NCBI GenBank assembly: GCA_020852815.1
Contig: JADZAN010000010.1
Span: 62,001 to 126,000, forward strand
DNA length: 64,000 nt
Direction: 5' to 3'
DNA from: Gemmatimonadaceae bacterium
Lineage (GTDB): Bacteria > Gemmatimonadota > Gemmatimonadetes > Gemmatimonadales > Gemmatimonadaceae
Of this stretch, positions 1-64,000 are shown in pieces; positions within the stretch are counted from its first letter, which is position 1, and each line of letters starts with the position of its first letter. The notes under the pieces were generated by a model. That model was not told the origin of the DNA. It was given only the letters and a program-made list of their open reading frames with translations, and did no database searches. A program made the translations under genes and the position numbers.

Positions 1-2
1 TC

Positions 3-908
3 CCCGATGGCGCCCCCGCGTTGGTGGACGCGGCATGGGTGGCGCGGCACACGCCGGCCATCGCCGCCGAGGCGCACAAGGGGACACGCCGTCGCCTCCT
101 AATCGTGGGAGGAGACCGGGGGATGGCGGGGGCGGTGGCGCTGGCGGCGCGCGGGGCGCTGCGTTCCGGCATCGGAATGGTGCGACTCTGCGTCCATCCC
201 GACAGCCTGGCCCCGCTCCAGTCGGCGGTCCCCGAGGCCACGGCGACCGATTGGCCGCTGGCAGCTCCAGATGCCGGGCTCGTCGCGTGGCCCAACGTCC
301 TCCTCATCGGCCCGGGGCTTGGAAGTGGCGACGAGACCCGCGCCCGCGTGGAGGCGTGGCTCGACGCGTGGACCGGGCCGGTCGTGGTCGATGCCGACGC
401 GCTGAATGCCTTTGCCGGCAACGAGTCCGCGCTGGGCGACCTGCTCGACGCGCGGCCGGCAATCGTGACCCCACATCCGCTGGAGTTCGCCCGCCTGATC
501 GGTGTGGACGTCGACAGCGTCCTTTCGGAACGTTTCGAGGTGGGGGCTCGCCTGGCGCGGGCGCTCCACGCCACGGTGCTGCTCAAGGGGGTGCCGAGCG
601 TGATCACCGCACCTAACGGCGAATCGCTGGTGAGCGCGGCGGGGACGCCGGTCCTTGGTACGGCGGGGAGCGGCGACATTCTGGCGGGCATCGCGGCCAC
701 GCTCCTCGCGCAGGGGGGCGACCCCTTTGCCGCGGCGGCGTGCGCGGCGTGGATTCATGGGCGCGCCGCCGAGATCGCGAACACCGGGCGTCCGGTGCGG
801 GGCGTGGTGCTCGACGACGTCGTCCGCGCCTTGGGTATCGCCTGGCGTCCCATTCCCGCCGAGAGCGCCGACATCCTTGCCCGCCTCCCGCGGGTCGGCG
901 ACGCCTGA
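3..908 (+). CDS. nnrD: NAD(P)H-hydrate dehydratase (5' partial)
   Basis: ADP/ATP-dependent (S)-NAD(P)H-hydrate dehydratase, which repairs hydrated NADH/NADPH in the cytoplasm. Counted from the first in-frame TTG at 21, the protein shows HKG near residue 19, the nucleotide-binding GGDRGMAGA stretch, GPGLG, VVDADALNA, TPHPLEF and the catalytic GTAGSGD loop at about 213-219. The frame is open through the window edge and the leading residues (PDGAPALVDAAWVA) look like a linker. This is therefore probably the C-terminal half of the common NnrE-NnrD fusion (epimerase plus dehydratase), with the epimerase part outside the window. The stop lies 15 bases before thiL, so the two are likely co-transcribed. 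Confidence 0.9.
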   Translation, partial: PDGAPALVDAAWVARHTPAIAAEAHKGTRRRLLIVGGDRGMAGAVALAARGALRSGIGMVRLCVHPDSLAPLQSAVPEATATDWPLAAPDAGLVAWPNVLLIGPGLGSGDETRARVEAWLDAWTGPVVVDADALNAFAGNESALGDLLDARPAIVTPHPLEFARLIGVDVDSVLSERFEVGARLARALHATVLLKGVPSVITAPNGESLVSAAGTPVLGTAGSGDILAGIAATLLAQGGDPFAAAACAAWIHGRAAEIANTGRPVRGVVLDDVVRALGIAWRPIPAESADILARLPRVGDA

Positions 909-923
909 CGGAGCGGAGGGACC

Positions 924-1867
924 GTGCCGCACATCTCCCTCGCCTCGGGGCGCGAGTTCGACCTTGTCCGTGCCATGCTGGCTCGCTGGGGGGAGTTAGC
1001 CAGCGGCGTGGGCGACGATGCCGCGGTGCTCGACATTCCGCCGGGCGAACGTCTCGTGGTCAGCACCGACAGCTCGGTGGATGGCGTGCACTTCCGGCGC
1101 GAGTGGCTCACGCCGGCCGAGATCGGCTATCGCGCAACCGCCGCGGCGCTCAGCGACCTCGCGGCGATGGCGGCCACCCCGCGGGGGCTCGTGGTCGCGC
1201 TCACCCTTCCGGAGTCGTGGCTCACGACGGTGGAGGCGCTCGCCGACGGGATTGGCGAGGCGGCGCGCCTGAGCGGAACGCCGATCGTTGGGGGCGACAT
1301 TGCGCGCGCGTCGGAGCTGTCGATCACGGTGACCGTCATGGGGTCCACGGCGCTCCCGACGCACCGCAACGCGGTGCGCCCCGGCGACTGCTTGTACGTG
1401 ACGGGCGTGCTGGGAGGGCCGGCCACCGCGCTGCGCGCGCTCGAGCGTGGGGAAGTGCCCGAGCCGCAGGCGCGCGAGCGATTCGCCCGCCCGCGAGCGC
1501 GCGTGCAGGAGGGGATCTGGCTGGCGCAGCATGGTGTGCGGGCTATGATCGACATTTCCGACGGCCTTGCATCGGAGCTGCGTCACCTCGCGGTGGCGAG
1601 TGCGGTGGAACTCCGCGTCGACGTGGACCGTGTCCCCGTGATGCGCGGTTGCACGTTGCCCGATGCGCTGCGCGGGGGCGAGGAGTACGAGCTCCTGCTG
1701 GCGTCGCCGCATCCTATCGATGCGAACGAGTTCGCGCGCACCTTTGCCCTTCCGCTGAGCGAGATCGCGCGTGCGCGCGCGAGCGAGACTCCGGCGGTGG
1801 TGGGAGTGCGGGGCGCGACGGGGGAGCGCGTTGACCTCAGTGCGGGGTACGATCACTTTTCGACGTG

Positions 1868-1868
<1 letters not shown>
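924..1868 (+). CDS. thiL: Thiamine-monophosphate kinase
   Basis: Phosphorylates thiamine monophosphate to thiamine diphosphate with ATP, the last step of cofactor synthesis. The 314-residue length is normal for ThiL. The N-terminal GDDAAV at 30-35 and the following STDSSVDGVHF are the Mg/ATP and substrate motifs of the AIR-synthase/ThiL fold, and VGGDIARA and DISDGLASEL follow. The start is GTG, chosen because GGAGG stands just upstream. The gene overlaps the start of plsC through GTGA/TGATG. The product may supply the TPP needed by KorB-type enzymes, but the genes are not adjacent. Confidence 0.95.
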
Positions 1869-3990
<2,122 letters not shown>

Positions 3991-4033
3991 TGCGCTGCGG
4001 ATCGTTGGTCACCGCGGTGGGCAACGGTGAACC

Positions 4034-4333
4034 GTGTTGAAGCGGTTCGCCGTTGCCCTCGGGCTCGTCCTCGCGGCCTACTTCGCCATCCAGGGAGGCG
4101 AGTACTCGACCACCGACCTGTTCCGGCAGCGCAGTCGCGAAGCGATCCTGCGGCACACGATCGACTCGTTGCAGCATGATGTGGATTCGCTCACCGCGCT
4201 CAAGAAGCGTATCGCCACCGATCCCGCCTTGCAGGAGCGCATTGCGCGCGAGGAGATCGGGATGGTGCGGAGCGACAAGGAGCTGATGTACCGGTTCGAT
4301 CCGCCCGACAGCGCCAACGCTCGGCGGAAGTAG
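4034..4333 (+). CDS. FtsB/DivIC-like septum formation initiator
   Basis: Small bitopic protein of 99 residues. It has a short basic N terminus, one transmembrane helix (about residues 5-20) and a coiled coil with regular leucine/isoleucine spacing (LRHTIDSLQHDVDSLTALKK), followed by a conserved-type tail (IAREEIGMVR). This is the architecture of FtsB/DivIC, which bridges early and late divisome proteins. It sits right behind eno, the same eno-ftsB order seen in many bacteria, which supports the call. The start is GTG; no strong ribosome-binding site is visible. Confidence 0.85.
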   Translation: MLKRFAVALGLVLAAYFAIQGGEYSTTDLFRQRSREAILRHTIDSLQHDVDSLTALKKRIATDPALQERIAREEIGMVRSDKELMYRFDPPDSANARRK

Positions 4334-4418
4334 CGGATGCCGTGGCGGGAGGCACAGGGACGCCGCGCGCAACGAAAGCGCGCGAACCTGGGCGCTCCCG
4401 CCGGCTCCGTGCGTTCAC

Positions 4419-4446
4419 TTGACTTCACCATGCACCGGTCTAGATT
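4419..4446 (+). promoter_or_regulatory. Promoter of tRNA-fMet
   Basis: TTGACT at 4419-4424 and TAGATT at 4441-4446 are separated by 16 bases and resemble a housekeeping sigma-70 promoter. Transcription would begin near 4453, a few bases before the tRNA at 4460. Confidence 0.7.
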
Positions 4447-4459
4447 CCGCCTTCCCTGA

Positions 4460-4533
<74 letters not shown>

Positions 4534-4553
4534 CTTCTCAAGTTCGAAAGTGA

Positions 4554-4590
4554 ACGCGGTCGGTGCCGTTGGCGCCGACCGCGTTTCTTT
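4554..4590 (+). terminator. Intrinsic terminator after tRNA-fMet
   Basis: A 14-pair stem (ACGCGGTCGGTGCC with GGCGCCGACCGCGT, one G-U pair) has a three-base loop and is followed by TTCTTT. It ends the tRNA transcript and also lies between this gene and the convergent pseudopilin gene. Confidence 0.85.
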
Positions 4591-4641
4591 CATGCGCACC
4601 GGGCGCGACTCTCGCGCGCTGCGCCCTCTCGGGCGCGACCG

Positions 4642-5127
4642 TCAATAGCTACCGCCGAAGCCGGCGAGCAGGAAGGTGGTCTCCGACCCCGAGACGAGGT
4701 ACGGGACGCCGAGTCGTGCCGCCTGACGCAGCGCGCTCGTGAGCAAGGTGTCGGGGGTCTCGACGGAGAGTGCGATGAGCGGAGCGGTCCCCGCACGCAT
4801 CGCCGACGGCGAGCCGCTGCCGGCGCCGGGCCAGACCTCCCAGTCCATCGTCCAGCGGTCGCGCTGGAAGCTGAAGCCCTGGGGAAGGAGCGGCTGCAAC
4901 TCCGCGGGAACGCTCCCGCGCGACGCCTCCGACGGCCAGTCCTGATGTTCGGTGTTGTAGTTGTAGGCGGCCACGCGCACTGCCTGCACGTCGCCAATGA
5001 TGGCTCGTGCCTCGGCCTGGCGCCGAAGCTCGGTGTATCGTGGGAAGCCCATGCGGACGACGATCCCGAGGATCGTCAGAACCACGAGGAGTTCGGGAAT
5101 CGAGAAGCCGCGACGTCGAGTGCGCAT
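4642..5127 (-). CDS. Type II/IV pseudopilin-like protein
   Basis: 161-residue protein with a class III (prepilin) leader: a short basic MRTRRR, then G-FSIPELLVVL. The Gly-Phe cleavage site and Glu at +5 are in place, followed by a hydrophobic helix (LLVVLTILGIVV) and a globular C-terminal domain. It should be cleaved and N-methylated by a prepilin peptidase and join a pilus or type II secretion pseudopilus. The true start is ATG at 5127, one base overlapping the upstream gene's TGA. No other pilus genes are in the window, so the assembly machinery must be elsewhere. Confidence 0.85.
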   Translation of the reverse strand: MRTRRRGFSIPELLVVLTILGIVVRMGFPRYTELRRQAEARAIIGDVQAVRVAAYNYNTEHQDWPSEASRGSVPAELQPLLPQGFSFQRDRWTMDWEVWPGAGSGSPSAMRAGTAPLIALSVETPDTLLTSALRQAARLGVPYLVSGSETTFLLAGFGGSY

Positions 5128-5615
5128 CAGTGCCCGGTGGCCGAGATGACGTCCTCGGCCTGGCCGAGGTACGATTGAATGGGAGCGCTGGAGTCGAAGG
5201 TGTAGGTCTGGTCCAGCACCTTGGTGCTGAGGGTGAACGAACCCTCGGTGCCCGGGATGTACCTGATGTCGTATCGATCCACGCCGGCTTCGAACAGCGA
5301 GTTGGGGAGCCGGCCCTGCGTGACGCGGAAGTGCGTCACCGATTGGGCGGCGAGGAAGAGGATCAATCGCCCGCTGGCGCGCGTCACCTTGGGATCGGGT
5401 GGCGCGTAGCGCGAGGAGGATGGGTACGGGGCGAGCCATGCGGCGGCGCAGAGGAGCGCGAGCGTGCCAATCACCGCGCCGCGTGAGCGGGGGCGCTGCT
5501 GCACGGTGGCTTCCTCGGCGAGTTCCTTGCGCTTCTCGGCGAGGAACTCCTCGACGAGCGACTGGACCTTCGCATCGTTCGAGGGCGACGCTTTCGGGGC
5601 GGCGACGCGCTGCAT
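5127..5615 (-). CDS. Single-pass membrane protein, pseudopilin partner
   Basis: 162-residue protein I do not recognise. It has an Ala/Lys/Glu-rich N terminus of about 45 residues that looks cytoplasmic and coiled, one transmembrane helix (AVIGTLALLCAAAWLA), then a domain of about 90 residues. Its stop overlaps the pseudopilin ATG by one base (TGATG), so the two are translationally coupled. That suggests an accessory pilus or minor-pseudopilin factor. Function is inferred from context only. Confidence 0.7.
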   Translation of the reverse strand: MQRVAAPKASPSNDAKVQSLVEEFLAEKRKELAEEATVQQRPRSRGAVIGTLALLCAAAWLAPYPSSSRYAPPDPKVTRASGRLILFLAAQSVTHFRVTQGRLPNSLFEAGVDRYDIRYIPGTEGSFTLSTKVLDQTYTFDSSAPIQSYLGQAEDVISATGH

Positions 5616-5790
5616 GGGAGTCGGGCGATCGGGAAGTCGACGCGCGTGGACCCCAGGGGACTACCCTGGGCGCGTGGGACGCTCCTTGTGATCTTCGACA
5701 GGAGCGCGTCCCGTCTTTAGCGCACCAAACGCCGTGGGGTGAGCGTGACGCCGACCCGGCGTCCCCCTATGACGGGGGGGCGGAGGTGAT

Positions 5791-5796
5791 TAGAAT
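5791..5796 (+). promoter_or_regulatory. Possible -10 box of tRNA-Met
   Basis: TAGAAT matches the sigma-70 -10 consensus at five of six bases. The upstream -35 region is poor (TATGAC about 17 bases earlier), and the implied leader before the tRNA is about 40 bases. Tentative. Confidence 0.35.
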
Positions 5797-5844
5797 TCCC
5801 GTCCCGCCGAACCGTCGCGCGGTCGTGCGACGAGACGGTGTGTT

Positions 5845-5918
5845 GGCTGGGTAGCTCAGGTGGTTAGAGCACGGCACTCATAATGCCGGGGTCGCCGGTT
5901 CGAATCCGGCCCCAGCTA
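5845..5918 (+). tRNA. Elongator tRNA-Met (CAU)
   Basis: A 74-base cloverleaf with anticodon CAT, a 5-bp anticodon stem (CGGCA/TGCCG) and T arm GCCGG-TTCGAAT-CCGGC. The acceptor stem GGCTGGG/CCCAGCT ends in a G1-U72 wobble with A73; CCA is not encoded. It lacks the initiator hallmarks of the tRNA at 4460. CAU could also be tRNA-Ile2 (lysidine-modified), but the acceptor stem has U4-A69 and G5-C68 rather than the C4-G69/C5-G68 typical of Ile2, so Met is preferred. Confidence 0.8.
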
Positions 5919-5971
5919 CTGGTAGGGCGGCTGGCGGGAGACGCCGCTGGCACCTGGACGAGAATGGCGCC

Positions 5972-5990
5972 CGCGATCGAGGAGATCGCG
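5972..5990 (+). terminator. Hairpin after tRNA-Met
   Basis: A 7-bp perfect stem (CGCGATC/GATCGCG) with a five-base loop, followed by ACTTTCC, lies between the tRNA and idi. It could end the tRNA transcript; the T run is weak. Confidence 0.45.
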
Positions 5991-6024
5991 ACTTTCCTGA
6001 GCGGCCGCGAACGGGCCGTCGCCG

Positions 6025-6621
6025 ATGCAAGCTCCCCGTGTCATCCCGCCTGGCGAAGGGGTTCCCCCGGTCATCGTCGTCGACGCCAGCGATCGGCCAT
6101 TGCGCCTCGCCGAGAAGCTCTCGGTGCACCAGACCGGGACGCTGCATCGTGCGGTCTCGGTCTTTGCCTTCGACGCGTCGGGCGCGATGCTGGTCCAGCG
6201 ACGGGCGGCGGGGAAGTATCACTCGGGCGGGTTGTGGTCCAACAGCGCGTGCACCCATCCGCGCGACGGCGAGTCGCCGGCAATGGCGGCGCGCCGGTGC
6301 CTGCGTGAGGAGATGGGGGTGGAGTGCGTGTCGCTGGAGCCTGCGTTCGCCTTCATCTATCGCGCGCAGGTCGCGCCCACGCTGGTCGAGCACGAGTACG
6401 ACCATGTCTTCGTGGCGCGCGTGGTGGAGGAGCCTTCGCCCAATGCGGACGAGGTCTCCGCGTGGCGTCGCCTGACGCTGGATGAAGCTCGCGCCGAGCT
6501 GGCCGCCGACGATTCGCGCTTCTCCGCGTGGTTCCCACTGGCGCTGGAGCGACTGGCGGGGCTGGAGGTGACGGCGCGCGCCTCCCAGCCGTTGGCGCCG
6601 GGGGAACAACCAGGTTCGTGA
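6025..6621 (+). CDS. idi: Isopentenyl-diphosphate delta-isomerase, type 1
   Basis: Interconverts IPP and DMAPP for isoprenoid synthesis; a cytoplasmic Nudix-fold enzyme needing Mg/Mn. The 198-residue protein has the catalytic cysteine in WSNSACTHP (C76), the Nudix-like REEMG segment (about 94-98) and the second active-site motif EHEYDH (E122, E124) aligned with the two catalytic glutamates of E. coli Idi. It stands alone behind tRNA-Met and ends at a strong hairpin. ATG 6025 was chosen because it precedes the conserved core by a normal distance; no clear ribosome-binding site. Confidence 0.92.
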   Translation: MQAPRVIPPGEGVPPVIVVDASDRPLRLAEKLSVHQTGTLHRAVSVFAFDASGAMLVQRRAAGKYHSGGLWSNSACTHPRDGESPAMAARRCLREEMGVECVSLEPAFAFIYRAQVAPTLVEHEYDHVFVARVVEEPSPNADEVSAWRRLTLDEARAELAADDSRFSAWFPLALERLAGLEVTARASQPLAPGEQPGS

Positions 6622-6628
6622 ATGACAA

Positions 6629-6657
6629 CGGGCGCCCGTCGCTTGCACGGGCGCCCG
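6629..6657. terminator. Bidirectional terminator between idi and subtilase
   Basis: A perfect 11-bp inverted repeat (CGGGCGCCCGT/ACGGGCGCCCG) with a seven-base loop sits between two convergent genes and probably ends both transcripts. No long T run on either side. Confidence 0.7.
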
Positions 6658-6706
6658 CTGTCTGTCACTGGGCGTTAGTGGAACACGCCAGAGTCGGTGT
6701 CGCCGC

Positions 6707-8197
<1,491 letters not shown>

Positions 8198-8693
8198 AAG
8201 ACCTCCAGGTTGGGGATCACGACCGTGCGACTCTCCGCGGGGCGGACGCGAGCGCGTTGCCGGGGCACGCATCTCGTTCTGTTGCGGCCCTCCCTGCCGA
8301 GGAATCACGCCGAACATCCTCGTGCAATGTGCGCGCCCGCGCATACGGCCCCGTCCGACGGGAACGGCTAGCGCCCCGTGCGCTGCGCGCCCCGCGGAGC
8401 GGCGCGCAACACTACAGGGGTCGGTCGCGCGCGTCAATGCGCCGGCGCATTCGCTTTGCGTGCTTTGACTCTCTTTCACGCGCGCATGCCTCAGCCTGTC
8501 ACGAAGTGTACGCCACGTCACAAAAAAGCGAGGCGCCGATGCCACGCCACGCGGTCATCCGTGCAGCGCGCGCGCGCGTCACCGTGCGGCACCGGCGATA
8601 GTGCCGCGCCGAGCGAGCCGATACTGCCATGCAGGCGGTGTGTGCGCGGTCGTTCCCGCGCGCTCGTCGCTCACGGTCCTTTCCCATCCTTTC
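8198..8693. other. Divergent intergenic region, 496 bp
   Basis: Between the minus-strand subtilase and the plus-strand HDOD gene. It contains GC-rich simple stretches and the subtilase ribosome-binding site (complement of 8202-8206). A TTGACT at 8465-8470 has no convincing -10 partner. Open frames here are short shadows; no gene or RNA recognised. Confidence 0.6.
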
Positions 8694-9803
8694 ATGCTTG
8701 GCGACCTCTTCAAGCGGTATTTCGCGCCGACACGTTCCGGAGTTGCGCCTGGCGGGAGCGACCCCGGTGGCGCGCCGGCCACCGACGCCCCGCGCGCAAC
8801 GCACGGCGCTACCTCCAGGCCGCTCGACGCGACCGACGGGAGTGCCGCTGCACCGCTGGCCGGGCTGCACGCCGTGCCGCGCGACGCCGACGCGCGCGAG
8901 ATGCAGGAATGGCTGGAACTCGATATCCGCACCCGCATTGGCGAAGTGAGCAACGTGCTCGGTCGCGCCGACCGCGAGACCGACGCGCCCCGTCTCCTCG
9001 ATGCACTCCTGGAATCGTTCGAGGCGGTGGTGCGACAGCCGCCGCTGGCCGCGCAACGCGCGCTGAGCGTCACGCGCGACGTCAATGCGCCCACGTCGAA
9101 GCTCGTCACGCTCGTCGAGAGCGATCCCGGGCTTGGCCAGGCACTCCTGCGCTACGCCAACTCGGCCTACTACGCCACAGCCGGCGGGCGCGTCGTCTCG
9201 CTTCACGGCGCGGTGCAGCGCGTGGGGACATCGGGGGTGCACAACGTCGTCCTGAGGACGATGGTCGACGGGATGCTCTGCCGTCCGGGGAGCGCCTACC
9301 AGGATCTCGTGAACCTGTCGTGGCAGCACATGGTGCGCGTGGCCCCCATCACCCGTTCCCTCTCTCCCGCCTTCAGGGCAGTGCCTGACGAGGCCTACGC
9401 ACTCGGGCTGCTGCACGACGTGGGCAAGCTCGTGATCTTCGATCGCCTCGGCGAGCTTCGCAAGTCGCTGCGGCGCGAGGTGAAGTTTCCGTCGTCGATC
9501 GTGAGCGTGGTGTTGCGCATGCTGCACGAGCCGCTCGGCGGACTGGCCGCTCTGCAGTGGGGGCTTGGCGCCGGCGTGTCACATGCGATCGCCACGCATC
9601 ACCGCTCGCCGGTGCCGGAGATGTACGATCCGCGCTGCGAACTGCTGTACCTCGCCGAGCGTATCGATCTCGCCCGCGTCCGCGGTAGGCCGGTGGAGCT
9701 GGAGCGCTGGTGGAAAGATGGACTCGTGGTGACGCCGCTCGACACCATCGAGCGGGGCGTGGCGTCGCTTCCCGAGGACGTCGAGGAGCCCGTGCTCGCC
9801 TGA
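8694..9803 (+). CDS. HDOD domain signalling protein
   Basis: 369-residue cytoplasmic protein. After a variable, Gly/Ala/Pro-rich N-terminal 70 residues comes an HDOD domain of about 200 residues, with the degenerate HD signature GLLHDVGKLV and surrounding helices typical of the family (SDPGLGQALLRYANSAYY near the start of the domain). HDOD proteins act in signal transduction as non-enzymatic or weakly characterised adaptors; no GGDEF, EAL or receiver domain is attached. The start is uncertain: the frame is open upstream to 8601, but ATG 8694 begins a plausible N terminus (MLGDLFKRYF). Convergent with the AAA+ gene. Confidence 0.85.
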   Translation: MLGDLFKRYFAPTRSGVAPGGSDPGGAPATDAPRATHGATSRPLDATDGSAAAPLAGLHAVPRDADAREMQEWLELDIRTRIGEVSNVLGRADRETDAPRLLDALLESFEAVVRQPPLAAQRALSVTRDVNAPTSKLVTLVESDPGLGQALLRYANSAYYATAGGRVVSLHGAVQRVGTSGVHNVVLRTMVDGMLCRPGSAYQDLVNLSWQHMVRVAPITRSLSPAFRAVPDEAYALGLLHDVGKLVIFDRLGELRKSLRREVKFPSSIVSVVLRMLHEPLGGLAALQWGLGAGVSHAIATHHRSPVPEMYDPRCELLYLAERIDLARVRGRPVELERWWKDGLVVTPLDTIERGVASLPEDVEEPVLA

Positions 9804-9859
9804 CGAGTTCGCGTCCGAGCGCCTGTCGAGGTGTCGCTCGCCAAACGAGCCGGCGCCGG

Positions 9860-11395
9860 TCAGGTCAGGAGCACGGGACGCGGCGGAGGGAGGGCGTCGC
9901 CGTCGGCGTGCACGGTGCGGTCGCGGGCCCACGTGCGCAGTGCGCCTAACGACTCGGCCATGGTGCGCGAGAGCGGACGCGTGGCTGCCAGTTCATGCAC
10001 GATGCGCCCCTGCGTCAGCGCGGCGTTGTCGCTGAAGGCGGCGTATTGCGCGGCGACGATCGCCTGCTCGATCTCCGCCCCGCTGAAGCCGTCCGACGCC
10101 GCCACCAGCGGTTCGAGCGACATGCTGGCCGGATCGCACCCCCGCTTGCGCAGGTGAATCTCGAAGATCGCGCGGCGCGACGCGGCGCGCGGGAGGTCGA
10201 CGAAGAAGACCTCGTCGAATCGCCCCTTGCGGATGAACTCCGGCGGGAGCGCCGAGACGTCGTTGGCCGTCGCGACGACGAAGACGTCGCCCCGCCGGTC
10301 CTGCAGCCATGAGAGGAAGCCGCCAAAGACGCGCCGCGAGACGCCGCCATCCTGCTCACCCCCCGACGAGGCGAACGCCTTCTCGATTTCGTCGATCCAG
10401 AGGACGATCGGTGCCATGCGCTCGGCGGTGCGCAGCGCACGCTTGAAGTTCTTCTCGCTGTCACCGATGTACTTGTCGAACAGGAGCCCCGGGTCGAGGC
10501 GCAGCAGCGGGAGCGACCATTCGTGCGCGACCGACTTGGCGCACAGGCTCTTCCCACACCCCGGGACGCCGAGGAGGAGGATTCCCTTGGGGAAGGGGAG
10601 CCCCGCCGCCTGCGCGCGCTCCGGCTCGAGGACGGCGGCCCGGCGTCGCGACAGCCATGCCTTCAAACCTTCGAGCCCTGCCACGCCCGCCATCCCGCTC
10701 TCGGTGGACCAGTACTCGAGGAGCCCGTCCTGCTCCACTGCCTGACGCTTGGCGTCGGTCACGCGCGGGATGTCGGCGGCGCTGAGCGCCCCGTCGATCA
10801 TGATGAGGCGCGTCAGGATCTTCTCCGCCTCGGTGAGCGAGAGGCCTCCCAGATTGTGCAGGAGGCGGGCGCGGTCGGAGGGGGAGAGGTCGAGGCGCAC
10901 CGGCATGCGCGCGGAATTGTCGCGCACCACGCGCTCCAGGAGGGCGCGGTACTCCTCGGCCTCGGGGGCGGGGAGCGAGACCACGATGGCGTGTGGGCGA
11001 AGCGACTCGGGGAGCGTCACGTCGCCGCCCGAGATCACGAGGGCCCCACGCCGCATCCCGAACCGCTCCACCACGTCGTGCAGCTGCGAGACCACGAGCG
11101 GGTCCTGCAGGTGTGCGCCGAGCGCCGGGAAATGAAAGATGCCGGCCCCCTCGCGCTCGACGTGCCGCAGCGCGTCGGTGGGGAGGGCGGTGTCGTCGGC
11201 AAAGGGCTCACCCGCCCCGGCGCCGCGACGCACCCCCTTGGAGCGACGCCATTCGTGATAGTGCAGGGAAAGGCGCGAGGCGACATGCCGAAGGACTTCT
11301 TCGCTCCGCTCGTACTCCCAGGTGTCGAGGACCACCAGAGGGTAGCGGGAGCGAATGAGGAGTTCCAGTTCGTCGACGAAGGAGGCGCGGGTCAT
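9860..11395 (-). CDS. Ycf46-like AAA+ ATPase
   Basis: 511-residue protein. An N-terminal half of about 250 residues carries no recognised motif beyond its LLIRSRYPLVVLDTWEYER opening. It is followed by a single AAA+ module with Walker A GVPGCGKS, LLRLDPGLLFDKYIGDSEKN, Walker B IVLWIDEIEKAF, sensor-1 VVATANDVSALPPEFIRKGRFDE and a C-terminal lid. The order, spacing and length match the Ycf46/uncharacterised AAA family of cyanobacteria and other bacteria; its substrate is not known. It is monocistronic as far as can be seen and ends against the HDOD gene. Confidence 0.85.
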   Translation of the reverse strand: MTRASFVDELELLIRSRYPLVVLDTWEYERSEEVLRHVASRLSLHYHEWRRSKGVRRGAGAGEPFADDTALPTDALRHVEREGAGIFHFPALGAHLQDPLVVSQLHDVVERFGMRRGALVISGGDVTLPESLRPHAIVVSLPAPEAEEYRALLERVVRDNSARMPVRLDLSPSDRARLLHNLGGLSLTEAEKILTRLIMIDGALSAADIPRVTDAKRQAVEQDGLLEYWSTESGMAGVAGLEGLKAWLSRRRAAVLEPERAQAAGLPFPKGILLLGVPGCGKSLCAKSVAHEWSLPLLRLDPGLLFDKYIGDSEKNFKRALRTAERMAPIVLWIDEIEKAFASSGGEQDGGVSRRVFGGFLSWLQDRRGDVFVVATANDVSALPPEFIRKGRFDEVFFVDLPRAASRRAIFEIHLRKRGCDPASMSLEPLVAASDGFSGAEIEQAIVAAQYAAFSDNAALTQGRIVHELAATRPLSRTMAESLGALRTWARDRTVHADGDALPPPRPVLLT

Positions 11396-11540
11396 GGCGG
11401 ATGTGTGACGTGATCCCCCTAATGACTGTCCGATTGGTGGGGCGTCACCTGCAACTACCGGCCGACGGCGAGGGGGAGAGGCTTCCCTTTCGGAGGCGGG
11501 CCGGTGTTAAACTTCCCCTCCCACTTTTCTGGCCAGCCGC

Positions 11541-12044
11541 ATGTCGAAGTCGAGCCGCACCGCCAGCATCACCGCCGAGAACGCCGCGGTCGAGACGCCG
11601 CGTTCCCACGCCGATCGCATGTTCCGCGCGGCGCAGGAGTGCATTCGCCAACGCCAGCGCTATGCGCGCCTTGTCGATCGTGGGGCGCACGAAGACGAGC
11701 AGCAGGGAGCGTTGCGGATTGTCTGCATCTGCGACGACGTGCTGGCGTCGAGCGGGAAATCATATGAAGCGGTGACGGGGACCACGCTGCACCGCGACGA
11801 GGACTGGTGGCACAAGGCCAACTCGCTCTGGCATGCGTCGCGCGAATACAGCCGTCGCCATCGTGGGTGTGACGAGACCAGCAAGAAGCTGACGAACCAT
11901 TCGCCGCAGCGGCTGCGCGAGTTGGCGGTAGAGTATGAGTTCGAGGCATCGGCGCTGCTGGCCCTCCAGCATGCGGTCTCGGCGTATCGCAAGGCGGCGC
12001 CGGACGCGGAACTCGAGCCCAACGGGGCCGCGCGCGTCGCCTGA
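11541..12044 (+). CDS. Hypothetical protein
   Basis: 167-residue protein that I do not recognise. It is predicted to be soluble and largely helical, rich in Arg/Glu/Ala/His, with no signal peptide or membrane segment. Visible details are RIVCICDDVL, a Trp pair in EDWWHKANSLWHASREYSRRH, and a long C-terminal helix. Codon use is like that of its neighbours. No strong ribosome-binding site precedes ATG 11541. The short hairpin at 12069-12092 may end its transcript. Confidence 0.65.
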   Translation: MSKSSRTASITAENAAVETPRSHADRMFRAAQECIRQRQRYARLVDRGAHEDEQQGALRIVCICDDVLASSGKSYEAVTGTTLHRDEDWWHKANSLWHASREYSRRHRGCDETSKKLTNHSPQRLRELAVEYEFEASALLALQHAVSAYRKAAPDAELEPNGAARVA

Positions 12045-12563
12045 ACAGCGCCCTGGGCCGGATGATCGAGCGCGCTCTTCACGGGGCGCGCTTTGTGTTT
12101 CCGGTGGCTGTGCACCTCCAACGCGAGGTCTACCGAGCACGATCGGAACGGGAGCGCTCCCTCGTCCGTTGATGGGACCTCATCATCCTCGCGGGCATTT
12201 CGGCTAGACGCACTGGCTAAACGCCCTGGCAGACGCTTCGGCGGGCACCTTGGCTGGAGCGTCGGCGTACGGGCCGGCGGGCGTCGCGGCCTAACGAACG
12301 CGCGCCCCGTTCGTCCAAGCACTCGGCTCATCCCGTCGCCGAGGCGCGGCGGAGCATCGTGGCGCAGCTTGGGGATGAGAACGCTCACCTGCGTCGGTGG
12401 TTGGGGCTCGCGAGGATGCGAGTTGGGAGGTGAGCTGGGACGCGAGTCAGGAGGCGAGCCGCGGCGCACTGGCGAACACCTGCGCACGAGCGGAACGTAG
12501 GCGCAATTCGTACGTACACCGTGCACGCGCGCAACGAGCACCCGACGACGCTGGGGGACGGGA
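12045..12563. other. Intergenic region, 519 bp
   Basis: Starts with a possible terminator for the preceding gene, a 7-bp stem AGCGCGC (12069-12075)/GCGCGCT (12086-12092) followed by TTGTGTTT. The rest contains imperfect short repeats around GCGTC/GACGC and open frames whose translations are low-complexity Arg/Ser/Gly, which I reject as genes. It probably holds the promoter of the long cluster that starts at 12564, but no clear box is visible. Confidence 0.55.
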
Positions 12564-14855
12564 TTGGATCGTCTGGTCGAGCTGCTGTTCAAGTACCGAC
12601 CGTTCGCCTTTGCGAAGGGGACGCTCGCGTTCGCCTCCGCAGTGCCGGCGTGGGTCATCGCGCTGGCCGGGGCGTTGGCGGCCGTGCTGGCGGTGACGAC
12701 GTACCTGCGCCACCCGGGTGAGCTGACGGCGCGCACGCGCGGTGCGCTGGCCGCGCTGCGCGTGGTGGCGATTGCCGGACTCACCCTGGCGCTCATGCGC
12801 CCGGTCCTCGTGCTCAGCAGCTCCATCACGCAGCGCAACGTGGTGGCGGTCGTGGTCGATGACTCGCGCAGCATGCAGGTGCGCGACCTGGACGGCGATT
12901 CGCGCGCCGACGCCGTGCGGCGACTGGCCGGCGCACCCGATTCCGCGCTGCTGCGCGCGCTCGCCGACCGGTACCAACTTCGCGTGTTCCGGTTGGGGGG
13001 CGGTGGGCGGATGGCCGATGCGTCGGGAATAGCCTTCGACGGAACGCGCACACGGCTGGCGTCGTCGCTCTTGCGTATCGAAGACGACCTGAGCGGTGTG
13101 CCGACCGCCGGCATCGTCCTGCTGAGCGACGGTGCCGACAACACGGCGGCGACGCCGGGGGAGGCGGGGGTGAGCGAGCAACTGCTCTCGCTGCGCGCGC
13201 GTCGCATCCCGGTGTACGCGGTGGGGGTGGGGCGCGAGCGATTCGAGCGGGACATCGAGGTGGCGCGAGTGGATGCGCCACGCGCGGTGCTGCGCGATGC
13301 CTCGCTCTTCGTGCAGGTCGTGCTGGTGCAGCGCGGATACGGCGGCGAGCGGATTCCCGTGGTGGTGGAGGATTCGGGACGGATCGTGGGGACGGCGACG
13401 GCGCTCCTCCCGCGCGATGGGGAAGCGGTATCGGTGCGCATTCGCGTCCCGGCTACCGAGGTGGGGGCGCGACTGCTGCGCGTGAAGGTGCCGGCGCAGG
13501 CGGGCGAGATGATCGCCGAGAACAACGAGCGCTCGACCATGGTCATCGTGCGCGATCGGCGCGAGAAGATTCTCTATGTGGAGGGGGAGCCGCGCTTCGA
13601 GCTCAAGTTCCTGCGTCGCGCCGTGGAGGCGGACGGCAACATTCAGTTGGTCACGCTCCTGCGGTCGGCCAGGGACAAGTACTTGCGCCTGGGCGTGGAC
13701 GATTCACTCGAGCTGGCGGCCGGCTTTCCGCGCACGCGCGAGGCGCTGTTTGCCTACCGCGCGGTGGTGCTGGGGAGCGTCGAGGCGTCGTTCTTCACCG
13801 CCGACCAGCTGCGGATGCTGGGGGACTTCGTGAGCGAGCGCGGCGGCGGGCTGCTGGTGCTGGGGGGGCGCGACGCGTTAGGCGAGGGGGGATATGGCGG
13901 GACGGCGGTGAGCGATGCGCTCCCGCTGGAGCTGCAGGGGGTGCTGGGCGACGTCCCGGTGGTGGTGACGCTGCAGGCGACGCCGACGGTGGCGGCGGCG
14001 GGGCATCCCGCGTTGCAGCTCGCGGACAACGACAGCAGCTCCAAGGCGCGCTGGGCGACGATGCCGGCGCTGACCTCGGTGAACCGCCTGGGGCGCGCCA
14101 AGCCGGGCGCCACCATCCTCCTCAGCGGGACGGCGAGCGACGGCGTCACGTCGCGTCCGCTGCTCGCGGTGCAGCGCTACGGGCGCGGGAAGGCGATCGT
14201 CTTCGCCGCGCAGGACTCGTGGCTGTGGCAGATGGACGCGCAGGTGGCGGTGGACGACCAGACGCATGAGACGTTCTGGCGGCAGATGCTGCGCTGGCTG
14301 GTGAGCGACGTTCCCGATCGCGTGGAAGGGGTGGTCGCTGAAGAGAGCGGGCCGGGGGAAGGGGTCGCGCTGCGGGCGGAGGTGAGCGACTCCGCCTATC
14401 GCAAGGCGAACGGGGCCACGGTGGTGGGGACCGTGACAACGCCGAGCGGTGTCTCACAGGATGTGGCGCTCGAGTGGGCCGTGGAGCGCGACGGAGAGTA
14501 CCGCACCACGTACGTCCCCGAGGGGAACGGGGTGCACGCGGTGCGGCTGCGCGCGGTAGTTGGTGGCGACACGATCCCGGGCGAGGCGACGTACGTGCGG
14601 GTCGCGGTGCCGATGCAGGAGTACTTCGGGGCCGAGATGCGTCCGACCATGCTGCGGCAGATTGCCGAGGAAACCGGAGGACGCTTCTACCGGGCGTCGG
14701 AGGCGGGAGACGTGGCCAAGGACCTGGTGTACAGCGCGAGCGGCGCGACCGTGGTGGAGAAGAAGGACCTGTGGGACATGCCGGCGTTGCTGGGGCTGGT
14801 CCTGCTGGCCCTTGGGGGGGAGTGGGCGCTGCGGCGGCGGCGGGGGGTGGCGTGA
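12564..14855 (+). CDS. Membrane VWA / glutamine-amidotransferase-like protein
   Basis: 763-residue inner-membrane protein opening the MoxR cluster. It has two N-terminal transmembrane helices (about 28-47 and 62-84). A von Willebrand A domain with the metal-site motif DDSRS (D99, S101, S103) follows. Then comes a class-I amidotransferase-like fold, recognisable from ILYVEGEPRFELKFLRR through SERGGGLLVLGG. A last transmembrane helix sits near the C terminus. Such proteins are common in BatA/DUF58/MoxR gene neighbourhoods; the amidotransferase domain is usually non-catalytic. The start is TTG 12564 behind a G/A-rich stretch. It overlaps the next gene at GTGATG. Confidence 0.83.
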   Translation: MDRLVELLFKYRPFAFAKGTLAFASAVPAWVIALAGALAAVLAVTTYLRHPGELTARTRGALAALRVVAIAGLTLALMRPVLVLSSSITQRNVVAVVVDDSRSMQVRDLDGDSRADAVRRLAGAPDSALLRALADRYQLRVFRLGGGGRMADASGIAFDGTRTRLASSLLRIEDDLSGVPTAGIVLLSDGADNTAATPGEAGVSEQLLSLRARRIPVYAVGVGRERFERDIEVARVDAPRAVLRDASLFVQVVLVQRGYGGERIPVVVEDSGRIVGTATALLPRDGEAVSVRIRVPATEVGARLLRVKVPAQAGEMIAENNERSTMVIVRDRREKILYVEGEPRFELKFLRRAVEADGNIQLVTLLRSARDKYLRLGVDDSLELAAGFPRTREALFAYRAVVLGSVEASFFTADQLRMLGDFVSERGGGLLVLGGRDALGEGGYGGTAVSDALPLELQGVLGDVPVVVTLQATPTVAAAGHPALQLADNDSSSKARWATMPALTSVNRLGRAKPGATILLSGTASDGVTSRPLLAVQRYGRGKAIVFAAQDSWLWQMDAQVAVDDQTHETFWRQMLRWLVSDVPDRVEGVVAEESGPGEGVALRAEVSDSAYRKANGATVVGTVTTPSGVSQDVALEWAVERDGEYRTTYVPEGNGVHAVRLRAVVGGDTIPGEATYVRVAVPMQEYFGAEMRPTMLRQIAEETGGRFYRASEAGDVAKDLVYSASGATVVEKKDLWDMPALLGLVLLALGGEWALRRRRGVA

Positions 14856-15889
14856 TGCGACGCCGGTGGGGCGTGGCGCGTGCGCGCGCGTTGCTGCTGG
14901 CGGCGGTGTGCTGCGGCGCGGTCGCCGCACGCGCGGCGCAGGCGCAGGCGGGCGCCGCCCCGCGCACGGCGATCCTCCTCGTGGCCGGCGTCGGCGGCGA
15001 GAAGCGCCTGACAGACGCCTATCACGGCTATGCAACCGCCATTGCCGACGCCGCCTCCAGGCGCTTCGGCATCCCGGATTCGCTCATCGTCGTGCTCGCC
15101 GAAGACTCCACGCGCGCGCGCGTGCGTGCCCGTTCCACGCGCGAGCAGATCCTTGCGTCGATCGGCCGTCTCTCGGCAGGGATGCGCGCCGGGGACCGCC
15201 TGGTAATCGTCCTCTTCGGCCACGGCACGGCGCAGGGAAACGAGTCGCGCTTCAACATTCCCGGGCCGGACATGTCGGCCGCCGACTTTGCGGCCGCGCT
15301 TGCGCCGCTGCGCGACGTTAGTGTCGTCGTCGTCAACACGACGAGTGCAAGCGGTGACTTCGTCAAAGCGCTGGCCGCCCCGATGCGCGTGGTGGTGACG
15401 GCGACGCGCACGCCGCGCGAGCAGAACGAGACGCTGTTTCCGGCGCACATCGTGGCCGCGCTCACCGGGGCGTCTGGCGCCGCGGACAGCGACAAGGATG
15501 GGCGCGTGAACCTGCTCGAAGCGTTCACGTACGCCCGCCGCGAGGTGGAGCGGGTGTTCGAGCAGGGCAACCGCATCGCCACCGAGCACGCCGTGCTCGA
15601 CGACGATGGCGATGGCGTGGGACATGGTGACGCGAGCGAGAAGGGGCCCGATGGACCGCGGGCGCGGGCGCTCTTCCTTGAACCCGCGGGGGGGGCCACG
15701 CTGGCGGCCGATCCGCGCGCGGCGACGCTGCTGGCCGAGCGGCGCGAGCTGGACGGGCGACTCGAGGCCTTGCGCTCGCGCCGCTCGACGATGAGCGAGG
15801 AGGCCTATCAGAAGGCGCTCGAGCCGCTGATGGTGGAGCTGGCGAGAAACGCGAGTGCGCTCAAGGCGCTGGAGGGGAAGAAGCCGTGA
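14855..15889 (+). CDS. Exported caspase-fold (C13-like) protein, Cys replaced
   Basis: 344-residue secreted protein with a clear signal peptide (Arg-rich start, hydrophobic core, AQAQA). The next 200 residues look like a clan-CD peptidase fold of the C13/legumain type: the histidine motif is LFGHGTAQG (H123). The strand that should end in the catalytic Cys (pattern ACESG in legumain) reads VVVNTTSASGD, placing Ser164 where Cys is expected. The domain may therefore be inactive or use serine. A calcium-loop-like DSDKDGRVNLLE and a C-terminal coiled segment follow. It overlaps both neighbours and belongs to the MoxR cluster. The family call is by motif inspection only. Confidence 0.65.
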   Translation: MRRRWGVARARALLLAAVCCGAVAARAAQAQAGAAPRTAILLVAGVGGEKRLTDAYHGYATAIADAASRRFGIPDSLIVVLAEDSTRARVRARSTREQILASIGRLSAGMRAGDRLVIVLFGHGTAQGNESRFNIPGPDMSAADFAAALAPLRDVSVVVVNTTSASGDFVKALAAPMRVVVTATRTPREQNETLFPAHIVAALTGASGAADSDKDGRVNLLEAFTYARREVERVFEQGNRIATEHAVLDDDGDGVGHGDASEKGPDGPRARALFLEPAGGATLAADPRAATLLAERRELDGRLEALRSRRSTMSEEAYQKALEPLMVELARNASALKALEGKKP

Positions 15890-18507
15890 ACGCATTCCGC
15901 CGTTTGGGGCTCGCGGCCCTGCTGGTGTGCGTTCCGCCGGCGGCCTGCGCGCAGGACGCCGACGCGGGATCGCTGGCCGCGCGTTCGGTGGCGGCGCGGC
16001 AGGGGGGGCGCTACGAGGAGGCGATCAAGCTGGCGCGCGAGGCACTGGCGCGTGACAGCGCCCACGTGGCGGGCACGCGCAACCTCATGCGTGCGCTCAC
16101 GGACGTGGGGCGTCACGCGGAGGCCATCGACGTGGGCGAACGCTTTCGCCGCGTCACGCACGGCGGGCGCGAGGGCGACGTCTTGCTGGGCGATGCGTAT
16201 CGCGCACGTGGCGACGTGGCAGCCGCGCGGGCGGCGTACGAGCGCAGCCACAGTGGGCGCGACTCGCTCACGGCGCGCTTGCAACTGGCGACGCTCGCCC
16301 TGGAGGGCGGGGCCCGCGATGAGGCCATGCGCACCTTCGACGCCTTCATCGACACCTACAACAGCAGTCGCGCACGCCTCAGCGCCGACGAGTTGCGCGC
16401 CGTGGCTATCGCCTGTCGCTACCTGGGGCGCAACGATCCGCAACTGTTCAAGGATGCCCTCAAGGCGTACGACGAATCCATTGCCGCCGACTCCACCAAC
16501 CTGGATACGCGCACCGAGCTGGGCTTCCTCTTCCTCGAGAAGTTCAACGCGGCCGATGCGCGTGCCATGTTCGATGCCGTGCTCAAGGTCAATGCGCGCC
16601 ACCCGCGCGCGCTCCTCGGGATGTCGCGCGTCCTCTCGTTCGACGGCCGCGGTGATCCATCGGCTTACGTGCGGCAGTCGCTCGAGGTCAATCCGGGCGA
16701 CCCGGAGGCACGTGCGGTCTCCGCGCTCCTCCTGATCGACGTCGAGCGCTACGACGACGCGGCGAACGAGGCGATTCGCGGGCTTGCCGCCGACACCGGC
16801 GCCGCCCCGCCGCTGGTGGCGCTCGCCGCCGCACGGTGGCTCTCCGGCGATTCGGCCAACTTCAGGCGCGCACTGGCGCGGGCGCACGCGCGCCTGGTGG
16901 GGTCGGCCGACGCCGAGGTGACGCTGGCCGACGTGGCGGCGCGCAACCGGCTGTATCGCGACGCGACCGCCTTCGCCGCCCAGGGCGTGGCGCGCGATCC
17001 CAGGGCGGCGAGAGCGCGGGCGTTGTTAGGCGTGAACCAGCTGCGCATCGGGCAGGTGGCCGAGGGAAAGGCGAACCTCGACCGCGCCTTTGCCATCGAC
17101 CCCTACGACGTGTGGGCGAAGAACACGCTCGACCTGCTGGACACGTTCGATGGCTACGCCGAGGTGCGCACACCGCGCTTCGTCCTCGTGATGGAGAAGA
17201 AGGACGCGCCGCTCCTCTCGCTCTACGCGGGGCCGTTGGCGGAGATGGCCTTCGACTCGCTGTCGGCGCGTTATGGCTATCGCCCCACCGAGGCGGTGCG
17301 CATCGAGTTTTTCCGCAGCCACGCCGACTTTTCCGTGCGCACGGTGGGGCTGGCGGGGCTGGGGGCGCTGGGCGTCTGCTTTGGACCGGTCGTGGCGATG
17401 GATTCGCCGGCCGCGCGCAAGGTGGGGGAGTTCAATTGGGGGTCGACGCTCTGGCACGAGATCGCGCACACGTTCACGTTAGGCGCGACTGGCAATCGCA
17501 TCCCGCGGTGGTTCTCGGAGGGGCTCTCGGTGCTGGAGGAACGACGCGCGCGCGCGTCGTGGGGGAGCGACGTCTCCCCGGAGTTCCTCGCCGCGTATGC
17601 CGCGGGGATGCTTGCCCCGCCCTCGCGCATGAACGATGGCTTCATGCGGCCGCGCTTTCCGCAGGAGGTCATCCTCTCGTACTACCAGGCGTCGCTCGTG
17701 GCCGAGTGGATCGAGGAGCAGAAGACGATGGCGGGCATTCGGGGCATGCTGGCGGCGTATGCTCGCGGCGCGAACACGGCCACGGTGGTGCGCGACGTGC
17801 TGGGCTACGACACGCCGACCTTCGATCGCGAGTTCGACCGCTGGATTCGTGCGCGCTTCGCGCGCGAGTTCGCGGCGGTGTCGATGGAGGGCGGGAAGGG
17901 GAGTGGGCACGAGGAGGCGATACGGTGGAAGGGGACGTTCGCCGACGCGATGCACGCCGCGACGGCGGCGGCCGAGCGCCAGCGCTGGGACGATGCCGTC
18001 CGCGAGCTGGAGCGGGCCAAGGGACTCTTTCCCGCCTATACCGGTGAGGACTCGCCGTACCGGACCTTGGCCGAGATTCACCTCACGCGGGGCGACAGTG
18101 CGGCGGCCATGCGCGAGCTGCAGGCCATGACGTTGCGCAACGAGCTGGCGTTCGACGCGAATGTGCAGCTGGCGGCGCTGGCGCAGGCGCGGCGCGACAC
18201 CGCGGGGAGTGCGGCGGCGCTGGAACGCACGCTCTTCATCTCCCCCTTCGACCTTGGCGTCCATGAGCGACTGGCCGAGCAGGCCGGGCGACTGGGGCGT
18301 CACGCGGTGGCGATTCGCGAGCGACAGGCGGTGCTGGCACTCGATCCGAGCGATCGCGTCGAGGCGCTCACGCAGCTGGCGCTCGCCTACGCCGACGCGG
18401 GTGACGTGGCCCAGGCGCGGCGCGAGGTCCTGCGCGCCCTGGACCTCGCCCCTAACTACGAGAAGGCACAGGCGCTCCTCCTCACGCTCCAGGAGAAACG
18501 GCCATGA
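15886..18507 (+). CDS. Exported TPR protein with gluzincin peptidase domain
   Basis: 873-residue protein with a signal peptide (cleavage near AACAQD), about 400 residues of tetratricopeptide repeats and then a peptidase MA-type domain with HEIAH (524-528) and the third zinc ligand E545 in RWFSEGLS. TPRs resume in the C-terminal 200 residues. It is likely periplasmic. The HExxH plus downstream Glu is complete, so it may be an active metallopeptidase. The GTG start overlaps the preceding stop by four bases (GTGA), and its own stop overlaps the next ATG, indicating tight co-translation with the caspase-fold and DUF4159 genes. Confidence 0.85.
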   Translation: MNAFRRLGLAALLVCVPPAACAQDADAGSLAARSVAARQGGRYEEAIKLAREALARDSAHVAGTRNLMRALTDVGRHAEAIDVGERFRRVTHGGREGDVLLGDAYRARGDVAAARAAYERSHSGRDSLTARLQLATLALEGGARDEAMRTFDAFIDTYNSSRARLSADELRAVAIACRYLGRNDPQLFKDALKAYDESIAADSTNLDTRTELGFLFLEKFNAADARAMFDAVLKVNARHPRALLGMSRVLSFDGRGDPSAYVRQSLEVNPGDPEARAVSALLLIDVERYDDAANEAIRGLAADTGAAPPLVALAAARWLSGDSANFRRALARAHARLVGSADAEVTLADVAARNRLYRDATAFAAQGVARDPRAARARALLGVNQLRIGQVAEGKANLDRAFAIDPYDVWAKNTLDLLDTFDGYAEVRTPRFVLVMEKKDAPLLSLYAGPLAEMAFDSLSARYGYRPTEAVRIEFFRSHADFSVRTVGLAGLGALGVCFGPVVAMDSPAARKVGEFNWGSTLWHEIAHTFTLGATGNRIPRWFSEGLSVLEERRARASWGSDVSPEFLAAYAAGMLAPPSRMNDGFMRPRFPQEVILSYYQASLVAEWIEEQKTMAGIRGMLAAYARGANTATVVRDVLGYDTPTFDREFDRWIRARFAREFAAVSMEGGKGSGHEEAIRWKGTFADAMHAATAAAERQRWDDAVRELERAKGLFPAYTGEDSPYRTLAEIHLTRGDSAAAMRELQAMTLRNELAFDANVQLAALAQARRDTAGSAAALERTLFISPFDLGVHERLAEQAGRLGRHAVAIRERQAVLALDPSDRVEALTQLALAYADAGDVAQARREVLRALDLAPNYEKAQALLLTLQEKRP

Positions 18508-19259
18508 GACGCTGGCAGCGATGGGCACTTGCGGCGGCGGTGCTCGTTCCCGCACTCGCCCTCACCGCGCAGGGCTTCCGGCGCGGGCGCCATTCCCCCG
18601 GGCGCGATCCGGTGGCCAACGTCACGTACGACGGACGGTTCACCTTCGTGCGCATGAAGTTCGAGCCGTTAGGCGGCGGCTGGGACCTCAAGTGGGATCA
18701 TGACTACCCGCGCGCCGAGAACCACTTCATGAAGATCCTCTCCGAGCTGACGACGGTGAAGCCGCAACTCGAGGGGAGCAACATCCTGGCCTTCGACAGT
18801 CCGGAGCTGTTCCGCTACCCGGTGGCCTACGTCTCCGAACCCGGCTTCTGGACCATGACCGAGGCGGAGAAGGCGGGGGTGCAGGCGTACGTGCAGAAGG
18901 GGGGCTTCCTGATCTTCGACGACTTCGTGGGGAACCACTGGTACAACTTCGAGCGACGCTGGCAGGAGGCCTTTCCCGGCCTCACGCTGGTGAAGCTCGA
19001 CCGCACGCACCCCATCTTCGACTCGTTCTATCACATCGAGTCGCTGGAGATGTCGCACCCCAACTTCCCGGTGCAGGCGGAGTTCTGGGGCGCGTACGAG
19101 GACAACGATCCGTCCAAGCGCCTCGTGATGATCGCCGACTACAACAACGACATCGGTGACTACATGGAGTGGTCGGATGAGGGCTTCCTCCCCATTGCAC
19201 TCACCAACGAGGCGTACAAGCTGGCGGTGAACTATGTCGTCTACGCCATGACCCACTGA
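18504..19259 (+). CDS. Exported DUF4159 protein
   Basis: 251 residues with a signal peptide (WALAAAVLVPALALTAQG) and a DUF4159 domain covering the rest. Recognisable segments are ANVTYDGRFTFVRMKF, NILAFDSPELFRYPVAYVSEPG and KGGFLIFDDF. The domain has an amidotransferase-like Rossmann appearance, but its activity is unknown. DUF4159 genes habitually accompany MoxR/DUF58/BatA operons, as here. It is followed by 83 bases containing a 7-bp hairpin (19276-19293) before moxR, so expression of upstream and downstream halves could differ. Confidence 0.85.
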   Translation: MRRWQRWALAAAVLVPALALTAQGFRRGRHSPGRDPVANVTYDGRFTFVRMKFEPLGGGWDLKWDHDYPRAENHFMKILSELTTVKPQLEGSNILAFDSPELFRYPVAYVSEPGFWTMTEAEKAGVQAYVQKGGFLIFDDFVGNHWYNFERRWQEAFPGLTLVKLDRTHPIFDSFYHIESLEMSHPNFPVQAEFWGAYEDNDPSKRLVMIADYNNDIGDYMEWSDEGFLPIALTNEAYKLAVNYVVYAMTH

Positions 19260-19342
19260 CCGCGGTCGCACCAATCGTCGCCGTCGGGCGACGCGCGCAA
19301 CGACGAACGCTCCCTTGCCCCACCCCCCCAACTGAGGAAACC

Positions 19343-20380
19343 GTGTCGACGACAGCCCCGGAAAGCGTTGCCCTCGAAGCCCCCGACGATCTCGCCCTCG
19401 CCGACAGGCTGCGGGGCGGGCAGCAGCAGGTCATGGCCGAGCTGCGCAAGCTCATCATCGGGCAGGAGCACGTGGTGGAACAGGCGCTCATCGCGCTGTT
19501 CGCGGGGGGGAATTGCCTCATCGTGGGCGTCCCGGGGCTGGCCAAGACGCTCCTGATCCACACGATGGCACAGGTGCTCGACCTGCGGTTCTCGCGCATC
19601 CAGTTCACGCCGGACCTCATGCCGTCGGACATCACGGGGACGGACATCATCCAGGAAGACCCGGAGACGGGGCGCCGTCGCATGGCGTTCGTCCCCGGGC
19701 CGATCTTCGCCAACATCGTGCTGGCCGACGAGATCAACCGCACGCCACCCAAGACGCAGTCGGCGCTGCTGGAGGCGATGCAGGAGCACCGCGTGACGGT
19801 GCAGGGGCGCACCTACCAGCTGGACGAGCCGTTCTTCGTCTTCGCGACGCAGAACCCGATCGAACTCGAGGGGACATACCCGCTTCCCGAAGCGCAACTG
19901 GACCGCTTCATGTTCCAGGTCGTGATCGACTACCTCAACGAGGACGACGAGCTCAAGGTCGTACAGACGACGACGGCGATCCAGAGCCACGTCTTCCGGC
20001 ACGCCATCACGGGACCGGACATCGTCGCCTTCCAGCGACTCGTCAGGCGGGTCCCGGTGGCCGAGTCGGTGGCGCGCTACGCGGTGCACCTGGCGAGGGC
20101 GTCGCGCCCGGTGTCGCCGACGGCGCCCGACTTCATCAAGCAGTGGGTGTCGTACGGGGCGTCGACGCGCGCCGCGCAGTACCTCGTGCTGGGGGGAAAG
20201 GCGCGCGCACTCATGCAGGGGCGCTACCACGTCTCATTCGACGACATCCAGGCGCTGGCCGCCCCGGTGCTGCGGCATCGCATCCTCACCAACTTCCACG
20301 CGCAGTCGGAGCGGGTGACGACGGACCAGATCGTGGCCAGGCTGGTGGAGGCGGTGCCGCTCCCCAAGGCGAGGCTGTAG
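19343..20380 (+). CDS. MoxR-family AAA+ ATPase
   Basis: 345-residue cytoplasmic ATPase with Walker A GVPGLAKT (62-69), Walker B VLADEINR, sensor FVFATQNPIELEGTYPLPEAQLDRF and the C-terminal lid. MoxR proteins work with VWA-domain partners as chaperone or metal-insertion machines; three VWA-containing partners are encoded in this cluster (12564, 20384, 21336). The start is GTG 19343; the DUF58 gene follows after only three bases. Substrate unknown. Confidence 0.95.
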   Translation: MSTTAPESVALEAPDDLALADRLRGGQQQVMAELRKLIIGQEHVVEQALIALFAGGNCLIVGVPGLAKTLLIHTMAQVLDLRFSRIQFTPDLMPSDITGTDIIQEDPETGRRRMAFVPGPIFANIVLADEINRTPPKTQSALLEAMQEHRVTVQGRTYQLDEPFFVFATQNPIELEGTYPLPEAQLDRFMFQVVIDYLNEDDELKVVQTTTAIQSHVFRHAITGPDIVAFQRLVRRVPVAESVARYAVHLARASRPVSPTAPDFIKQWVSYGASTRAAQYLVLGGKARALMQGRYHVSFDDIQALAAPVLRHRILTNFHAQSERVTTDQIVARLVEAVPLPKARL

Positions 20381-20383
20381 GCC

Positions 20384-21325
20384 GTGCCCGCGCCCGGCGC
20401 CGCGGCCTCCGCCAGCCGCAATGACACGCTGCAGCCCGGGGTCCGGTTCATCGACCCGGTGGCCCTGGCGCGCATCGGCAACCTGGAGCTGGTGGCGCGG
20501 TGGGTGGTGGAGGGGTTCATCTCCGGGCTGCACCGCTCACCCCACCTGGGATTCTCCACCGATTTCGCCGAGCACCGGCCCTACGCGCCCGGTGACGACA
20601 TCCGGCATATCGACTGGCGCGTGTACGCGCGCACCGAGCGCTACTACCTCAAGGAGTTCGAGACGGAGACGAACACCAACTTCATGGTGCTCCTCGACGT
20701 CTCGGCGTCGATGGGGTACGGGTCGACCGGGATCACGAAGCTGGACTACGCCAGGTTCCTCGCGGCGAGCCTCGCGTACTTCTCGCATCGCCAGCGGGAC
20801 CGCGTTGGCTTCGCATCGTTTGGGGGCGACCTCGTCGACTACGTCCCGCCGTCTGCCAGGCACCTGCCGCAGGTGCTCTTCGCGCTCGACCGTGCGGTGG
20901 CGCGCGGGGGCGGCGCGCTCGCGCGACCGCTGGCCAAGATCGCCGAGAGCCAGCGCCGGCGCGGCTTCATGCTCGTCCTGTCGGACCTGTACGAGGAGCC
21001 CGATCGCGTGATCTCGGCACTCGGCCCGCTGCGCGATGCGGGGCACGACGTGATCGTCATGCACCTCCTGGACCCGCTCGAGCGCAGCTTCGACTTCAGC
21101 GACGCCTCCACCTTCGAGGATGTGGAGAGCGGGGTCCGGCTCCCGGTCGTCCCGTCGCGATTGCGCGCGGAGTACCGCCGCCTGGTGGCCGATCATGTCG
21201 CCACGCTGCAGCGCAGGCTGGGCGAGCATCGCATCGACGCCATGTTCATCGACACGTCGCAGCCGCTGGACGCGCTCCTGTTCGAGTACCTCGTGCGCCG
21301 CGAACGGTTGCGGACGGTGCGCTAG
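20384..21325 (+). CDS. DUF58 / VWA protein
   Basis: 313-residue protein. The DUF58 hallmark (HRPYAPGDDIRHIDWRVYAR, 64-83) is followed by a VWA domain whose metal-site motif is DVSAS (D105, S107, S109). No membrane segment is visible, so it is the soluble DUF58 type. It is the expected direct partner of the MoxR ATPase encoded three bases upstream. The start is GTG 20384. Confidence 0.93.
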   Translation: MPAPGAAASASRNDTLQPGVRFIDPVALARIGNLELVARWVVEGFISGLHRSPHLGFSTDFAEHRPYAPGDDIRHIDWRVYARTERYYLKEFETETNTNFMVLLDVSASMGYGSTGITKLDYARFLAASLAYFSHRQRDRVGFASFGGDLVDYVPPSARHLPQVLFALDRAVARGGGALARPLAKIAESQRRRGFMLVLSDLYEEPDRVISALGPLRDAGHDVIVMHLLDPLERSFDFSDASTFEDVESGVRLPVVPSRLRAEYRRLVADHVATLQRRLGEHRIDAMFIDTSQPLDALLFEYLVRRERLRTVR

Positions 21326-21335
21326 CGCGATCGCC

Positions 21336-23417
21336 ATGCAGCTCTCCTTCCTCGCCCCCCTGTTTGCGGCCGCGCTGGCGGCGATCGGCATCCCGATCCT
21401 GGTGCACCTCGTGCACAAGGAGCGCAAGGACGCCATCGCCTTCCCATCGCTGATGTTCCTGCAGCGCACGCCGTACCAGCACGCCAGCCGGCAGCGCATT
21501 CGCGACTGGCTCCTGTTCGCGGCGCGCTGTCTCGTGATCGCGCTCCTGGCGGCGGCGTTCATGCGACCGGTCTTCGCGCGCACGACGCAGGCGGCGGCGA
21601 CGACGCGCGGCGAGACGGAGGTGGTCGTCCTCCTCGACCGGTCGCTGAGCATGCGCTATGGCAACCGGTGGCGACTGGCGCAGGAGGCGGTGCGCGCACG
21701 CATTGCGTCGTTGGGGCGCGGTGACCAGTTGACGCTCGTCCCGTTCGACGTGCGGGCCGGCGCGGTGAACGATGCGTCGTCGGATGCGTCGGTGCTGCGC
21801 GCGGCGCTGGACACCATCCAGCCCGTGGATGCGGGGACGCGCCTGGCGCCGGCAGTCGGGGTGGCCCGCCGGCTGCTCGGGGTCTCGCGGCTGCCGCGCA
21901 AGGAACTGGTGGTGGTGAGCGACTTCCAGCGCAGCGCGTGGGACCTGGGCGACGATGTCGCGATGCCGCCGGCGACGACGATCGTCCCCGTCGATGTCTC
22001 GACGGACCGCGTGGTGGACCGTTCGGTGCGCTCGATCGAGATGCGGCGCGACCCCGCCGCGCCTGGCGAGCGCGTGATCGTGGCGGCGCGCATCGTGAAC
22101 GTCGGGGGGGCGGTCAAGGGCGTCGCGGCACAGCTGGAGGTGGCGGGGCGCGTGGTGGAGCGGCGCCAACTGGACCTTGCGGCTGACGGAGGCGGCACCG
22201 TCGCCTTCTCTCCCGTGGCGGTGCCGGCCGACGGAGCGCCGGCGCGCATCGTGATTGCACCTGATGCCCTCACCGCCGACGATGCCCTTCACTTCGTGCT
22301 GCGCCGGTCGGCATCGCTCGGCGTCCTGCTCCTGACGCATCCCGAGGCTTCGAGCGACCGCGCCGTCTTTGCGGCGCGCGCTCTGGCCATTGGCGATCAA
22401 CCGGCCTTTGACGTGAGGGCGATGACCGCGAGTCGCGCCACGGCGGCCGATCTCGAGGGACGGCGGTTGCTCGTCCTGAACGATGCGGGGTGGCCGGCGG
22501 GAATCGGTGCGCCGCGGCTGCTGGCTTTCGTGCGCGGCGGTGGCGGGATGTTCAACGCGCTGGGCGAGCGCTCGTCGCCGCGCGGATGGCCAACGGCGGC
22601 GGCGTCGCTGCTGCCGGGCGAGATTGGGGCGCCTGTCGATCGGCTGGGGGAGCGGGGCGCGGTGCTGGGGTATGTGGATCGGTCGCACCCGGCGCTGTCG
22701 GTCTTTGGAGGGTCGCGCAGCGGTGACCTGTCGGCGGCGCGCTTCTTCCGGTATCGCCCCATCCTTGCAACTGACGGAGTGCTGGCTCGGTTCGACGACG
22801 GCGCGGCGGCGCTGGTGGAGCACCGCCTGGGGCGCGGCCGACTCCTCACCTGGGGGAGCAGCCTCGATGGGTTGTGGAACGACCTGCCGCGCCAGGCGGT
22901 CTTCCTTCCGTTCCTGCAGCAGCTGGCGCAGTACACGGCCTCGTACCGCCCGCAGCGCGCGTCGTTCGCCGTTGGGGAGTCGGTCGACCTGCGCGAGGGG
23001 ATGACCGGCGACAGCATGGCGCTGGCGACGATGCGCTTCAGCGTGATTGCGCCTGACGGCGCACGCCTCGGGGTGGGCGGGGCGGGCGAGCCCGCCGTGC
23101 TCGAGTTGCGGCGCGCCGGCTGGTACGAGGTGCGCCGATCGGGGGCGCCCAACGACCGGGCGCGGACCGTTGCCGCCAACCCGCCCCCCTCCGAGCTCGA
23201 GTTTGCGAGCTTCGATCCGGCGCGACTCACGAATGCGCTCGCCCCCGCGGGGGAGGTGGCTGATGCGGCGGCGCCCGCGGACCCGATCGAACAGTTGCGG
23301 GCCCAGGAGCGCACGCAATCGATCTGGTGGTACCTTCTGGTGGTGACGGCGCTCGTCCTGCTGGCCGAGGGGATCCTGGCCAGCCGGGTGTCGCGCCGCC
23401 GGTTACAGCCGAGGTAG
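21336..23417 (+). CDS. BatA-type VWA membrane protein
   Basis: 693-residue inner-membrane protein. The N-terminal BatA (aerotolerance regulator) domain has two helices (about 4-24 and 59-79) around PILVHLVHKERKDAIAFPSLMFL. A VWA domain follows with DRSLS at 101-105, then a long beta-rich region, an amidotransferase-like stretch (RRLLVLNDAGWPAG, RLLTWGSSLDG) and a final transmembrane helix (about 665-685). ATG 21336 fits the family N terminus; open frame upstream overlaps DUF58 and was rejected. Confidence 0.9.
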   Translation: MQLSFLAPLFAAALAAIGIPILVHLVHKERKDAIAFPSLMFLQRTPYQHASRQRIRDWLLFAARCLVIALLAAAFMRPVFARTTQAAATTRGETEVVVLLDRSLSMRYGNRWRLAQEAVRARIASLGRGDQLTLVPFDVRAGAVNDASSDASVLRAALDTIQPVDAGTRLAPAVGVARRLLGVSRLPRKELVVVSDFQRSAWDLGDDVAMPPATTIVPVDVSTDRVVDRSVRSIEMRRDPAAPGERVIVAARIVNVGGAVKGVAAQLEVAGRVVERRQLDLAADGGGTVAFSPVAVPADGAPARIVIAPDALTADDALHFVLRRSASLGVLLLTHPEASSDRAVFAARALAIGDQPAFDVRAMTASRATAADLEGRRLLVLNDAGWPAGIGAPRLLAFVRGGGGMFNALGERSSPRGWPTAAASLLPGEIGAPVDRLGERGAVLGYVDRSHPALSVFGGSRSGDLSAARFFRYRPILATDGVLARFDDGAAALVEHRLGRGRLLTWGSSLDGLWNDLPRQAVFLPFLQQLAQYTASYRPQRASFAVGESVDLREGMTGDSMALATMRFSVIAPDGARLGVGGAGEPAVLELRRAGWYEVRRSGAPNDRARTVAANPPPSELEFASFDPARLTNALAPAGEVADAAAPADPIEQLRAQERTQSIWWYLLVVTALVLLAEGILASRVSRRRLQPR

Positions 23418-23427
23418 GAGACGAGCC

Positions 23428-26400
23428 ATGGCAACGTTCGCCGAACCGACCGTTTCGGGCACGCCCCCATTCATGGCCGCGCTGCGGCGCGTGCGACGGC
23501 GCTGGCGCTGGCGGCACGCCGCCGTTGGGCTGGCGATGACGCTCGTCGTCCTGCTGTTTGCCTTTGGTGTGGCGGCCGCGGCGCTGCAGGCGGCGCGCTT
23601 CTCGCCGGAGAGCGTGCGGGTCGCGCGCTGGCTGCTCGCTGCCCTGGCGGCGGCGGTGGGAGGGCGGTGGATCGTGTGGCCGCTCGTCAGGCGCCTCCCG
23701 GATGCGCGGCTGGCGCTGTATGTGGAGGAGCGCGTGCCGGAGCTGGGCGGGGCGGTGCTGAGCGCGGTCGAGGTCGCGGCCACCGCGGTGCCCGACGAGG
23801 CGCGCTCGCCGCTCCTCACGCAGGGGCTCTTTGCCGACGCCGGTCGGCGACTGACGCGCTCTCCCGCCGTGGCCCGCATCGAACTGGCTTCGACGCAGCG
23901 CGCGCTCGCGCTGAGTGTCATTGCGCTCGCCTCGGCGGTGGCGCTGGTGCAGTGGGGGCCGTCGTGGATGGGACAGTCGGCGCGGCTACTGCTATCGCCG
24001 TGGCGCGACGTGGCAGCGGCGCCGGTGTACGCGATCGATGTCACGCCCGGCAACGCGACCATCGCCCGAGGGAGCGACTTCGAGGTGTCGGCAGCGCTCC
24101 TCGGCTTCCGGAGCGACGTGGTGGAGCTTGCGGTGCGTCGCGGGGCAAATGGCGAATGGGAGCGACTGCTGATGGGGCCGGGCAAGGACTCCACCCGCTT
24201 CACCGCGCGCCTCTTCGACATCGGGGAGAATGCGGAGTACTTCGTGGAATCCAACGGGGTTCGCTCGGCGCCGTTCACGATCGGCGTGCGCGACTTGCCA
24301 GCGGTGCGACGCACCGATCTCGGGCTGCAGTACCCGGCCTACACGGGGCTTGCGCCCGAGCAACTGGAGGATGTGGGCGACATCGCCGCGGTGAAGGGGA
24401 CGCGCGCCACGGTGCGCGTGCGGGCGACGCGCGCCGTGCGCGGGGGACGTCTGGTCCTGGGCGGCGACTCCTCGATTGTCCTCTCGCGCCTGGATGACAG
24501 CACGCTGACGGCGAGCCTGGGCGTGCGACGCGATGGCTTCTACCGCATCGAGCTGGAGGCGACGGACGGCACGCGCGTGGCGGGGAACGTCGATTACGTG
24601 ATCGACGCGCTGGAGGACCGCGCACCGCAGGTGCACATGCGCAAGCCGGGACGCGACGCGCGCCCGTCGAGCGTCGAGGAGGTGTTGATCGAGGCCGAGG
24701 CGACCGACGACTACGGCGTGGGGAAGCTCGAGCTGCATTACCAGGTGAACGGCGGCGAGGAGAAGGTCGTGGTGTTGAGCGAGGGGCGCGGCCGGCGGCC
24801 GCGCGAGCTGAGTGCCGGCCACACGCTCTTCCTGGAGGAGATGTCGTTGCAGGCGGGGGACGTGATTGCCTACTACGCCAAGGCGTGGGACAACGACGCG
24901 GTGTCGGGAGCCAAGAGTGCGTCGACCGACATCTACTTCCTGACCGTCCGTCCGTTCGACCGCGAGTACAGGCAGAGCCAGCAGGCGGGGGGCGGTGGTG
25001 GCGGGGCGCAGGGTGAGAATCCGGGGACGCTGGTCGCGCGGCAACGCGAGATCATCGCCGCGACGTTCAAGTCGCAGCGCGATCGTCCGGCCGTCGAGAC
25101 CCCCGAGTTCCGCTCCGACGTGACGACCATCCTGCTCGCGCAGCGCAAGTTGCGGTCGGACGTCGGCGAAACGCTCAACCGGCTCAGGCGCCCCGCGGTG
25201 CAGGCGGCGGACACGACATTCAGGACCATGGCCGAACTCATGCCGCGTGTGCTCTCGGAGATGACCGATGCCGAGACGCAGCTGAGTGGCCGCAAGCTCG
25301 CCGAGGCGCTGTCGCCCGAACAGCGCGCGTTGCAGCTGTTGGAGAAGGTCGACGCGCTGTTCAAGGAGGTGCAGGTGAGCCTGCAGAACGGCGGCGGTGG
25401 TGGCGGTGGGGGAGGCAACGCCGAGGCCGAGGACCTGGCCGACCTGTTCGAACTGGAGACCGACAAGCTGCGCAACCAGTACGAGCAGGTGCAGGGGTCG
25501 CAGGAGCAACAGGCGCAACGCGAGGTGGACGAGGCGCTGGAACGCCTCAAGCGGCTGGCGGCCCGCCAGCAGCAAGAGCGCGAGCGCTCGCGCCAACGCC
25601 TGCAGGGGGCGCCGTCGAGCGGTGGCGCCGGAGGCGGCGCGCAGCGCCAGATGGCCGAGGAGGCGGAGCAGCTGGCGCGCCGCCTGGAGAGGCTCTCGCG
25701 CGAGCAGAACTCGAGCGAGATGCAGGAAACCGCACGCGCCCTGCAGGACGCCGCCAACGCAATGCGCCGGCAGGCGTCCAGCCAGGGGCAGGAGGGGAGC
25801 GCTCGCGGCTCCGCAGCACAGGAACGGTTGGATGAGGCGCGACGCCTGCTGGAGCAATCCCGCGGCGCCCAGTCGGCGCGCGGGATGCAGGGCGCGGCAG
25901 AGCGGGCGCAGCGACTGGCCGAGCAGCAGCGCGACGTGCGAGACGAAGTGCGCCGATTGGGTGACGCCAGCGATCGCAGCTTACGCCTGGATCGGCTCGA
26001 TGCGCGCAAGGAGCAGATGGCGCGTGAGGTGGAGCAGCTGGAGCAGGAGCTCGACCGCCTCTCGCGCGAGGCGCTGCGCGACCGCGGCGAGGGGGCAGGG
26101 GCGTCCCGCCAGCTGCGCGACGCCGCCAACGAGATCCGGCGCAAGCGCATCGACGACATGATCACCGCGTCGCGCGACTTCGTGCGGCGTCAATCGAAGG
26201 AAGTGGTGGAGAGCTTCGAGGGGGAGATCGGGAACGCGCTCGACTCGCTCTCGGCGCAGGTCGCTCGCGCGGCCTCCGGCGCTGCGAACGACAGCACGCA
26301 GCGTCGTGCGCGGTCGCTGGCGCAGGCCCGCAACCTCGTCCGCTCGCTGGCCTCGCTCGACGAGCGCATGCGGGAGCGCATGCGCGAGCGCATGCGGGAG

Positions 26401-27090
26401 CGCATGCGGGAGCAGAATGGCGGTCGCTCCGGAGATCCGGCTGGCGGGTCGGCGGGCGATCAACCGTCGCCTAACGGCGCCCAGGGACAGCGGAGTTTGT
26501 CCGGCCAGCAGGGCCAGCAAGGCCAGCAGGGCCAGAGTAACCAGAAAGGCCAGAGTCGCCAAGCTGGTCAGCAAGGCCAAGGCGGCCAGCAAGGCCAGAG
26601 CGGCCAACAAGGTCAGGGCACGGCTGGCCAGGGCGGTCGCGGCGAGGGAGAGCGCGGTGGCGGTGCCCAGCTCCCCACGCCTAACGGCAGCCAGATGGGC
26701 GGGTCGGGGCAGGGCGGACCGGGGGGCGGGCGCCTCTCGCCCGAGGATGCGCGCCAGTTCTCGCGCGAGCTGCGCGGCGAACGCGAGAGCGCCGAGTCGC
26801 TGCGTCGTGAGCTTGCGCGTGACGGAGTCTCCACCGCCGATCTCGACCGGCTCATTGCCCGCTTGCGATCGCTGGAGTCCGGACGTTCCTTCAACGATCC
26901 GGAGGAACTGGCGCGGTTGCGCCTCGCCACGCTGGAAGGCTTCAAGGAGTTCGAGTTCTCGCTGCGTCGCCAGCTTGGGGAACGCGAGCGCGAGGGGCCG
27001 GTGCTCGGCGGTGGGAACGACGTCCCGCCGGGTTATCGCGACCTGGTGAGCGAGTACTTCCGCTCCCTCTCGCGCAAGGCCAAACCCTGA
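23428..27090 (+). CDS. Giant DUF4175-type membrane protein
   Basis: 1220-residue protein closing the MoxR cluster. It has three N-terminal hydrophobic helices (about 30-56, 68-88, 155-178), then Ig-like beta domains (residues about 200-510). A long charged coiled-coil region rich in Gln, Arg and Glu fills most of 540-1220, interrupted by Gly runs. Two internal DNA repeats encode four RERM units (26362-26409) and a GQQ-rich tract (about 26505-26635). It is likely an envelope-spanning scaffold in which the coil projects into the periplasm. ATG 23428 has AGGAG upstream. Confidence 0.83.
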   Translation: MATFAEPTVSGTPPFMAALRRVRRRWRWRHAAVGLAMTLVVLLFAFGVAAAALQAARFSPESVRVARWLLAALAAAVGGRWIVWPLVRRLPDARLALYVEERVPELGGAVLSAVEVAATAVPDEARSPLLTQGLFADAGRRLTRSPAVARIELASTQRALALSVIALASAVALVQWGPSWMGQSARLLLSPWRDVAAAPVYAIDVTPGNATIARGSDFEVSAALLGFRSDVVELAVRRGANGEWERLLMGPGKDSTRFTARLFDIGENAEYFVESNGVRSAPFTIGVRDLPAVRRTDLGLQYPAYTGLAPEQLEDVGDIAAVKGTRATVRVRATRAVRGGRLVLGGDSSIVLSRLDDSTLTASLGVRRDGFYRIELEATDGTRVAGNVDYVIDALEDRAPQVHMRKPGRDARPSSVEEVLIEAEATDDYGVGKLELHYQVNGGEEKVVVLSEGRGRRPRELSAGHTLFLEEMSLQAGDVIAYYAKAWDNDAVSGAKSASTDIYFLTVRPFDREYRQSQQAGGGGGGAQGENPGTLVARQREIIAATFKSQRDRPAVETPEFRSDVTTILLAQRKLRSDVGETLNRLRRPAVQAADTTFRTMAELMPRVLSEMTDAETQLSGRKLAEALSPEQRALQLLEKVDALFKEVQVSLQNGGGGGGGGGNAEAEDLADLFELETDKLRNQYEQVQGSQEQQAQREVDEALERLKRLAARQQQERERSRQRLQGAPSSGGAGGGAQRQMAEEAEQLARRLERLSREQNSSEMQETARALQDAANAMRRQASSQGQEGSARGSAAQERLDEARRLLEQSRGAQSARGMQGAAERAQRLAEQQRDVRDEVRRLGDASDRSLRLDRLDARKEQMAREVEQLEQELDRLSREALRDRGEGAGASRQLRDAANEIRRKRIDDMITASRDFVRRQSKEVVESFEGEIGNALDSLSAQVARAASGAANDSTQRRARSLAQARNLVRSLASLDERMRERMRERMRERMREQNGGRSGDPAGGSAGDQPSPNGAQGQRSLSGQQGQQGQQGQSNQKGQSRQAGQQGQGGQQGQSGQQGQGTAGQGGRGEGERGGGAQLPTPNGSQMGGSGQGGPGGGRLSPEDARQFSRELRGERESAESLRRELARDGVSTADLDRLIARLRSLESGRSFNDPEELARLRLATLEGFKEFEFSLRRQLGEREREGPVLGGGNDVPPGYRDLVSEYFRSLSRKAKP
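26362..26409 (+). repeat. Four 12-bp tandem repeats inside the DUF4175 gene
   Basis: GAGCGCATGCGG is present four times in a row, with one single-base variant (last base C in copy 2), encoding Glu-Arg-Met-Arg. The length is a multiple of three, so copy-number change would keep the frame. Confidence 0.92.
26505..26635 (+). repeat. Gln/Gly-rich repeat tract
   Basis: Degenerate nine-base units of the form GGCCAGCAR encode a Gly-Gln-Gln rich linker within the DUF4175 protein. This looks like an unstructured spacer; copy number may vary between strains. Confidence 0.8.
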
Positions 27091-27144
27091 GGCGGCAGGC
27101 GAGTCGCGTTGCGCCGCCCATTCACCACTCGATCGACAGGACTC

Positions 27145-27678
27145 ATGTCTCACGTGCACGTGATTCGCACGACCCGCCCCGAAGCCACGGAGTACGCGCC
27201 CTACTACGGCGGCTACATCGGGCACGTCCCCACAGGCGATGTGGTGGAGACGCTCGCCACGCAGGCCGAGGGGTCGCTCGCCTTTCTTCGCACCATCGGC
27301 GAGGAGGTTTCGCTGGGACGGTATGCCCCGGGCAAGTGGAGCATTCGCGAGGTGGTGGGACACATCATCGACGCCGAGCGCATCTTCACCTATCGCGCGC
27401 TGCGCTTCGCGCGCAACGACGAGACGGCGCTCTCCTCGTTCGACGAGAATGCGTACATCGGCAACGCCAGCTTCGACGATCGTTCGCTGGCGTCGTTATG
27501 CGACGAGTTCGAGGCGGTGCGGCGGGCGTCGGTCCTGCTCTTCGCCTCGCTCAACGCGACGGAGTGGATGCGCCGCGGCATCGCCAGCAACAACGCGATG
27601 TCGGTGCGTGCCCTGGCGTGGGTCACGGCTGGGCACGAGCTGCACCACGTGGCGCTCGTGAAGTCGCGCTACCTGTGA
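27145..27678 (+). CDS. DinB-family metal-dependent protein
   Basis: 177-residue four-helix-bundle protein of the DinB superfamily. The three-histidine metal site is visible as the His of VVGHIIDAERIF and the pair in GHELHHVALVKSRYL. DinB/BSTA proteins are metal-dependent thiol transferases or hydrolases; the substrate cannot be told. ATG 27145 was chosen for its AGGA upstream. Its stop overlaps the next DinB gene by four bases (GTGA), so the pair forms an operon, and may make a heteromer. Confidence 0.88.
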   Translation: MSHVHVIRTTRPEATEYAPYYGGYIGHVPTGDVVETLATQAEGSLAFLRTIGEEVSLGRYAPGKWSIREVVGHIIDAERIFTYRALRFARNDETALSSFDENAYIGNASFDDRSLASLCDEFEAVRRASVLLFASLNATEWMRRGIASNNAMSVRALAWVTAGHELHHVALVKSRYL

Positions 27679-28217
27679 GCGCCCCGGAGGTCTGGCTGCG
27701 GGGGCCCGTGGCGGGGATCGCGCCGATGTTGCAGCCGGCGGCGCATACCTTCCTCCAGGTTGGCGAGGAGCTCTCGCGCCTCCTTCGCGGCGCGCCGGCC
27801 GCGGAGGTGCGGGCCACGCCCGGTGGTGCCCCCAGCATCGCCTGGCACGCGCGGCACCTGGCGGCAAGCACCGATCGCCTCCTGACCTACGCCGCCGGCC
27901 GCCCCCTCGACGAGGCGCAGCTGCAGCGGCTGCGCGATGAGCGCGCCACGCCGGCGCCCACCGTCGACGGCGACGCGCTCTGGGCCGAGGTCGAGACGGC
28001 GCTGGCCGACGCCCTTCGACAGCTGCACGAGTGGTCTTCCCGCGCCGGTGAGCTCCTCGCCCCGCGCACCGTCGGACGGGCGGCGCTGCCGTCGACCGTA
28101 TTCGGTCTCCTCTTTCACACGGCCGAGCACGCGCAACGACACGCGGGGCAGATCGCCACCACGGCGCGCATCGTCCGCGCCCCGCGCGGCGACACGGCGA
28201 CAGCGAGCTCGGCCTAA
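27675..28217 (+). CDS. DinB-family protein, second copy
   Basis: 180-residue DinB_2-like protein from GTG 27675, translationally coupled to the previous gene. Metal-ligand candidates are SIAWHARHLAASTDRLL and LLFHTAEHAQRHAGQIATT, the latter typical of this superfamily. Sequence similarity to the upstream DinB is low, so this is not a recent duplication. It is probably cytoplasmic; substrate unknown. Confidence 0.85.
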   Translation: MSAPEVWLRGPVAGIAPMLQPAAHTFLQVGEELSRLLRGAPAAEVRATPGGAPSIAWHARHLAASTDRLLTYAAGRPLDEAQLQRLRDERATPAPTVDGDALWAEVETALADALRQLHEWSSRAGELLAPRTVGRAALPSTVFGLLFHTAEHAQRHAGQIATTARIVRAPRGDTATASSA

Positions 28218-28376
28218 CGCGCCGCGCCCTCGCGTTGCGGCTGGCGCCCGGGCACGACTAGCTTGCGAGGCGTCGGGGAGGGTGCGGTCTTCCCCGTTCG
28301 CGCGCGGCCGTCCAGCGCGGCGTTGACGTCGCGTCCGGCCGCGCTCTCCCGTGAGCCACCACGCGCCCAAGGTGCC

Positions 28377-29108
28377 ATGAACGCATCGACTTACCGCTGC
28401 CGCCTCCTGGCCGCAGCCCTGTTCGTCCTTCCCTCCGTTGCCGCCGCGCAGGACAAGCCCAAGCCGCGAGAGTTCAGCGCAGACCTGGGCTACGTCAGCA
28501 CCACCGGCAATACCGAGGTCTCCACCTTCAACCTGGGCGAGAAGCTCATCCTTCGCGCGGGCCGCTGGGAGCACAAGCAGCAGTTCGGCTCCATCTACGC
28601 CAGCCAGGACGGCAAGCAGACGTCCAACCTGCTCTTCACGAACTGGCGCAGCGACTGGTCGTTCCACCCGCGCCTCGCGTTGTTCGGATATGCCGGATAT
28701 GACCGCAACACCTTCGCCGGGATCTCGCGTCGCTTCGAGGAGGCGCTCGGCCTGTCGGCCAAGCTGGTCACGCTTGCGTCCGACACCTGGGCACTCGAGG
28801 CCGGGTTGGCGATGAACCAGCAGCGTGCCACCGATGGCGCGGAGGACAGCTTTGCCTCGGTGCGCAGCGCGACCTTCTACCGGCACAACTTCTCCAAGAC
28901 CGCGTACTTCCAGCAGGGCGTGGAGTTCCTCCCCAATCTCGAGACGTCGGAGGACTACCGCATGAACACCGAGTCGGCGCTCGTGGCACCGCTCTCGACG
29001 CACGTCGCCATGAAGCTCGGCTATGTGATCCGCTTCGACAACCTGCCGGAGCCCGGGCGCAACAAGAGCGATCGCATCTTCACCACCGGGCTGCAGTTCA
29101 ACTGGTAG
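28377..29108 (+). CDS. DUF481 outer-membrane beta-barrel protein
   Basis: 243-residue protein with a signal peptide ending near VAAAQ. The mature part is made of alternating amphipathic strands (FSADLGYVSTTGNTEVSTFN opening) and a C-terminal aromatic residue (LQFNW), as in YdiY/DUF481 barrels. The role is unknown; family members are linked to salt or acid stress. ATG 28377 was chosen over the upstream open frame because it begins the signal peptide. Confidence 0.88.
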   Translation: MNASTYRCRLLAAALFVLPSVAAAQDKPKPREFSADLGYVSTTGNTEVSTFNLGEKLILRAGRWEHKQQFGSIYASQDGKQTSNLLFTNWRSDWSFHPRLALFGYAGYDRNTFAGISRRFEEALGLSAKLVTLASDTWALEAGLAMNQQRATDGAEDSFASVRSATFYRHNFSKTAYFQQGVEFLPNLETSEDYRMNTESALVAPLSTHVAMKLGYVIRFDNLPEPGRNKSDRIFTTGLQFNW

Positions 29109-29122
29109 CTCGCCATCGTGCG

Positions 29123-29151
29123 CGGGCGCGTCCGGCCATCGGGCGCGCCCG
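29123..29151 (+). terminator. Putative terminator after DUF481 gene
   Basis: Inverted repeat CGGGCGCG (29123-29130) and CGCGCCCG (29144-29151) with a 13-base loop, 15 bases behind the stop. No T run. Confidence 0.4.
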
Positions 29152-29301
29152 TCGCGCGGCGCTCAACGCCAAACTCAGTGCTGCGGTCAGCAGCACTCTC
29201 AGCGTAGTGATCAGCGCGTCCTGCGTCGCTGGCCGCTGCCGCTCGTTGGGGGGCGCGGTCCATCGCCAACCGCCCCCACCGCCACCGTCGCCTCCGCGAC
29301 C

Positions 29302-29329
29302 GTCGCCTACGCCACGTCGCCTACGCCAC
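29302..29329. repeat. Two perfect 14-bp copies across the TerC stop codon
   Basis: GTCGCCTACGCCAC occurs twice in tandem. The inner copy contains the TerC stop (complement of 29321-29323). It looks like a local duplication at a gene end; function unknown. Confidence 0.85.
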
Positions 29330-30076
29330 GTCGCCGGTGCGCGGCGTGTCGTGCAGCTTGACCGGGGCCGCCGCGCGCTTCCGCAGCTGCAAGTTCAGCA
29401 TCTCGACCAGGAAGGAGAAGGCCATCGCGAAGTAGGTGTACCCCTTCGGGATGTGGTGTCCCAGCGCCTCGGCCACCAGGTTCGTGCCGATCAGCACCAG
29501 GAACGAGAGCGCCAGGATCTTCACCGTCGGGTGCTGGTCGACGAAATCCGAGATCGGGTTCGCCGCCAGGAGCATCACGCCGAGCGCGATGACGTTCGCC
29601 CCGATCATGATCGTGACGTGATTCACCATGCCTACCGCGGTGATCACCGAGTCGAGCGAGAAGACGATGTCGACGACCATGATCTGCGCGACCACCGCAC
29701 CCAGCGCCGCCTTCTTGATCGACGCGCTGCTGGCGTGCTCGATCCCCTCGAGCTTGTCGTGGATCTCGTAGGTGGCCTTGCCAATGAGGAAGAGCCCGCC
29801 GATGAGGAGGATGAGCGAGCGTCCGCTGAAGCCGATGGACCCAATCGTGAACAGCGGCGCGGTGAGCTTCACGATCCACGCGATCGAGAGGAGCAGCAGG
29901 ATGCGACTGAAGAAGGCCCCGAGCAGCCCGAGGCGACGCGCCCTGGTCTGCTCCTCGCGCGGCAGCTTTGAGGAGAGGATCGAGATGAAGATGATGTTGT
30001 CGATGCCGAGGACGACCTCGAGCACCGTCAACGTCAACAGGCCGATCCAACTCTGGGGGTCGGCGAGCCATTCCAT
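29321..30076 (-). CDS. TerC-family integral membrane protein
   Basis: 251 residues with about seven transmembrane helices. The two TerC acidic signatures are intact: EVVLGIDNIIFI (about 20-31) and VDIVFSLDSVITAVG in the middle. The family includes tellurite resistance TerC and manganese exporters such as Alx/MeeF, so Mn or other metal-ion efflux is the likely role. AGGAGT stands upstream of ATG 30076. Monocistronic. Confidence 0.9.
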   Translation of the reverse strand: MEWLADPQSWIGLLTLTVLEVVLGIDNIIFISILSSKLPREEQTRARRLGLLGAFFSRILLLLSIAWIVKLTAPLFTIGSIGFSGRSLILLIGGLFLIGKATYEIHDKLEGIEHASSASIKKAALGAVVAQIMVVDIVFSLDSVITAVGMVNHVTIMIGANVIALGVMLLAANPISDFVDQHPTVKILALSFLVLIGTNLVAEALGHHIPKGYTYFAMAFSFLVEMLNLQLRKRAAAPVKLHDTPRTGDVA

Positions 30077-30255
30077 TCAGGGACTCCTGGGCAAGCGTCG
30101 GTGGGGGCCGAATAGCACAACCCGGCAGGGGCGTTGCGCCCACTGCCGGTGAGGAAACGTAGCCGGGGGCGGCGGCGTTCCGAAGGGGAGCGCGCCGCCT
30201 GCCGGCCGGCGGCCCTTCACGACGACCGGCCGCCTCGCGCGAGCGCGTGACGCGC

Positions 30256-30295
30256 CGCCGCGCGCCACCGTGAACCGCCGCGCGCCACCGTGAAC
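30256..30295. repeat. Two perfect 20-bp tandem copies
   Basis: A 20-bp unit (CGCCGCGCGCCACCGTGAAC) is duplicated without mismatch in the gap between the M55 peptidase and TerC genes. No gene here. Confidence 0.9.
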
Positions 30296-30333
30296 CGCGG
30301 CGCCCGGCTCGCGCCCCGCGCCCTCCCGACTCG

Positions 30334-31266
30334 TTAGGGCGTGAGGTCCGGCTGGTAGGTCTCCACGAACTCGAGGAAGCGCGAGACCTCGAGGATGTCC
30401 TTCCCCACGAAGCGAACGGTGTGCGCGTTGACCCTCGTCACGATCGGGAGGTAGGCCAGCGTCTCGGCGGCGCGGTAGTGCTTGAACGAGATCTCGGCCG
30501 TCACCGGGCCGCGCATGACAAACGGTGCAATGCGTGCCCGCTTCTCGATCCCCGCCTTCACCTTGGCGCGAATGAGCGCCTGCCCCGCCTTGGGAACGAG
30601 CGTTGCCGCCGAGTGGAACGAGATGGCGCGCTTCACGATCGCTCCCTCCATCCCGGCCGCGAAGGGCGAGACTTCCGCCACCGCGGCATCGTCGCCCGAA
30701 ATGGCCACGACCGGAACGCCGAAGTGCCCGGCGAGCGCGGCGTTGATTCCCCCCTCCGGAACTTCGCGCCCGTTGAGCGTTACGCCGGTGAGTGTGGCGC
30801 TCGACATCGTGTGCGCGCGCACCCCGCGCACGTTCGAGGTCCCGGCATGGTAGCCGACGAAGACCGCAGCGGCGAACGACGAGTCGACTCCTTCCATCAT
30901 CATCATCGGGCGCGGCCAGGAACGAATCACGGTGACATCCTCAGGGAGGAGGTCCAGCAGGAGGTTCTGCCCGTTGCCATGCGAGTCGCTCACCACGATC
31001 TCGGTCGCGCCGGCGTCTCGCGCCCCCTGGATGGCCGCGAGTGCATCCGCCGTCATCCACTCGCGGGCGCGCTGATACTCGAACGAAGTCGGGCCGAGTT
31101 GGTCGGCGCTGACCACACCGGTAATCCCCTCCATATCCACGGAGATGTAGACCTTGAGCGGGCGCTGCGCCTGCGCTGGAGCCGCGGCGAGGAGACTCGC
31201 GACCATCAGGGCGGCGAACGAGCGATGCACGGCGAACAGGGAGCGCTGCGGGCGGGAGCGACGCAT
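30334..31266 (-). CDS. Exported M55 D-aminopeptidase (DppA-like)
   Basis: 310-residue protein with a signal peptide (cleavage near AQAQ) and an M55 catalytic domain. From memory, the zinc ligands of B. subtilis DppA (D8, E10, H60, H104) match D44, E46, H96 and H140 here with a constant offset of 36. The catalytic His corresponds to H152 (RAHTMSS). It should release D-amino acids from D-Ala peptides, probably peptidoglycan fragments, and export puts it in the periplasm. ATG 31266 is preferred for its signal peptide; no ribosome-binding site is clear. Confidence 0.9.
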   Translation of the reverse strand: MRRSRPQRSLFAVHRSFAALMVASLLAAAPAQAQRPLKVYISVDMEGITGVVSADQLGPTSFEYQRAREWMTADALAAIQGARDAGATEIVVSDSHGNGQNLLLDLLPEDVTVIRSWPRPMMMMEGVDSSFAAAVFVGYHAGTSNVRGVRAHTMSSATLTGVTLNGREVPEGGINAALAGHFGVPVVAISGDDAAVAEVSPFAAGMEGAIVKRAISFHSAATLVPKAGQALIRAKVKAGIEKRARIAPFVMRGPVTAEISFKHYRAAETLAYLPIVTRVNAHTVRFVGKDILEVSRFLEFVETYQPDLTP

Positions 31267-31520
31267 GGGAGACGTGAGAGAGTGGTGGCGCGCCGAGCTC
31301 GGTGCGCGGATGCTGGCGGGAAAGTCGACGCACCGTAGGCTGCACTTCCTCTCGCGCGCGCACAACCGGCGAGCGATGGCTGGTGGCGAGGGCGGTGACA
31401 GGCGCCGCGCTCCCGCGCCCAGTTCGTCACGCCGCCGTGCGGTGAGTACACCTTCGGCGCTACCTTCCTTGGCGCTGGCGCCAGCCACTCGGCAGTGTCC
31501 CCTCACTTCCACTCGCCCAC

Positions 31521-32051
31521 ATGACCGAACAGGAGCTGCGCTATCCCATCGGCCGCTACGCGCCACCGCCTGGCTACGCGCCCGAGTGGCGGCAGGCGTG
31601 CATCGACCGAATTGCCGCGACGCCGGCAGCGCTCCGTGACGCCGTTCGCGGGCTCGACGACGGGGTGCTCGACATGCCGTACCGGCCGGGGGGATGGAGC
31701 GTGCGGCAGGTGGTGCACCACGTCCCTGATTCGCACCTCAATGCCTACGTTCGCCTCAAGTTGGCGCTGACGGAGGAGTGCCCGACCATCAAGCCGTACG
31801 ACGAAGCGGCGTGGGCGCTCCTCTCCGACAGCAAGGACACCCCGATCGAGGTATCGTTGCAGCTGCTGGCGAGCGTGCACGACCGCTGGGTGCGCGTCAT
31901 GCGATCCATGTCCGACGCCGATTTCGATCGCCGCTACGTGCACCCCGATACGGGGCAGCACACGCTCTCGCACCTCGTGGGACTCTACGCGTGGCACGGC
32001 GCGCATCACGTGGCGCACGTGACATCGTTGCGCGCGCGGCTTGGCGTGTAG
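31521..32051 (+). CDS. YfiT-family metal-dependent hydrolase/thiol transferase
   Basis: 176-residue DinB-superfamily protein of the YfiT/BstA type. It shows the family's YPIGRYAPPPGYAPEW opening and IKPYDEAAWA, with metal histidines in VHHVPDSHLNAY and in YAWHGAHHVAHVTSLR. Known members bind Ni or Zn and act on thiol cofactors such as bacillithiol. ATG 31521 sits in the gap divergent from the M55 gene. This is the third DinB-superfamily gene in 5 kb. Confidence 0.92.
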   Translation: MTEQELRYPIGRYAPPPGYAPEWRQACIDRIAATPAALRDAVRGLDDGVLDMPYRPGGWSVRQVVHHVPDSHLNAYVRLKLALTEECPTIKPYDEAAWALLSDSKDTPIEVSLQLLASVHDRWVRVMRSMSDADFDRRYVHPDTGQHTLSHLVGLYAWHGAHHVAHVTSLRARLGV

Positions 32052-32118
32052 GACGGCCGCGTCTCCCGCATCGTCCCCGGGCGATGCACCTCCAACTCCA
32101 CCTTCGTCCGCGAGACCG

Positions 32119-32679
32119 ATGATCTCACTCAAGCTCCTGGCGCCGGTAGCCGTCGCCGTGCTGGCATTCGCCGCGCCGCGCGCCGGGACGGGCGACACCG
32201 TCGTCCTCGTCGTGCGACACGCCGAGAAGGCGGGGCCGAGCGGAGACGTCCCCCTTTCCGCCGCCGGCGCGGCTCGCGCGCAGGCGCTGGTCTCGATCGG
32301 GAAGGAAGCCGGCGTCTCGGCGATCATCACGACACAGTTCCAGCGCACGCGGCAGACGGCGGCACCGCTCGCCGAGGCGTTAGGGATCACCCCCGAGGTA
32401 ATCGACGTGAAGGGCGGGGTGGCCGAGCATGTCCAGGGGATTGCCTCGGCAATCCGGGCGCGTTTCGCGGGGCGAACCGTCCTCGTTGTCGGGCACAGCA
32501 ACACCGTGCCGGCCATCGTCGGCGCGTTGGGAGGGCCCAAGCTCCCAGACATCTGCGATGACCTGTACGATGATCTGTTCACGGTCATCGTCAGCGCCGA
32601 TGGGACCGCCCGTCTGGTGCACGCGAAGTACGGCGCACCCAGCGTCGCCGGCGCGGCGTGCCCGGCCATGGCGCGGTAG
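32119..32679 (+). CDS. Exported histidine phosphatase (phosphoglycerate mutase-like)
   Basis: 186-residue protein with a hydrophobic N-terminal signal, then the RHAEK phosphohistidine motif (R33, H34), a TRQTA segment and GHSNTVPAI near the end. This is the histidine phosphatase superfamily in an exported form; the substrate could be sugar phosphate or phospho-lipid. It lies 67 bases behind the YfiT gene. Confidence 0.87.
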   Translation: MISLKLLAPVAVAVLAFAAPRAGTGDTVVLVVRHAEKAGPSGDVPLSAAGAARAQALVSIGKEAGVSAIITTQFQRTRQTAAPLAEALGITPEVIDVKGGVAEHVQGIASAIRARFAGRTVLVVGHSNTVPAIVGALGGPKLPDICDDLYDDLFTVIVSADGTARLVHAKYGAPSVAGAACPAMAR

Positions 32680-32734
32680 GGGCGCGAGGGCGCGAGCTGA
32701 CGCCGCGTGAGGGAGAGCGTCGGCTCGGGTGTCT

Positions 32735-32807
32735 CACTCGTGGGACGGTGCCCTGTCAGCGCATGAGGACAGCTCACCGTGGCGCCAGGGCATTGTCCCA
32801 GCGAGAA
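32735..32807. repeat. Imperfect inverted repeat element
   Basis: GGGACGGTGCCCTG (32742-32755) is mirrored by CAGGGCATTGTCCC (32786-32799) with two mismatches. The arms extend outward with further partial matches (CTCACTCGT and CGAGAATG). It lies in the 253-bp gap before the lipoprotein gene and could form a large hairpin or be a worn mobile fragment or operator. Confidence 0.6.
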
Positions 32808-32932
32808 TGCGGTACGGGCGATTGGCCCGCGCCGTGCATATTGAGCGTAGGGCCGCGCTCCGCCGGCAAGCTGGTAGGAGGTGGCGGTCCCGGTCGTTCG
32901 CGTTAGAGTCTTGCCTCACCCTCGAGGATCCG

Positions 32933-33523
32933 ATGCGCATTCGCCTCGTTCGACTGCTCGTTCCGGTGTCGCTCTTCGTGGTGGCGTGCGGCCGCGACAC
33001 GTCCAGGACGACCGGAATGTCCGAGGACCTGAAGAAGGACCTCGAGGCCTCCACGTCCAAGTTCGAGCTGGCTGGCGCCGACAACGCGCGCCCCATGGCG
33101 TACGTCTCCGAGCTGGAGCAGGTCAACGGGGCCGCACCGGTGGAGCGTACTCCGCAGCGGCGCCGTGTCGCGACGCGATCGGCCAACGTCCAGCTCCCCG
33201 AGGAGAAGTCGTCGCCGGCGCCGCAGGTGGCTGACGAGGTACAACTGGCGCAGGCGCCGGAAGAGACCGCGCCGGTTCCTGCCCCCGCTGACGAGGCTCC
33301 GCGCGTTCCTACCGTCGCACCGCGCCCGTCGGCCCTGCCGGTCGACGTACCAGGGGGTGGAAGCGGAGGCGGCTACGGGAATGGCGGGATCGGCGGTCGG
33401 GGTGATGGGCGAGGGGAGGGGATTGGTGACATCATCGGGATCGTCATCCGTGGCGGTGGCGTGGGAGTCGACCACTGTCCGCCGCGCCGCCGTGGCCGTC
33501 CGCGCATCCCGGTCAACTGGTAG
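32933..33523 (+). CDS. Hypothetical lipoprotein, Gly-rich C terminus
   Basis: 196 residues starting at ATG 32933 (GAGGATC upstream). A lipoprotein signal ends at Cys19 (LFVVAC). A low-complexity Pro/Ala/Glu middle region follows (about 90-140), then a Gly-rich tail (GGGSGGGYGNGGIGGRGDGRGEG) with a single Cys in VDHCPPRRRGRP. No domain recognised. The tail's alternating Gly and basic residues suggest cell-wall or polyanion contact, which is only a guess. It is followed by a strong terminator. Confidence 0.75.
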   Translation: MRIRLVRLLVPVSLFVVACGRDTSRTTGMSEDLKKDLEASTSKFELAGADNARPMAYVSELEQVNGAAPVERTPQRRRVATRSANVQLPEEKSSPAPQVADEVQLAQAPEETAPVPAPADEAPRVPTVAPRPSALPVDVPGGGSGGGYGNGGIGGRGDGRGEGIGDIIGIVIRGGGVGVDHCPPRRRGRPRIPVNW

Positions 33524-33568
33524 CGCCGAACCGTCGACGGCTGGAGCGGGAACCGCCGCACGACCACG

Positions 33569-33597
33569 GGGCGGGAGAGCGTTAGGCTCTCCCGCCC
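33569..33597 (+). terminator. Strong hairpin terminator with GTTAG loop
   Basis: A perfect 12-bp stem (GGGCGGGAGAGC/GCTCTCCCGCCC) encloses a five-base loop GTTAG, 45 bases behind the lipoprotein stop. Downstream is TCGTCG, with no long T run. The loop contains the hexamer context discussed in the findings. Confidence 0.75.
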
Positions 33598-33814
33598 TCG
33601 TCGCATCGGCGAGTGCTCCCTGTGGGTGCGCACACGCCGGCGCAATGACTGGCGACGGCGCTTGAGCAACGCCATACTCCGCTCGCCGTTCGAGGACGCC
33701 TCGATGGCGCCGCGCGAGCGCTGCCAAAGCGCGGCGCAAGCGCGGCGCATGCGCTGTCTGTGCGCCGCGCGTCCCATCCCGTTGCACACATCCAGACTTC
33801 CAGCCGCCTTTCCC

Positions 33815-34255
33815 GTGCTCACGAAGGACTTCCCGGACCATCACGACGCCGAACTCGTGCTCAAGCTGTATGAGTTGCGTCGCGAGAGCGTCATGCGCGA
33901 GTCGCGCCAGCAACTGTTCAGCGCCTTCAACCCCGCAACATTCGACGACGTGCTGGCGGTAACGAAGCACGACCATCCGCTCAATGCGGCGTACCGCCAG
34001 GTGCTGTCGTACTGGGAGATGGTGTACGCCATGGCGCGCCACGGCGTGATGCACGCCGACTTCATGCTGGAGAGCAACGGCGAGGGGTTGATCCTGTACA
34101 CGAAGGTCGAGCCGTGGCTCGCCGAGTATCGCGCGCAGATCAACCCCATCGCCTTCCGCAACGCCGAGTGGGTGGCGAAAGAGACGGAGATGGGGCGACT
34201 GCTCGCCGAACGATTCCGTGCGCGTGTCCGCGCGTCGCGCGCCGCGGGGAAGTGA
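33815..34255 (+). CDS. Hypothetical protein
   Basis: 146-residue helical cytoplasmic protein with no family I can name. It begins with a conserved-looking LTKDFPDHHDAELVLKLYELRRE and includes SYWEMVYAMARHGVMHADFMLES. The frame is open upstream to 33626, but the extension is low-complexity Arg/Ala, so GTG 33815 is chosen. It ends two bases before the SET gene and is likely co-transcribed with it. Confidence 0.7.
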   Translation: MLTKDFPDHHDAELVLKLYELRRESVMRESRQQLFSAFNPATFDDVLAVTKHDHPLNAAYRQVLSYWEMVYAMARHGVMHADFMLESNGEGLILYTKVEPWLAEYRAQINPIAFRNAEWVAKETEMGRLLAERFRARVRASRAAGK

Positions 34256-34257
34256 CG

Positions 34258-34878
34258 ATGGCCGCCAGGCGCAAACGCACGAAGCAGGTCGCCGAGCCGC
34301 AACCGTTCGCGGTCCGGCGCTCCGCCATCCAGGGGCGCGGGTGCTTCGCCTCTCGCGACATCCGCAAGGGCGAGCGCATTGCCGAGTACCAGGGTGAGCG
34401 CATCACGTGGAAGGAGGCCGACACGCGCTACGACGACGACGCCAAGCGTCGCCACCACACCTTCCTCTTTGCCGTGACGACGCGCACGGTGATCGATGGG
34501 GCGGTGAACGGGAACGATGCCCGCTACATCAACCATTCGTGCGATCCCAACTGCGAGGCGATCGACGACCGCGGACGCATCTTCATCGAGGCGATGCGTC
34601 CCATTGCGGCTGGCGAGGAGCTGTTCTACGACTACGCCTACGCGCGCGACGAATCGACGACGGAGGAGGACGAGCAGCTGTACCTCTGCCGGTGCGGCAC
34701 CGCCAAGTGCCGGGGAACGATCCTCGAGGCACCGCCCAAACGGAAGGCGAAGCTCCCCAAGACCCACCACGCCGCGGCTCGCCACCCGCACGAGCATCTC
34801 GCGCGCGCCGGCACCAAGCAGAAGGGGGCGAGCGACGGTCAGCGCCCGACGGGGAGGTCGAGACGACGCGCGCGATGA
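34258..34878 (+). CDS. SET-domain lysine methyltransferase-like protein
   Basis: 206 residues with a complete SET domain: RGCFASRDIRKGERIAEYQGE, the AdoMet/pseudoknot motif RYINHSCDPNCEA (NHSC at 92-95) and GEELFYDYAYA. A post-SET-type zinc site is also present (C144, C146, C151 with C95). The tail is very basic (Lys/Arg/His-rich), suggesting nucleic-acid or histone-like protein binding. SET proteins are rare in bacteria and methylate lysines on ribosomal, histone-like or effector targets. The overlap with the next ATG (ATGA) links it to a gene of unknown function. Confidence 0.88.
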   Translation: MAARRKRTKQVAEPQPFAVRRSAIQGRGCFASRDIRKGERIAEYQGERITWKEADTRYDDDAKRRHHTFLFAVTTRTVIDGAVNGNDARYINHSCDPNCEAIDDRGRIFIEAMRPIAAGEELFYDYAYARDESTTEEDEQLYLCRCGTAKCRGTILEAPPKRKAKLPKTHHAAARHPHEHLARAGTKQKGASDGQRPTGRSRRRAR

Positions 34879-35822
34879 ACGACGCCTACGCGGCCGCGAT
34901 GCGCGACTCGATCCTCGCGCACCCGTCGATGCGCGCGCTGCTCGCCGGGGCGATCGACTACGCGGGGCTCTTCCCGCCGGCATCGCTCGAGTTGCCGGCG
35001 GTCGTGGCCAACTATCGCGACTACCGAGCCAGCGCCGACTCCTGGTCGTTAGGGCGCCTGGTGGTCCCGGCTGCCCGGCTCGCCGAGCTGGCGCGGGTCG
35101 CGTCAACGGCGTGGGGCAACAGCGCGACCCCGTGGCGCATCAGTGCCCTTGCCGGCGCCGATCCCGCGGCGAACGGCGCGGCGGGCGCCGCGGCCGACGC
35201 CGAGCGCATCGCCGCGTTCAACGTGGCGTGCTTCCCTCACGCCTGCGTGGACAGCGTGGAATCCAGGGTCGCGTCGGTGGAACAGGTGCGTGCGCTTGCC
35301 GGCGTCTTTCCCTCCACCGAACACTATGTCGAGCTGCCGCTGGCCGCTGAGCTTGCGCCCTTGGTCCGCGCGGTGCAGTCGATCGGCGCCCGCGCCAAGG
35401 TGCGCACCGGCGGCATCACGCCGGACGCCATCCCCGCACCGCGCGACGTGGCGCGCTTTCTCCGGGCCTGTGCCGACGCCGGCCTCCCGTTCAAGGCAAC
35501 CGCGGGATTGCATCACCCCATGCGCGGCGAGTATCGCCTGACCTACGCCGCCAATGCAGCGAAGGGAACGATGTTCGGCTACCTGAACCTCTTCCTCGCC
35601 GCCGCGCAGGCACGCGCCGGCGCACCGCTGGAGCAGCTCGTGCTCACGCTGGATGGGCGCAATCGCGCGATGCTCGGCATTCATGATGACGAGATACGGT
35701 GGGAAGGGGGGCGCGCGTCGGTGAAGGCGCTCGCCGCCATGCGGCACGACTTCGCCATCGCCTTCGGCTCGTGCTCCTTTCGCGAGCCGCTGGACGACCT
35801 GGGAACCCTGTACGCGGAGTAG
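34875..35822 (+). CDS. Conserved hypothetical protein upstream of fahA
   Basis: 315-residue soluble protein. The sequence looks like a TIM-barrel fold by strand-helix alternation, with the conserved-looking stretches IDYAGLFPPASLEL and AKVRTGGITPDAIPA, and PFKATAGLHHPMR, which appears catalytic. I know of homologues in actinobacteria but not of a function. It is translationally coupled to the SET gene and 12 bases from fumarylacetoacetase. A role around aromatic or ketoacid breakdown is possible. Confidence 0.75.
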   Translation: MNDAYAAAMRDSILAHPSMRALLAGAIDYAGLFPPASLELPAVVANYRDYRASADSWSLGRLVVPAARLAELARVASTAWGNSATPWRISALAGADPAANGAAGAAADAERIAAFNVACFPHACVDSVESRVASVEQVRALAGVFPSTEHYVELPLAAELAPLVRAVQSIGARAKVRTGGITPDAIPAPRDVARFLRACADAGLPFKATAGLHHPMRGEYRLTYAANAAKGTMFGYLNLFLAAAQARAGAPLEQLVLTLDGRNRAMLGIHDDEIRWEGGRASVKALAAMRHDFAIAFGSCSFREPLDDLGTLYAE

Positions 35823-35834
35823 CGCGAGCGTCGC

Positions 35835-37163
35835 ATGCTCAACGAGACCCATCGCCCCGACCTTCGCTCATGGGTGGCGAGCGCCAACGATGGCGCGACC
35901 GACTTCCCTGTGCAGAACCTCCCCTACGGCGTCTTCCGGCGCCGCGGGAGCGACGAGGCATGGCGTGTCGGCGTGGCCATCGGGCGCATGATCCTCGATG
36001 TCGCGGCGGCGAGTGCGGCCGGGCTCCTCGACGACGATGCCGGGCAGGCGGCGCGCACCTGCGCATCGCCGTCGCTCAATGGGCTCATGTCACTCGGTGC
36101 GCCGTCGTGGTCTGCGTTGCGTCGCGCCTTGAGCGAGCTGCTGCGCGCCGATACCGAGACGGGACGCTCCGCGCAGGCCGTGGCGCCATCGCTCCTGGTG
36201 TCGCAGCACGACGCCGAGTTGCGGCTGCCGGCGCACGTGTCCGACTACACCGACTTCTACGCGTCGGTGTTCCATGCCACCAACGTCGGGGCGATGTTCC
36301 GCCCGGACAACCCGCTGCTGCCCAACTACAAGTGGGTCCCGATCGGGTACCATGGGCGTGCCTCGTCGCTGGTGGTGAGCGGGACGCCCGTCGTGCGCCC
36401 GCATGGACAGCTGGGGAGCGATGACGGGGGGGCGCCGACGGTGGCGCCGAGCCGCCGCCTCGACTACGAGGCCGAACTCGCCCTCTTCGTGGGACCGGGA
36501 AACTCGTTAGGTCGGGTGATCCCCATCGAGGATGCGCAGGAGCACCTGTTCGGCATTGCGCTCCTCAACGACTGGTCGGCCCGCGATGTCCAGGCGTGGG
36601 AGTACCAGCCACTCGGCCCGTTCCTGGCCAAGAACTTCGCGACGTCGCTGTCCCCGTGGGTCGTGACGTTCGAGGCGCTGGCCCCGTACCGGGTTCCAGC
36701 CTTTGCCCGCGCCGACGGCGATCCTGCCCCGCTCCCCTACCTCGCGGATGCCACTGACCAGTCGCGGGGCGGCCTCGATGTCTGGATCGAGGTGTGGCTG
36801 CGTACGGCGCGCATGCGGGAGGACGACGCGCAGGCGGTGCGCCTGTCGCGCGGCAACGCGCGCGAGCTGTACTGGACCATGGCGCAGCTCCTTGCGCACC
36901 ACGCCAGCAACGGCTGCAACCTGCAGCCGGGCGACGTGCTGGGGAGCGGAACGATTTCCGGCCCGGCGAAGGACTCGCGCGGGTGCCTGCTCGAACTCAC
37001 CTGGCGCGGGACGGAGCCGGTCACGCTCCCCAACGGCGAATTGCGTCGCTTCCTCGAGGATGGCGACGAAGTGATCCTGCGCGGTTCGTGCGAGCGCGCC
37101 GGGTATGCCCGCCTCGGACTTGGCGAGTGCCGCGGCGTGGTGCAGCCCGCCATCACCCTCTGA
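35835..37163 (+). CDS. fahA: Fumarylacetoacetase
   Basis: 442-residue hydrolase that splits fumarylacetoacetate to fumarate and acetoacetate, the last step of tyrosine/phenylalanine breakdown. The N-terminal beta domain is followed by the catalytic FAH domain, with SDYTDFYAS, HATNVGAMFRP, LLPNYKWVPIGYHGRASS (calcium and catalytic region), LLNDWSARDVQAWEY and GSGTISGPAKDS. Length matches the family. The other homogentisate-pathway genes are not in the window. Confidence 0.94.
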   Translation: MLNETHRPDLRSWVASANDGATDFPVQNLPYGVFRRRGSDEAWRVGVAIGRMILDVAAASAAGLLDDDAGQAARTCASPSLNGLMSLGAPSWSALRRALSELLRADTETGRSAQAVAPSLLVSQHDAELRLPAHVSDYTDFYASVFHATNVGAMFRPDNPLLPNYKWVPIGYHGRASSLVVSGTPVVRPHGQLGSDDGGAPTVAPSRRLDYEAELALFVGPGNSLGRVIPIEDAQEHLFGIALLNDWSARDVQAWEYQPLGPFLAKNFATSLSPWVVTFEALAPYRVPAFARADGDPAPLPYLADATDQSRGGLDVWIEVWLRTARMREDDAQAVRLSRGNARELYWTMAQLLAHHASNGCNLQPGDVLGSGTISGPAKDSRGCLLELTWRGTEPVTLPNGELRRFLEDGDEVILRGSCERAGYARLGLGECRGVVQPAITL

Positions 37164-37182
37164 CCTGCCACGGAGCGAACTC

Positions 37183-37563
37183 ATGGACGTCGTCCTCACC
37201 CCAGCGGCGCCGATCCCGGCGGGACACTACTCGCAGGGCATCGTGCACAACGGCATCGTCTACGTGGCGGGACAGCTCCCCATCACGCCGGGAAGCAGCG
37301 AGCATGTCGTGGGGAGCATGGAAGAACAGACCGAGCGCACGCTGCGCAACGTGGATGCCGTGCTGGTGGCGGCGGGGAGCGGGTTGGACAGAGTCCTGCA
37401 GATGACGATCTACATCAGCGATGTCGCGCTGTGGGGCGAGGTGAACCGGGCGTACACGCGCATCATGGGGGCGCACAAACCGGCGCGTGCAGTCGTTCCG
37501 GTCAAGGAGCTGCACTACGGCTATCAGATCGAGATCCAGGCGATTGCGGCGGTGGGGGGGTGA
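37183..37563 (+). CDS. RidA-family deaminase
   Basis: 126-residue member of the RidA/YjgF family, with the family signatures HYSQGIVHNGIVYVAGQLP and MTIYISD. The reaction is expected to be hydrolysis of reactive enamines/imines from PLP enzymes. The conserved substrate-binding Arg (in NRAYTRIM or PARAVVPV region) is present. It is 19 bases behind fahA. The stop TGA forms the first bases of the AGARGACG array. Confidence 0.92.
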   Translation: MDVVLTPAAPIPAGHYSQGIVHNGIVYVAGQLPITPGSSEHVVGSMEEQTERTLRNVDAVLVAAGSGLDRVLQMTIYISDVALWGEVNRAYTRIMGAHKPARAVVPVKELHYGYQIEIQAIAAVGG

Positions 37564-37602
37564 GAGGACGAGAAGACGAGAAGACGAGAAGACGAGAGGA
37601 CG
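37563..37602. repeat. Five 8-bp direct repeats after ridA
   Basis: Five copies of AGARGACG (AGAGGACG, three AGAAGACG, AGAGGACG), with the last base of the RidA stop codon inside copy one. It is the reverse complement of the unit at 2656-2687. Confidence 0.9.
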
Positions 37603-37611
37603 AGAAGCCTG

Positions 37612-37629
37612 CCCCAGCGAAGGCTGGGG
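37612..37629 (+). terminator. Hairpin CCCCAGC-GAAG-GCTGGGG
   Basis: A perfect 7-bp stem with a four-base GAAG loop directly follows the repeat array. It may end the fahA-ridA transcript or be a small REP-like element; no T run. Confidence 0.5.
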
Positions 37630-37678
37630 ACGAGGGGACGACGCGACGAAGGACTTCGGCTTTCACTTTCGAGGGGAT

Positions 37679-39574
37679 ATGCGCAAGGCGAGCGTGATGC
37701 TGCTGGCGGGCGTGGTGTTGCAGGGGGCGTTGCAGGTGACGGTTGGGGGTGGCGAGGCGGCGGCGCAGGCCGCGCCACCGGCCCCTCCCGCGGCGCCGGC
37801 AATCGAGTATACGCGATCGGAGGTCATGATCGCGATGCGCGACGGCGTGCAGCTCTACACCAAGGTCTTCGTGCCGAAGAATGCCGCCGGGCCGCTCCCG
37901 ATCATGTTCATCCGCACGCCGTACGGCATCCGCGGCATGGAGCCGGCCATGCTCAATGCCGGCTACGGCTTCCTGGCGAAGGATGGGTACATCTTCGTCG
38001 GACAGGACATTCGCGGGAAGTTCAAGTCCGAGGGCGAGTTCGTCATGCAGCGCGCGCCGCGCCGCGATCGCAACGATCCCAAGGCGATCGACGAGAGCAC
38101 CGATGCCTATGACACCATCGAGTGGCTCCTGAAGAACGTCGCCGGCAACAATGGGCGCGTCGGGATGACCGGCGTCTCCTATCCGGGGTGGCTCACGGCG
38201 ATGGCCATGCTCGACCCGCACCCGGCGCTCCGCGCCGTGTCGCCGCAGGCGTCACCGGCCGACATGTGGATTGGTGACGACTTCCACCACAACGGGGCGT
38301 TCCGCCTGAGCTACGGCTTCGAGTACGCCACGATGATGGAGTCGGGGAAGGAGATGACGCAGTTCGCCTTCGACGACTACGACACTTACGACTGGTACCT
38401 CAAGATCGGGTCGCTCAAGGCCATCAACGATTCGCTGCTCAAGGGAAAGCTCCCCACCTGGAACGACTTCTCTCGCCGCCCAAACTACGAGGAGTTCTGG
38501 CAGCGGCAGGCGATGAAGGGCTACCTCACGCGCGTCACCATGCCCACGCTCAACGTGGCCGCGTGGTGGGACCAGGAGGACTTCTACGGCCCCATCACGA
38601 TCTACCGCGCGCTGGAAAAGCACGACGCCAACAACCAGAACTTCCTCGTCGTGGGCCCGTGGAACCACGGCGGCTGGATGGGTGGCGAGGGATCCTCGTT
38701 AGGGAACATCCAGTTCGGGCAGCCTACAGCGCGCTTCTTCCGCGACTCGATCATGGCGCCGTTCTTCGCGAAGTACCTGCACGACAAGGGGACGCTGGCG
38801 CTGCCGGAAGCGCTCGTCTTCGAGGCGGGGAGCAACCAGTGGCGTCGCTACGCGGCCTGGCCGCCCCGCGAAGCCGTCTCGGCGCGCGCCCTCTACATGC
38901 GAGAGGGAGGGAAGCTTGGCTGGGAGCCACCCAAGGCCACCGGGCCGAACGACTTCGATAGCTACGTCTCGGACCCAAACAAGCCCGTGCCGTATCGCCC
39001 GCGACCCATCGCGCCCACGTATGGCCCCGGGTCCACGTGGCGCCACTGGCTCACCGATGACCAGCGCTTCGCGCACAACCGCCCCGACGTCGCCTCGTGG
39101 GAACTCCCCACGCTTAGCGAGGACCTCACGATCGCTGGCGACGTCACGGTGACGCTGCACGCGGCCACGACGGGCTCCGACGCCGACTGGATCGTGAAGC
39201 TCATCGACGTGTACCCCGACACGGGGATGACGCCGTTGCAGATGAATGGCTACCAGTTCATGGTGGCCAACGAGGTGTTCCGCGGCCGCTATCGCAAGAG
39301 CTACGAGAAGCCGACGCCCATCACCCCCAACACGCCCACCGAAGTGACGATCGACCTGCACACGCAGGCGTACACCTTCAAGAAGGGGCACAAGGTGATG
39401 ATCCAGGTGCAAAGCACCTGGTTCCCGCTCATCGACCGCAACCCGCAGAAGTTCGTCCCCAACATCTTCGAAGCGAAGCCGAGCGACTTCATCGTGGCCA
39501 CGCAGCGGGTGTATCGCACGGCGACCCGGGCGTCGAAGATCGTGCTTCCGGTGGTGAACAGGGCGGTGCAGTAG
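37679..39574 (+). CDS. Exported CocE/NonD-family hydrolase (S15)
   Basis: 631-residue secreted alpha/beta-hydrolase with a signal peptide (AAQA). The catalytic serine motif is GMTGVSYPGW (S167). The likely acid is in AWWDQEDFYGP, the likely base is the His of GPWNHGGW, and a C-terminal jelly-roll domain completes the X-Pro dipeptidyl-peptidase/CocE architecture. Substrates in the family are X-Pro peptides, cocaine-type esters or beta-lactams. GAGGGG stands before ATG 37679. Confidence 0.93.
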   Translation: MRKASVMLLAGVVLQGALQVTVGGGEAAAQAAPPAPPAAPAIEYTRSEVMIAMRDGVQLYTKVFVPKNAAGPLPIMFIRTPYGIRGMEPAMLNAGYGFLAKDGYIFVGQDIRGKFKSEGEFVMQRAPRRDRNDPKAIDESTDAYDTIEWLLKNVAGNNGRVGMTGVSYPGWLTAMAMLDPHPALRAVSPQASPADMWIGDDFHHNGAFRLSYGFEYATMMESGKEMTQFAFDDYDTYDWYLKIGSLKAINDSLLKGKLPTWNDFSRRPNYEEFWQRQAMKGYLTRVTMPTLNVAAWWDQEDFYGPITIYRALEKHDANNQNFLVVGPWNHGGWMGGEGSSLGNIQFGQPTARFFRDSIMAPFFAKYLHDKGTLALPEALVFEAGSNQWRRYAAWPPREAVSARALYMREGGKLGWEPPKATGPNDFDSYVSDPNKPVPYRPRPIAPTYGPGSTWRHWLTDDQRFAHNRPDVASWELPTLSEDLTIAGDVTVTLHAATTGSDADWIVKLIDVYPDTGMTPLQMNGYQFMVANEVFRGRYRKSYEKPTPITPNTPTEVTIDLHTQAYTFKKGHKVMIQVQSTWFPLIDRNPQKFVPNIFEAKPSDFIVATQRVYRTATRASKIVLPVVNRAVQ

Positions 39575-39634
39575 GGGAAGCGACACCGGCCCCAGCGACA
39601 GCCTAAGGCGAGATCACTCCAACGACACGAAGCC

Positions 39635-40390
39635 ATGGCGTATGAGCTTGCAGGGAAGGTTGCCCTTGTTACCGGGGGGACGCGCGGGATCGGGCGGGCC
39701 ATCGCCACCGAGCTCGCCCGCGCGGGGGCGCTGGTCATCGTCAGCTCGCGCAAGGAAGCGGCGGTGACGGCAACCGTCGAGGCGTTAGGCTCGGCTGGGC
39801 TCAAGGCCGACGGGATCCCGGCCAACGTGGGACGCCTCGATGACCTCAACACGCTCGCCGAGCGCGTGCTGGGCACACACGGCGGGATCGACGTCCTCGT
39901 CAACAATGCGGCGGTCAATCCGGTGTATGGCCCCTCGCTCGAGACGACCCCCGAGGCGTTCGCCAAGATCATGGACGTGAACCTCCGCGCGCCGTTCGAG
40001 CTTGCCAAGCGATTCTATCCCTCGATGGCCGCGCGCGGCGGCGGCTCGATCATCAACATCTCCTCCATTGGCGGCGTGTCGCCCGAGCCCAACCTCGGGA
40101 TCTACAGCGTGAGCAAGGCGGCGCTGCTCAGCCTCACGCAGGTCCTGGCGCGCGAATGGGGGAAGGACAAGGTGCGCGTGAACGCGATCTGTCCCGGGTT
40201 GATCAAGACGGACTTCAGCCACGCGCTGTGGGGAAACGAGCAGGTGCGCGCGCAGGTGTTGCGCAGCCAGCCGATCCCGCGCATGGGCGAGCCTGACGAC
40301 ATCGCCGGGCTCGCACGCTTTCTCGCTTCCGATGCCGCTTCGTTCTGCACGGGCGGGACGTACATGGCCGACGGCGGCTACACGATCTAA
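39635..40390 (+). CDS. Short-chain dehydrogenase/reductase
   Basis: 251-residue classical SDR: cofactor motif TGGTRGIG (residues 14-21), NNAA, catalytic Ser in NISSIGG and YSVSK. The absence of an acidic residue at the strand-2 end (VIVSSRKE) points to NADP(H). It is the first of three forward genes with the acyl-CoA dehydrogenase and the APH-type kinase, an order resembling LvaD-LvaC-LvaA of the Pseudomonas levulinate route, so a 3-/4-hydroxyacyl-CoA could be its substrate. Confidence 0.92.
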   Translation: MAYELAGKVALVTGGTRGIGRAIATELARAGALVIVSSRKEAAVTATVEALGSAGLKADGIPANVGRLDDLNTLAERVLGTHGGIDVLVNNAAVNPVYGPSLETTPEAFAKIMDVNLRAPFELAKRFYPSMAARGGGSIINISSIGGVSPEPNLGIYSVSKAALLSLTQVLAREWGKDKVRVNAICPGLIKTDFSHALWGNEQVRAQVLRSQPIPRMGEPDDIAGLARFLASDAASFCTGGTYMADGGYTI

Positions 40391-40416
40391 ACATCCCTCG
40401 CACGCGCGAGGACGAC

Positions 40417-41607
40417 ATGTCGAACGCCTCAACGCTGCGCTCGCAGGTCCGCGACTTCGTCGATACGGTCCTGCTTCCCCTGGAGCATCGCTACCTCAAC
40501 GAACCATGGGGAGCGGTGCTCCCCGCGCTCGATGCCGCGCGCGCCGAGGCCAGGCGACGCGGGATCTGGGCTCCCCACCTCCCCGCCGCACTGGGCGGAC
40601 GCGACCTTCCCTTCCTCGATTTCGCCGGGATCAGCGAAGAACTGGGGCGCACGCCCATTGGCCACTACACGCTCAACTGCCAGGCGCCCGACATCGGCAA
40701 CATGGAGTTATTGCACCGGCACGGGACCGCGGCGCAGCAGCTGCAATGGCTCGAGCCGCTGGCGCGCGGCGACATCCGGTCGTGTTTCGCGATGACCGAA
40801 CCCGAGCGCGCCGGCTCCAACCCGATCTGGCTCGAGGCGCGTGCGGTGCGCGAGGGCGACGAGTATGTCATTACCGGCCACAAGTGGTTCACCTCATCGG
40901 CCGACGGTGCGGCCTTTGCCATCGTGATGGCGGTGACCGATCCCGATGCGCCGCCACACCAGCGCGCCTCGCAGGTCATCGTCCCCGTCGGCACGCCCGG
41001 TTTCTCGCTCGTGCGCAACATCAAGGTGATGGGCGACGAGGGGAACGGGTGGGCAACACACGGCGAGGTGCGATTCGACCGCTGTCGCGTCCCGGTGTCG
41101 AACCGCATCGGCGACGAGGGCGCGGGCTTCGCGCTGGCGCAGGAGCGACTTGGTCCCGGGCGCATCCACCACTGCATGCGCTGGATGGGGATCTGCGAGC
41201 GTGCCCTCGACCTGACGTGCCGCTACGCGGTGTCGCGCGAGCTCTCTCCCGGTGTCCCACTCGGCTCCAAACAGGGAGTGCAGCACATGATCGCCGAGTC
41301 GCGCGCCGAGATCGATGCGGCACGGCTGCTCATCCTCGACACCGCGCGCCAGATCGACGAGAAGGGGGCCAAGGCGGCGCGCGAGTCCGTCTCCATCATC
41401 AAGTTCTTCGCCGCGGGCGTGCTGCAGCGCGTGCTTGACCGGGCCATCCAGGTGCACGGCGCACTGGGGATGACCGACGACACGCCGCTGGCCTATTGGT
41501 TCCGCCATGAACGTGCGGCGCGCATCTACGACGGCGCCGACGAGGTGCACAAGAGCGTGGTGGCGCGACGAATCCTCAAGGGGTACGGCATCACCGTGCG
41601 CGAATGA
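40417..41607 (+). CDS. Acyl-CoA dehydrogenase (ACAD10/11-like)
   Basis: 396-residue FAD flavoenzyme. CFAMTEPERAGSNP and the WFTSSADGA stretch are flavin-binding, and the C-terminal QVHGALGMTDDTPLAYWFRHERAARIYDGADEVH has Asp in the place where medium-chain enzymes carry the catalytic Glu. That substitution is typical of ACAD10/11-like and LvaC-like proteins. Its stop overlaps the kinase start by four bases (ATGA), which suggests the two work on the same intermediate. Confidence 0.92.
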   Translation: MSNASTLRSQVRDFVDTVLLPLEHRYLNEPWGAVLPALDAARAEARRRGIWAPHLPAALGGRDLPFLDFAGISEELGRTPIGHYTLNCQAPDIGNMELLHRHGTAAQQLQWLEPLARGDIRSCFAMTEPERAGSNPIWLEARAVREGDEYVITGHKWFTSSADGAAFAIVMAVTDPDAPPHQRASQVIVPVGTPGFSLVRNIKVMGDEGNGWATHGEVRFDRCRVPVSNRIGDEGAGFALAQERLGPGRIHHCMRWMGICERALDLTCRYAVSRELSPGVPLGSKQGVQHMIAESRAEIDAARLLILDTARQIDEKGAKAARESVSIIKFFAAGVLQRVLDRAIQVHGALGMTDDTPLAYWFRHERAARIYDGADEVHKSVVARRILKGYGITVRE

Positions 41608-42683
41608 GCGAGTCGTTTGTCGACCAGGCCGCGCCCGTGCGTGATGGCGAGGCGCTCGACGTCGAGGCGCTGCGCTTCTATCTCACGCGGCATGGGCTCG
41701 CCGGTGACGAGGAGCTGCAACTCTCGCAGTTCCCGCGTGGTTTTTCCAACCTCACCTACCTTGTCACCACCGGCGGGCGCTCCTTCGTGCTGCGGCGGCC
41801 GCCATTTGGCGTGGGGAAGGGAGTGGCGCACGACGTGGTGCGCGAGGCACGGCTGCTGGCGGCGTTAGGCGCGGCCTACGCGAAGGTCCCGCGCATCCTC
41901 GCCATCTGTGACGATCCCGCCGTCATCGGCGCCCCGTTCTACCTGATGGAGCGCGCGTCAGGGATCATCCTGCGGGACCGCCTGCCGGCGGGGCTGGCGC
42001 TGGATGCGCCCACGATGCGGCGCGTGAGCGAGGCGGCGGTCGATACCCTGGCCCAGATCCACGCCGTCGACTACGCCGGCGCCGGGCTCGCCGCGCTGGG
42101 CAATCCCGTGGGCTATGTCGCGCGACAGGTGAGCGGCTGGGCGCGGCGATTCGAGGCGGCGCGCACCGGCGACCAGCCTGACGTGGATCGCATCGTCGAG
42201 TGGTTGCGCGCGTCGCCCCCCGCCGACGAAGCGGCAGCGCTCGTCCACAACGACTTCAAGTACGACAACCTGGTGCTCGACCCGCACGACCCCGCGCGCG
42301 TCATTGCGGTGCTCGACTGGGAGATGGCGACAATCGGTGATCCCTCGCTCGACCTCGGCACCACGCTCGCGTACTGGGTGGAGGCGAACGACCCGCCCTT
42401 GCTTCGCTCGTTAGGGCTCGGCGTCACCGCGCTGCCCGGAAACCTCACGCGCGAGGAGGTGGTGGCCCGCTACGAGGCGGCGACGGGGCGTGGGGTGGCG
42501 CAGCCGGTGTTCTGTTACGCGTTCGGCCTGTTCAAGGTCGCCGTCATTGCACAGCAGATCCTTGCGCGCTACGTGCGCGGCTTCACGCGCGACGAACGCT
42601 TTGCGCGGTTGGACCTGGCGGTCGCCGCGCTGGGCGAGGCGGCGGTGCGCGCCGTGGACCGCGGGCGGATCGGCAACCGTTAG
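41604..42683 (+). CDS. APH-type phosphotransferase paired with acyl-CoA dehydrogenase
   Basis: 359-residue kinase of the aminoglycoside-phosphotransferase fold. The catalytic loop is LVHNDFKYDNLVLD and the metal motif is VLDWEMATIGDP. The N-terminal half of ACAD10/ACAD11 has the same module, and LvaA phosphorylates 4-hydroxyacyl-CoA. The product may therefore be a 4-phosphoacyl-CoA for the adjacent dehydrogenase, not antibiotic resistance. It ends in GTTAGG, where TAG is the stop. Confidence 0.9.
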   Translation: MSESFVDQAAPVRDGEALDVEALRFYLTRHGLAGDEELQLSQFPRGFSNLTYLVTTGGRSFVLRRPPFGVGKGVAHDVVREARLLAALGAAYAKVPRILAICDDPAVIGAPFYLMERASGIILRDRLPAGLALDAPTMRRVSEAAVDTLAQIHAVDYAGAGLAALGNPVGYVARQVSGWARRFEAARTGDQPDVDRIVEWLRASPPADEAAALVHNDFKYDNLVLDPHDPARVIAVLDWEMATIGDPSLDLGTTLAYWVEANDPPLLRSLGLGVTALPGNLTREEVVARYEAATGRGVAQPVFCYAFGLFKVAVIAQQILARYVRGFTRDERFARLDLAVAALGEAAVRAVDRGRIGNR

Positions 42684-42706
42684 GCGCTCCGACGGCCCGC
42701 CGGTGG

Positions 42707-42735
42707 CGCCCGCCCACTGGCCGGCGCCGCGGGCG
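42707..42735. terminator. Possible terminator between convergent genes
   Basis: CGCCCGC and GCGGGCG form a 7-bp stem with a 15-base loop in the 61-bp gap between the kinase and thiolase ends. Weak but plausibly shared. Confidence 0.35.
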
Positions 42736-42744
42736 GGAGTGGGT

Positions 42745-43914
42745 TCACGCCGGGTAGACCTCGAACACGCCGGCCGCCCCCATGCCACCGCCGATGCACA
42801 TCGTCACCAGGCCATGACCGCCGCCGCGCTTGCCGAGCTCGTGCACGAGCTGCGTGGTGAGCTTGGCTCCCGTGGCGCCTAACGGGTGCCCCAGGGCAAT
42901 GGCCCCGCCATTCACGTTGACCTTGTCCATCGGGAAGCCGAGGTCGCGCGCCACCGCCAGCGCCTGCGACGCGAACGCCTCGTTGAACTCGATGAGCGAC
43001 AGCGCCGACAGCGCGATCCCCGCCTTGGCCAGCGCCTTGGGAACCGCCTTGATGGGCCCCACCCCCATGATGTCGGGGTCCACGCCGGCCACGGCGTAGC
43101 CGGCCAGTCGCGCCAGCGGGCGCAGCCCCAGCTCCCGCGCCCGCACGTCGCTCATCAGGCACACCGCAGCTGCTCCATCGCTGTAGGGCGAGGAGTTCCC
43201 GGCCGTGACGCTCCCCCCCACCTTGAATGCAGCTCCGAGTTTGGCCAGCCGCTCGACGCTGGTGTCCGTGCGCACGAGTTCGTCGATCGCGAAGAACCCT
43301 TCCTCCACCTCCTTCGTCGTCCCGCGCCACGTCACGCGCTCCACCGGGACCGGGACGATCTGGTCGGCAAACGCCCCCCGCTCGATCGCCGCCGCCGCCT
43401 TGGCATGGCTCTCATACGCGTACTGGTCCTGGTCGGCGCGGCTCACCTTCCACCGATCGGCCACCCGCTCGGCGGTGAGCCCCATGGCGATCATCTCCTC
43501 GGTCATCCCGGGATGGAGCCGCGTGTGGTAGCCCGACATCGGGACCTGGCTCATCATCTCGAGGCCGCCTGCCACCACCACATCGGCCATCCCGCTCATG
43601 ATGGCCTGCGCCCCCATCGCCACCGTCTGCAGCCCCGAGGAGCAGAAGCGGTTCACCGTCACGGCCGGCACATCGACCGGGAGCCTGGCGCGAAGCACCG
43701 CGAGGCGCGCCACGTTGAGCCCCTGCGCCCCCTCCGGCATGGCGCACCCCCAGATGACGTCGTCGATGGTGCGCGGATCGAGGTCGGCGCGCTTGATCGC
43801 CTCCTGCAGCACCACCGCCGAGAGGTCGATGGGATGCACACCGGCGAGCGAGCCGTCCTTCTTGCCGCGCCCCACCGCCGTGCGCACCGCGCTCACGATC
43901 ACTGCATCTGGCAT
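42745..43914 (-). CDS. fadA: Acetyl-CoA C-acyltransferase (thiolase)
   Basis: 389-residue thiolase with the nucleophile Cys91 in NRFCSSGLQ, the His of NGGAIALGHPLGATGA and the second Cys in TMCIGGGMG. It catalyses the thiolytic last step of beta-oxidation, releasing acetyl-CoA. It is 39 bases behind fadN in the same orientation, as in the B. subtilis fadNAE operon. Confidence 0.95.
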   Translation of the reverse strand: MPDAVIVSAVRTAVGRGKKDGSLAGVHPIDLSAVVLQEAIKRADLDPRTIDDVIWGCAMPEGAQGLNVARLAVLRARLPVDVPAVTVNRFCSSGLQTVAMGAQAIMSGMADVVVAGGLEMMSQVPMSGYHTRLHPGMTEEMIAMGLTAERVADRWKVSRADQDQYAYESHAKAAAAIERGAFADQIVPVPVERVTWRGTTKEVEEGFFAIDELVRTDTSVERLAKLGAAFKVGGSVTAGNSSPYSDGAAAVCLMSDVRARELGLRPLARLAGYAVAGVDPDIMGVGPIKAVPKALAKAGIALSALSLIEFNEAFASQALAVARDLGFPMDKVNVNGGAIALGHPLGATGAKLTTQLVHELGKRGGGHGLVTMCIGGGMGAAGVFEVYPA

Positions 43915-43953
43915 GTTGGTCTCTCTTGGTCGCGCGAAGAGTTGGGGAGGGAG

Positions 43954-46260
43954 CTAGTTCCGGAGCGGCTTGCCCGTCTTGAGCGTGTGCACGATGCGCT
44001 CCTGCGTCTCCCTGGTGCCGAGGAGGGTGAGGAACGCTTCGCGCTCGAGGTCGAGCACATCCTGTTCGGTCACGTCGCGCGGCGGGCCATCGCCCCCCGA
44101 GAGGACGTAGGCCACGTGCGTGGCGATCGTCACCTCGTGCGCGGTGATGTAGCCGGCCTCGCGCATGGCCCACACGCCGTAGGTCAGGTTCCCCATCGCC
44201 TCCTTGCCTAACGCGCGGATGCTCATGGGCGGCGGCGCCACGTAGTCGGGCGCGAGGTCGAGGACGCGCGCCTTGGCGTCGGCCAGGAGGCGGTCGCGGT
44301 TCATCGAGATCCGGTCCGAATCGCGCAGGAAGCCCAGGGCGCGCGCTTCCAGTGCGCTGGTGCTCGTCGTCGCCATCGTGATGACCTTGAAGGCGCGCTT
44401 CACTCCCTCGAAGGGGTCTGCTTCCTCGTACTTCGACAGCTCGTTGGTGAAGCGGAAGAGGAGTTCCTTGGTCCCGCCCCCGCCCGGCAGTAACCCGACG
44501 CCGACTTCCACCAGTCCCATGTACAGCTCGGCGTGCGCCTGCACGCGCGCGGCGTGCAGCGAGAACTCGCACCCGCCGCCCAGCGCCAGCCCGAACGGCG
44601 CGACCACGATGGGGAAGGGGGCGCGCCGCAGCGACATCACCCCCTGCTGGAAGCGGTGAACGGCTCCTTCCAGCAGCTTCCATTCGCCCGCCTGCACGCC
44701 CTGCACGACCGCGCCGAGGTCGGCGCCCGCGGAAAAGGTGCGCGGGTCGCTGTTGCCGATGACCAGCCCGGCATATCCGTCAGCCGCAATTCGCCGCTGC
44801 GCCACGTCCAGCATCTCCAGCACCGGGGCGCCCAGCGTGTTCATCTTGCCGCGGAACTCGAGCAGCAGCACCCCGTCGCCAATGTCGAGGATGGCGGCGC
44901 CGTCGTTCTTGTCCACCGCGCCGGTGCGCACGTGCACGAGCGGGAGGTCGATGTGCGCCGGGATTGGCTCGATCGGCGCATAGTCGCCGGCAAAGGTCAG
45001 GGCGCGCGGCCCGCTGCTCAGGTCGCGGTAGAACGACTCCTGTGCCTTGCGCAGGAGCACCGGCTCCCCAAGCCCGCGCTGCGCCAGGCCGGCACGCACG
45101 AAGTCGAGCCCCATCGCATCCAGTTGGCGGAAGGGTCCCATCTCCCACGCATATCCCCATTCCAGCGCCCGGTCCACCGACACGATGTCGTGCGCCAGCT
45201 CCGGCGTCTTCTCGATGGTGTAGTGCCCCACCGTCAGCAGCAACGCGCGCACGAACTCGGCGTGCCTGCCCCCCGCCGTCGTGAAGGCCTTGAAGCGCTG
45301 CTGCAGTGACGACTTCTCGAGGAAGGCCAGCTCAGGGAAGACGGGCTTCACCTGCGGCTTGTACTCCAGCGTCTTCCAGTCGAGCGTCAGGATCTCCTTC
45401 TTCTCCTTGCGGTAGAAGCCGCCCCCCGTCTTGTCGCCCAGGCGCCCCATCTCGACGAGCCGCGTGACCCACCCCGGAAGCGAGAAGTCCTCGCCCGTGG
45501 TCTGCGACGTCCCCGCCGCCACATGCGCGAGCACGTCGATCCCCGAGATGTCGCCCGTGCGGAACGTGGCCGACTTGGCGCGACCAATGAGCGGGCCGGT
45601 GAGCGCATCGACCTCGTCGATCGAAAGGTCGAACTCCTCCATCAGCCGCAACGCGCGCGTCATGCCGAAGATGCCGAGCCGGTTGGCGATGAACCCCGGG
45701 ACATCCTTGGCCAGCACCACCCCCTTGCCCAGGACACGCTCGGCAAAGTCGCGTGTTGCCGACAACGCATCGGCCGAGGTCTCCGGCGTGGGGATGAGTT
45801 CCAGGAGGTGCAGGTAGCGCGGCGGGTTGAAGAAGTGCGTCCCCAGGAAGTGGCGGCGGAACCCTTCGCTGCGCCCCGCCAGCAGGAGTCGCATCGGGAT
45901 TCCCGACGTGTTCGACGCCACGATCGACGCCGCCTTGCGCACGCCCTCCAGCCGCTCGAACAGCTCGCGCTTGGGAGCCACCTGCTCGATGATCGCCTCG
46001 ATGATGAGGTCACAGTCACCGAGCATGGCGAGGTGGTCTTCCGTGTTGCCCGTCGCCACCAACGCCGCTCGCGATCCCTCCATGAAGGGGGCCGGCTTGG
46101 CCTTGAGTGCGCGCTGCAGCGCCCCCTTCGCGACGCCGTTCCTGTCGGGGTCGCCCGGTATGTCCAGGAGGACGACTGGGAGTCCCGCCGATGCGGCCAG
46201 TGCCGCGATCCCGCTCCCCATGGCTCCGGCGCCGATCACTCCGACCTTCGCGATGCGCAT
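43954..46260 (-). CDS. fadN: 3-hydroxyacyl-CoA dehydrogenase/enoyl-CoA hydratase
   Basis: 768 residues with the dehydrogenase domains first (Rossmann GAGAMGSG at 10-17; FFNPPRYLHLLELIPT) and the crotonase-like hydratase part at the C terminus (GGGCEFSLHAAR; GVGLLPGGGGTKELL). That order and length match FadN/YusL, not the FadB order. It does steps two and three of beta-oxidation. ATG 46260 was chosen because it begins the Rossmann strand; the upstream open frame was rejected. No ribosome-binding site is clear. Confidence 0.93.
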   Translation of the reverse strand: MRIAKVGVIGAGAMGSGIAALAASAGLPVVLLDIPGDPDRNGVAKGALQRALKAKPAPFMEGSRAALVATGNTEDHLAMLGDCDLIIEAIIEQVAPKRELFERLEGVRKAASIVASNTSGIPMRLLLAGRSEGFRRHFLGTHFFNPPRYLHLLELIPTPETSADALSATRDFAERVLGKGVVLAKDVPGFIANRLGIFGMTRALRLMEEFDLSIDEVDALTGPLIGRAKSATFRTGDISGIDVLAHVAAGTSQTTGEDFSLPGWVTRLVEMGRLGDKTGGGFYRKEKKEILTLDWKTLEYKPQVKPVFPELAFLEKSSLQQRFKAFTTAGGRHAEFVRALLLTVGHYTIEKTPELAHDIVSVDRALEWGYAWEMGPFRQLDAMGLDFVRAGLAQRGLGEPVLLRKAQESFYRDLSSGPRALTFAGDYAPIEPIPAHIDLPLVHVRTGAVDKNDGAAILDIGDGVLLLEFRGKMNTLGAPVLEMLDVAQRRIAADGYAGLVIGNSDPRTFSAGADLGAVVQGVQAGEWKLLEGAVHRFQQGVMSLRRAPFPIVVAPFGLALGGGCEFSLHAARVQAHAELYMGLVEVGVGLLPGGGGTKELLFRFTNELSKYEEADPFEGVKRAFKVITMATTSTSALEARALGFLRDSDRISMNRDRLLADAKARVLDLAPDYVAPPPMSIRALGKEAMGNLTYGVWAMREAGYITAHEVTIATHVAYVLSGGDGPPRDVTEQDVLDLEREAFLTLLGTRETQERIVHTLKTGKPLRN

Positions 46261-46425
46261 GTGCGTTGTGTGCTCGAGATGGAGGAGAAGCCTCATCGCT
46301 GCGGCCGCGTGTGGCGCGGCTCGCGCAAGATTCCACCTCGGCTGTATCGGCGGTAGTGGGAAAGTCGCGATAGGCACGGGCCACGGCCTCTTCCATGCCA
46401 CTTGGCGTTCGACTACGCTCTGGAC

Positions 46426-49113
46426 ATGACAGGCTCCAAGCGCCCCGGGCGCTTTCTCCTTGCGTCTGCCCGCGCGTCGCGCGCCCTCGTGGCCGGGCTG
46501 CTGGCGGCGATCCCTGCCATGGCCATCCCAGCGCATGCGGCCCTGGCCCAGGGAGCGCGCGATTCGCTCCTCGTCCCGGGCGTCTCGCTCGCGCTGGCCA
46601 CATGGCGGGCCGAGCGTGTGCGCGACGTGCGCTACGACCTCGTGCTCGACGTCACCGCCGCCGACACCGCCACCGGTCGCGTGGCGATTCGCTTCGCCCT
46701 CAAGCGCCCCGGCGACGTCATTCTCGACTTTCGCGGCGCGCTCACCGGACGCGTGCGCGCCAACGGGCGCGTGCTCGGCAACGTGCCGTACAACGGCGCC
46801 CACCTGCGCATTCCCGCGAATGCGCTGCACGCCGGGAACAACCGCGTCGACCTCGAGTTCGCCACGCCCATTGCGGCTGCCGGCGCCAGCATCATCCGCG
46901 TCAAGGACCCGAGCGACTCGGCCACCTATCTCTACACGCTCCTCGTCCCGTCCGACGCGTCGCTCCTCTTTCCCTGTTTCGACCAGCCCGATCTCAAGGC
47001 GCGCGTCACCTTCACGCTCACCACGCCGTTCGGGTGGAAGGCCGTGGCCAACGGCACACGGCTGCGCAGTGCCCCCACCTCACGCGGCGTCGTGACCACG
47101 TTCCGCGAGACCGAGCCGCTCAGCACGTACCTCATCGCATTCGCCGCCGGGCCGTGGGAAGAGGTGCAAGCCAGGGGGAGCCGAAAGCCGATCTCGCTCT
47201 TCGTGCGCAAGTCACGACTGGCCGATGTGGACGCCGATTCGATCATCCTCGCCAACGATCGCGCGGCGACGTGGCTCGAGGACTACTTCCAGACGCGCTT
47301 TCCCTTCCAGAAGCTCGACCTCGTCCTCGCACCGGCCTTTCCCTTTGGCGGGATGGAGCACCCGGGGGCGGTCTTCTACTCCGAGGAACGCTTCGTCTTC
47401 CGCGAACGTCCCACCCTCCCGCAGAAGCTCGGTCGTACCGCCACGATCTATCACGAGATCGCCCACCAGTGGTTCGGCGACCTGGTGACCATGGCGTGGT
47501 TCGACGACCTCTGGCTCAAGGAAGGCTTCGCGACCTACATGGCGGCGAAGATGCAGGACGCCATCGATCCCTCGTCCGAGGCGTGGAAGACCTTCTACCT
47601 GCGCAACAAGCCCGCCGCGTACGCCGTCGATGCCACCGACGGGACGACGCCGGTGTGGCAGCGCCTGGGCAACCTGGACCAGGCCAAGAGCAACTACGGC
47701 GCGATCGTCTACAACAAGGCGCCCGGGATCCTCAAGCAACTCAACTTCCTGGTCGGCGACGAGGCGTTCCGCGAGGGATTGCAGCTGTTCGTGAAGCGCT
47801 ACGGCTACGCGAACGCCACGTGGCGCGACCTCCTGGATGCCATCGCCGTTCCCGCCAGGCGCCCGCTGCGCCCATGGGGGGACGACTTCATCCTGCGGCC
47901 GGGACTTCCCGTGCTGGAGCAGAAGCTCGACGTGCGCGATGGGCGCATTGCGCGCTTTGCCATCGTGCAGCGCCCCGCACGCGCACTCTCCGGGACGCGA
48001 GCGTGGCCCATGCGGCTCGAGCTGCTCGTCCTCCCCGAGAGCGGGGAAGCGCAGCGCATCCCGCTCACCATCACGCGCGACACGACTGTCGTCGACGAGC
48101 TGACGGGACGCGCCGCCCCCAACCTCGTCTTCGCCAACTCGCGCGACCAGGGGTACGCCCTCACCCTCCTCGACCCGCGCAGCGTCGCCTACGTCGAGCG
48201 GGAGATCGGCAACGTGCGGGATCCCTTCCTGCGCGCCATGCTGTGGGGAGCCATGTGGGACCTGGTGCGCGAGGCGCTCGTCTCGCCCGATCGTTTCGTT
48301 CGCGCCGCCCTGCGCGAATTGCCGCGCGAGCGAGACGAGCAGATCGTGAGCGGGATCATCGCGCGGCTCACGCGTGCCGCGACGGCCTACCTGTCGCCGG
48401 TCTCGCGCGATGCCTTCCTCCCCGATGTGGAGCGCACCCTGCTGGCGGGAGCCAACAACACCGAACTCCCCTACGGCATCCGCAAGGCGCACTACGACGC
48501 CTGGGTGCGCGTGGCGACCACGCAACCAACCGTCGACATGCTCGCGGGGATGCTGGACAGCGCCACGGTGGCCGGTGAGCCGCTGCGTCCCCCCACGCGC
48601 TGGGCAATCGTGACGCGGCTGGTCTCGTTAGGCCATCGCAGCGCCGACTCGCTGCTGCGCGCGGAGACGGCACGCGATCGCTCGGCCGAGGGAGCGCGCC
48701 GCGCCTTCGTGGCCGCGGCGGCACGCCCTGACTCCGCCACCAAGCGCGCCTACTTCGAGCGCTACTTCTCCGACAAGTCGCTCAACGAAGACTGGGCCAC
48801 CGCCTCGCTCGACGGCTTCAACACGCTCGAATCGCAGTCGCTCTCCCTCCCGTATCTCACCGCGGCGCTCGACTCGCTCCCGTGGATCCAGCGCAATCGC
48901 CGAATCTTCTTCGTCGGGGCGTGGATCGGCTCGTTCATCGAGGGGCAAACGAGTGAGCGCGCGCTGGCCATCGTGCGCGAGTTCCTCGACACACGGCGCA
49001 CCCTCCCAACCGACCTGCGGCTGAAGGTGCTGCAGTCCACCGACGAACTCGAACGCACCGTGCGCATCCAGCGCACTTTCGGCATTCCGTCGCGCAGCGC
49101 CTCGCCTCCCTGA
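46426..49113 (+). CDS. Exported M1 aminopeptidase with GGMEH motif
   Basis: 895-residue gluzincin with a signal peptide (cleavage near AALAQ). The zinc motif HEIAHQWFGD is complete (343-347), with the Glu of WLKEGFATY downstream. The exopeptidase motif GxMEN reads GGMEH at 308-312 (His312 instead of Asn), an unusual change at the substrate-N-terminus site. The catalytic Tyr is probably in SNYGAIVYNKA. ATG 46426 begins the signal peptide; TTG 46402 is an alternative. Confidence 0.92.
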   Translation: MTGSKRPGRFLLASARASRALVAGLLAAIPAMAIPAHAALAQGARDSLLVPGVSLALATWRAERVRDVRYDLVLDVTAADTATGRVAIRFALKRPGDVILDFRGALTGRVRANGRVLGNVPYNGAHLRIPANALHAGNNRVDLEFATPIAAAGASIIRVKDPSDSATYLYTLLVPSDASLLFPCFDQPDLKARVTFTLTTPFGWKAVANGTRLRSAPTSRGVVTTFRETEPLSTYLIAFAAGPWEEVQARGSRKPISLFVRKSRLADVDADSIILANDRAATWLEDYFQTRFPFQKLDLVLAPAFPFGGMEHPGAVFYSEERFVFRERPTLPQKLGRTATIYHEIAHQWFGDLVTMAWFDDLWLKEGFATYMAAKMQDAIDPSSEAWKTFYLRNKPAAYAVDATDGTTPVWQRLGNLDQAKSNYGAIVYNKAPGILKQLNFLVGDEAFREGLQLFVKRYGYANATWRDLLDAIAVPARRPLRPWGDDFILRPGLPVLEQKLDVRDGRIARFAIVQRPARALSGTRAWPMRLELLVLPESGEAQRIPLTITRDTTVVDELTGRAAPNLVFANSRDQGYALTLLDPRSVAYVEREIGNVRDPFLRAMLWGAMWDLVREALVSPDRFVRAALRELPRERDEQIVSGIIARLTRAATAYLSPVSRDAFLPDVERTLLAGANNTELPYGIRKAHYDAWVRVATTQPTVDMLAGMLDSATVAGEPLRPPTRWAIVTRLVSLGHRSADSLLRAETARDRSAEGARRAFVAAAARPDSATKRAYFERYFSDKSLNEDWATASLDGFNTLESQSLSLPYLTAALDSLPWIQRNRRIFFVGAWIGSFIEGQTSERALAIVREFLDTRRTLPTDLRLKVLQSTDELERTVRIQRTFGIPSRSASPP

Positions 49114-49467
49114 CGCGGAGGGAGCTAGGCCGGGTTGGATTCCTCCAGGAGAGCAGGGCGCCCAAGCGCTCGTCCACCCCCGAATTGCGGCACCGAGCCG
49201 TCGATCGCACGCCACAGCCGTCCGCCAGCGCCGAGTGGGCGTACGTCTCCTGCCTCGCGTGATGCGGCGCACTTGGCGGGATGCGGTACCGGGTGAACAA
49301 GATTCCAGGGGATGAATTACGGCAAGTGCGCGCCGCAACGCCTTGTTTGACAACAGGATGCGAGTCGCTATCTCACCCGATACATGCAATTCCGGAGGCT
49401 GGCGGGCACGTACTCTGCTTCAATTAGCAGCGCGCAACCTTGTGCAAATAGCCGAGGAGGCGAATTA
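49114..49467. other. Intergenic region, about 350 bp, lower GC
   Basis: Between the M1 gene and the TPR gene. The second half is visibly less GC-rich than its neighbours, consistent with a regulatory region or local transfer. It holds a promoter candidate at 49347-49374 and a short hairpin that pairs GGAGGC with GCCTCC (49456-49475) across the translation start. Confidence 0.6.
49347..49374 (+). promoter_or_regulatory. Promoter candidate for TPR gene
   Basis: A consensus TTGACA (49347-49352) is followed after 16 bases by TATCTC. It lies about 95-130 bases upstream of the TPR coding start. Confidence 0.45.
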
Positions 49468-49475
49468 TTGCCTCC
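49456..49475 (+). promoter_or_regulatory. Hairpin covering a ribosome-binding site
   Basis: GGAGGC and GCCTCC pair around an eight-base A/T-rich loop. GGAGG is seven bases from an in-frame TTG (49468), so folding would hide both the Shine-Dalgarno and that start. Confidence 0.5.
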
Positions 49476-49500
49476 CAACTCAGCCCGGTGGTCGGAGCCC

Positions 49501-50772
49501 ATGCTTGCTCCTCTCAGCCCGCTCGACGCCTATCGCAACGATCTCGACCGGGATCATCGCCGGTCGGAATTCGGGAACGCCGATACCGTCTGGCTCTTGT
49601 TGTCCCATTGTCTCAGCCGCCTGAGCAAGGTGGGTGAGGTAGTGCGTGACCAACTTGCCCTGCAGTCGGCCAATGCGCTGCGCGACCTTGCCGACTCGGC
49701 GCAGGGGACTTTCGTGGGCGACGCCGCGCACCTGAACGACCTGCGCATGATGATCGCCGGGCTGTCGGCGATCGAGACCCGCGCCGGCGCCAATTCCGTC
49801 TCGCGCGCCTGCCGTGGCTTCGCGGCGCGCATGGCCGAGTCGGGGGCGCTATCGGTGGCTTACTCGGTCCTCGGCTCTGCGCGGACCGTTGCCGCCGATG
49901 CCTCCGATCGCGAGCGCGGGCTGCTGGCCGCAGACCAGGCACGCGTTGCGCGCCAACTGGGTGAGCTGGACAGCGCCGACGAACTGTACCGCACCGCCAG
50001 CGCCATTGGCGAGCGGTCCTCCGACGACGAGCTGCTCTCTCGCTCCTCGCTGGGGCGCGGCGTCATCGCGCGTGTTCGCGGCAACTACCCGCGCGCGCGC
50101 GCCTTCTTCCAGCATGGACTCAACCTGGCCACGACGGCGGGATCGCGTGAACTGGAGTTCTTTGCGCACCAGGGCCTCACCATTGTCACCTGCGTGACCG
50201 GTGACCCGGACGCTGCGATTCGCCACGGGTGGGAGGCCTTCCGCCTGGCGATGGGCGATGTCACGCGCGAATCGGAAACGCTGACCAACCTGGCCCAGCT
50301 TTGCCTCGAGTACGGGTACCCTCGGGCGGCGCTGCGCGGCTTCTTCTCGGCGTTGGCCCGCACCGACAGGCTGCGCGTCAGGCTGTCGGCGCTGGGCGGG
50401 GCAGCGCTCGCGGCTGGCCGCCTCGAGGATCTCCCGCTTCTGACCCGGCTGCAGAGTGAACTGCTGCAGACGATCGAGGAGTCGTCGCTGCCGTACGAGA
50501 ACGCCCAAGGGCTCTATCACCTTTCCGCGGCGTATCTGGCGTTGGGCGACGAGGTGACCGCCGAGCGCTTCCGCCAGGAAGTGGCGCGTATCGCGGTCGC
50601 GCGCGGGTATTATGAGCTGTCGCATCAGGTGGAACGCGCCGAGCTCGCGCGGGACGCCCGGTTGGAGGCCCAGCGCGAGCTCGGAGACTCGTCTCGCGAC
50701 GTCGTGACTACCTTGGAGCGCTTCGAGCCCGACGCCGAAGCGCTCGCCTTCGCCACTAGATGTGCGGATTGA
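49501..50772 (+). CDS. TPR solenoid protein, possible peptide receptor
   Basis: 423-residue protein from ATG 49501, or 434 from TTG 49468, which has GGAGG seven bases upstream and may be the true start. Most of the length is helix-turn-helix repeats of TPR type (for example LDSADELYRTASAIGE, YPRARAFFQHGLNLATTAG, YPRAALRGFFSALAR). No N-terminal DNA-binding domain, signal peptide or membrane segment. Its last seven codons lie inside the tandem repeat of the convergent lipoprotein gene (17-bp overlap). TPR solenoids bind peptides, so the neighbour's repeat peptide is a candidate ligand; this is inference. Confidence 0.75.
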   Translation: MLAPLSPLDAYRNDLDRDHRRSEFGNADTVWLLLSHCLSRLSKVGEVVRDQLALQSANALRDLADSAQGTFVGDAAHLNDLRMMIAGLSAIETRAGANSVSRACRGFAARMAESGALSVAYSVLGSARTVAADASDRERGLLAADQARVARQLGELDSADELYRTASAIGERSSDDELLSRSSLGRGVIARVRGNYPRARAFFQHGLNLATTAGSRELEFFAHQGLTIVTCVTGDPDAAIRHGWEAFRLAMGDVTRESETLTNLAQLCLEYGYPRAALRGFFSALARTDRLRVRLSALGGAALAAGRLEDLPLLTRLQSELLQTIEESSLPYENAQGLYHLSAAYLALGDEVTAERFRQEVARIAVARGYYELSHQVERAELARDARLEAQRELGDSSRDVVTTLERFEPDAEALAFATRCAD

Positions 50773-50950
50773 CGAAGTCGATGTGCGGATTGACGAAGTC
50801 GATGTGAGGATTCACGAAGTCCGAATTGATGCACTTCGCTGACTTCGCGTCACAGCGCGCGGCGCTGTCGGGACCCATCGGGGACGACGAGCAGGCGGCG
50901 ACGCTGACGACGACGAGGGCGTAGGCGGCGAAACGAGTTGCACGGTTCAT
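50756..50950 (-). CDS. 64-residue lipoprotein with three DFVNPHI repeats
   Basis: Short but well-formed gene: ATG 50950 has GAGG upstream, and residues 1-20 form a lipoprotein signal (basic MNRATR, hydrophobic core, lipobox VAAC with Cys20). The mature part has Cys33 and Cys40 followed by three exact tandem copies of Asp-Phe-Val-Asn-Pro-His-Ile at residues 44-64, ending at the stop. At DNA level the repeats are three 21-bp units, two identical and one with two changes. Codon use fits the genome. No family recognised; possible roles are a peptide signal precursor, metal-binding surface lipoprotein or a substrate for a processing enzyme. Confidence 0.75.
   Translation of the reverse strand: MNRATRFAAYALVVVSVAACSSSPMGPDSAARCDAKSAKCINSDFVNPHIDFVNPHIDFVNPHI
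50759..50821. repeat. Three 21-bp tandem repeats
   Basis: Units 50759-50779 and 50780-50800 are identical; 50801-50821 differs at two positions (50807 and 50813). The array encodes the C terminus of the small lipoprotein on the minus strand, and its first copy overlaps the 3' end of the TPR gene on the plus strand. Confidence 0.95.
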
Positions 50951-51013
50951 ACGGTGGCCTCAGGGCGAAGTGGTGGTTGGGGGAAACCTGTCATGTCCTC
51001 GCGTACGACACCG

Positions 51014-51044
51014 ACACCGTATGGGCAATCCCCATACATGGTGT
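51014..51044. promoter_or_regulatory. 31-bp palindrome, probable operator
   Basis: ACACC-GTATGGG, a five-base centre, then CCCATAC-(AT)-GGTGT: 12 pairs with one two-base bulge. It lies in the 117-bp gap between the divergent lipoprotein and AraC-type regulator genes, ending 23 bases before the regulator start. A fold-back symmetric site here is typical of an autoregulated operator; a leader hairpin is the alternative. Confidence 0.65.
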
Positions 51045-51067
51045 AACCTCGTCCTTGAAATCACCGG

Positions 51068-51865
51068 ATGATCGTTGCCGCCCTGGTATGGGATCCGGCG
51101 TCGCGGGCTCGGCTGAACGAAGCGCTGCGCGGGCACGCGACCGTTCGCTGGTGTGAGCGTCAGTCCGAACTGCTGGCCCTCGTCGAGAGCAACCTCGCCG
51201 GCGTCGCGGTCGTCGATACGCGCGACCGGGAGGGGCAATCCACCCTTCCCATCGTCAGGCAGGTGCGCGAACGCTTCCCCAGCGTCCCGGTCCTCCTGTA
51301 CTTCGCCATCTCTCCCGACACATCGCGCGACGTGCTCGCCTTTGCGCGCGCGGGGATCAACGATCTGGTCCTTCGCGACGTGGACGACCTGCGCCACTCC
51401 CTGCGCTCGGCGCTCGCCGCGGCGGCGGATCATTGCTCGGCTCGCTCGATCGTCGCCGAGCTCGAGACGCACTTTCCGGCCAACGTGGTCCCCATGGTGC
51501 AGTTCTGCCTGGAGAACGGGCGACATGCCATCACCGTCGAACAGGTGGCCGAAGCGCTCAACGTCCATCGCAAGACGCTCGTGGGGCGGCTCAAGGGGGC
51601 GCACCTGCCAACGCCCAGCGCGCTCATTTCATGGTGTCGCCTCCTGACCGCGGCCCGCCTGCTCGAGGACCCGGGGCGTTCGGTTGAACAGGTGGCGCTG
51701 ATTCTCGACTTCCCGTCCGGGACGTCGATGCGGAACATGATGAAGCGCTACACGGGACTGCGCCCCAACGAGATTCGGGAGAACGGCGGGGTACGATGTG
51801 TCCTGCACGCGCTCAAGCGCGAGTTGGCGATTCCCGCCGGCGGCGAGAATCGAGCGGCCAGCTGA
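51068..51865 (+). CDS. AraC-type regulator with degenerate receiver domain
   Basis: 265 residues. The N-terminal 120 residues look like a response-regulator fold: Asp50 (VVDTRD) sits at the phosphorylation strand, but the usual second N-terminal acidic residue and conserved Lys are missing (only D9; LRDVDD), so it is a pseudo-receiver. The C-terminal 110 residues form the two-helix-turn-helix AraC DNA-binding domain (ITVEQVAEALNVHRKTL ... SVEQVALILDFPSGTSMRNMMKRYTGLRPNEIRENGG). No kinase is nearby. It is divergent from the repeat lipoprotein and probably controls it. Confidence 0.83.
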   Translation: MIVAALVWDPASRARLNEALRGHATVRWCERQSELLALVESNLAGVAVVDTRDREGQSTLPIVRQVRERFPSVPVLLYFAISPDTSRDVLAFARAGINDLVLRDVDDLRHSLRSALAAAADHCSARSIVAELETHFPANVVPMVQFCLENGRHAITVEQVAEALNVHRKTLVGRLKGAHLPTPSALISWCRLLTAARLLEDPGRSVEQVALILDFPSGTSMRNMMKRYTGLRPNEIRENGGVRCVLHALKRELAIPAGGENRAAS

Positions 51866-51941
51866 CTGCTTGGCGCTGGTCTCACGGCGCCCATGGAGCG
51901 GTGCCTTGCGCGCGGGCCTTCCCTGACGAGCATCGGACGCG

Positions 51942-53330
51942 TTAGGGGAATCGCTGTCCGCCCTTGATGACCACGCGCACGTCGCGCATGACGGTCATGT
52001 CGGCGAGCGGATTTCCCTTGACCATGATGATGTCGGCGTAGCGCCCAGGCGCGAGCACCCCGATGTTGGCCTCCTGCCTGAGGAAGCGCGCGGGCCACAG
52101 CGTGGCGGATTGAATCGTCTCCATCGGCGAGACGCCGAACTCGACGAACTTCACCATCTCCCGCCAGGTGGCGTCGTTATGGAACATGGCGGGAATGCCG
52201 GCGTCGGTCCCGATCATGAAGCGCACGCCGGTCTCGCGCAGCTGGCGGAACTTGGTGGGGAGGAGCGGGAGTCGCGACGGGAAGAGCGCGTAATACGGGA
52301 GTTGCGGGATGTGCTCCAGCGACGCGCGGATCTCCTGCGCCATGTCTTGTGGCATGAAGGCGCGCCACGCCGGGTCGTCGAGGCGTTCGGGGAAGACGGA
52401 GCCGGTTTCGTAGAGCGTGTAGAGCGGGGAGACGGTCGGCGTCCAGTACAGGGAGGAGTTGCGTTCGCGCAGCTGCTGCAGCACATCGTCGGGGTAGCCT
52501 GGGGCGGTGCCGAGCCCGGTGTGCTCGAAGTTGTCGACGCCATGCGTGAGCCCCACGCGGATCTCGGCCATGCGATGGGCGTGCGCGACCACCGGCTTGC
52601 CGTTCTTGTGCGCGGTGGCGACGACGGCGGCGACTTCGGCGTCGGTCATCTGGTCCTGGTCGATGAGCTTCACGACGTCGACGCCGGCGTCGATGATGCG
52701 TTGCACCTTTTGTCGCGCGTCGTCGGCGCCGTTCACGCCCCAGCGAAACGCCTCCTCGTACTTCTCGTAGGCTTCGTGCTGGATGAATGGCCCGGAGACG
52801 AAGAGCCGCGGGCCGGGGATCTCGCCAGCCGCAATGCGCCGCTTCACGCTCAGGATGTCCTCGAGGCGGGCCCCCAGGTCGCGCGCCGAGGTGACGCCCG
52901 CCGAGAGCAGCTGGCGGGCGGCGATCGGCATCACGACCGAGGCGTCGCGGGTGCCGTAGAGGTCGTCCCATCGCTTGTAGTCGCCGTGCCCCACGATGTG
53001 GAGGTGCACGTGCATGTCGATGAGGCCGGGCATGACCGTGTGGCCATTGGCATCGATGATCGGGGTGCCGGCGGGGACCTTCACCTCGTTGTCGCGCCCG
53101 ACGGCGACAATGCGCTCGCCGGCCACGAGGATGACGCCGTTCTCGATTACCGGGCCGCCGTAGCCGTCGATGATGCGCCCGCCGACGATGGCGAGGGTGG
53201 GGCGGGGCGCGCCCTGGGCAGCTGCAACGCGCCACCCCGGGATAACGGCCAGGGCGGCGAGGGCGGCCACGGCGGTCGCGGCGAGAAGGCGGGAGCGAGC
53301 AACGCCGAACGATCGAACGCGCATGGGCAT
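51942..53330 (-). CDS. Exported amidohydrolase (imidazolonepropionase-like)
   Basis: 462-residue secreted metal-dependent hydrolase of the amidohydrolase superfamily. Signal peptide, then GLIDMHVHLHI (metal HxH), the Lys of VKLIDQDQM, VVAHAHRMAEI, the His of FEHTG and GTDAGIPAMFHN (metal Asp). Substrate not predictable; homologues are annotated as prolidase-like or dipeptidase-type. It starts one base inside the preceding nitronate monooxygenase stop (TGATG). Confidence 0.88.
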   Translation of the reverse strand: MPMRVRSFGVARSRLLAATAVAALAALAVIPGWRVAAAQGAPRPTLAIVGGRIIDGYGGPVIENGVILVAGERIVAVGRDNEVKVPAGTPIIDANGHTVMPGLIDMHVHLHIVGHGDYKRWDDLYGTRDASVVMPIAARQLLSAGVTSARDLGARLEDILSVKRRIAAGEIPGPRLFVSGPFIQHEAYEKYEEAFRWGVNGADDARQKVQRIIDAGVDVVKLIDQDQMTDAEVAAVVATAHKNGKPVVAHAHRMAEIRVGLTHGVDNFEHTGLGTAPGYPDDVLQQLRERNSSLYWTPTVSPLYTLYETGSVFPERLDDPAWRAFMPQDMAQEIRASLEHIPQLPYYALFPSRLPLLPTKFRQLRETGVRFMIGTDAGIPAMFHNDATWREMVKFVEFGVSPMETIQSATLWPARFLRQEANIGVLAPGRYADIIMVKGNPLADMTVMRDVRVVIKGGQRFP

Positions 53331-54328
53331 CAGGCGTGGGAGGTGAGGGGCGGCGCGGGCACGGTCGCGCGGCGAAAGCGATCGAGGATCGTGGCCACGG
53401 GCTCCACGGCGTGGATCCCTGCCACGCTGCGGCCGGCCTGCCAGTAGTCGCGCGACGCGTCGCCGCGCGCATTCGAACGTTTGAGCGACAGCACGGAGCG
53501 CAGTGCGTAGATGGTGCGCATCCACTTCTTGGTGGTGCGAGCGCGCAGGAGCCATCGCGCCAGCGGGCCGGCGTGCAGCCCGATGCGCTGGATGTAGGGG
53601 GTGTTGATCACGGCGACCGGGACGCCGGTGAGGCGCTCGGTGAGGACGATGTCCTGCGCATCGGCGTCGACGATCCCCTGCTTGTAGCGGGGGTGCGCGC
53701 TGCACTCGTCGGTGGCAATGAAGCGCGTCCCCATCTGCACGCCGGCATAGCCGAGCGAGAGTGCGCGCGCGTAGTCATCGACGTCGCCGATCCCGCCCGC
53801 GCACACGAGGGGGAGGGCAAACGGGGCGAGTTCGTCGTACAGCGCTTCCATGGTGCGCGAGCCGGCATGCCCGCCGGCACGCGCGTTTACCCCGATGAGG
53901 CCATCGCACCCGGCGTCCACCCCCTTGCGCGCCCACCGCGCCTCGGTCACGTCGTGGTAGACGACTCCGCCAGCTGCATGCACGCGGTCGCACACCCAGC
54001 GCGGGTTTCCCAGCGACGTGACGAAGAAGCGAACCCCTTCCTCGAGCGCGATCTCGACCCATCGCACCATGCGCTCGTGATAGGTGCGCGAGGTGGCCTC
54101 GATGAGCGCGTTCATCCCGATCGGGCGTCCGCCGGCGAGGCGCCGCATGAGGCGCACCCCCTCGCGGAAGTCGTGCCCGTGCACGTAGGTGAGCGAGATG
54201 GGCTGCAGGATGCCTAACGCGCCGGCCGCGGAAACGGCGGCCACCAGCGCCGGGTTGGAGCAGGGGTACATCGCCCCGCACAGAATGGGGAGCTCGATGC
54301 CGGCGTGGCGCGTGAGCGGCGTATCCAT
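53330..54328 (-). CDS. Nitronate monooxygenase (2-nitropropane dioxygenase)
   Basis: 332-residue FMN TIM barrel. Motifs: PILCGAMYPCSNPALVAAVSAAGALGIL at the N terminus (flavin region in part), GVNARAGGHAG, VCAGGIGD and GVQMGTRFIATDE (phosphate-binding). It oxidises alkyl nitronates such as propionate-3-nitronate or acts on related flavin substrates; the class-I/II distinction cannot be settled here. The first gene of a two-gene minus-strand operon. Confidence 0.87.
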   Translation of the reverse strand: MDTPLTRHAGIELPILCGAMYPCSNPALVAAVSAAGALGILQPISLTYVHGHDFREGVRLMRRLAGGRPIGMNALIEATSRTYHERMVRWVEIALEEGVRFFVTSLGNPRWVCDRVHAAGGVVYHDVTEARWARKGVDAGCDGLIGVNARAGGHAGSRTMEALYDELAPFALPLVCAGGIGDVDDYARALSLGYAGVQMGTRFIATDECSAHPRYKQGIVDADAQDIVLTERLTGVPVAVINTPYIQRIGLHAGPLARWLLRARTTKKWMRTIYALRSVLSLKRSNARGDASRDYWQAGRSVAGIHAVEPVATILDRFRRATVPAPPLTSHA

Positions 54329-54407
54329 CGGTGCGGCAGAACCTACAGCGTGCGCCCCTGCCTGACGAGGGGCGCCGATGGTTGCCGCGACGAGCGCCCG
54401 ACGTTCC

Positions 54408-55238
54408 TCACAGGTGCCGGAGGAATCGATCGGGGCTCGCCAGGAAGTCGCGCGTGAGCGCGACGTGCTCCAGCGCTCCGTACGGCACGGCGCTCACCGG
54501 GAGCGCGTCGAACGAGTAGATGGTGGAGTCGGGAAAGGCGAGGAGGATGGGCGAGTGCGTGGCGATGATGAACTGGGAACCCTGCGCAATCATCTCCTTG
54601 AGCATCGCCATGAGCGCGAGCTGGCTCTGCGGCGAGAGCGGCGCCTCGGGTTCGTCCAGGAGATAGAGGCCACCGGGGACGAAGCGCGACTGGAACAGCT
54701 TGAGGAAGCTCTGCCCGTGCGAGTTGGCGTCGAGGTCGATGCCGTAGCGCGCCTCCATGTCATGCAACGAGGCGGCGATCGGCCCGCGTCGCAACGCGCG
54801 CGCGTACGCCGTGCGATCGCGGTACTCCTCGTCCACCGCGGCCAGTTCGGCGACGAAGGCGGCTCGCATCAGCGCCAGCGTCTTTGTGAAACCGAAGAAG
54901 TCCTCGGCGCGCAGGAAGAAACCGCGCCGCGCCCGGCCGCGGCGCCAGCTGAGCGCAATGCTCGCCGCCAGCGATCGTTGGGCGACGAGCGTCTCGTCGG
55001 CCTCCACGCGCATCTCGCTCCCTACCGCGGGAAGCCCGGCGGCGGCAGCAACGGCCTCCAGCAGCGTCGACTTCCCCGACCCGTTCTCTCCCACGAAGAA
55101 GGTGACCGCCGACGGGAAGTCGAGCACGTCCATCGTGCGGATGGCGGGGACCGAGTACGGAAAGCGCTCGCTCCCGCCGGCTGGCGCCGGGCGCAGTCGC
55201 AACGAGCGCAGCGGGAGGGAGGTGGTCGAACTCGACAT
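54408..55238 (-). CDS. AAA/ABC-type ATPase (SMC-like, single domain)
   Basis: 276-residue ATPase with Walker A GENGSGKS (50-57), a signature-like region around the middle, Walker B LYLLDEPEAPLS and switch ATHSPILLAF. The layout resembles the AAA_21/OLD-like family of small ATPases that act as stand-alone or defence-associated ATPases; no nuclease or toxin partner stands beside it. ATG 55238 was preferred over an upstream ATG at 55259; no clear ribosome-binding site for either. Confidence 0.82.
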   Translation of the reverse strand: MSSSTTSLPLRSLRLRPAPAGGSERFPYSVPAIRTMDVLDFPSAVTFFVGENGSGKSTLLEAVAAAAGLPAVGSEMRVEADETLVAQRSLAASIALSWRRGRARRGFFLRAEDFFGFTKTLALMRAAFVAELAAVDEEYRDRTAYARALRRGPIAASLHDMEARYGIDLDANSHGQSFLKLFQSRFVPGGLYLLDEPEAPLSPQSQLALMAMLKEMIAQGSQFIIATHSPILLAFPDSTIYSFDALPVSAVPYGALEHVALTRDFLASPDRFLRHL

Positions 55239-55354
55239 GGATGCCCGAACGGGCAGCATTGTGGGGAGGCGCTTCGTATACGGGCGTCGGCACTGGCGCC
55301 GCACGTCGCCCGGCCGGAGTTTAGCGCCTGAATCATCACGTCTGGAGCCATCTC

Positions 55355-57547
55355 ATGCGAACATCCGTCAGCATCGCGCTCTCGTCAGGGGCGCTGCTCG
55401 CCATCAGTACGCTCGCGCCGGCGGGCATCGGGGCTCAGGGAGGAGGGCGTGCCTTCACCCCTGCCGACTGGTACAAGGTCACCACGCTCGGCAGCCCATC
55501 GATTTCCCCCGATGGCAAGCGAGTGGCCTTCACCGTGACCACGGTCAAGGAGAGCGAGAACCGGCGCCACAGCGAGGTCTGGGTGGTCTCGACGGCGGGC
55601 GGTGAGGCGCAACGCTTCACGACCGCTGCGTACGAGTCCTCGAATCCGCGCTGGTCGCCGGACGGGACGTGGCTCCTCTTTGCGTCGCAGCGTCCGGGAG
55701 GCGGACGGGGGCGCTCGTGGGGGCTGCGCATGGATCAACCTGGTGGTGAGGCGGTCGCGACCGATCGCTACCCGGCGGGTTCGGTGCCGAGCGACAAGCG
55801 ATTCGTGGTGTGGAGTGAGGGGGGAGCGGCCGACTCCGCGGGCGTCGACACCACGCGCCGCGATCCGTTCGCCCGCATGCAGCCCATGGCGCGCCCGCCG
55901 TTTGGCGCGATCACGCGCCCGGTGGAGCCGGCGCGCTTCGACGGGCGGCATATCACCGAGATGCGCTACAAGTCCAACGGGCCGGGCTTCCTTCCCGGGC
56001 CGCGCGAGAAGCGGACGTATCGCCCCATGCAGGTGTGGATGCAGCCGCTGGACGCGACGGGGAAGAAGCGACTCATCGATAGCACGGCGTATTCGCGGCG
56101 GTCGGCGGTTGTTTCACCTGACGGGAAGTCCATCGTCTTCATTGCCGATCCGGCGCTGCGCCCCGACTCGGTGGTGGAGGCCGAGCGTGATTCGCTGGCC
56201 CGGTTACCGTACAACGCCAAGCGCGACGAGGCGCCGCGTAACGACGCGGACCTCTTCATCATCCCGGTTGGCGGCGGCACGCCGCGCCGCCTCACGAGTG
56301 CGATGGGGAGTGAGGGAGACCCGCAGTGGTCGCCCGACGGGAAGTGGATCGCCTTCACCGGCTCTCCCACGCGCACGAGCAGCGAGCGGCTCTATGTCGT
56401 CGACGCGAATGGCGGGACGCCCACCAACCTGCTGGGTGACTGGCAGTACGAGCCGGGCGCCTTCGAGTGGCTCCCCGACGGGCGCATCCTGATGGGCGCC
56501 GAGGTCGGCGGGCGTTCGGCGCTCTTTCACCTCGACCCCAGGGACAAGTCGCTCAAGGAAGTGCTGGGCGGGCGCCGCCAGCTGCGCGGCTTCTCCACCG
56601 ACGAATCGGGCCAGCACGTGGTGTACGTCGCGACGAGCATGGACAAGCCGACCGAACTCTACATCGCGAATGTCGACGGGAGCAACGAACGCCGCCTCAC
56701 GAGCTTCAACGATGCGCTCCTCAAGGATGTGGCCTTCAGCGATGCGGAACGCTTCACCTACAAGAGCGTCGGCAACCTCGACATCGAAGGGTGGCTGATG
56801 AAGCCGTACGGATACCAGCCGGGGAAGCGGTATCCGGTGGCGCTGTACATCCACGGCGGCCCGCACTCGGCTTATGGCGAGGGATGGTTCGACGAGTTCC
56901 AGAACCTGGCCGGCGCCGGGATGTTTGTCCTCTTCACCAATCCGCGCGGCTCGTCAGGCTACGGGGCCAAGTTCACGTACGCCACGCGCGGACGCTGGTT
57001 CGCCGAGGACTACGAGGACCTGATGAAGGCGGTGGACCTGGTCGCGAAGCGCCCCGACATCGACTCGACGCGCATGGGAGTCACCGGGGGGTCGTACGGC
57101 GGCGTGATGACCGCGTGGGTCACGGTGAAGACCAGCCGGTTCCGTGCGGCGCAAACCGATCGCATGATCAGCGACTGGTGGTCGTGGTACGGCACCTCGG
57201 ATGCACAGGGGCTCACGGAGTTCGAGTTCTATGGCAAGCCGTGGGACAACCCGGCGATGTACGACTCGCTCTCTCCCATCCGCTACATCCGCAAGGTGAA
57301 GACGCCGACGCTGATGGTGCAGTCGGAAGAAGACCACCGCACGCCGATGACGGACGCCGAGCAGTGGTTCATCGGGCTCAAGAAGCAGGGGACGCCGGTC
57401 GAGTTCGTGCGGTACCCGCGCTCTACGCACGACCTGTCGCGCACGGGTGAGCCGTGGCTCCTCGTCGATCGCCTGGGGCGGTTGCGGCAGTGGTTCGGCT
57501 ATTGGCTGTTGGGGGAAACGGGTGAGAAGGCAGCCAGCGGTCGATAA
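55355..57547 (+). CDS. Exported S9 prolyl oligopeptidase-family peptidase
   Basis: 730-residue secreted serine peptidase with a signal peptide (GIGAQ), an N-terminal beta-propeller with repeated SPDGK motifs and a C-terminal alpha/beta-hydrolase domain. The catalytic serine is S580 (GGSYGG), the acid is in SEEDHRTPM and the His in STHDLSRTGEP. Probably an acylaminoacyl- or dipeptidyl-peptidase. The divergent ATPase gene shares its 116-bp upstream region. Confidence 0.93.
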   Translation: MRTSVSIALSSGALLAISTLAPAGIGAQGGGRAFTPADWYKVTTLGSPSISPDGKRVAFTVTTVKESENRRHSEVWVVSTAGGEAQRFTTAAYESSNPRWSPDGTWLLFASQRPGGGRGRSWGLRMDQPGGEAVATDRYPAGSVPSDKRFVVWSEGGAADSAGVDTTRRDPFARMQPMARPPFGAITRPVEPARFDGRHITEMRYKSNGPGFLPGPREKRTYRPMQVWMQPLDATGKKRLIDSTAYSRRSAVVSPDGKSIVFIADPALRPDSVVEAERDSLARLPYNAKRDEAPRNDADLFIIPVGGGTPRRLTSAMGSEGDPQWSPDGKWIAFTGSPTRTSSERLYVVDANGGTPTNLLGDWQYEPGAFEWLPDGRILMGAEVGGRSALFHLDPRDKSLKEVLGGRRQLRGFSTDESGQHVVYVATSMDKPTELYIANVDGSNERRLTSFNDALLKDVAFSDAERFTYKSVGNLDIEGWLMKPYGYQPGKRYPVALYIHGGPHSAYGEGWFDEFQNLAGAGMFVLFTNPRGSSGYGAKFTYATRGRWFAEDYEDLMKAVDLVAKRPDIDSTRMGVTGGSYGGVMTAWVTVKTSRFRAAQTDRMISDWWSWYGTSDAQGLTEFEFYGKPWDNPAMYDSLSPIRYIRKVKTPTLMVQSEEDHRTPMTDAEQWFIGLKKQGTPVEFVRYPRSTHDLSRTGEPWLLVDRLGRLRQWFGYWLLGETGEKAASGR

Positions 57548-57619
57548 CCTGACGCCTGGCGACGTTGCATCATTCGCGCGGCGCGGAACTGTCCGCGCCG
57601 CGCGCTTCGTTTGCCTGGT

Positions 57620-58783
57620 GTGACAGCGATTCTCGCTTGGCTCGCCGCCTTGCAGGGGGCGGCGCTCGTGCTGGTCATCGCGCGGCTCCTTCCGGGGCGG
57701 ACGCGCCGCCCCCCCGTTGCACCGCGTCCCGAAGGGCTGGAGGGGACGTCGGTGTCGGTCGTGGTCGCCACGCTCAACGAGGCGCGACGCATTGGGCCGT
57801 GCCTTTCGGGGCTGGGGCGCCAGGGGGCGCCACTCGCCGAAGTGATCGTCGTCGATTCGCATTCCACCGACGGCACGCCGGAGTTGGTGGAGGCCGTTGC
57901 GGCTGGCGACGCGCGCTTTCGCCTCGTGAACGATCCGCCGCTCCCACCAGGGTGGGTGGGAAAGGTCTGGGCGCTCCAGCATGGATTGTTCGCGGCAACA
58001 GGCGAGTGGGTGCTCGGCATCGACGCCGACACCGAGCCGCGACCGGGAATGGTGGCCGCCGTCGTGCATTCGGCGCGTGAGCACGGCTACGACGTGGTCT
58101 CGTTCTCCCCGCGCTTCGCCGACATGACGGTGGGCGAGCAGTGGTTGCAGCCGTCGATGCTCCTCACGCTCGTCTATCGCGTCGGGGCCGCCGGGATGGT
58201 CGATCCGCCGCCCCATCGCGTGATGGCCAATGGGCAGTGCTTCCTGGCGCGCCGCGACGTTCTCCTGGCCAACGGCGGCTACGAAGGTGCCCGGCAGTCG
58301 TGGGCCGACGATGTCACCCTCGCGCGCACACTGGCCGCGCGCGGCGTCCGTGTAGGCTTCCTGGACGGGTCTGAGCTCTACAAGGTGCGTGCATACGAGG
58401 GACTCGCGCACATGTGGCGGGAGTGGGGGCGCTCGTTCGACCTGAGCGACGCCACCACCCGCGCCCGGCAGTGGTTCGACGTCGCCCACGTCGTCCTCGC
58501 ACAAGGGCTGCCGTGGCTCGTGCTCGCGGCGTTCGCCTTGGGCCTCGTCACCGGCGAGGGGTGGGCCGCTCGCGCACTGCTGGGCGTGAACGTGGCGCTG
58601 GTGATCATCCGGCTGGCGATGCTTGGGGCGCTCCGCGGGAGCTATGAGCGGTGCGGTATCGGCTTCTGGCTGTCGCCGCTGTCCGACCCGGTGGCCGCGT
58701 GGCGCCTGGTCCTGTCGTCGGCGCGCCGACCGCGGGGGTGGCGTGGTCGGACCTTTTCGTTAGGCGAGACGGACGCCGGGTGA
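57620..58783 (+). CDS. Family 2 glycosyltransferase, possibly carotenoid-type
   Basis: 387-residue inner-membrane GT2. N-terminal anchor (about 1-20), donor-binding VVVATLNEARRIG, IVVDSHSTDGTPE, acceptor-side PLPPGWVGKVWALQHG and IDADTEPRPG (DxD), then C-terminal membrane helices (about 295-350). The PLPPGWxGK stretch resembles CruC/CrtQ-type carotenoid or sterol glycosyltransferases, but the acceptor is not certain. The start is GTG 57620 (alternative TTG 57611). Confidence 0.83.
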   Translation: MTAILAWLAALQGAALVLVIARLLPGRTRRPPVAPRPEGLEGTSVSVVVATLNEARRIGPCLSGLGRQGAPLAEVIVVDSHSTDGTPELVEAVAAGDARFRLVNDPPLPPGWVGKVWALQHGLFAATGEWVLGIDADTEPRPGMVAAVVHSAREHGYDVVSFSPRFADMTVGEQWLQPSMLLTLVYRVGAAGMVDPPPHRVMANGQCFLARRDVLLANGGYEGARQSWADDVTLARTLAARGVRVGFLDGSELYKVRAYEGLAHMWREWGRSFDLSDATTRARQWFDVAHVVLAQGLPWLVLAAFALGLVTGEGWAARALLGVNVALVIIRLAMLGALRGSYERCGIGFWLSPLSDPVAAWRLVLSSARRPRGWRGRTFSLGETDAG

Positions 58784-59123
58784 GCGGGGCGCCGAGACAC
58801 CGGTGCGGTCCGACCGCCCGAACCTATTGCTGACGTCGCCGACAAACCAACTCCCCTATTCAAGAAAAACAGGAGAAGACGCACGGCGATTTGGTCGCGT
58901 CAGCGCTTCCCCTCCATTTCCCCGGAAGTCGTCAGCGGGTTTCCCGACAGACGAATCCCGTCCCAAGTCCGATGCTCTCTGCGTCGGTACGCAACGACCG
59001 GAGGCGCTGTTCCCTGCAGCGCTCGCGTTGGCGGGCAGGTGACTCCGGGAGGTACTACACCACAGGCGCATCATGCATCAGTGACCCGCCGACGGTCACA
59101 TGCGCCGCCCGGAGGAGTCCGTC
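58784..59123. other. Intergenic region, 340 bp, upstream of korA
   Basis: No gene or RNA recognised. A relatively AT-rich stretch (58855-58885) may hold the promoter of the kor operon, but no convincing -35/-10 pair is visible. It ends with the korA ribosome-binding site GGAGGAG at 59111-59117. Confidence 0.55.
59111..59117 (+). promoter_or_regulatory. Ribosome-binding site fixing korA start
   Basis: GGAGGAG is six bases before GTG 59124. It lies downstream of an in-frame ATG at 59100, so the GTG is the likelier start. Confidence 0.75.
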
Positions 59124-61046
59124 GTGTCCGTGACGAACGAAGTCGTGGCGAGCGGCAGAACCCTCGCGCCCAGAAGGGCGCCCGAGGTCCGTCGACTGCG
59201 TGAACACACCGTCGAAGTCGTCTCCGACTCCGGTGAAGGGGCGCAGAAGTGTTCGCAGATCTTCGGAGCGGTTACCGCCAAGATGGGCAACGGCGTGTGG
59301 ACCGTGGAGATCATCCCCGCCGAGATCCAGCCCCCGGCCCGCGTGCCCGAGGGGGCCAGCGGCAACCGAATCCGCATCGGTGCCACCGCGGTGACCAACT
59401 GGGGCGACCAGACCAACCTGGTGGTCGCCTTCAACGAGCAGGTCCTGCTGGCGCGCCACCGGCTGGCGGCGCTCGCCCCGGATGCCACGATCCTCATCGA
59501 GGACAAGTGGGCGACGCACGAGGATCCGGACATTCGCGAGCAGTGGACGCGCGCCATGCAGGAGCTGAGCGGCGCGAGCTACCGCATTGTCCCGGTGCCG
59601 ATGGAGGAGCAGTGCCTGACGCTGGTGGACAACCCGCGCAAGGGCAAGAACATGTTCGCGCTCGGCATGCTCGCGTGGATCTACGACCGCGACCTCGAGC
59701 GCATCCACGAGCAGATTGCCCACACCTTCCGCAGAAAGTCGGAGGCGGTCTACCAGAGCAGTGTGGACCTGGTGCGGCTGGGCTACGACTGGGCGAGCGA
59801 GCACCTGGACTTCCGCGTCGAGGTGCCGCCGGCGCCGAGCGATCGCGCCATGGTGGTGATGAACGGCAACGAGGCGTTGGGGATGGGTGCCATCGCCTCG
59901 GGAATGGAGCTGTGCGCGATGTATCCCATCACGCCGGCCACCTCGGTCTCGCACTACCTGTCGGAGGTGTTCGAGCGCTTTGGAGGCGTGGTGCACCAGG
60001 CGGAGGACGAGATTGCGGCTGCCGGTGTGGCGATCGGCGCGTCGTACGCGGGCAAGGTCGCCTTCACCATCACCTCCGGCCCCGGACTCGCGCTCAAGAC
60101 GGAGTTCATCGGCCTCGCGGTGATGACCGAGATCCCGCTGGTGGTGGTCGACGTGCAACGTGGCGGCCCCAGCACCGGGCTCCCGACCAAGGTCGAACAG
60201 TCGGACCTGCTGGCGGCGCTCTACGCGCAGCCGGGTGACGCCCCGCGCGTCGTCATCGCACCGGCGACGATAGAGGAGTGCTTCCACGTCATGGTCACCG
60301 CGCGCCGGATTGCCGAGGCGTTCCGCTGCGTCGTGATGGTGCTGTCGGATGCCAACCTCGCCACCGGGGTGCAGCCGTATCCGCGTCCGGCGATCGATGC
60401 GCGGTGGCAGGCCGACCCGATCGACCTCTCGGCGATCCCGGACGGGCTCAAGCCCTACCAGTGGAATGCGGAGACAGGGCTCTCGCGCCGCGTCATTCCC
60501 GGGCAGGGGGGCGGGATGCACACCGTCACCGGGCTCTCGCACGACGAGGGGAGCAAGGTGGCGTACAGCGCCGGCGTCCACGCGAAGGGGATGGCGATGC
60601 GCAGCCGCAAGCTCGCCGTGCTCGGCTCGCTGCTCACGCCGCCCACGACGTACGGGGCCGACGAGGGCGAACTGCTGATCGTGGGATGGGGGAGCACCAA
60701 GGGGGCGATCGAGGAAGCGGTGGATCGAGCGCGCGCCGCGGGGCTGTCGGTGGCGGCGTTGCACCTGCGCTTCCTGTCGCCCATGGAACCGGGGCTCAAG
60801 GAGATCTTCTCGCGCTTCCGGAAGGTGGCGACGGTCGAGATCAACTACAGCGATTCGATGGGCGATCCGTACATCACCGAGGACAACCGCCGCCGCGGCC
60901 AGCTTTCGTGGTTGCTGCGTGCGCAGACGCTGATCGATGTCGACTGCTGGACGCGGACCCCGGGCGAACCGCTGCGCCCCGGCGCCATCGTCGAGGCCAT
61001 TCACTCCCTGATGCCACAGACGCGCGCGGCGCGAGGTGACGCATGA
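59124..61046 (+). CDS. korA: 2-oxoacid:ferredoxin oxidoreductase, gamma-alpha fused subunit
   Basis: 640-residue KorA-type subunit, probably for 2-oxoglutarate. The N-terminal gamma domain (about 30-220; SGEGAQKCSQIFGAVTAKMG) is fused to the alpha domain (NGNEALGMGAIASGMELC; MYPITPATSVSHY) with the CoA-linked TSGPGLALKTEFIGLAVMTEIP and a C-terminal domain. With KorB it oxidises 2-oxoglutarate to succinyl-CoA and reduces ferredoxin, or runs in reverse. The stop overlaps korB by four bases (ATGA). Confidence 0.9.
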   Translation: MSVTNEVVASGRTLAPRRAPEVRRLREHTVEVVSDSGEGAQKCSQIFGAVTAKMGNGVWTVEIIPAEIQPPARVPEGASGNRIRIGATAVTNWGDQTNLVVAFNEQVLLARHRLAALAPDATILIEDKWATHEDPDIREQWTRAMQELSGASYRIVPVPMEEQCLTLVDNPRKGKNMFALGMLAWIYDRDLERIHEQIAHTFRRKSEAVYQSSVDLVRLGYDWASEHLDFRVEVPPAPSDRAMVVMNGNEALGMGAIASGMELCAMYPITPATSVSHYLSEVFERFGGVVHQAEDEIAAAGVAIGASYAGKVAFTITSGPGLALKTEFIGLAVMTEIPLVVVDVQRGGPSTGLPTKVEQSDLLAALYAQPGDAPRVVIAPATIEECFHVMVTARRIAEAFRCVVMVLSDANLATGVQPYPRPAIDARWQADPIDLSAIPDGLKPYQWNAETGLSRRVIPGQGGGMHTVTGLSHDEGSKVAYSAGVHAKGMAMRSRKLAVLGSLLTPPTTYGADEGELLIVGWGSTKGAIEEAVDRARAAGLSVAALHLRFLSPMEPGLKEIFSRFRKVATVEINYSDSMGDPYITEDNRRRGQLSWLLRAQTLIDVDCWTRTPGEPLRPGAIVEAIHSLMPQTRAARGDA

Positions 61047-61990
61047 GCGCCTGTTCCCTCCACGTCCTGGCCACGGACGACGAGCGTACCTTCGAGGTGA
61101 ACGATTACGAAGGGGCGCGGGCGAGATGGTGTCCCGGCTGCGGCGATCACTCGGTACTCGCCGCGGTGGAACGCCTCCTGGCCGCCGAGCAACTCAAGCC
61201 CGAGGAGACGGTCTTTGTCTCCGGGATCGGGTGCTCGTCACGCTTTCCGCACTACCTCAGGACGTACGGCTTTCACGGGATCCACGGGCGCGCCCTGCCC
61301 GTGGCAACGGGGATCAAGCTGCATCGTCCGGAGCTGTCGGTCTTTGTGGTGATGGGCGATGGCGACTGCACGTCGATCGGGGCGGGGCACTGGGTGCACA
61401 CGTTGCGCTACAACCCGCACATGGTCGTGATGATGCTCGACAACGGCATCTACGGCCTCACGAAGAACCAGACGTCGCCCACGACGCCGCAGGGCGTACC
61501 GAGCAACACCCAGCCGCACGGCTCGATCCTGATGCCACTCAACCCGCTCTCCGTGGCACTCGGCGTGAGCAATGCATCGTTTGTCGCGCAGACGGCCGAG
61601 TTCGTGCCGGCGCACCTGTATGCGACGCTGCGGGCCGCCTACCATCATCGCGGTCTCTCGTTTGTCCGCGTGCTGCAGCGCTGCCCGGTCTTCACCCCCG
61701 GGATCTTTGCCGACGCGGTGAAGAAGCCGGCGCTGGTGGAGATGCTCGTGCACGACGACGGCGTGATGGTGCCGGAGCTGGACGCGATCTACAAGTCGCG
61801 CATCGCGCACGACCCGCGCGACCTCGATCGCGCGCGGCAGCTGGCGGATGCCACCGACACCATCAAGCTCGGCGTCTACTTCAAGGACCCGGCGCGACCG
61901 CGGTACGAGGAGGTGCGTCGCGTGACGCCGCGCACTTCGCAGGAGCGCACGGACCTCCTCAATGCGGAGCTCGATCGCTATGCCGTCTGA
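61043..61990 (+). CDS. korB: 2-oxoacid:ferredoxin oxidoreductase, beta subunit
   Basis: 315-residue TPP-binding subunit. ARWCPGCGDHSVL and GIGCSSRFPHY give Cys residues of the [4Fe-4S] site, and GDGDCTSIGAGHW with the following MMLDNGIYGLTKNQTSPTT forms the TPP/Mg motif. No separate delta ferredoxin subunit follows; the next two genes encode an unknown protein and an RnfB-like Fe-S protein, which could receive the electrons. Confidence 0.93.
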   Translation: MSACSLHVLATDDERTFEVNDYEGARARWCPGCGDHSVLAAVERLLAAEQLKPEETVFVSGIGCSSRFPHYLRTYGFHGIHGRALPVATGIKLHRPELSVFVVMGDGDCTSIGAGHWVHTLRYNPHMVVMMLDNGIYGLTKNQTSPTTPQGVPSNTQPHGSILMPLNPLSVALGVSNASFVAQTAEFVPAHLYATLRAAYHHRGLSFVRVLQRCPVFTPGIFADAVKKPALVEMLVHDDGVMVPELDAIYKSRIAHDPRDLDRARQLADATDTIKLGVYFKDPARPRYEEVRRVTPRTSQERTDLLNAELDRYAV

Positions 61991-62978
61991 TCCGAGGGTC
62001 CAACTGGCGCTCGACCGGCTCGCGCGTCCCATCGGGGAGTTCCGCTCGACGGTCGCGGGCGCGCTCGCCCAGGCGGAGTCGTTCCTCGCCGCCGAGGAGC
62101 CTGACGAGTCGGCGCACGTCGCGCGCGTTGGCGTGGAGCTGGGGGAGTTCGCGCGCGGGCGGCTCGACGTGGCGCGCTTTGCCGCGGTTGCGGCCGTGCG
62201 CCCGGCGCTGTCGGTGGCGCACCGCGACCGGCTGCAACGCGCCATTGACGTGTTGCGCGACGTGCTTGCCCGCGGTGTGGCGCTGCACTTCGTTGATGTC
62301 CCCGCTGCCAGCTCGCTAGTCGCGGCGGTTGACGCCGCGCTGGCGCGTGCGGGGCGGGCGTTCGGGGCGGTTCTCGCCATCGAGCTGCTGCGCGGCGGGC
62401 GCTACGATCCCGCGCAACATGACGGGCTCCTCGACACCTTCGCGTTTCGCACGTGGACCAAGGCCGAACGTCGCTTCGCGCCGCCGCTGGTCGTCTCCGT
62501 GGACGGCGCCGACCTGCACATCGGCGGCCTGGCCGACTTCCTCGATGGTCGCGAGAAGCTCGTCCTCGTGGTGCGCGGCGCCTCGCCGCCGGCGCCACTC
62601 GTCCGGTTGATCACGCCGGGGACGCTGGTACTGCAGACCGCTGACGAGACGGGGCTGGACCTCGTGGCGACGACCAGCGGCACGGCGATCGCCGCCCTGG
62701 TTCCGCGCGAGGCCGCGCACTTCCAGCACGATCCGTCGCGCGGGCGCGAGCCCTGGCAACGGCTCTCGGTGTGGCACATGCCGGCGGCGCCACGCTCGGC
62801 GTTAGGCGGGATGAGTGCGTGGCAGATGCAGGAGGACCTGCGGCAGCTGGAGGCACTGGCGGCTGGCTCGTCGGCGGGGGCCGGCGTAGTTCGTGGCGGG
62901 GGGGAGCAGGGAGCCGAGGCGGTCGACGTCCTGGCGCGCTGGCTCCTGGGGCAGGCGGACCTCCAGGGCATGGCGTGA
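61980..62978 (+). CDS. Hypothetical protein within kor operon
   Basis: 332-residue soluble protein, rich in Ala/Arg/Leu, starting at ATG 61980 inside the last bases of korB (11-bp overlap) and ending 19 bases before the RnfB-like gene. No Cys cluster, membrane segment or known motif; repeated hydrophobic strands (LVVSVDGADLHIGGLADFLDG; LVLVVRGASPP) suggest an alpha/beta fold. The tight coupling suggests an accessory or assembly role for the 2-oxoacid oxidoreductase. Confidence 0.7.
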   Translation: MPSDPRVQLALDRLARPIGEFRSTVAGALAQAESFLAAEEPDESAHVARVGVELGEFARGRLDVARFAAVAAVRPALSVAHRDRLQRAIDVLRDVLARGVALHFVDVPAASSLVAAVDAALARAGRAFGAVLAIELLRGGRYDPAQHDGLLDTFAFRTWTKAERRFAPPLVVSVDGADLHIGGLADFLDGREKLVLVVRGASPPAPLVRLITPGTLVLQTADETGLDLVATTSGTAIAALVPREAAHFQHDPSRGREPWQRLSVWHMPAAPRSALGGMSAWQMQEDLRQLEALAAGSSAGAGVVRGGGEQGAEAVDVLARWLLGQADLQGMA

Positions 62979-62997
62979 CGGCGCGCGGAGTGTCGCA

Positions 62998-63840
62998 ATG
63001 ATCCTCTCCTCTATCCTGATCCTCGGCGGCGTGGGGCTCACCTTCGCCGTCCTCATCGCGCTGGCGTACAACCGGCTCAAGGTGTGGGAGGATCCGCGAA
63101 TCGACATCGTGACGTCGATGCTTCCCAACGCCAACTGCGGCGCCTGCGGCCTTCCCGGCTGCCGAGCGTTTGCCGAGCAGGCGGTGGCGGGGAAGGTGGC
63201 CCCCGCCGGGTGCACCGTGTCCAACGAGGAGGGGGTCCTGGCGATCGCCGGCTTCCTCGGCGTCGACAAGGGCGAGGCGGTCAAGCGCGTGGCGCGCCTG
63301 CGCTGCGCTGGCGGGACCGACGTCGCGCTGCAACGCGTGGAGTATCGCGGCCCGCGGTCGTGCGCGGCGGCCACCGCCGTCGCGGGGGGTGGCAAGGGGT
63401 GCACGTGGGGATGCCTGGGGCTGGGCGACTGCGAGGTGGCGTGCGACTTCGACGCCATTGCCATGAGCGTCACCGGCATTCCGGTGGTAGACCCCGTGAA
63501 GTGCACGGCGTGCGGCGACTGCGTCGAGGCGTGCCCCAAGGACCTCTTCGTCCTCATGCCCATCGACCATCACCTGCTGGTGCAGTGCCGCAACCTGGTG
63601 GCGGGCGACGAGGTGCTGGAGCAGTGCAAGGTGGCGTGCACCGCCTGCGGGCGGTGCGTGCAGGACTCGGCGCCGGGGCTGATCAGCGTGGCGTCGGGGG
63701 TGGCGGTCATCGATTACGACCTCATCGCGCAGGAACAGGCGAGCGCCGTCGCGCGCTGCCCCACCGACGCGATCGTATGGCTTGAAGGGGCGCAGTTCGC
63801 CTCGATTCGTCGGACCACGGCTCGGAGTGCCGTCGCATGA
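62998..63840 (+). CDS. rnfB: RnfB-like Fe-S protein
   Basis: 280 residues. One N-terminal transmembrane helix (about 2-22), then the RnfB four-Cys motif (NCGACGLPGCRAFAE), a second Cys-rich block (SCAAATAVAGGGKGCTWGCLGLGDCEVAC) and two ferredoxin-type [4Fe-4S] motifs (CTACGDCVEACP; CKVACTACGRCVQ). RnfB is the ferredoxin-facing subunit of the Rnf complex, but no rnfACDGE genes are here, so it may be a membrane-tethered acceptor for the adjacent oxidoreductases. Its stop overlaps the next ATG. Confidence 0.85.
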   Translation: MILSSILILGGVGLTFAVLIALAYNRLKVWEDPRIDIVTSMLPNANCGACGLPGCRAFAEQAVAGKVAPAGCTVSNEEGVLAIAGFLGVDKGEAVKRVARLRCAGGTDVALQRVEYRGPRSCAAATAVAGGGKGCTWGCLGLGDCEVACDFDAIAMSVTGIPVVDPVKCTACGDCVEACPKDLFVLMPIDHHLLVQCRNLVAGDEVLEQCKVACTACGRCVQDSAPGLISVASGVAVIDYDLIAQEQASAVARCPTDAIVWLEGAQFASIRRTTARSAVA

Positions 63841-64000
63841 ACATCTGGCCTGGCAAGAGTGCCGCGCAGCCGGCACCGGCCCCCGCTGCTCCCCCGCCGT
63901 TCCCGGGCGTCGTGGAAGCGATGGACGGGAGCAGCGCAGTGGTGGAAATGGAGACCGCGGCCTCGGAGGCCGCTGGCGCCTATCCAATCACCCCGTCCAC
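63837..64000 (+). CDS. Start of a second 2-oxoacid oxidoreductase (3' cut by window)
   Basis: The first 54 residues follow the RnfB-like gene with an ATGA overlap. After a Pro/Ala-rich lead (MNIWPGKSAAQPAPAPAAPP) come MDGSSAVVEMETAASEAAGAYPITPST, of which the GAYPITPST part is the alpha-subunit N terminus of pyruvate:ferredoxin (flavodoxin) oxidoreductases. The gene is incomplete, so pyruvate or another substrate cannot be told. Confidence 0.75.
   Translation, partial: MNIWPGKSAAQPAPAPAAPPPFPGVVEAMDGSSAVVEMETAASEAAGAYPITPS

Follow-up and report, generated by a model that had tools for sequence, protein, structure and literature searches.

In the window, the 64,000-nucleotide stretch of DNA analysed here, which belongs to a genome of 5.38 Mb (G000) with Gemmatimonadaceae MAGs as near relatives, three genes lie together: a plus-strand gene for a TPR solenoid protein of 423 residues (positions 49501-50772), a minus-strand gene for a 64-residue lipoprotein (50756-50950) and, divergent from the latter, a plus-strand gene for a 265-residue pseudo-receiver/AraC-type regulator (51068-51865). 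The TPR and lipoprotein genes converge, and their 3' ends overlap by 17 bp (50756-50772), an overlap of the same size in the clade with DFVNPx repeats (the DFVNPx clade). The lipoprotein reads MNRATRFAAYALVVVSVAA, then CSSSPMGPDSAARCDAKSAKCINS, then (DFVNPHI)x3; a positively charged N-terminus and a hydrophobic stretch lead to the lipobox VAAC with its +1 cysteine at residue 20 (signal peptide, lipobox and cysteine encoded at 50891-50950, minus strand), two more cysteines follow, and three perfect tandem copies of the heptapeptide DFVNPHI reach the stop codon (50759-50821, minus strand). Between the divergent lipoprotein and regulator genes lies an operator-like block of nested inverted repeats, ACACC-GTATGGG-CAATC-CCCATAC-ATGGTGTAACCT (51014-51049), whose inner part is the palindrome GTATGGG-N5-CCCATAC (51019-51037). 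The gene order, convergence, overlap, tandem repeat and palindrome described in the initial annotation are thus all present, and only its start coordinate, 49468, was slightly off: the ATG at 49501 is the likely start of the TPR protein, because close homologues begin at the same motif (MLAPLSPL..AYRxDL), and we discarded an in-frame ATG further upstream, at 49384, to which the homologues give no support.

The trio is not a chance arrangement, since it recurs at about 100 other loci. A profile search located the TPR family in 169 of the 395 genomes of the phylum (66 of 138 genera); in many genera the TPR and AraC homologues adjoin in the same order, separated by 0.2-0.9 kb, and nearly every gap inspected holds a small lipoprotein gene on the minus strand. 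A uniform scan took in 111 TPR loci, 108 of them with enough flank, many in MAGs, and called lipoproteins by pattern rules rather than SignalP. At 94 of the 108 loci the TPR stop was immediately followed by a small, convergent lipoprotein gene, compared to 0.3 expected with the same detector, which fired only six times elsewhere in these loci (the basis of the expectation for 108 scan windows). The regulator was present at 100 and all three genes at 88 of the 108 loci; once four hand-checked lipoproteins were added, homologues in the equivalent position were counted at 99 loci from 45 genera and six families. A tighter alignment recovered eight close loci in the named genome collection. All relatives come from one phylum, searched together with plasmids, among which only Gemmatirosa kalamazoonensis records matched, and lipoprotein search matches weaker than an E of about 0.01 were set aside as hydrophobic sequences matching by chance.

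The conserved unit is the trio and not its neighbourhood, because the genes flanking the window module recur in the DFVNPx clade only; mere local synteny was rejected as an explanation on the same ground. The M1 aminopeptidase (46402-49113) and amidohydrolase (51942-53216) genes on either side are syntenic with the module across that clade alone, apparently by ordinary vertical synteny. We also rejected the idea that the lipoprotein belongs with the AraC gene alone, since AraC paralogues that lack a TPR neighbour (L122-L133) also lack such a lipoprotein; pseudo-receiver/AraC paralogues with neither neighbour are frequent in the family, one of them (L129, G000:C44) in the window genome. At seven or so loci the uniform scan detected the TPR and regulator genes and no lipoprotein. 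Unlinked genes or a lost lipoprotein, which the initial annotation had named as speaking against a module, are not the rule and concern only a few lineages, L168-L171 (family f6) and L096/L097 (genus g16), in which hardly any sequence separates the TPR gene from the regulator gene, no lipoprotein was found, and the pair may possibly be a receiver without a signal of its own. Gemmatirosa kalamazoonensis carries two modules (L085 and L086), on the large plasmids NZ_CP007129 and NZ_CP007130; their tails, ...TQPWWLC and ...CCVQPWY, differ within one genome, so a cell may have several channels.

Within the lipoproteins, the signal peptide, the lipobox and a short S-P-T-x-P-like mature start are kept, and the remainder is lineage-specific. 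Precursors measure 40-102 residues (median 49), and the distance between the TPR and lipoprotein stops ranges from -16 to 274 bp (median 19). The window genus has DFVNPHI x3 (window), DFVNPHV x3 (G002) and DFVNPNV x2 (G001); similar tandem units are DFVNPNA, NFVNPNV, NYVNPNV and DYVNPLG (x4), and other tandem units are HNPDSGN x3, HTPDSGS x2, HGPDAGS x4, HLPDSGT x4, YTPDPGA x7 and HTLGSGN x6. Copies may also be spaced (NWQGSGT x2, GGSQPWY x3, APTLPWV x4, RRPTIPWA x3, ATEVVPWF x2), and single-copy tail classes end in DT[IVLWF]PWN, D[VS][KR]PWG, DT[IM]PWV, C[RK]SGY...C, CDxxNPNxC or a GSGT-like sequence; the tail of G024, for example, is DVKPWG. The pattern anticipated by the initial annotation for a signalling role, a module kept while its heptapeptide varies, is borne out: the TPR/lipoprotein/AraC layout is constant across the class and the units change completely.

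Two measurements show that the end-peptides are under selection. Family-wide, adjacent repeat copies differ at 138 synonymous versus 14 non-synonymous nucleotides (pN/pS 0.03), and the window copies at two synonymous and no non-synonymous ones, which indicates that the tail peptide is translated and that its exact sequence is selected. Identity over the last six residues reaches 82% in genus g13, compared to 26% for the linker and 59% for the signal peptide, and in genus g25 the corresponding values are 81%, 26% and 97%, a pattern that would be expected for a propeptide with an active C-terminus; the same simple measure gave no such contrast in the cysteine-ring groups, which have ends of differing length. 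These data bear on the view that the lipoprotein is an ordinary structural or stress-induced surface protein, merely the target gene of a regulator pair that senses another cue. The variation in tail length and repeat number would suit it, as would the divergent regulator-target layout, which is common for AraC-type regulators, but the repeats have identical amino acids although their codons have diverged, and the C-terminal hexapeptides are much better kept than the linker, both of which show selection on the exact end-peptide, and we regard this view as distinctly unlikely. Even less probable, in our judgement, is that the lipoprotein is the precursor of a secreted bioactive (bacteriocin- or RiPP-like) peptide, with the TPR protein and the regulator controlling its expression or immunity: cysteine-ring tails such as CRSGYxxxxGxxC and the variable cores recall such products, but the linear DFVNPHI-type arrays lack a typical core, and in the loci read through the trio has no recurrent modification or immunity gene next to it, a lone receiver being the only other recurrent neighbour. 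The tail class tracks the TPR tree (18 changes versus 62.8 with shuffled labels), as would be expected of a ligand-receptor pair and equally of plain vertical descent. A partial Mantel test did not tell the two apart: its value for the tail was 0.26, little more than the 0.22 obtained for the signal peptide, and no specific co-evolution of tail and TPR protein beyond descent emerged.

The model of the window TPR protein is an all-helical solenoid with a mean pLDDT of 88.7, and TPR_12 is recognised in the sequence at E 1.6e-6, a match that just misses the Pfam cut-off in the window protein and passes it in relatives. Its best bacterial structure matches (Foldseek, VIA-align) are Rap, NprR, AimR and MalT, with Z scores of 18-23; the Rap matches, at Z of about 21-23, comprise Phi3T/Phi105 Rap with pheromone, RapF-ComA, RapH-Spo0F, RapI and pLS20 Rap. 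The eukaryotic protein LGN matches the model equally well, and the solenoid matches are partly generic. Several of the Rap alignments take in the N-terminal helices, from model residue 25, which supports a Rap-like peptide-binding architecture without thereby proving function. The alignments to RRNPP receptors have 6-15% sequence identity and are fold matches only, and no RRNPP receptor was among the matches listed by a sequence-profile search of the PDB. Pfam gave no DNA-binding domain in the TPR protein, only one sub-threshold HTH_10 match. Based on the model, the TPR protein is a plausible candidate peptide binder and might serve as a cytoplasmic receptor. In family f5 the TPR proteins (L140, L144, L150, L153) have about 170 extra N-terminal residues; two of these proteins were scanned, and Pfam recognised nothing in the extension.

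The regulator, which the initial annotation had taken for an AraC-type protein with a degenerate receiver, is just that. Its C-terminus holds the double HTH by which AraC/XylS-type proteins are recognised (HTH_18, E 2.7e-14, 53.6 bits, cut-off 33.6; also found in distant modules), and its N-terminus has a receiver fold in the predicted model. A phosphorylatable receiver carries an acidic pair, an Asp, a Thr/Ser and a catalytic Lys, and the regulator lacks this full set: among 108 homologues the acceptor position is Asp or Glu in 82, the acidic pair is missing, and Lys is not among the common residues at the catalytic Lys position (R/A/E/S/Q; R in the window). With neither a catalytic Lys nor an acidic pair, the regulator is more likely controlled by protein contact than by phosphorylation. 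Receiver-type regulators are the targets of Rap proteins, and from this parallel and the gene linkage we infer that the TPR protein acts on the regulator. In about 30 more distant modules, including L139, L149, L152, L154-L158, L175, L177, L182, L188, L189, L191, L194, L198, L199 and L205, a lone CheY-like receiver gene directly follows the AraC regulator gene; it is possibly a Spo0F-like fourth part, and it is absent from the window module.

In the divergent spacer, all three species of the genus retain the palindrome, and a second genus has a degenerate version of it; because the exact 7-bp arms occur only in the one genus, we rejected it as a phylum-wide element. The longer block, ACACC...GGTGTAACCT, is the most conserved part of the spacer in the two genera, and a 28-bp pattern derived from it has a single match in the whole genome when up to three mismatches are allowed. 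As no second copy was found there, we propose no wider regulon, and the block would fit an operator for local autoregulation.

Taken together, these features make it probable that the trio is a Rap-Phr-like peptide signalling module of a diderm phylum, with precursors that are lipoprotein-borne and often multi-copy. In this mechanism, the small lipoprotein would be exported via Sec and signal peptidase II, and the signal would be its variable C-terminal peptide, present as three DFVNPHI copies in the window. A difficulty for this mechanism is that a lipid anchor hinders diffusion; an extra release step would be needed, in which proteases would free the tail peptide; an oligopeptide permease would then bring it back into the cytoplasm, of the same or, in a cell-to-cell role, perhaps of another cell. 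There it would bind in the groove of the TPR protein, which would alter its grip on the receiver-like domain of the regulator, and the regulator, acting at the palindrome, would control both the lipoprotein gene and its own. As to uptake, three of the six loci examined in genus g5 (L145, L146, L147) have a gene of the OppA type (SBP_bac_5) immediately upstream of the TPR gene, one g31 locus (L082) has such a gene near the module, and the window genome encodes four SBP_bac_5 proteins, located elsewhere than the module. Opp genes are not generally linked to the module; those present make uptake feasible and are weak evidence for it.

An intact lipoprotein at the surface or in the periplasm might instead be the signal or an envelope sensor, its tail read by another cell or an envelope component, with the TPR protein and the regulator controlling expression and binding no free peptide. 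Every precursor has a lipobox, followed at +2 mostly by S/A/T/G and not Asp; heptad arrays would be multivalent, and neither a release protease nor a permease is generally linked, all of which would suit a membrane-bound signal. Such a signal would leave unexplained, however, why a cytoplasmic Rap-like TPR protein is encoded at every locus; the TPR protein and the tail are strictly linked, the single-copy C-terminal hexapeptides resemble Phr/PapR-type ends, and we consider this alternative unlikely.

The proposed Rap-Phr-like module shares with the Rap-Phr systems of Bacillus (RRNPPA family) a TPR receptor of about 400 residues with a Rap-like solenoid, a small exported precursor encoded directly beside it, a C-terminal peptide of 6-8 residues that is under selection and at times repeated in identical copies, and a likely partner that is a receiver-type response regulator (as in RapH-Spo0F and RapF-ComA). 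It differs in that every Gemmatimonadota precursor is a lipoprotein whose gene converges on that of the receptor, that the partner is a linked pseudo-receiver/AraC regulator, and that the phylum is diderm. NprR-NprX, PlcR-PapR and AimR-AimP likewise combine a cytoplasmic TPR receptor with an adjacent exported propeptide, but these receptors have their own HTH, whereas in Gemmatimonadota DNA binding lies in the separate AraC-type protein. Enterococcal sex pheromones of the cAD1/cCF10 type are likewise peptide signals with a lipoprotein as precursor, but there a larger lipoprotein yields the pheromone from its signal peptide; in Gemmatimonadota the lipoprotein is tiny, and variation and selection concern its C-terminal tail. 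MalT-type regulators share the TPR fold (MalT domain III, Z 21.7), but the Gemmatimonadota protein has neither the ATPase nor the LuxR-type HTH domain, and its gene context differs.

RRNPP systems have been delimited by five criteria: a propeptide of 10-100 residues, Sec secretion with maturation, a receptor of 250-500 residues, TPRs, and adjoining genes (PMC10075063). Propeptide length, receptor length, TPRs and gene adjacency, four of the five, are all found in the module, whereas its export, Sec/SPII by the pattern of signal peptide and lipobox, differs in kind; among RRNPPA propeptides with an assigned route, 92.3% use SPI and the rest SPII (PMC9765709), and Phr propeptides are known to carry as many as eight identical copies of the pheromone (PMC11343458). 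With four criteria in common, export differing in kind and a multi-copy Phr precedent, we describe the module as working like Rap-Phr and make no claim of shared ancestry.

Large surveys, which sample Bacillota only, treat TPR-receptor peptide signalling as a system of these Gram-positive bacteria (PMC10075063; PMC9765709), and the literature searched yielded no account of peptide signalling in Gemmatimonadota and nothing relevant on RRNPP-like systems in Gram-negatives. The module looks like a so far undescribed peptide communication system of the kind known from Gram-positive bacteria. We tentatively extend this to a possible, though somewhat doubtful, diderm signalling class, ancestral to much of Gemmatimonadota, in which lipoprotein arrays of lineage-specific heptapeptides would form a pheromone code, the Rap-like TPR receptor would have arisen independently of RRNPP, and a phosphorylation-blind receiver/AraC regulator would provide the output. 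A lipoprotein-borne, multi-copy precursor in a diderm poses the question of how the signal leaves its lipid anchor and crosses two membranes. If the signalling interpretation is true, a common, hard-to-culture soil phylum would gain a peptide language of its own, about 100 predicted signal sequences would be open to synthesis and testing, and it could be tested whether signalling of the Rap type has more than one origin or goes back further than assumed.
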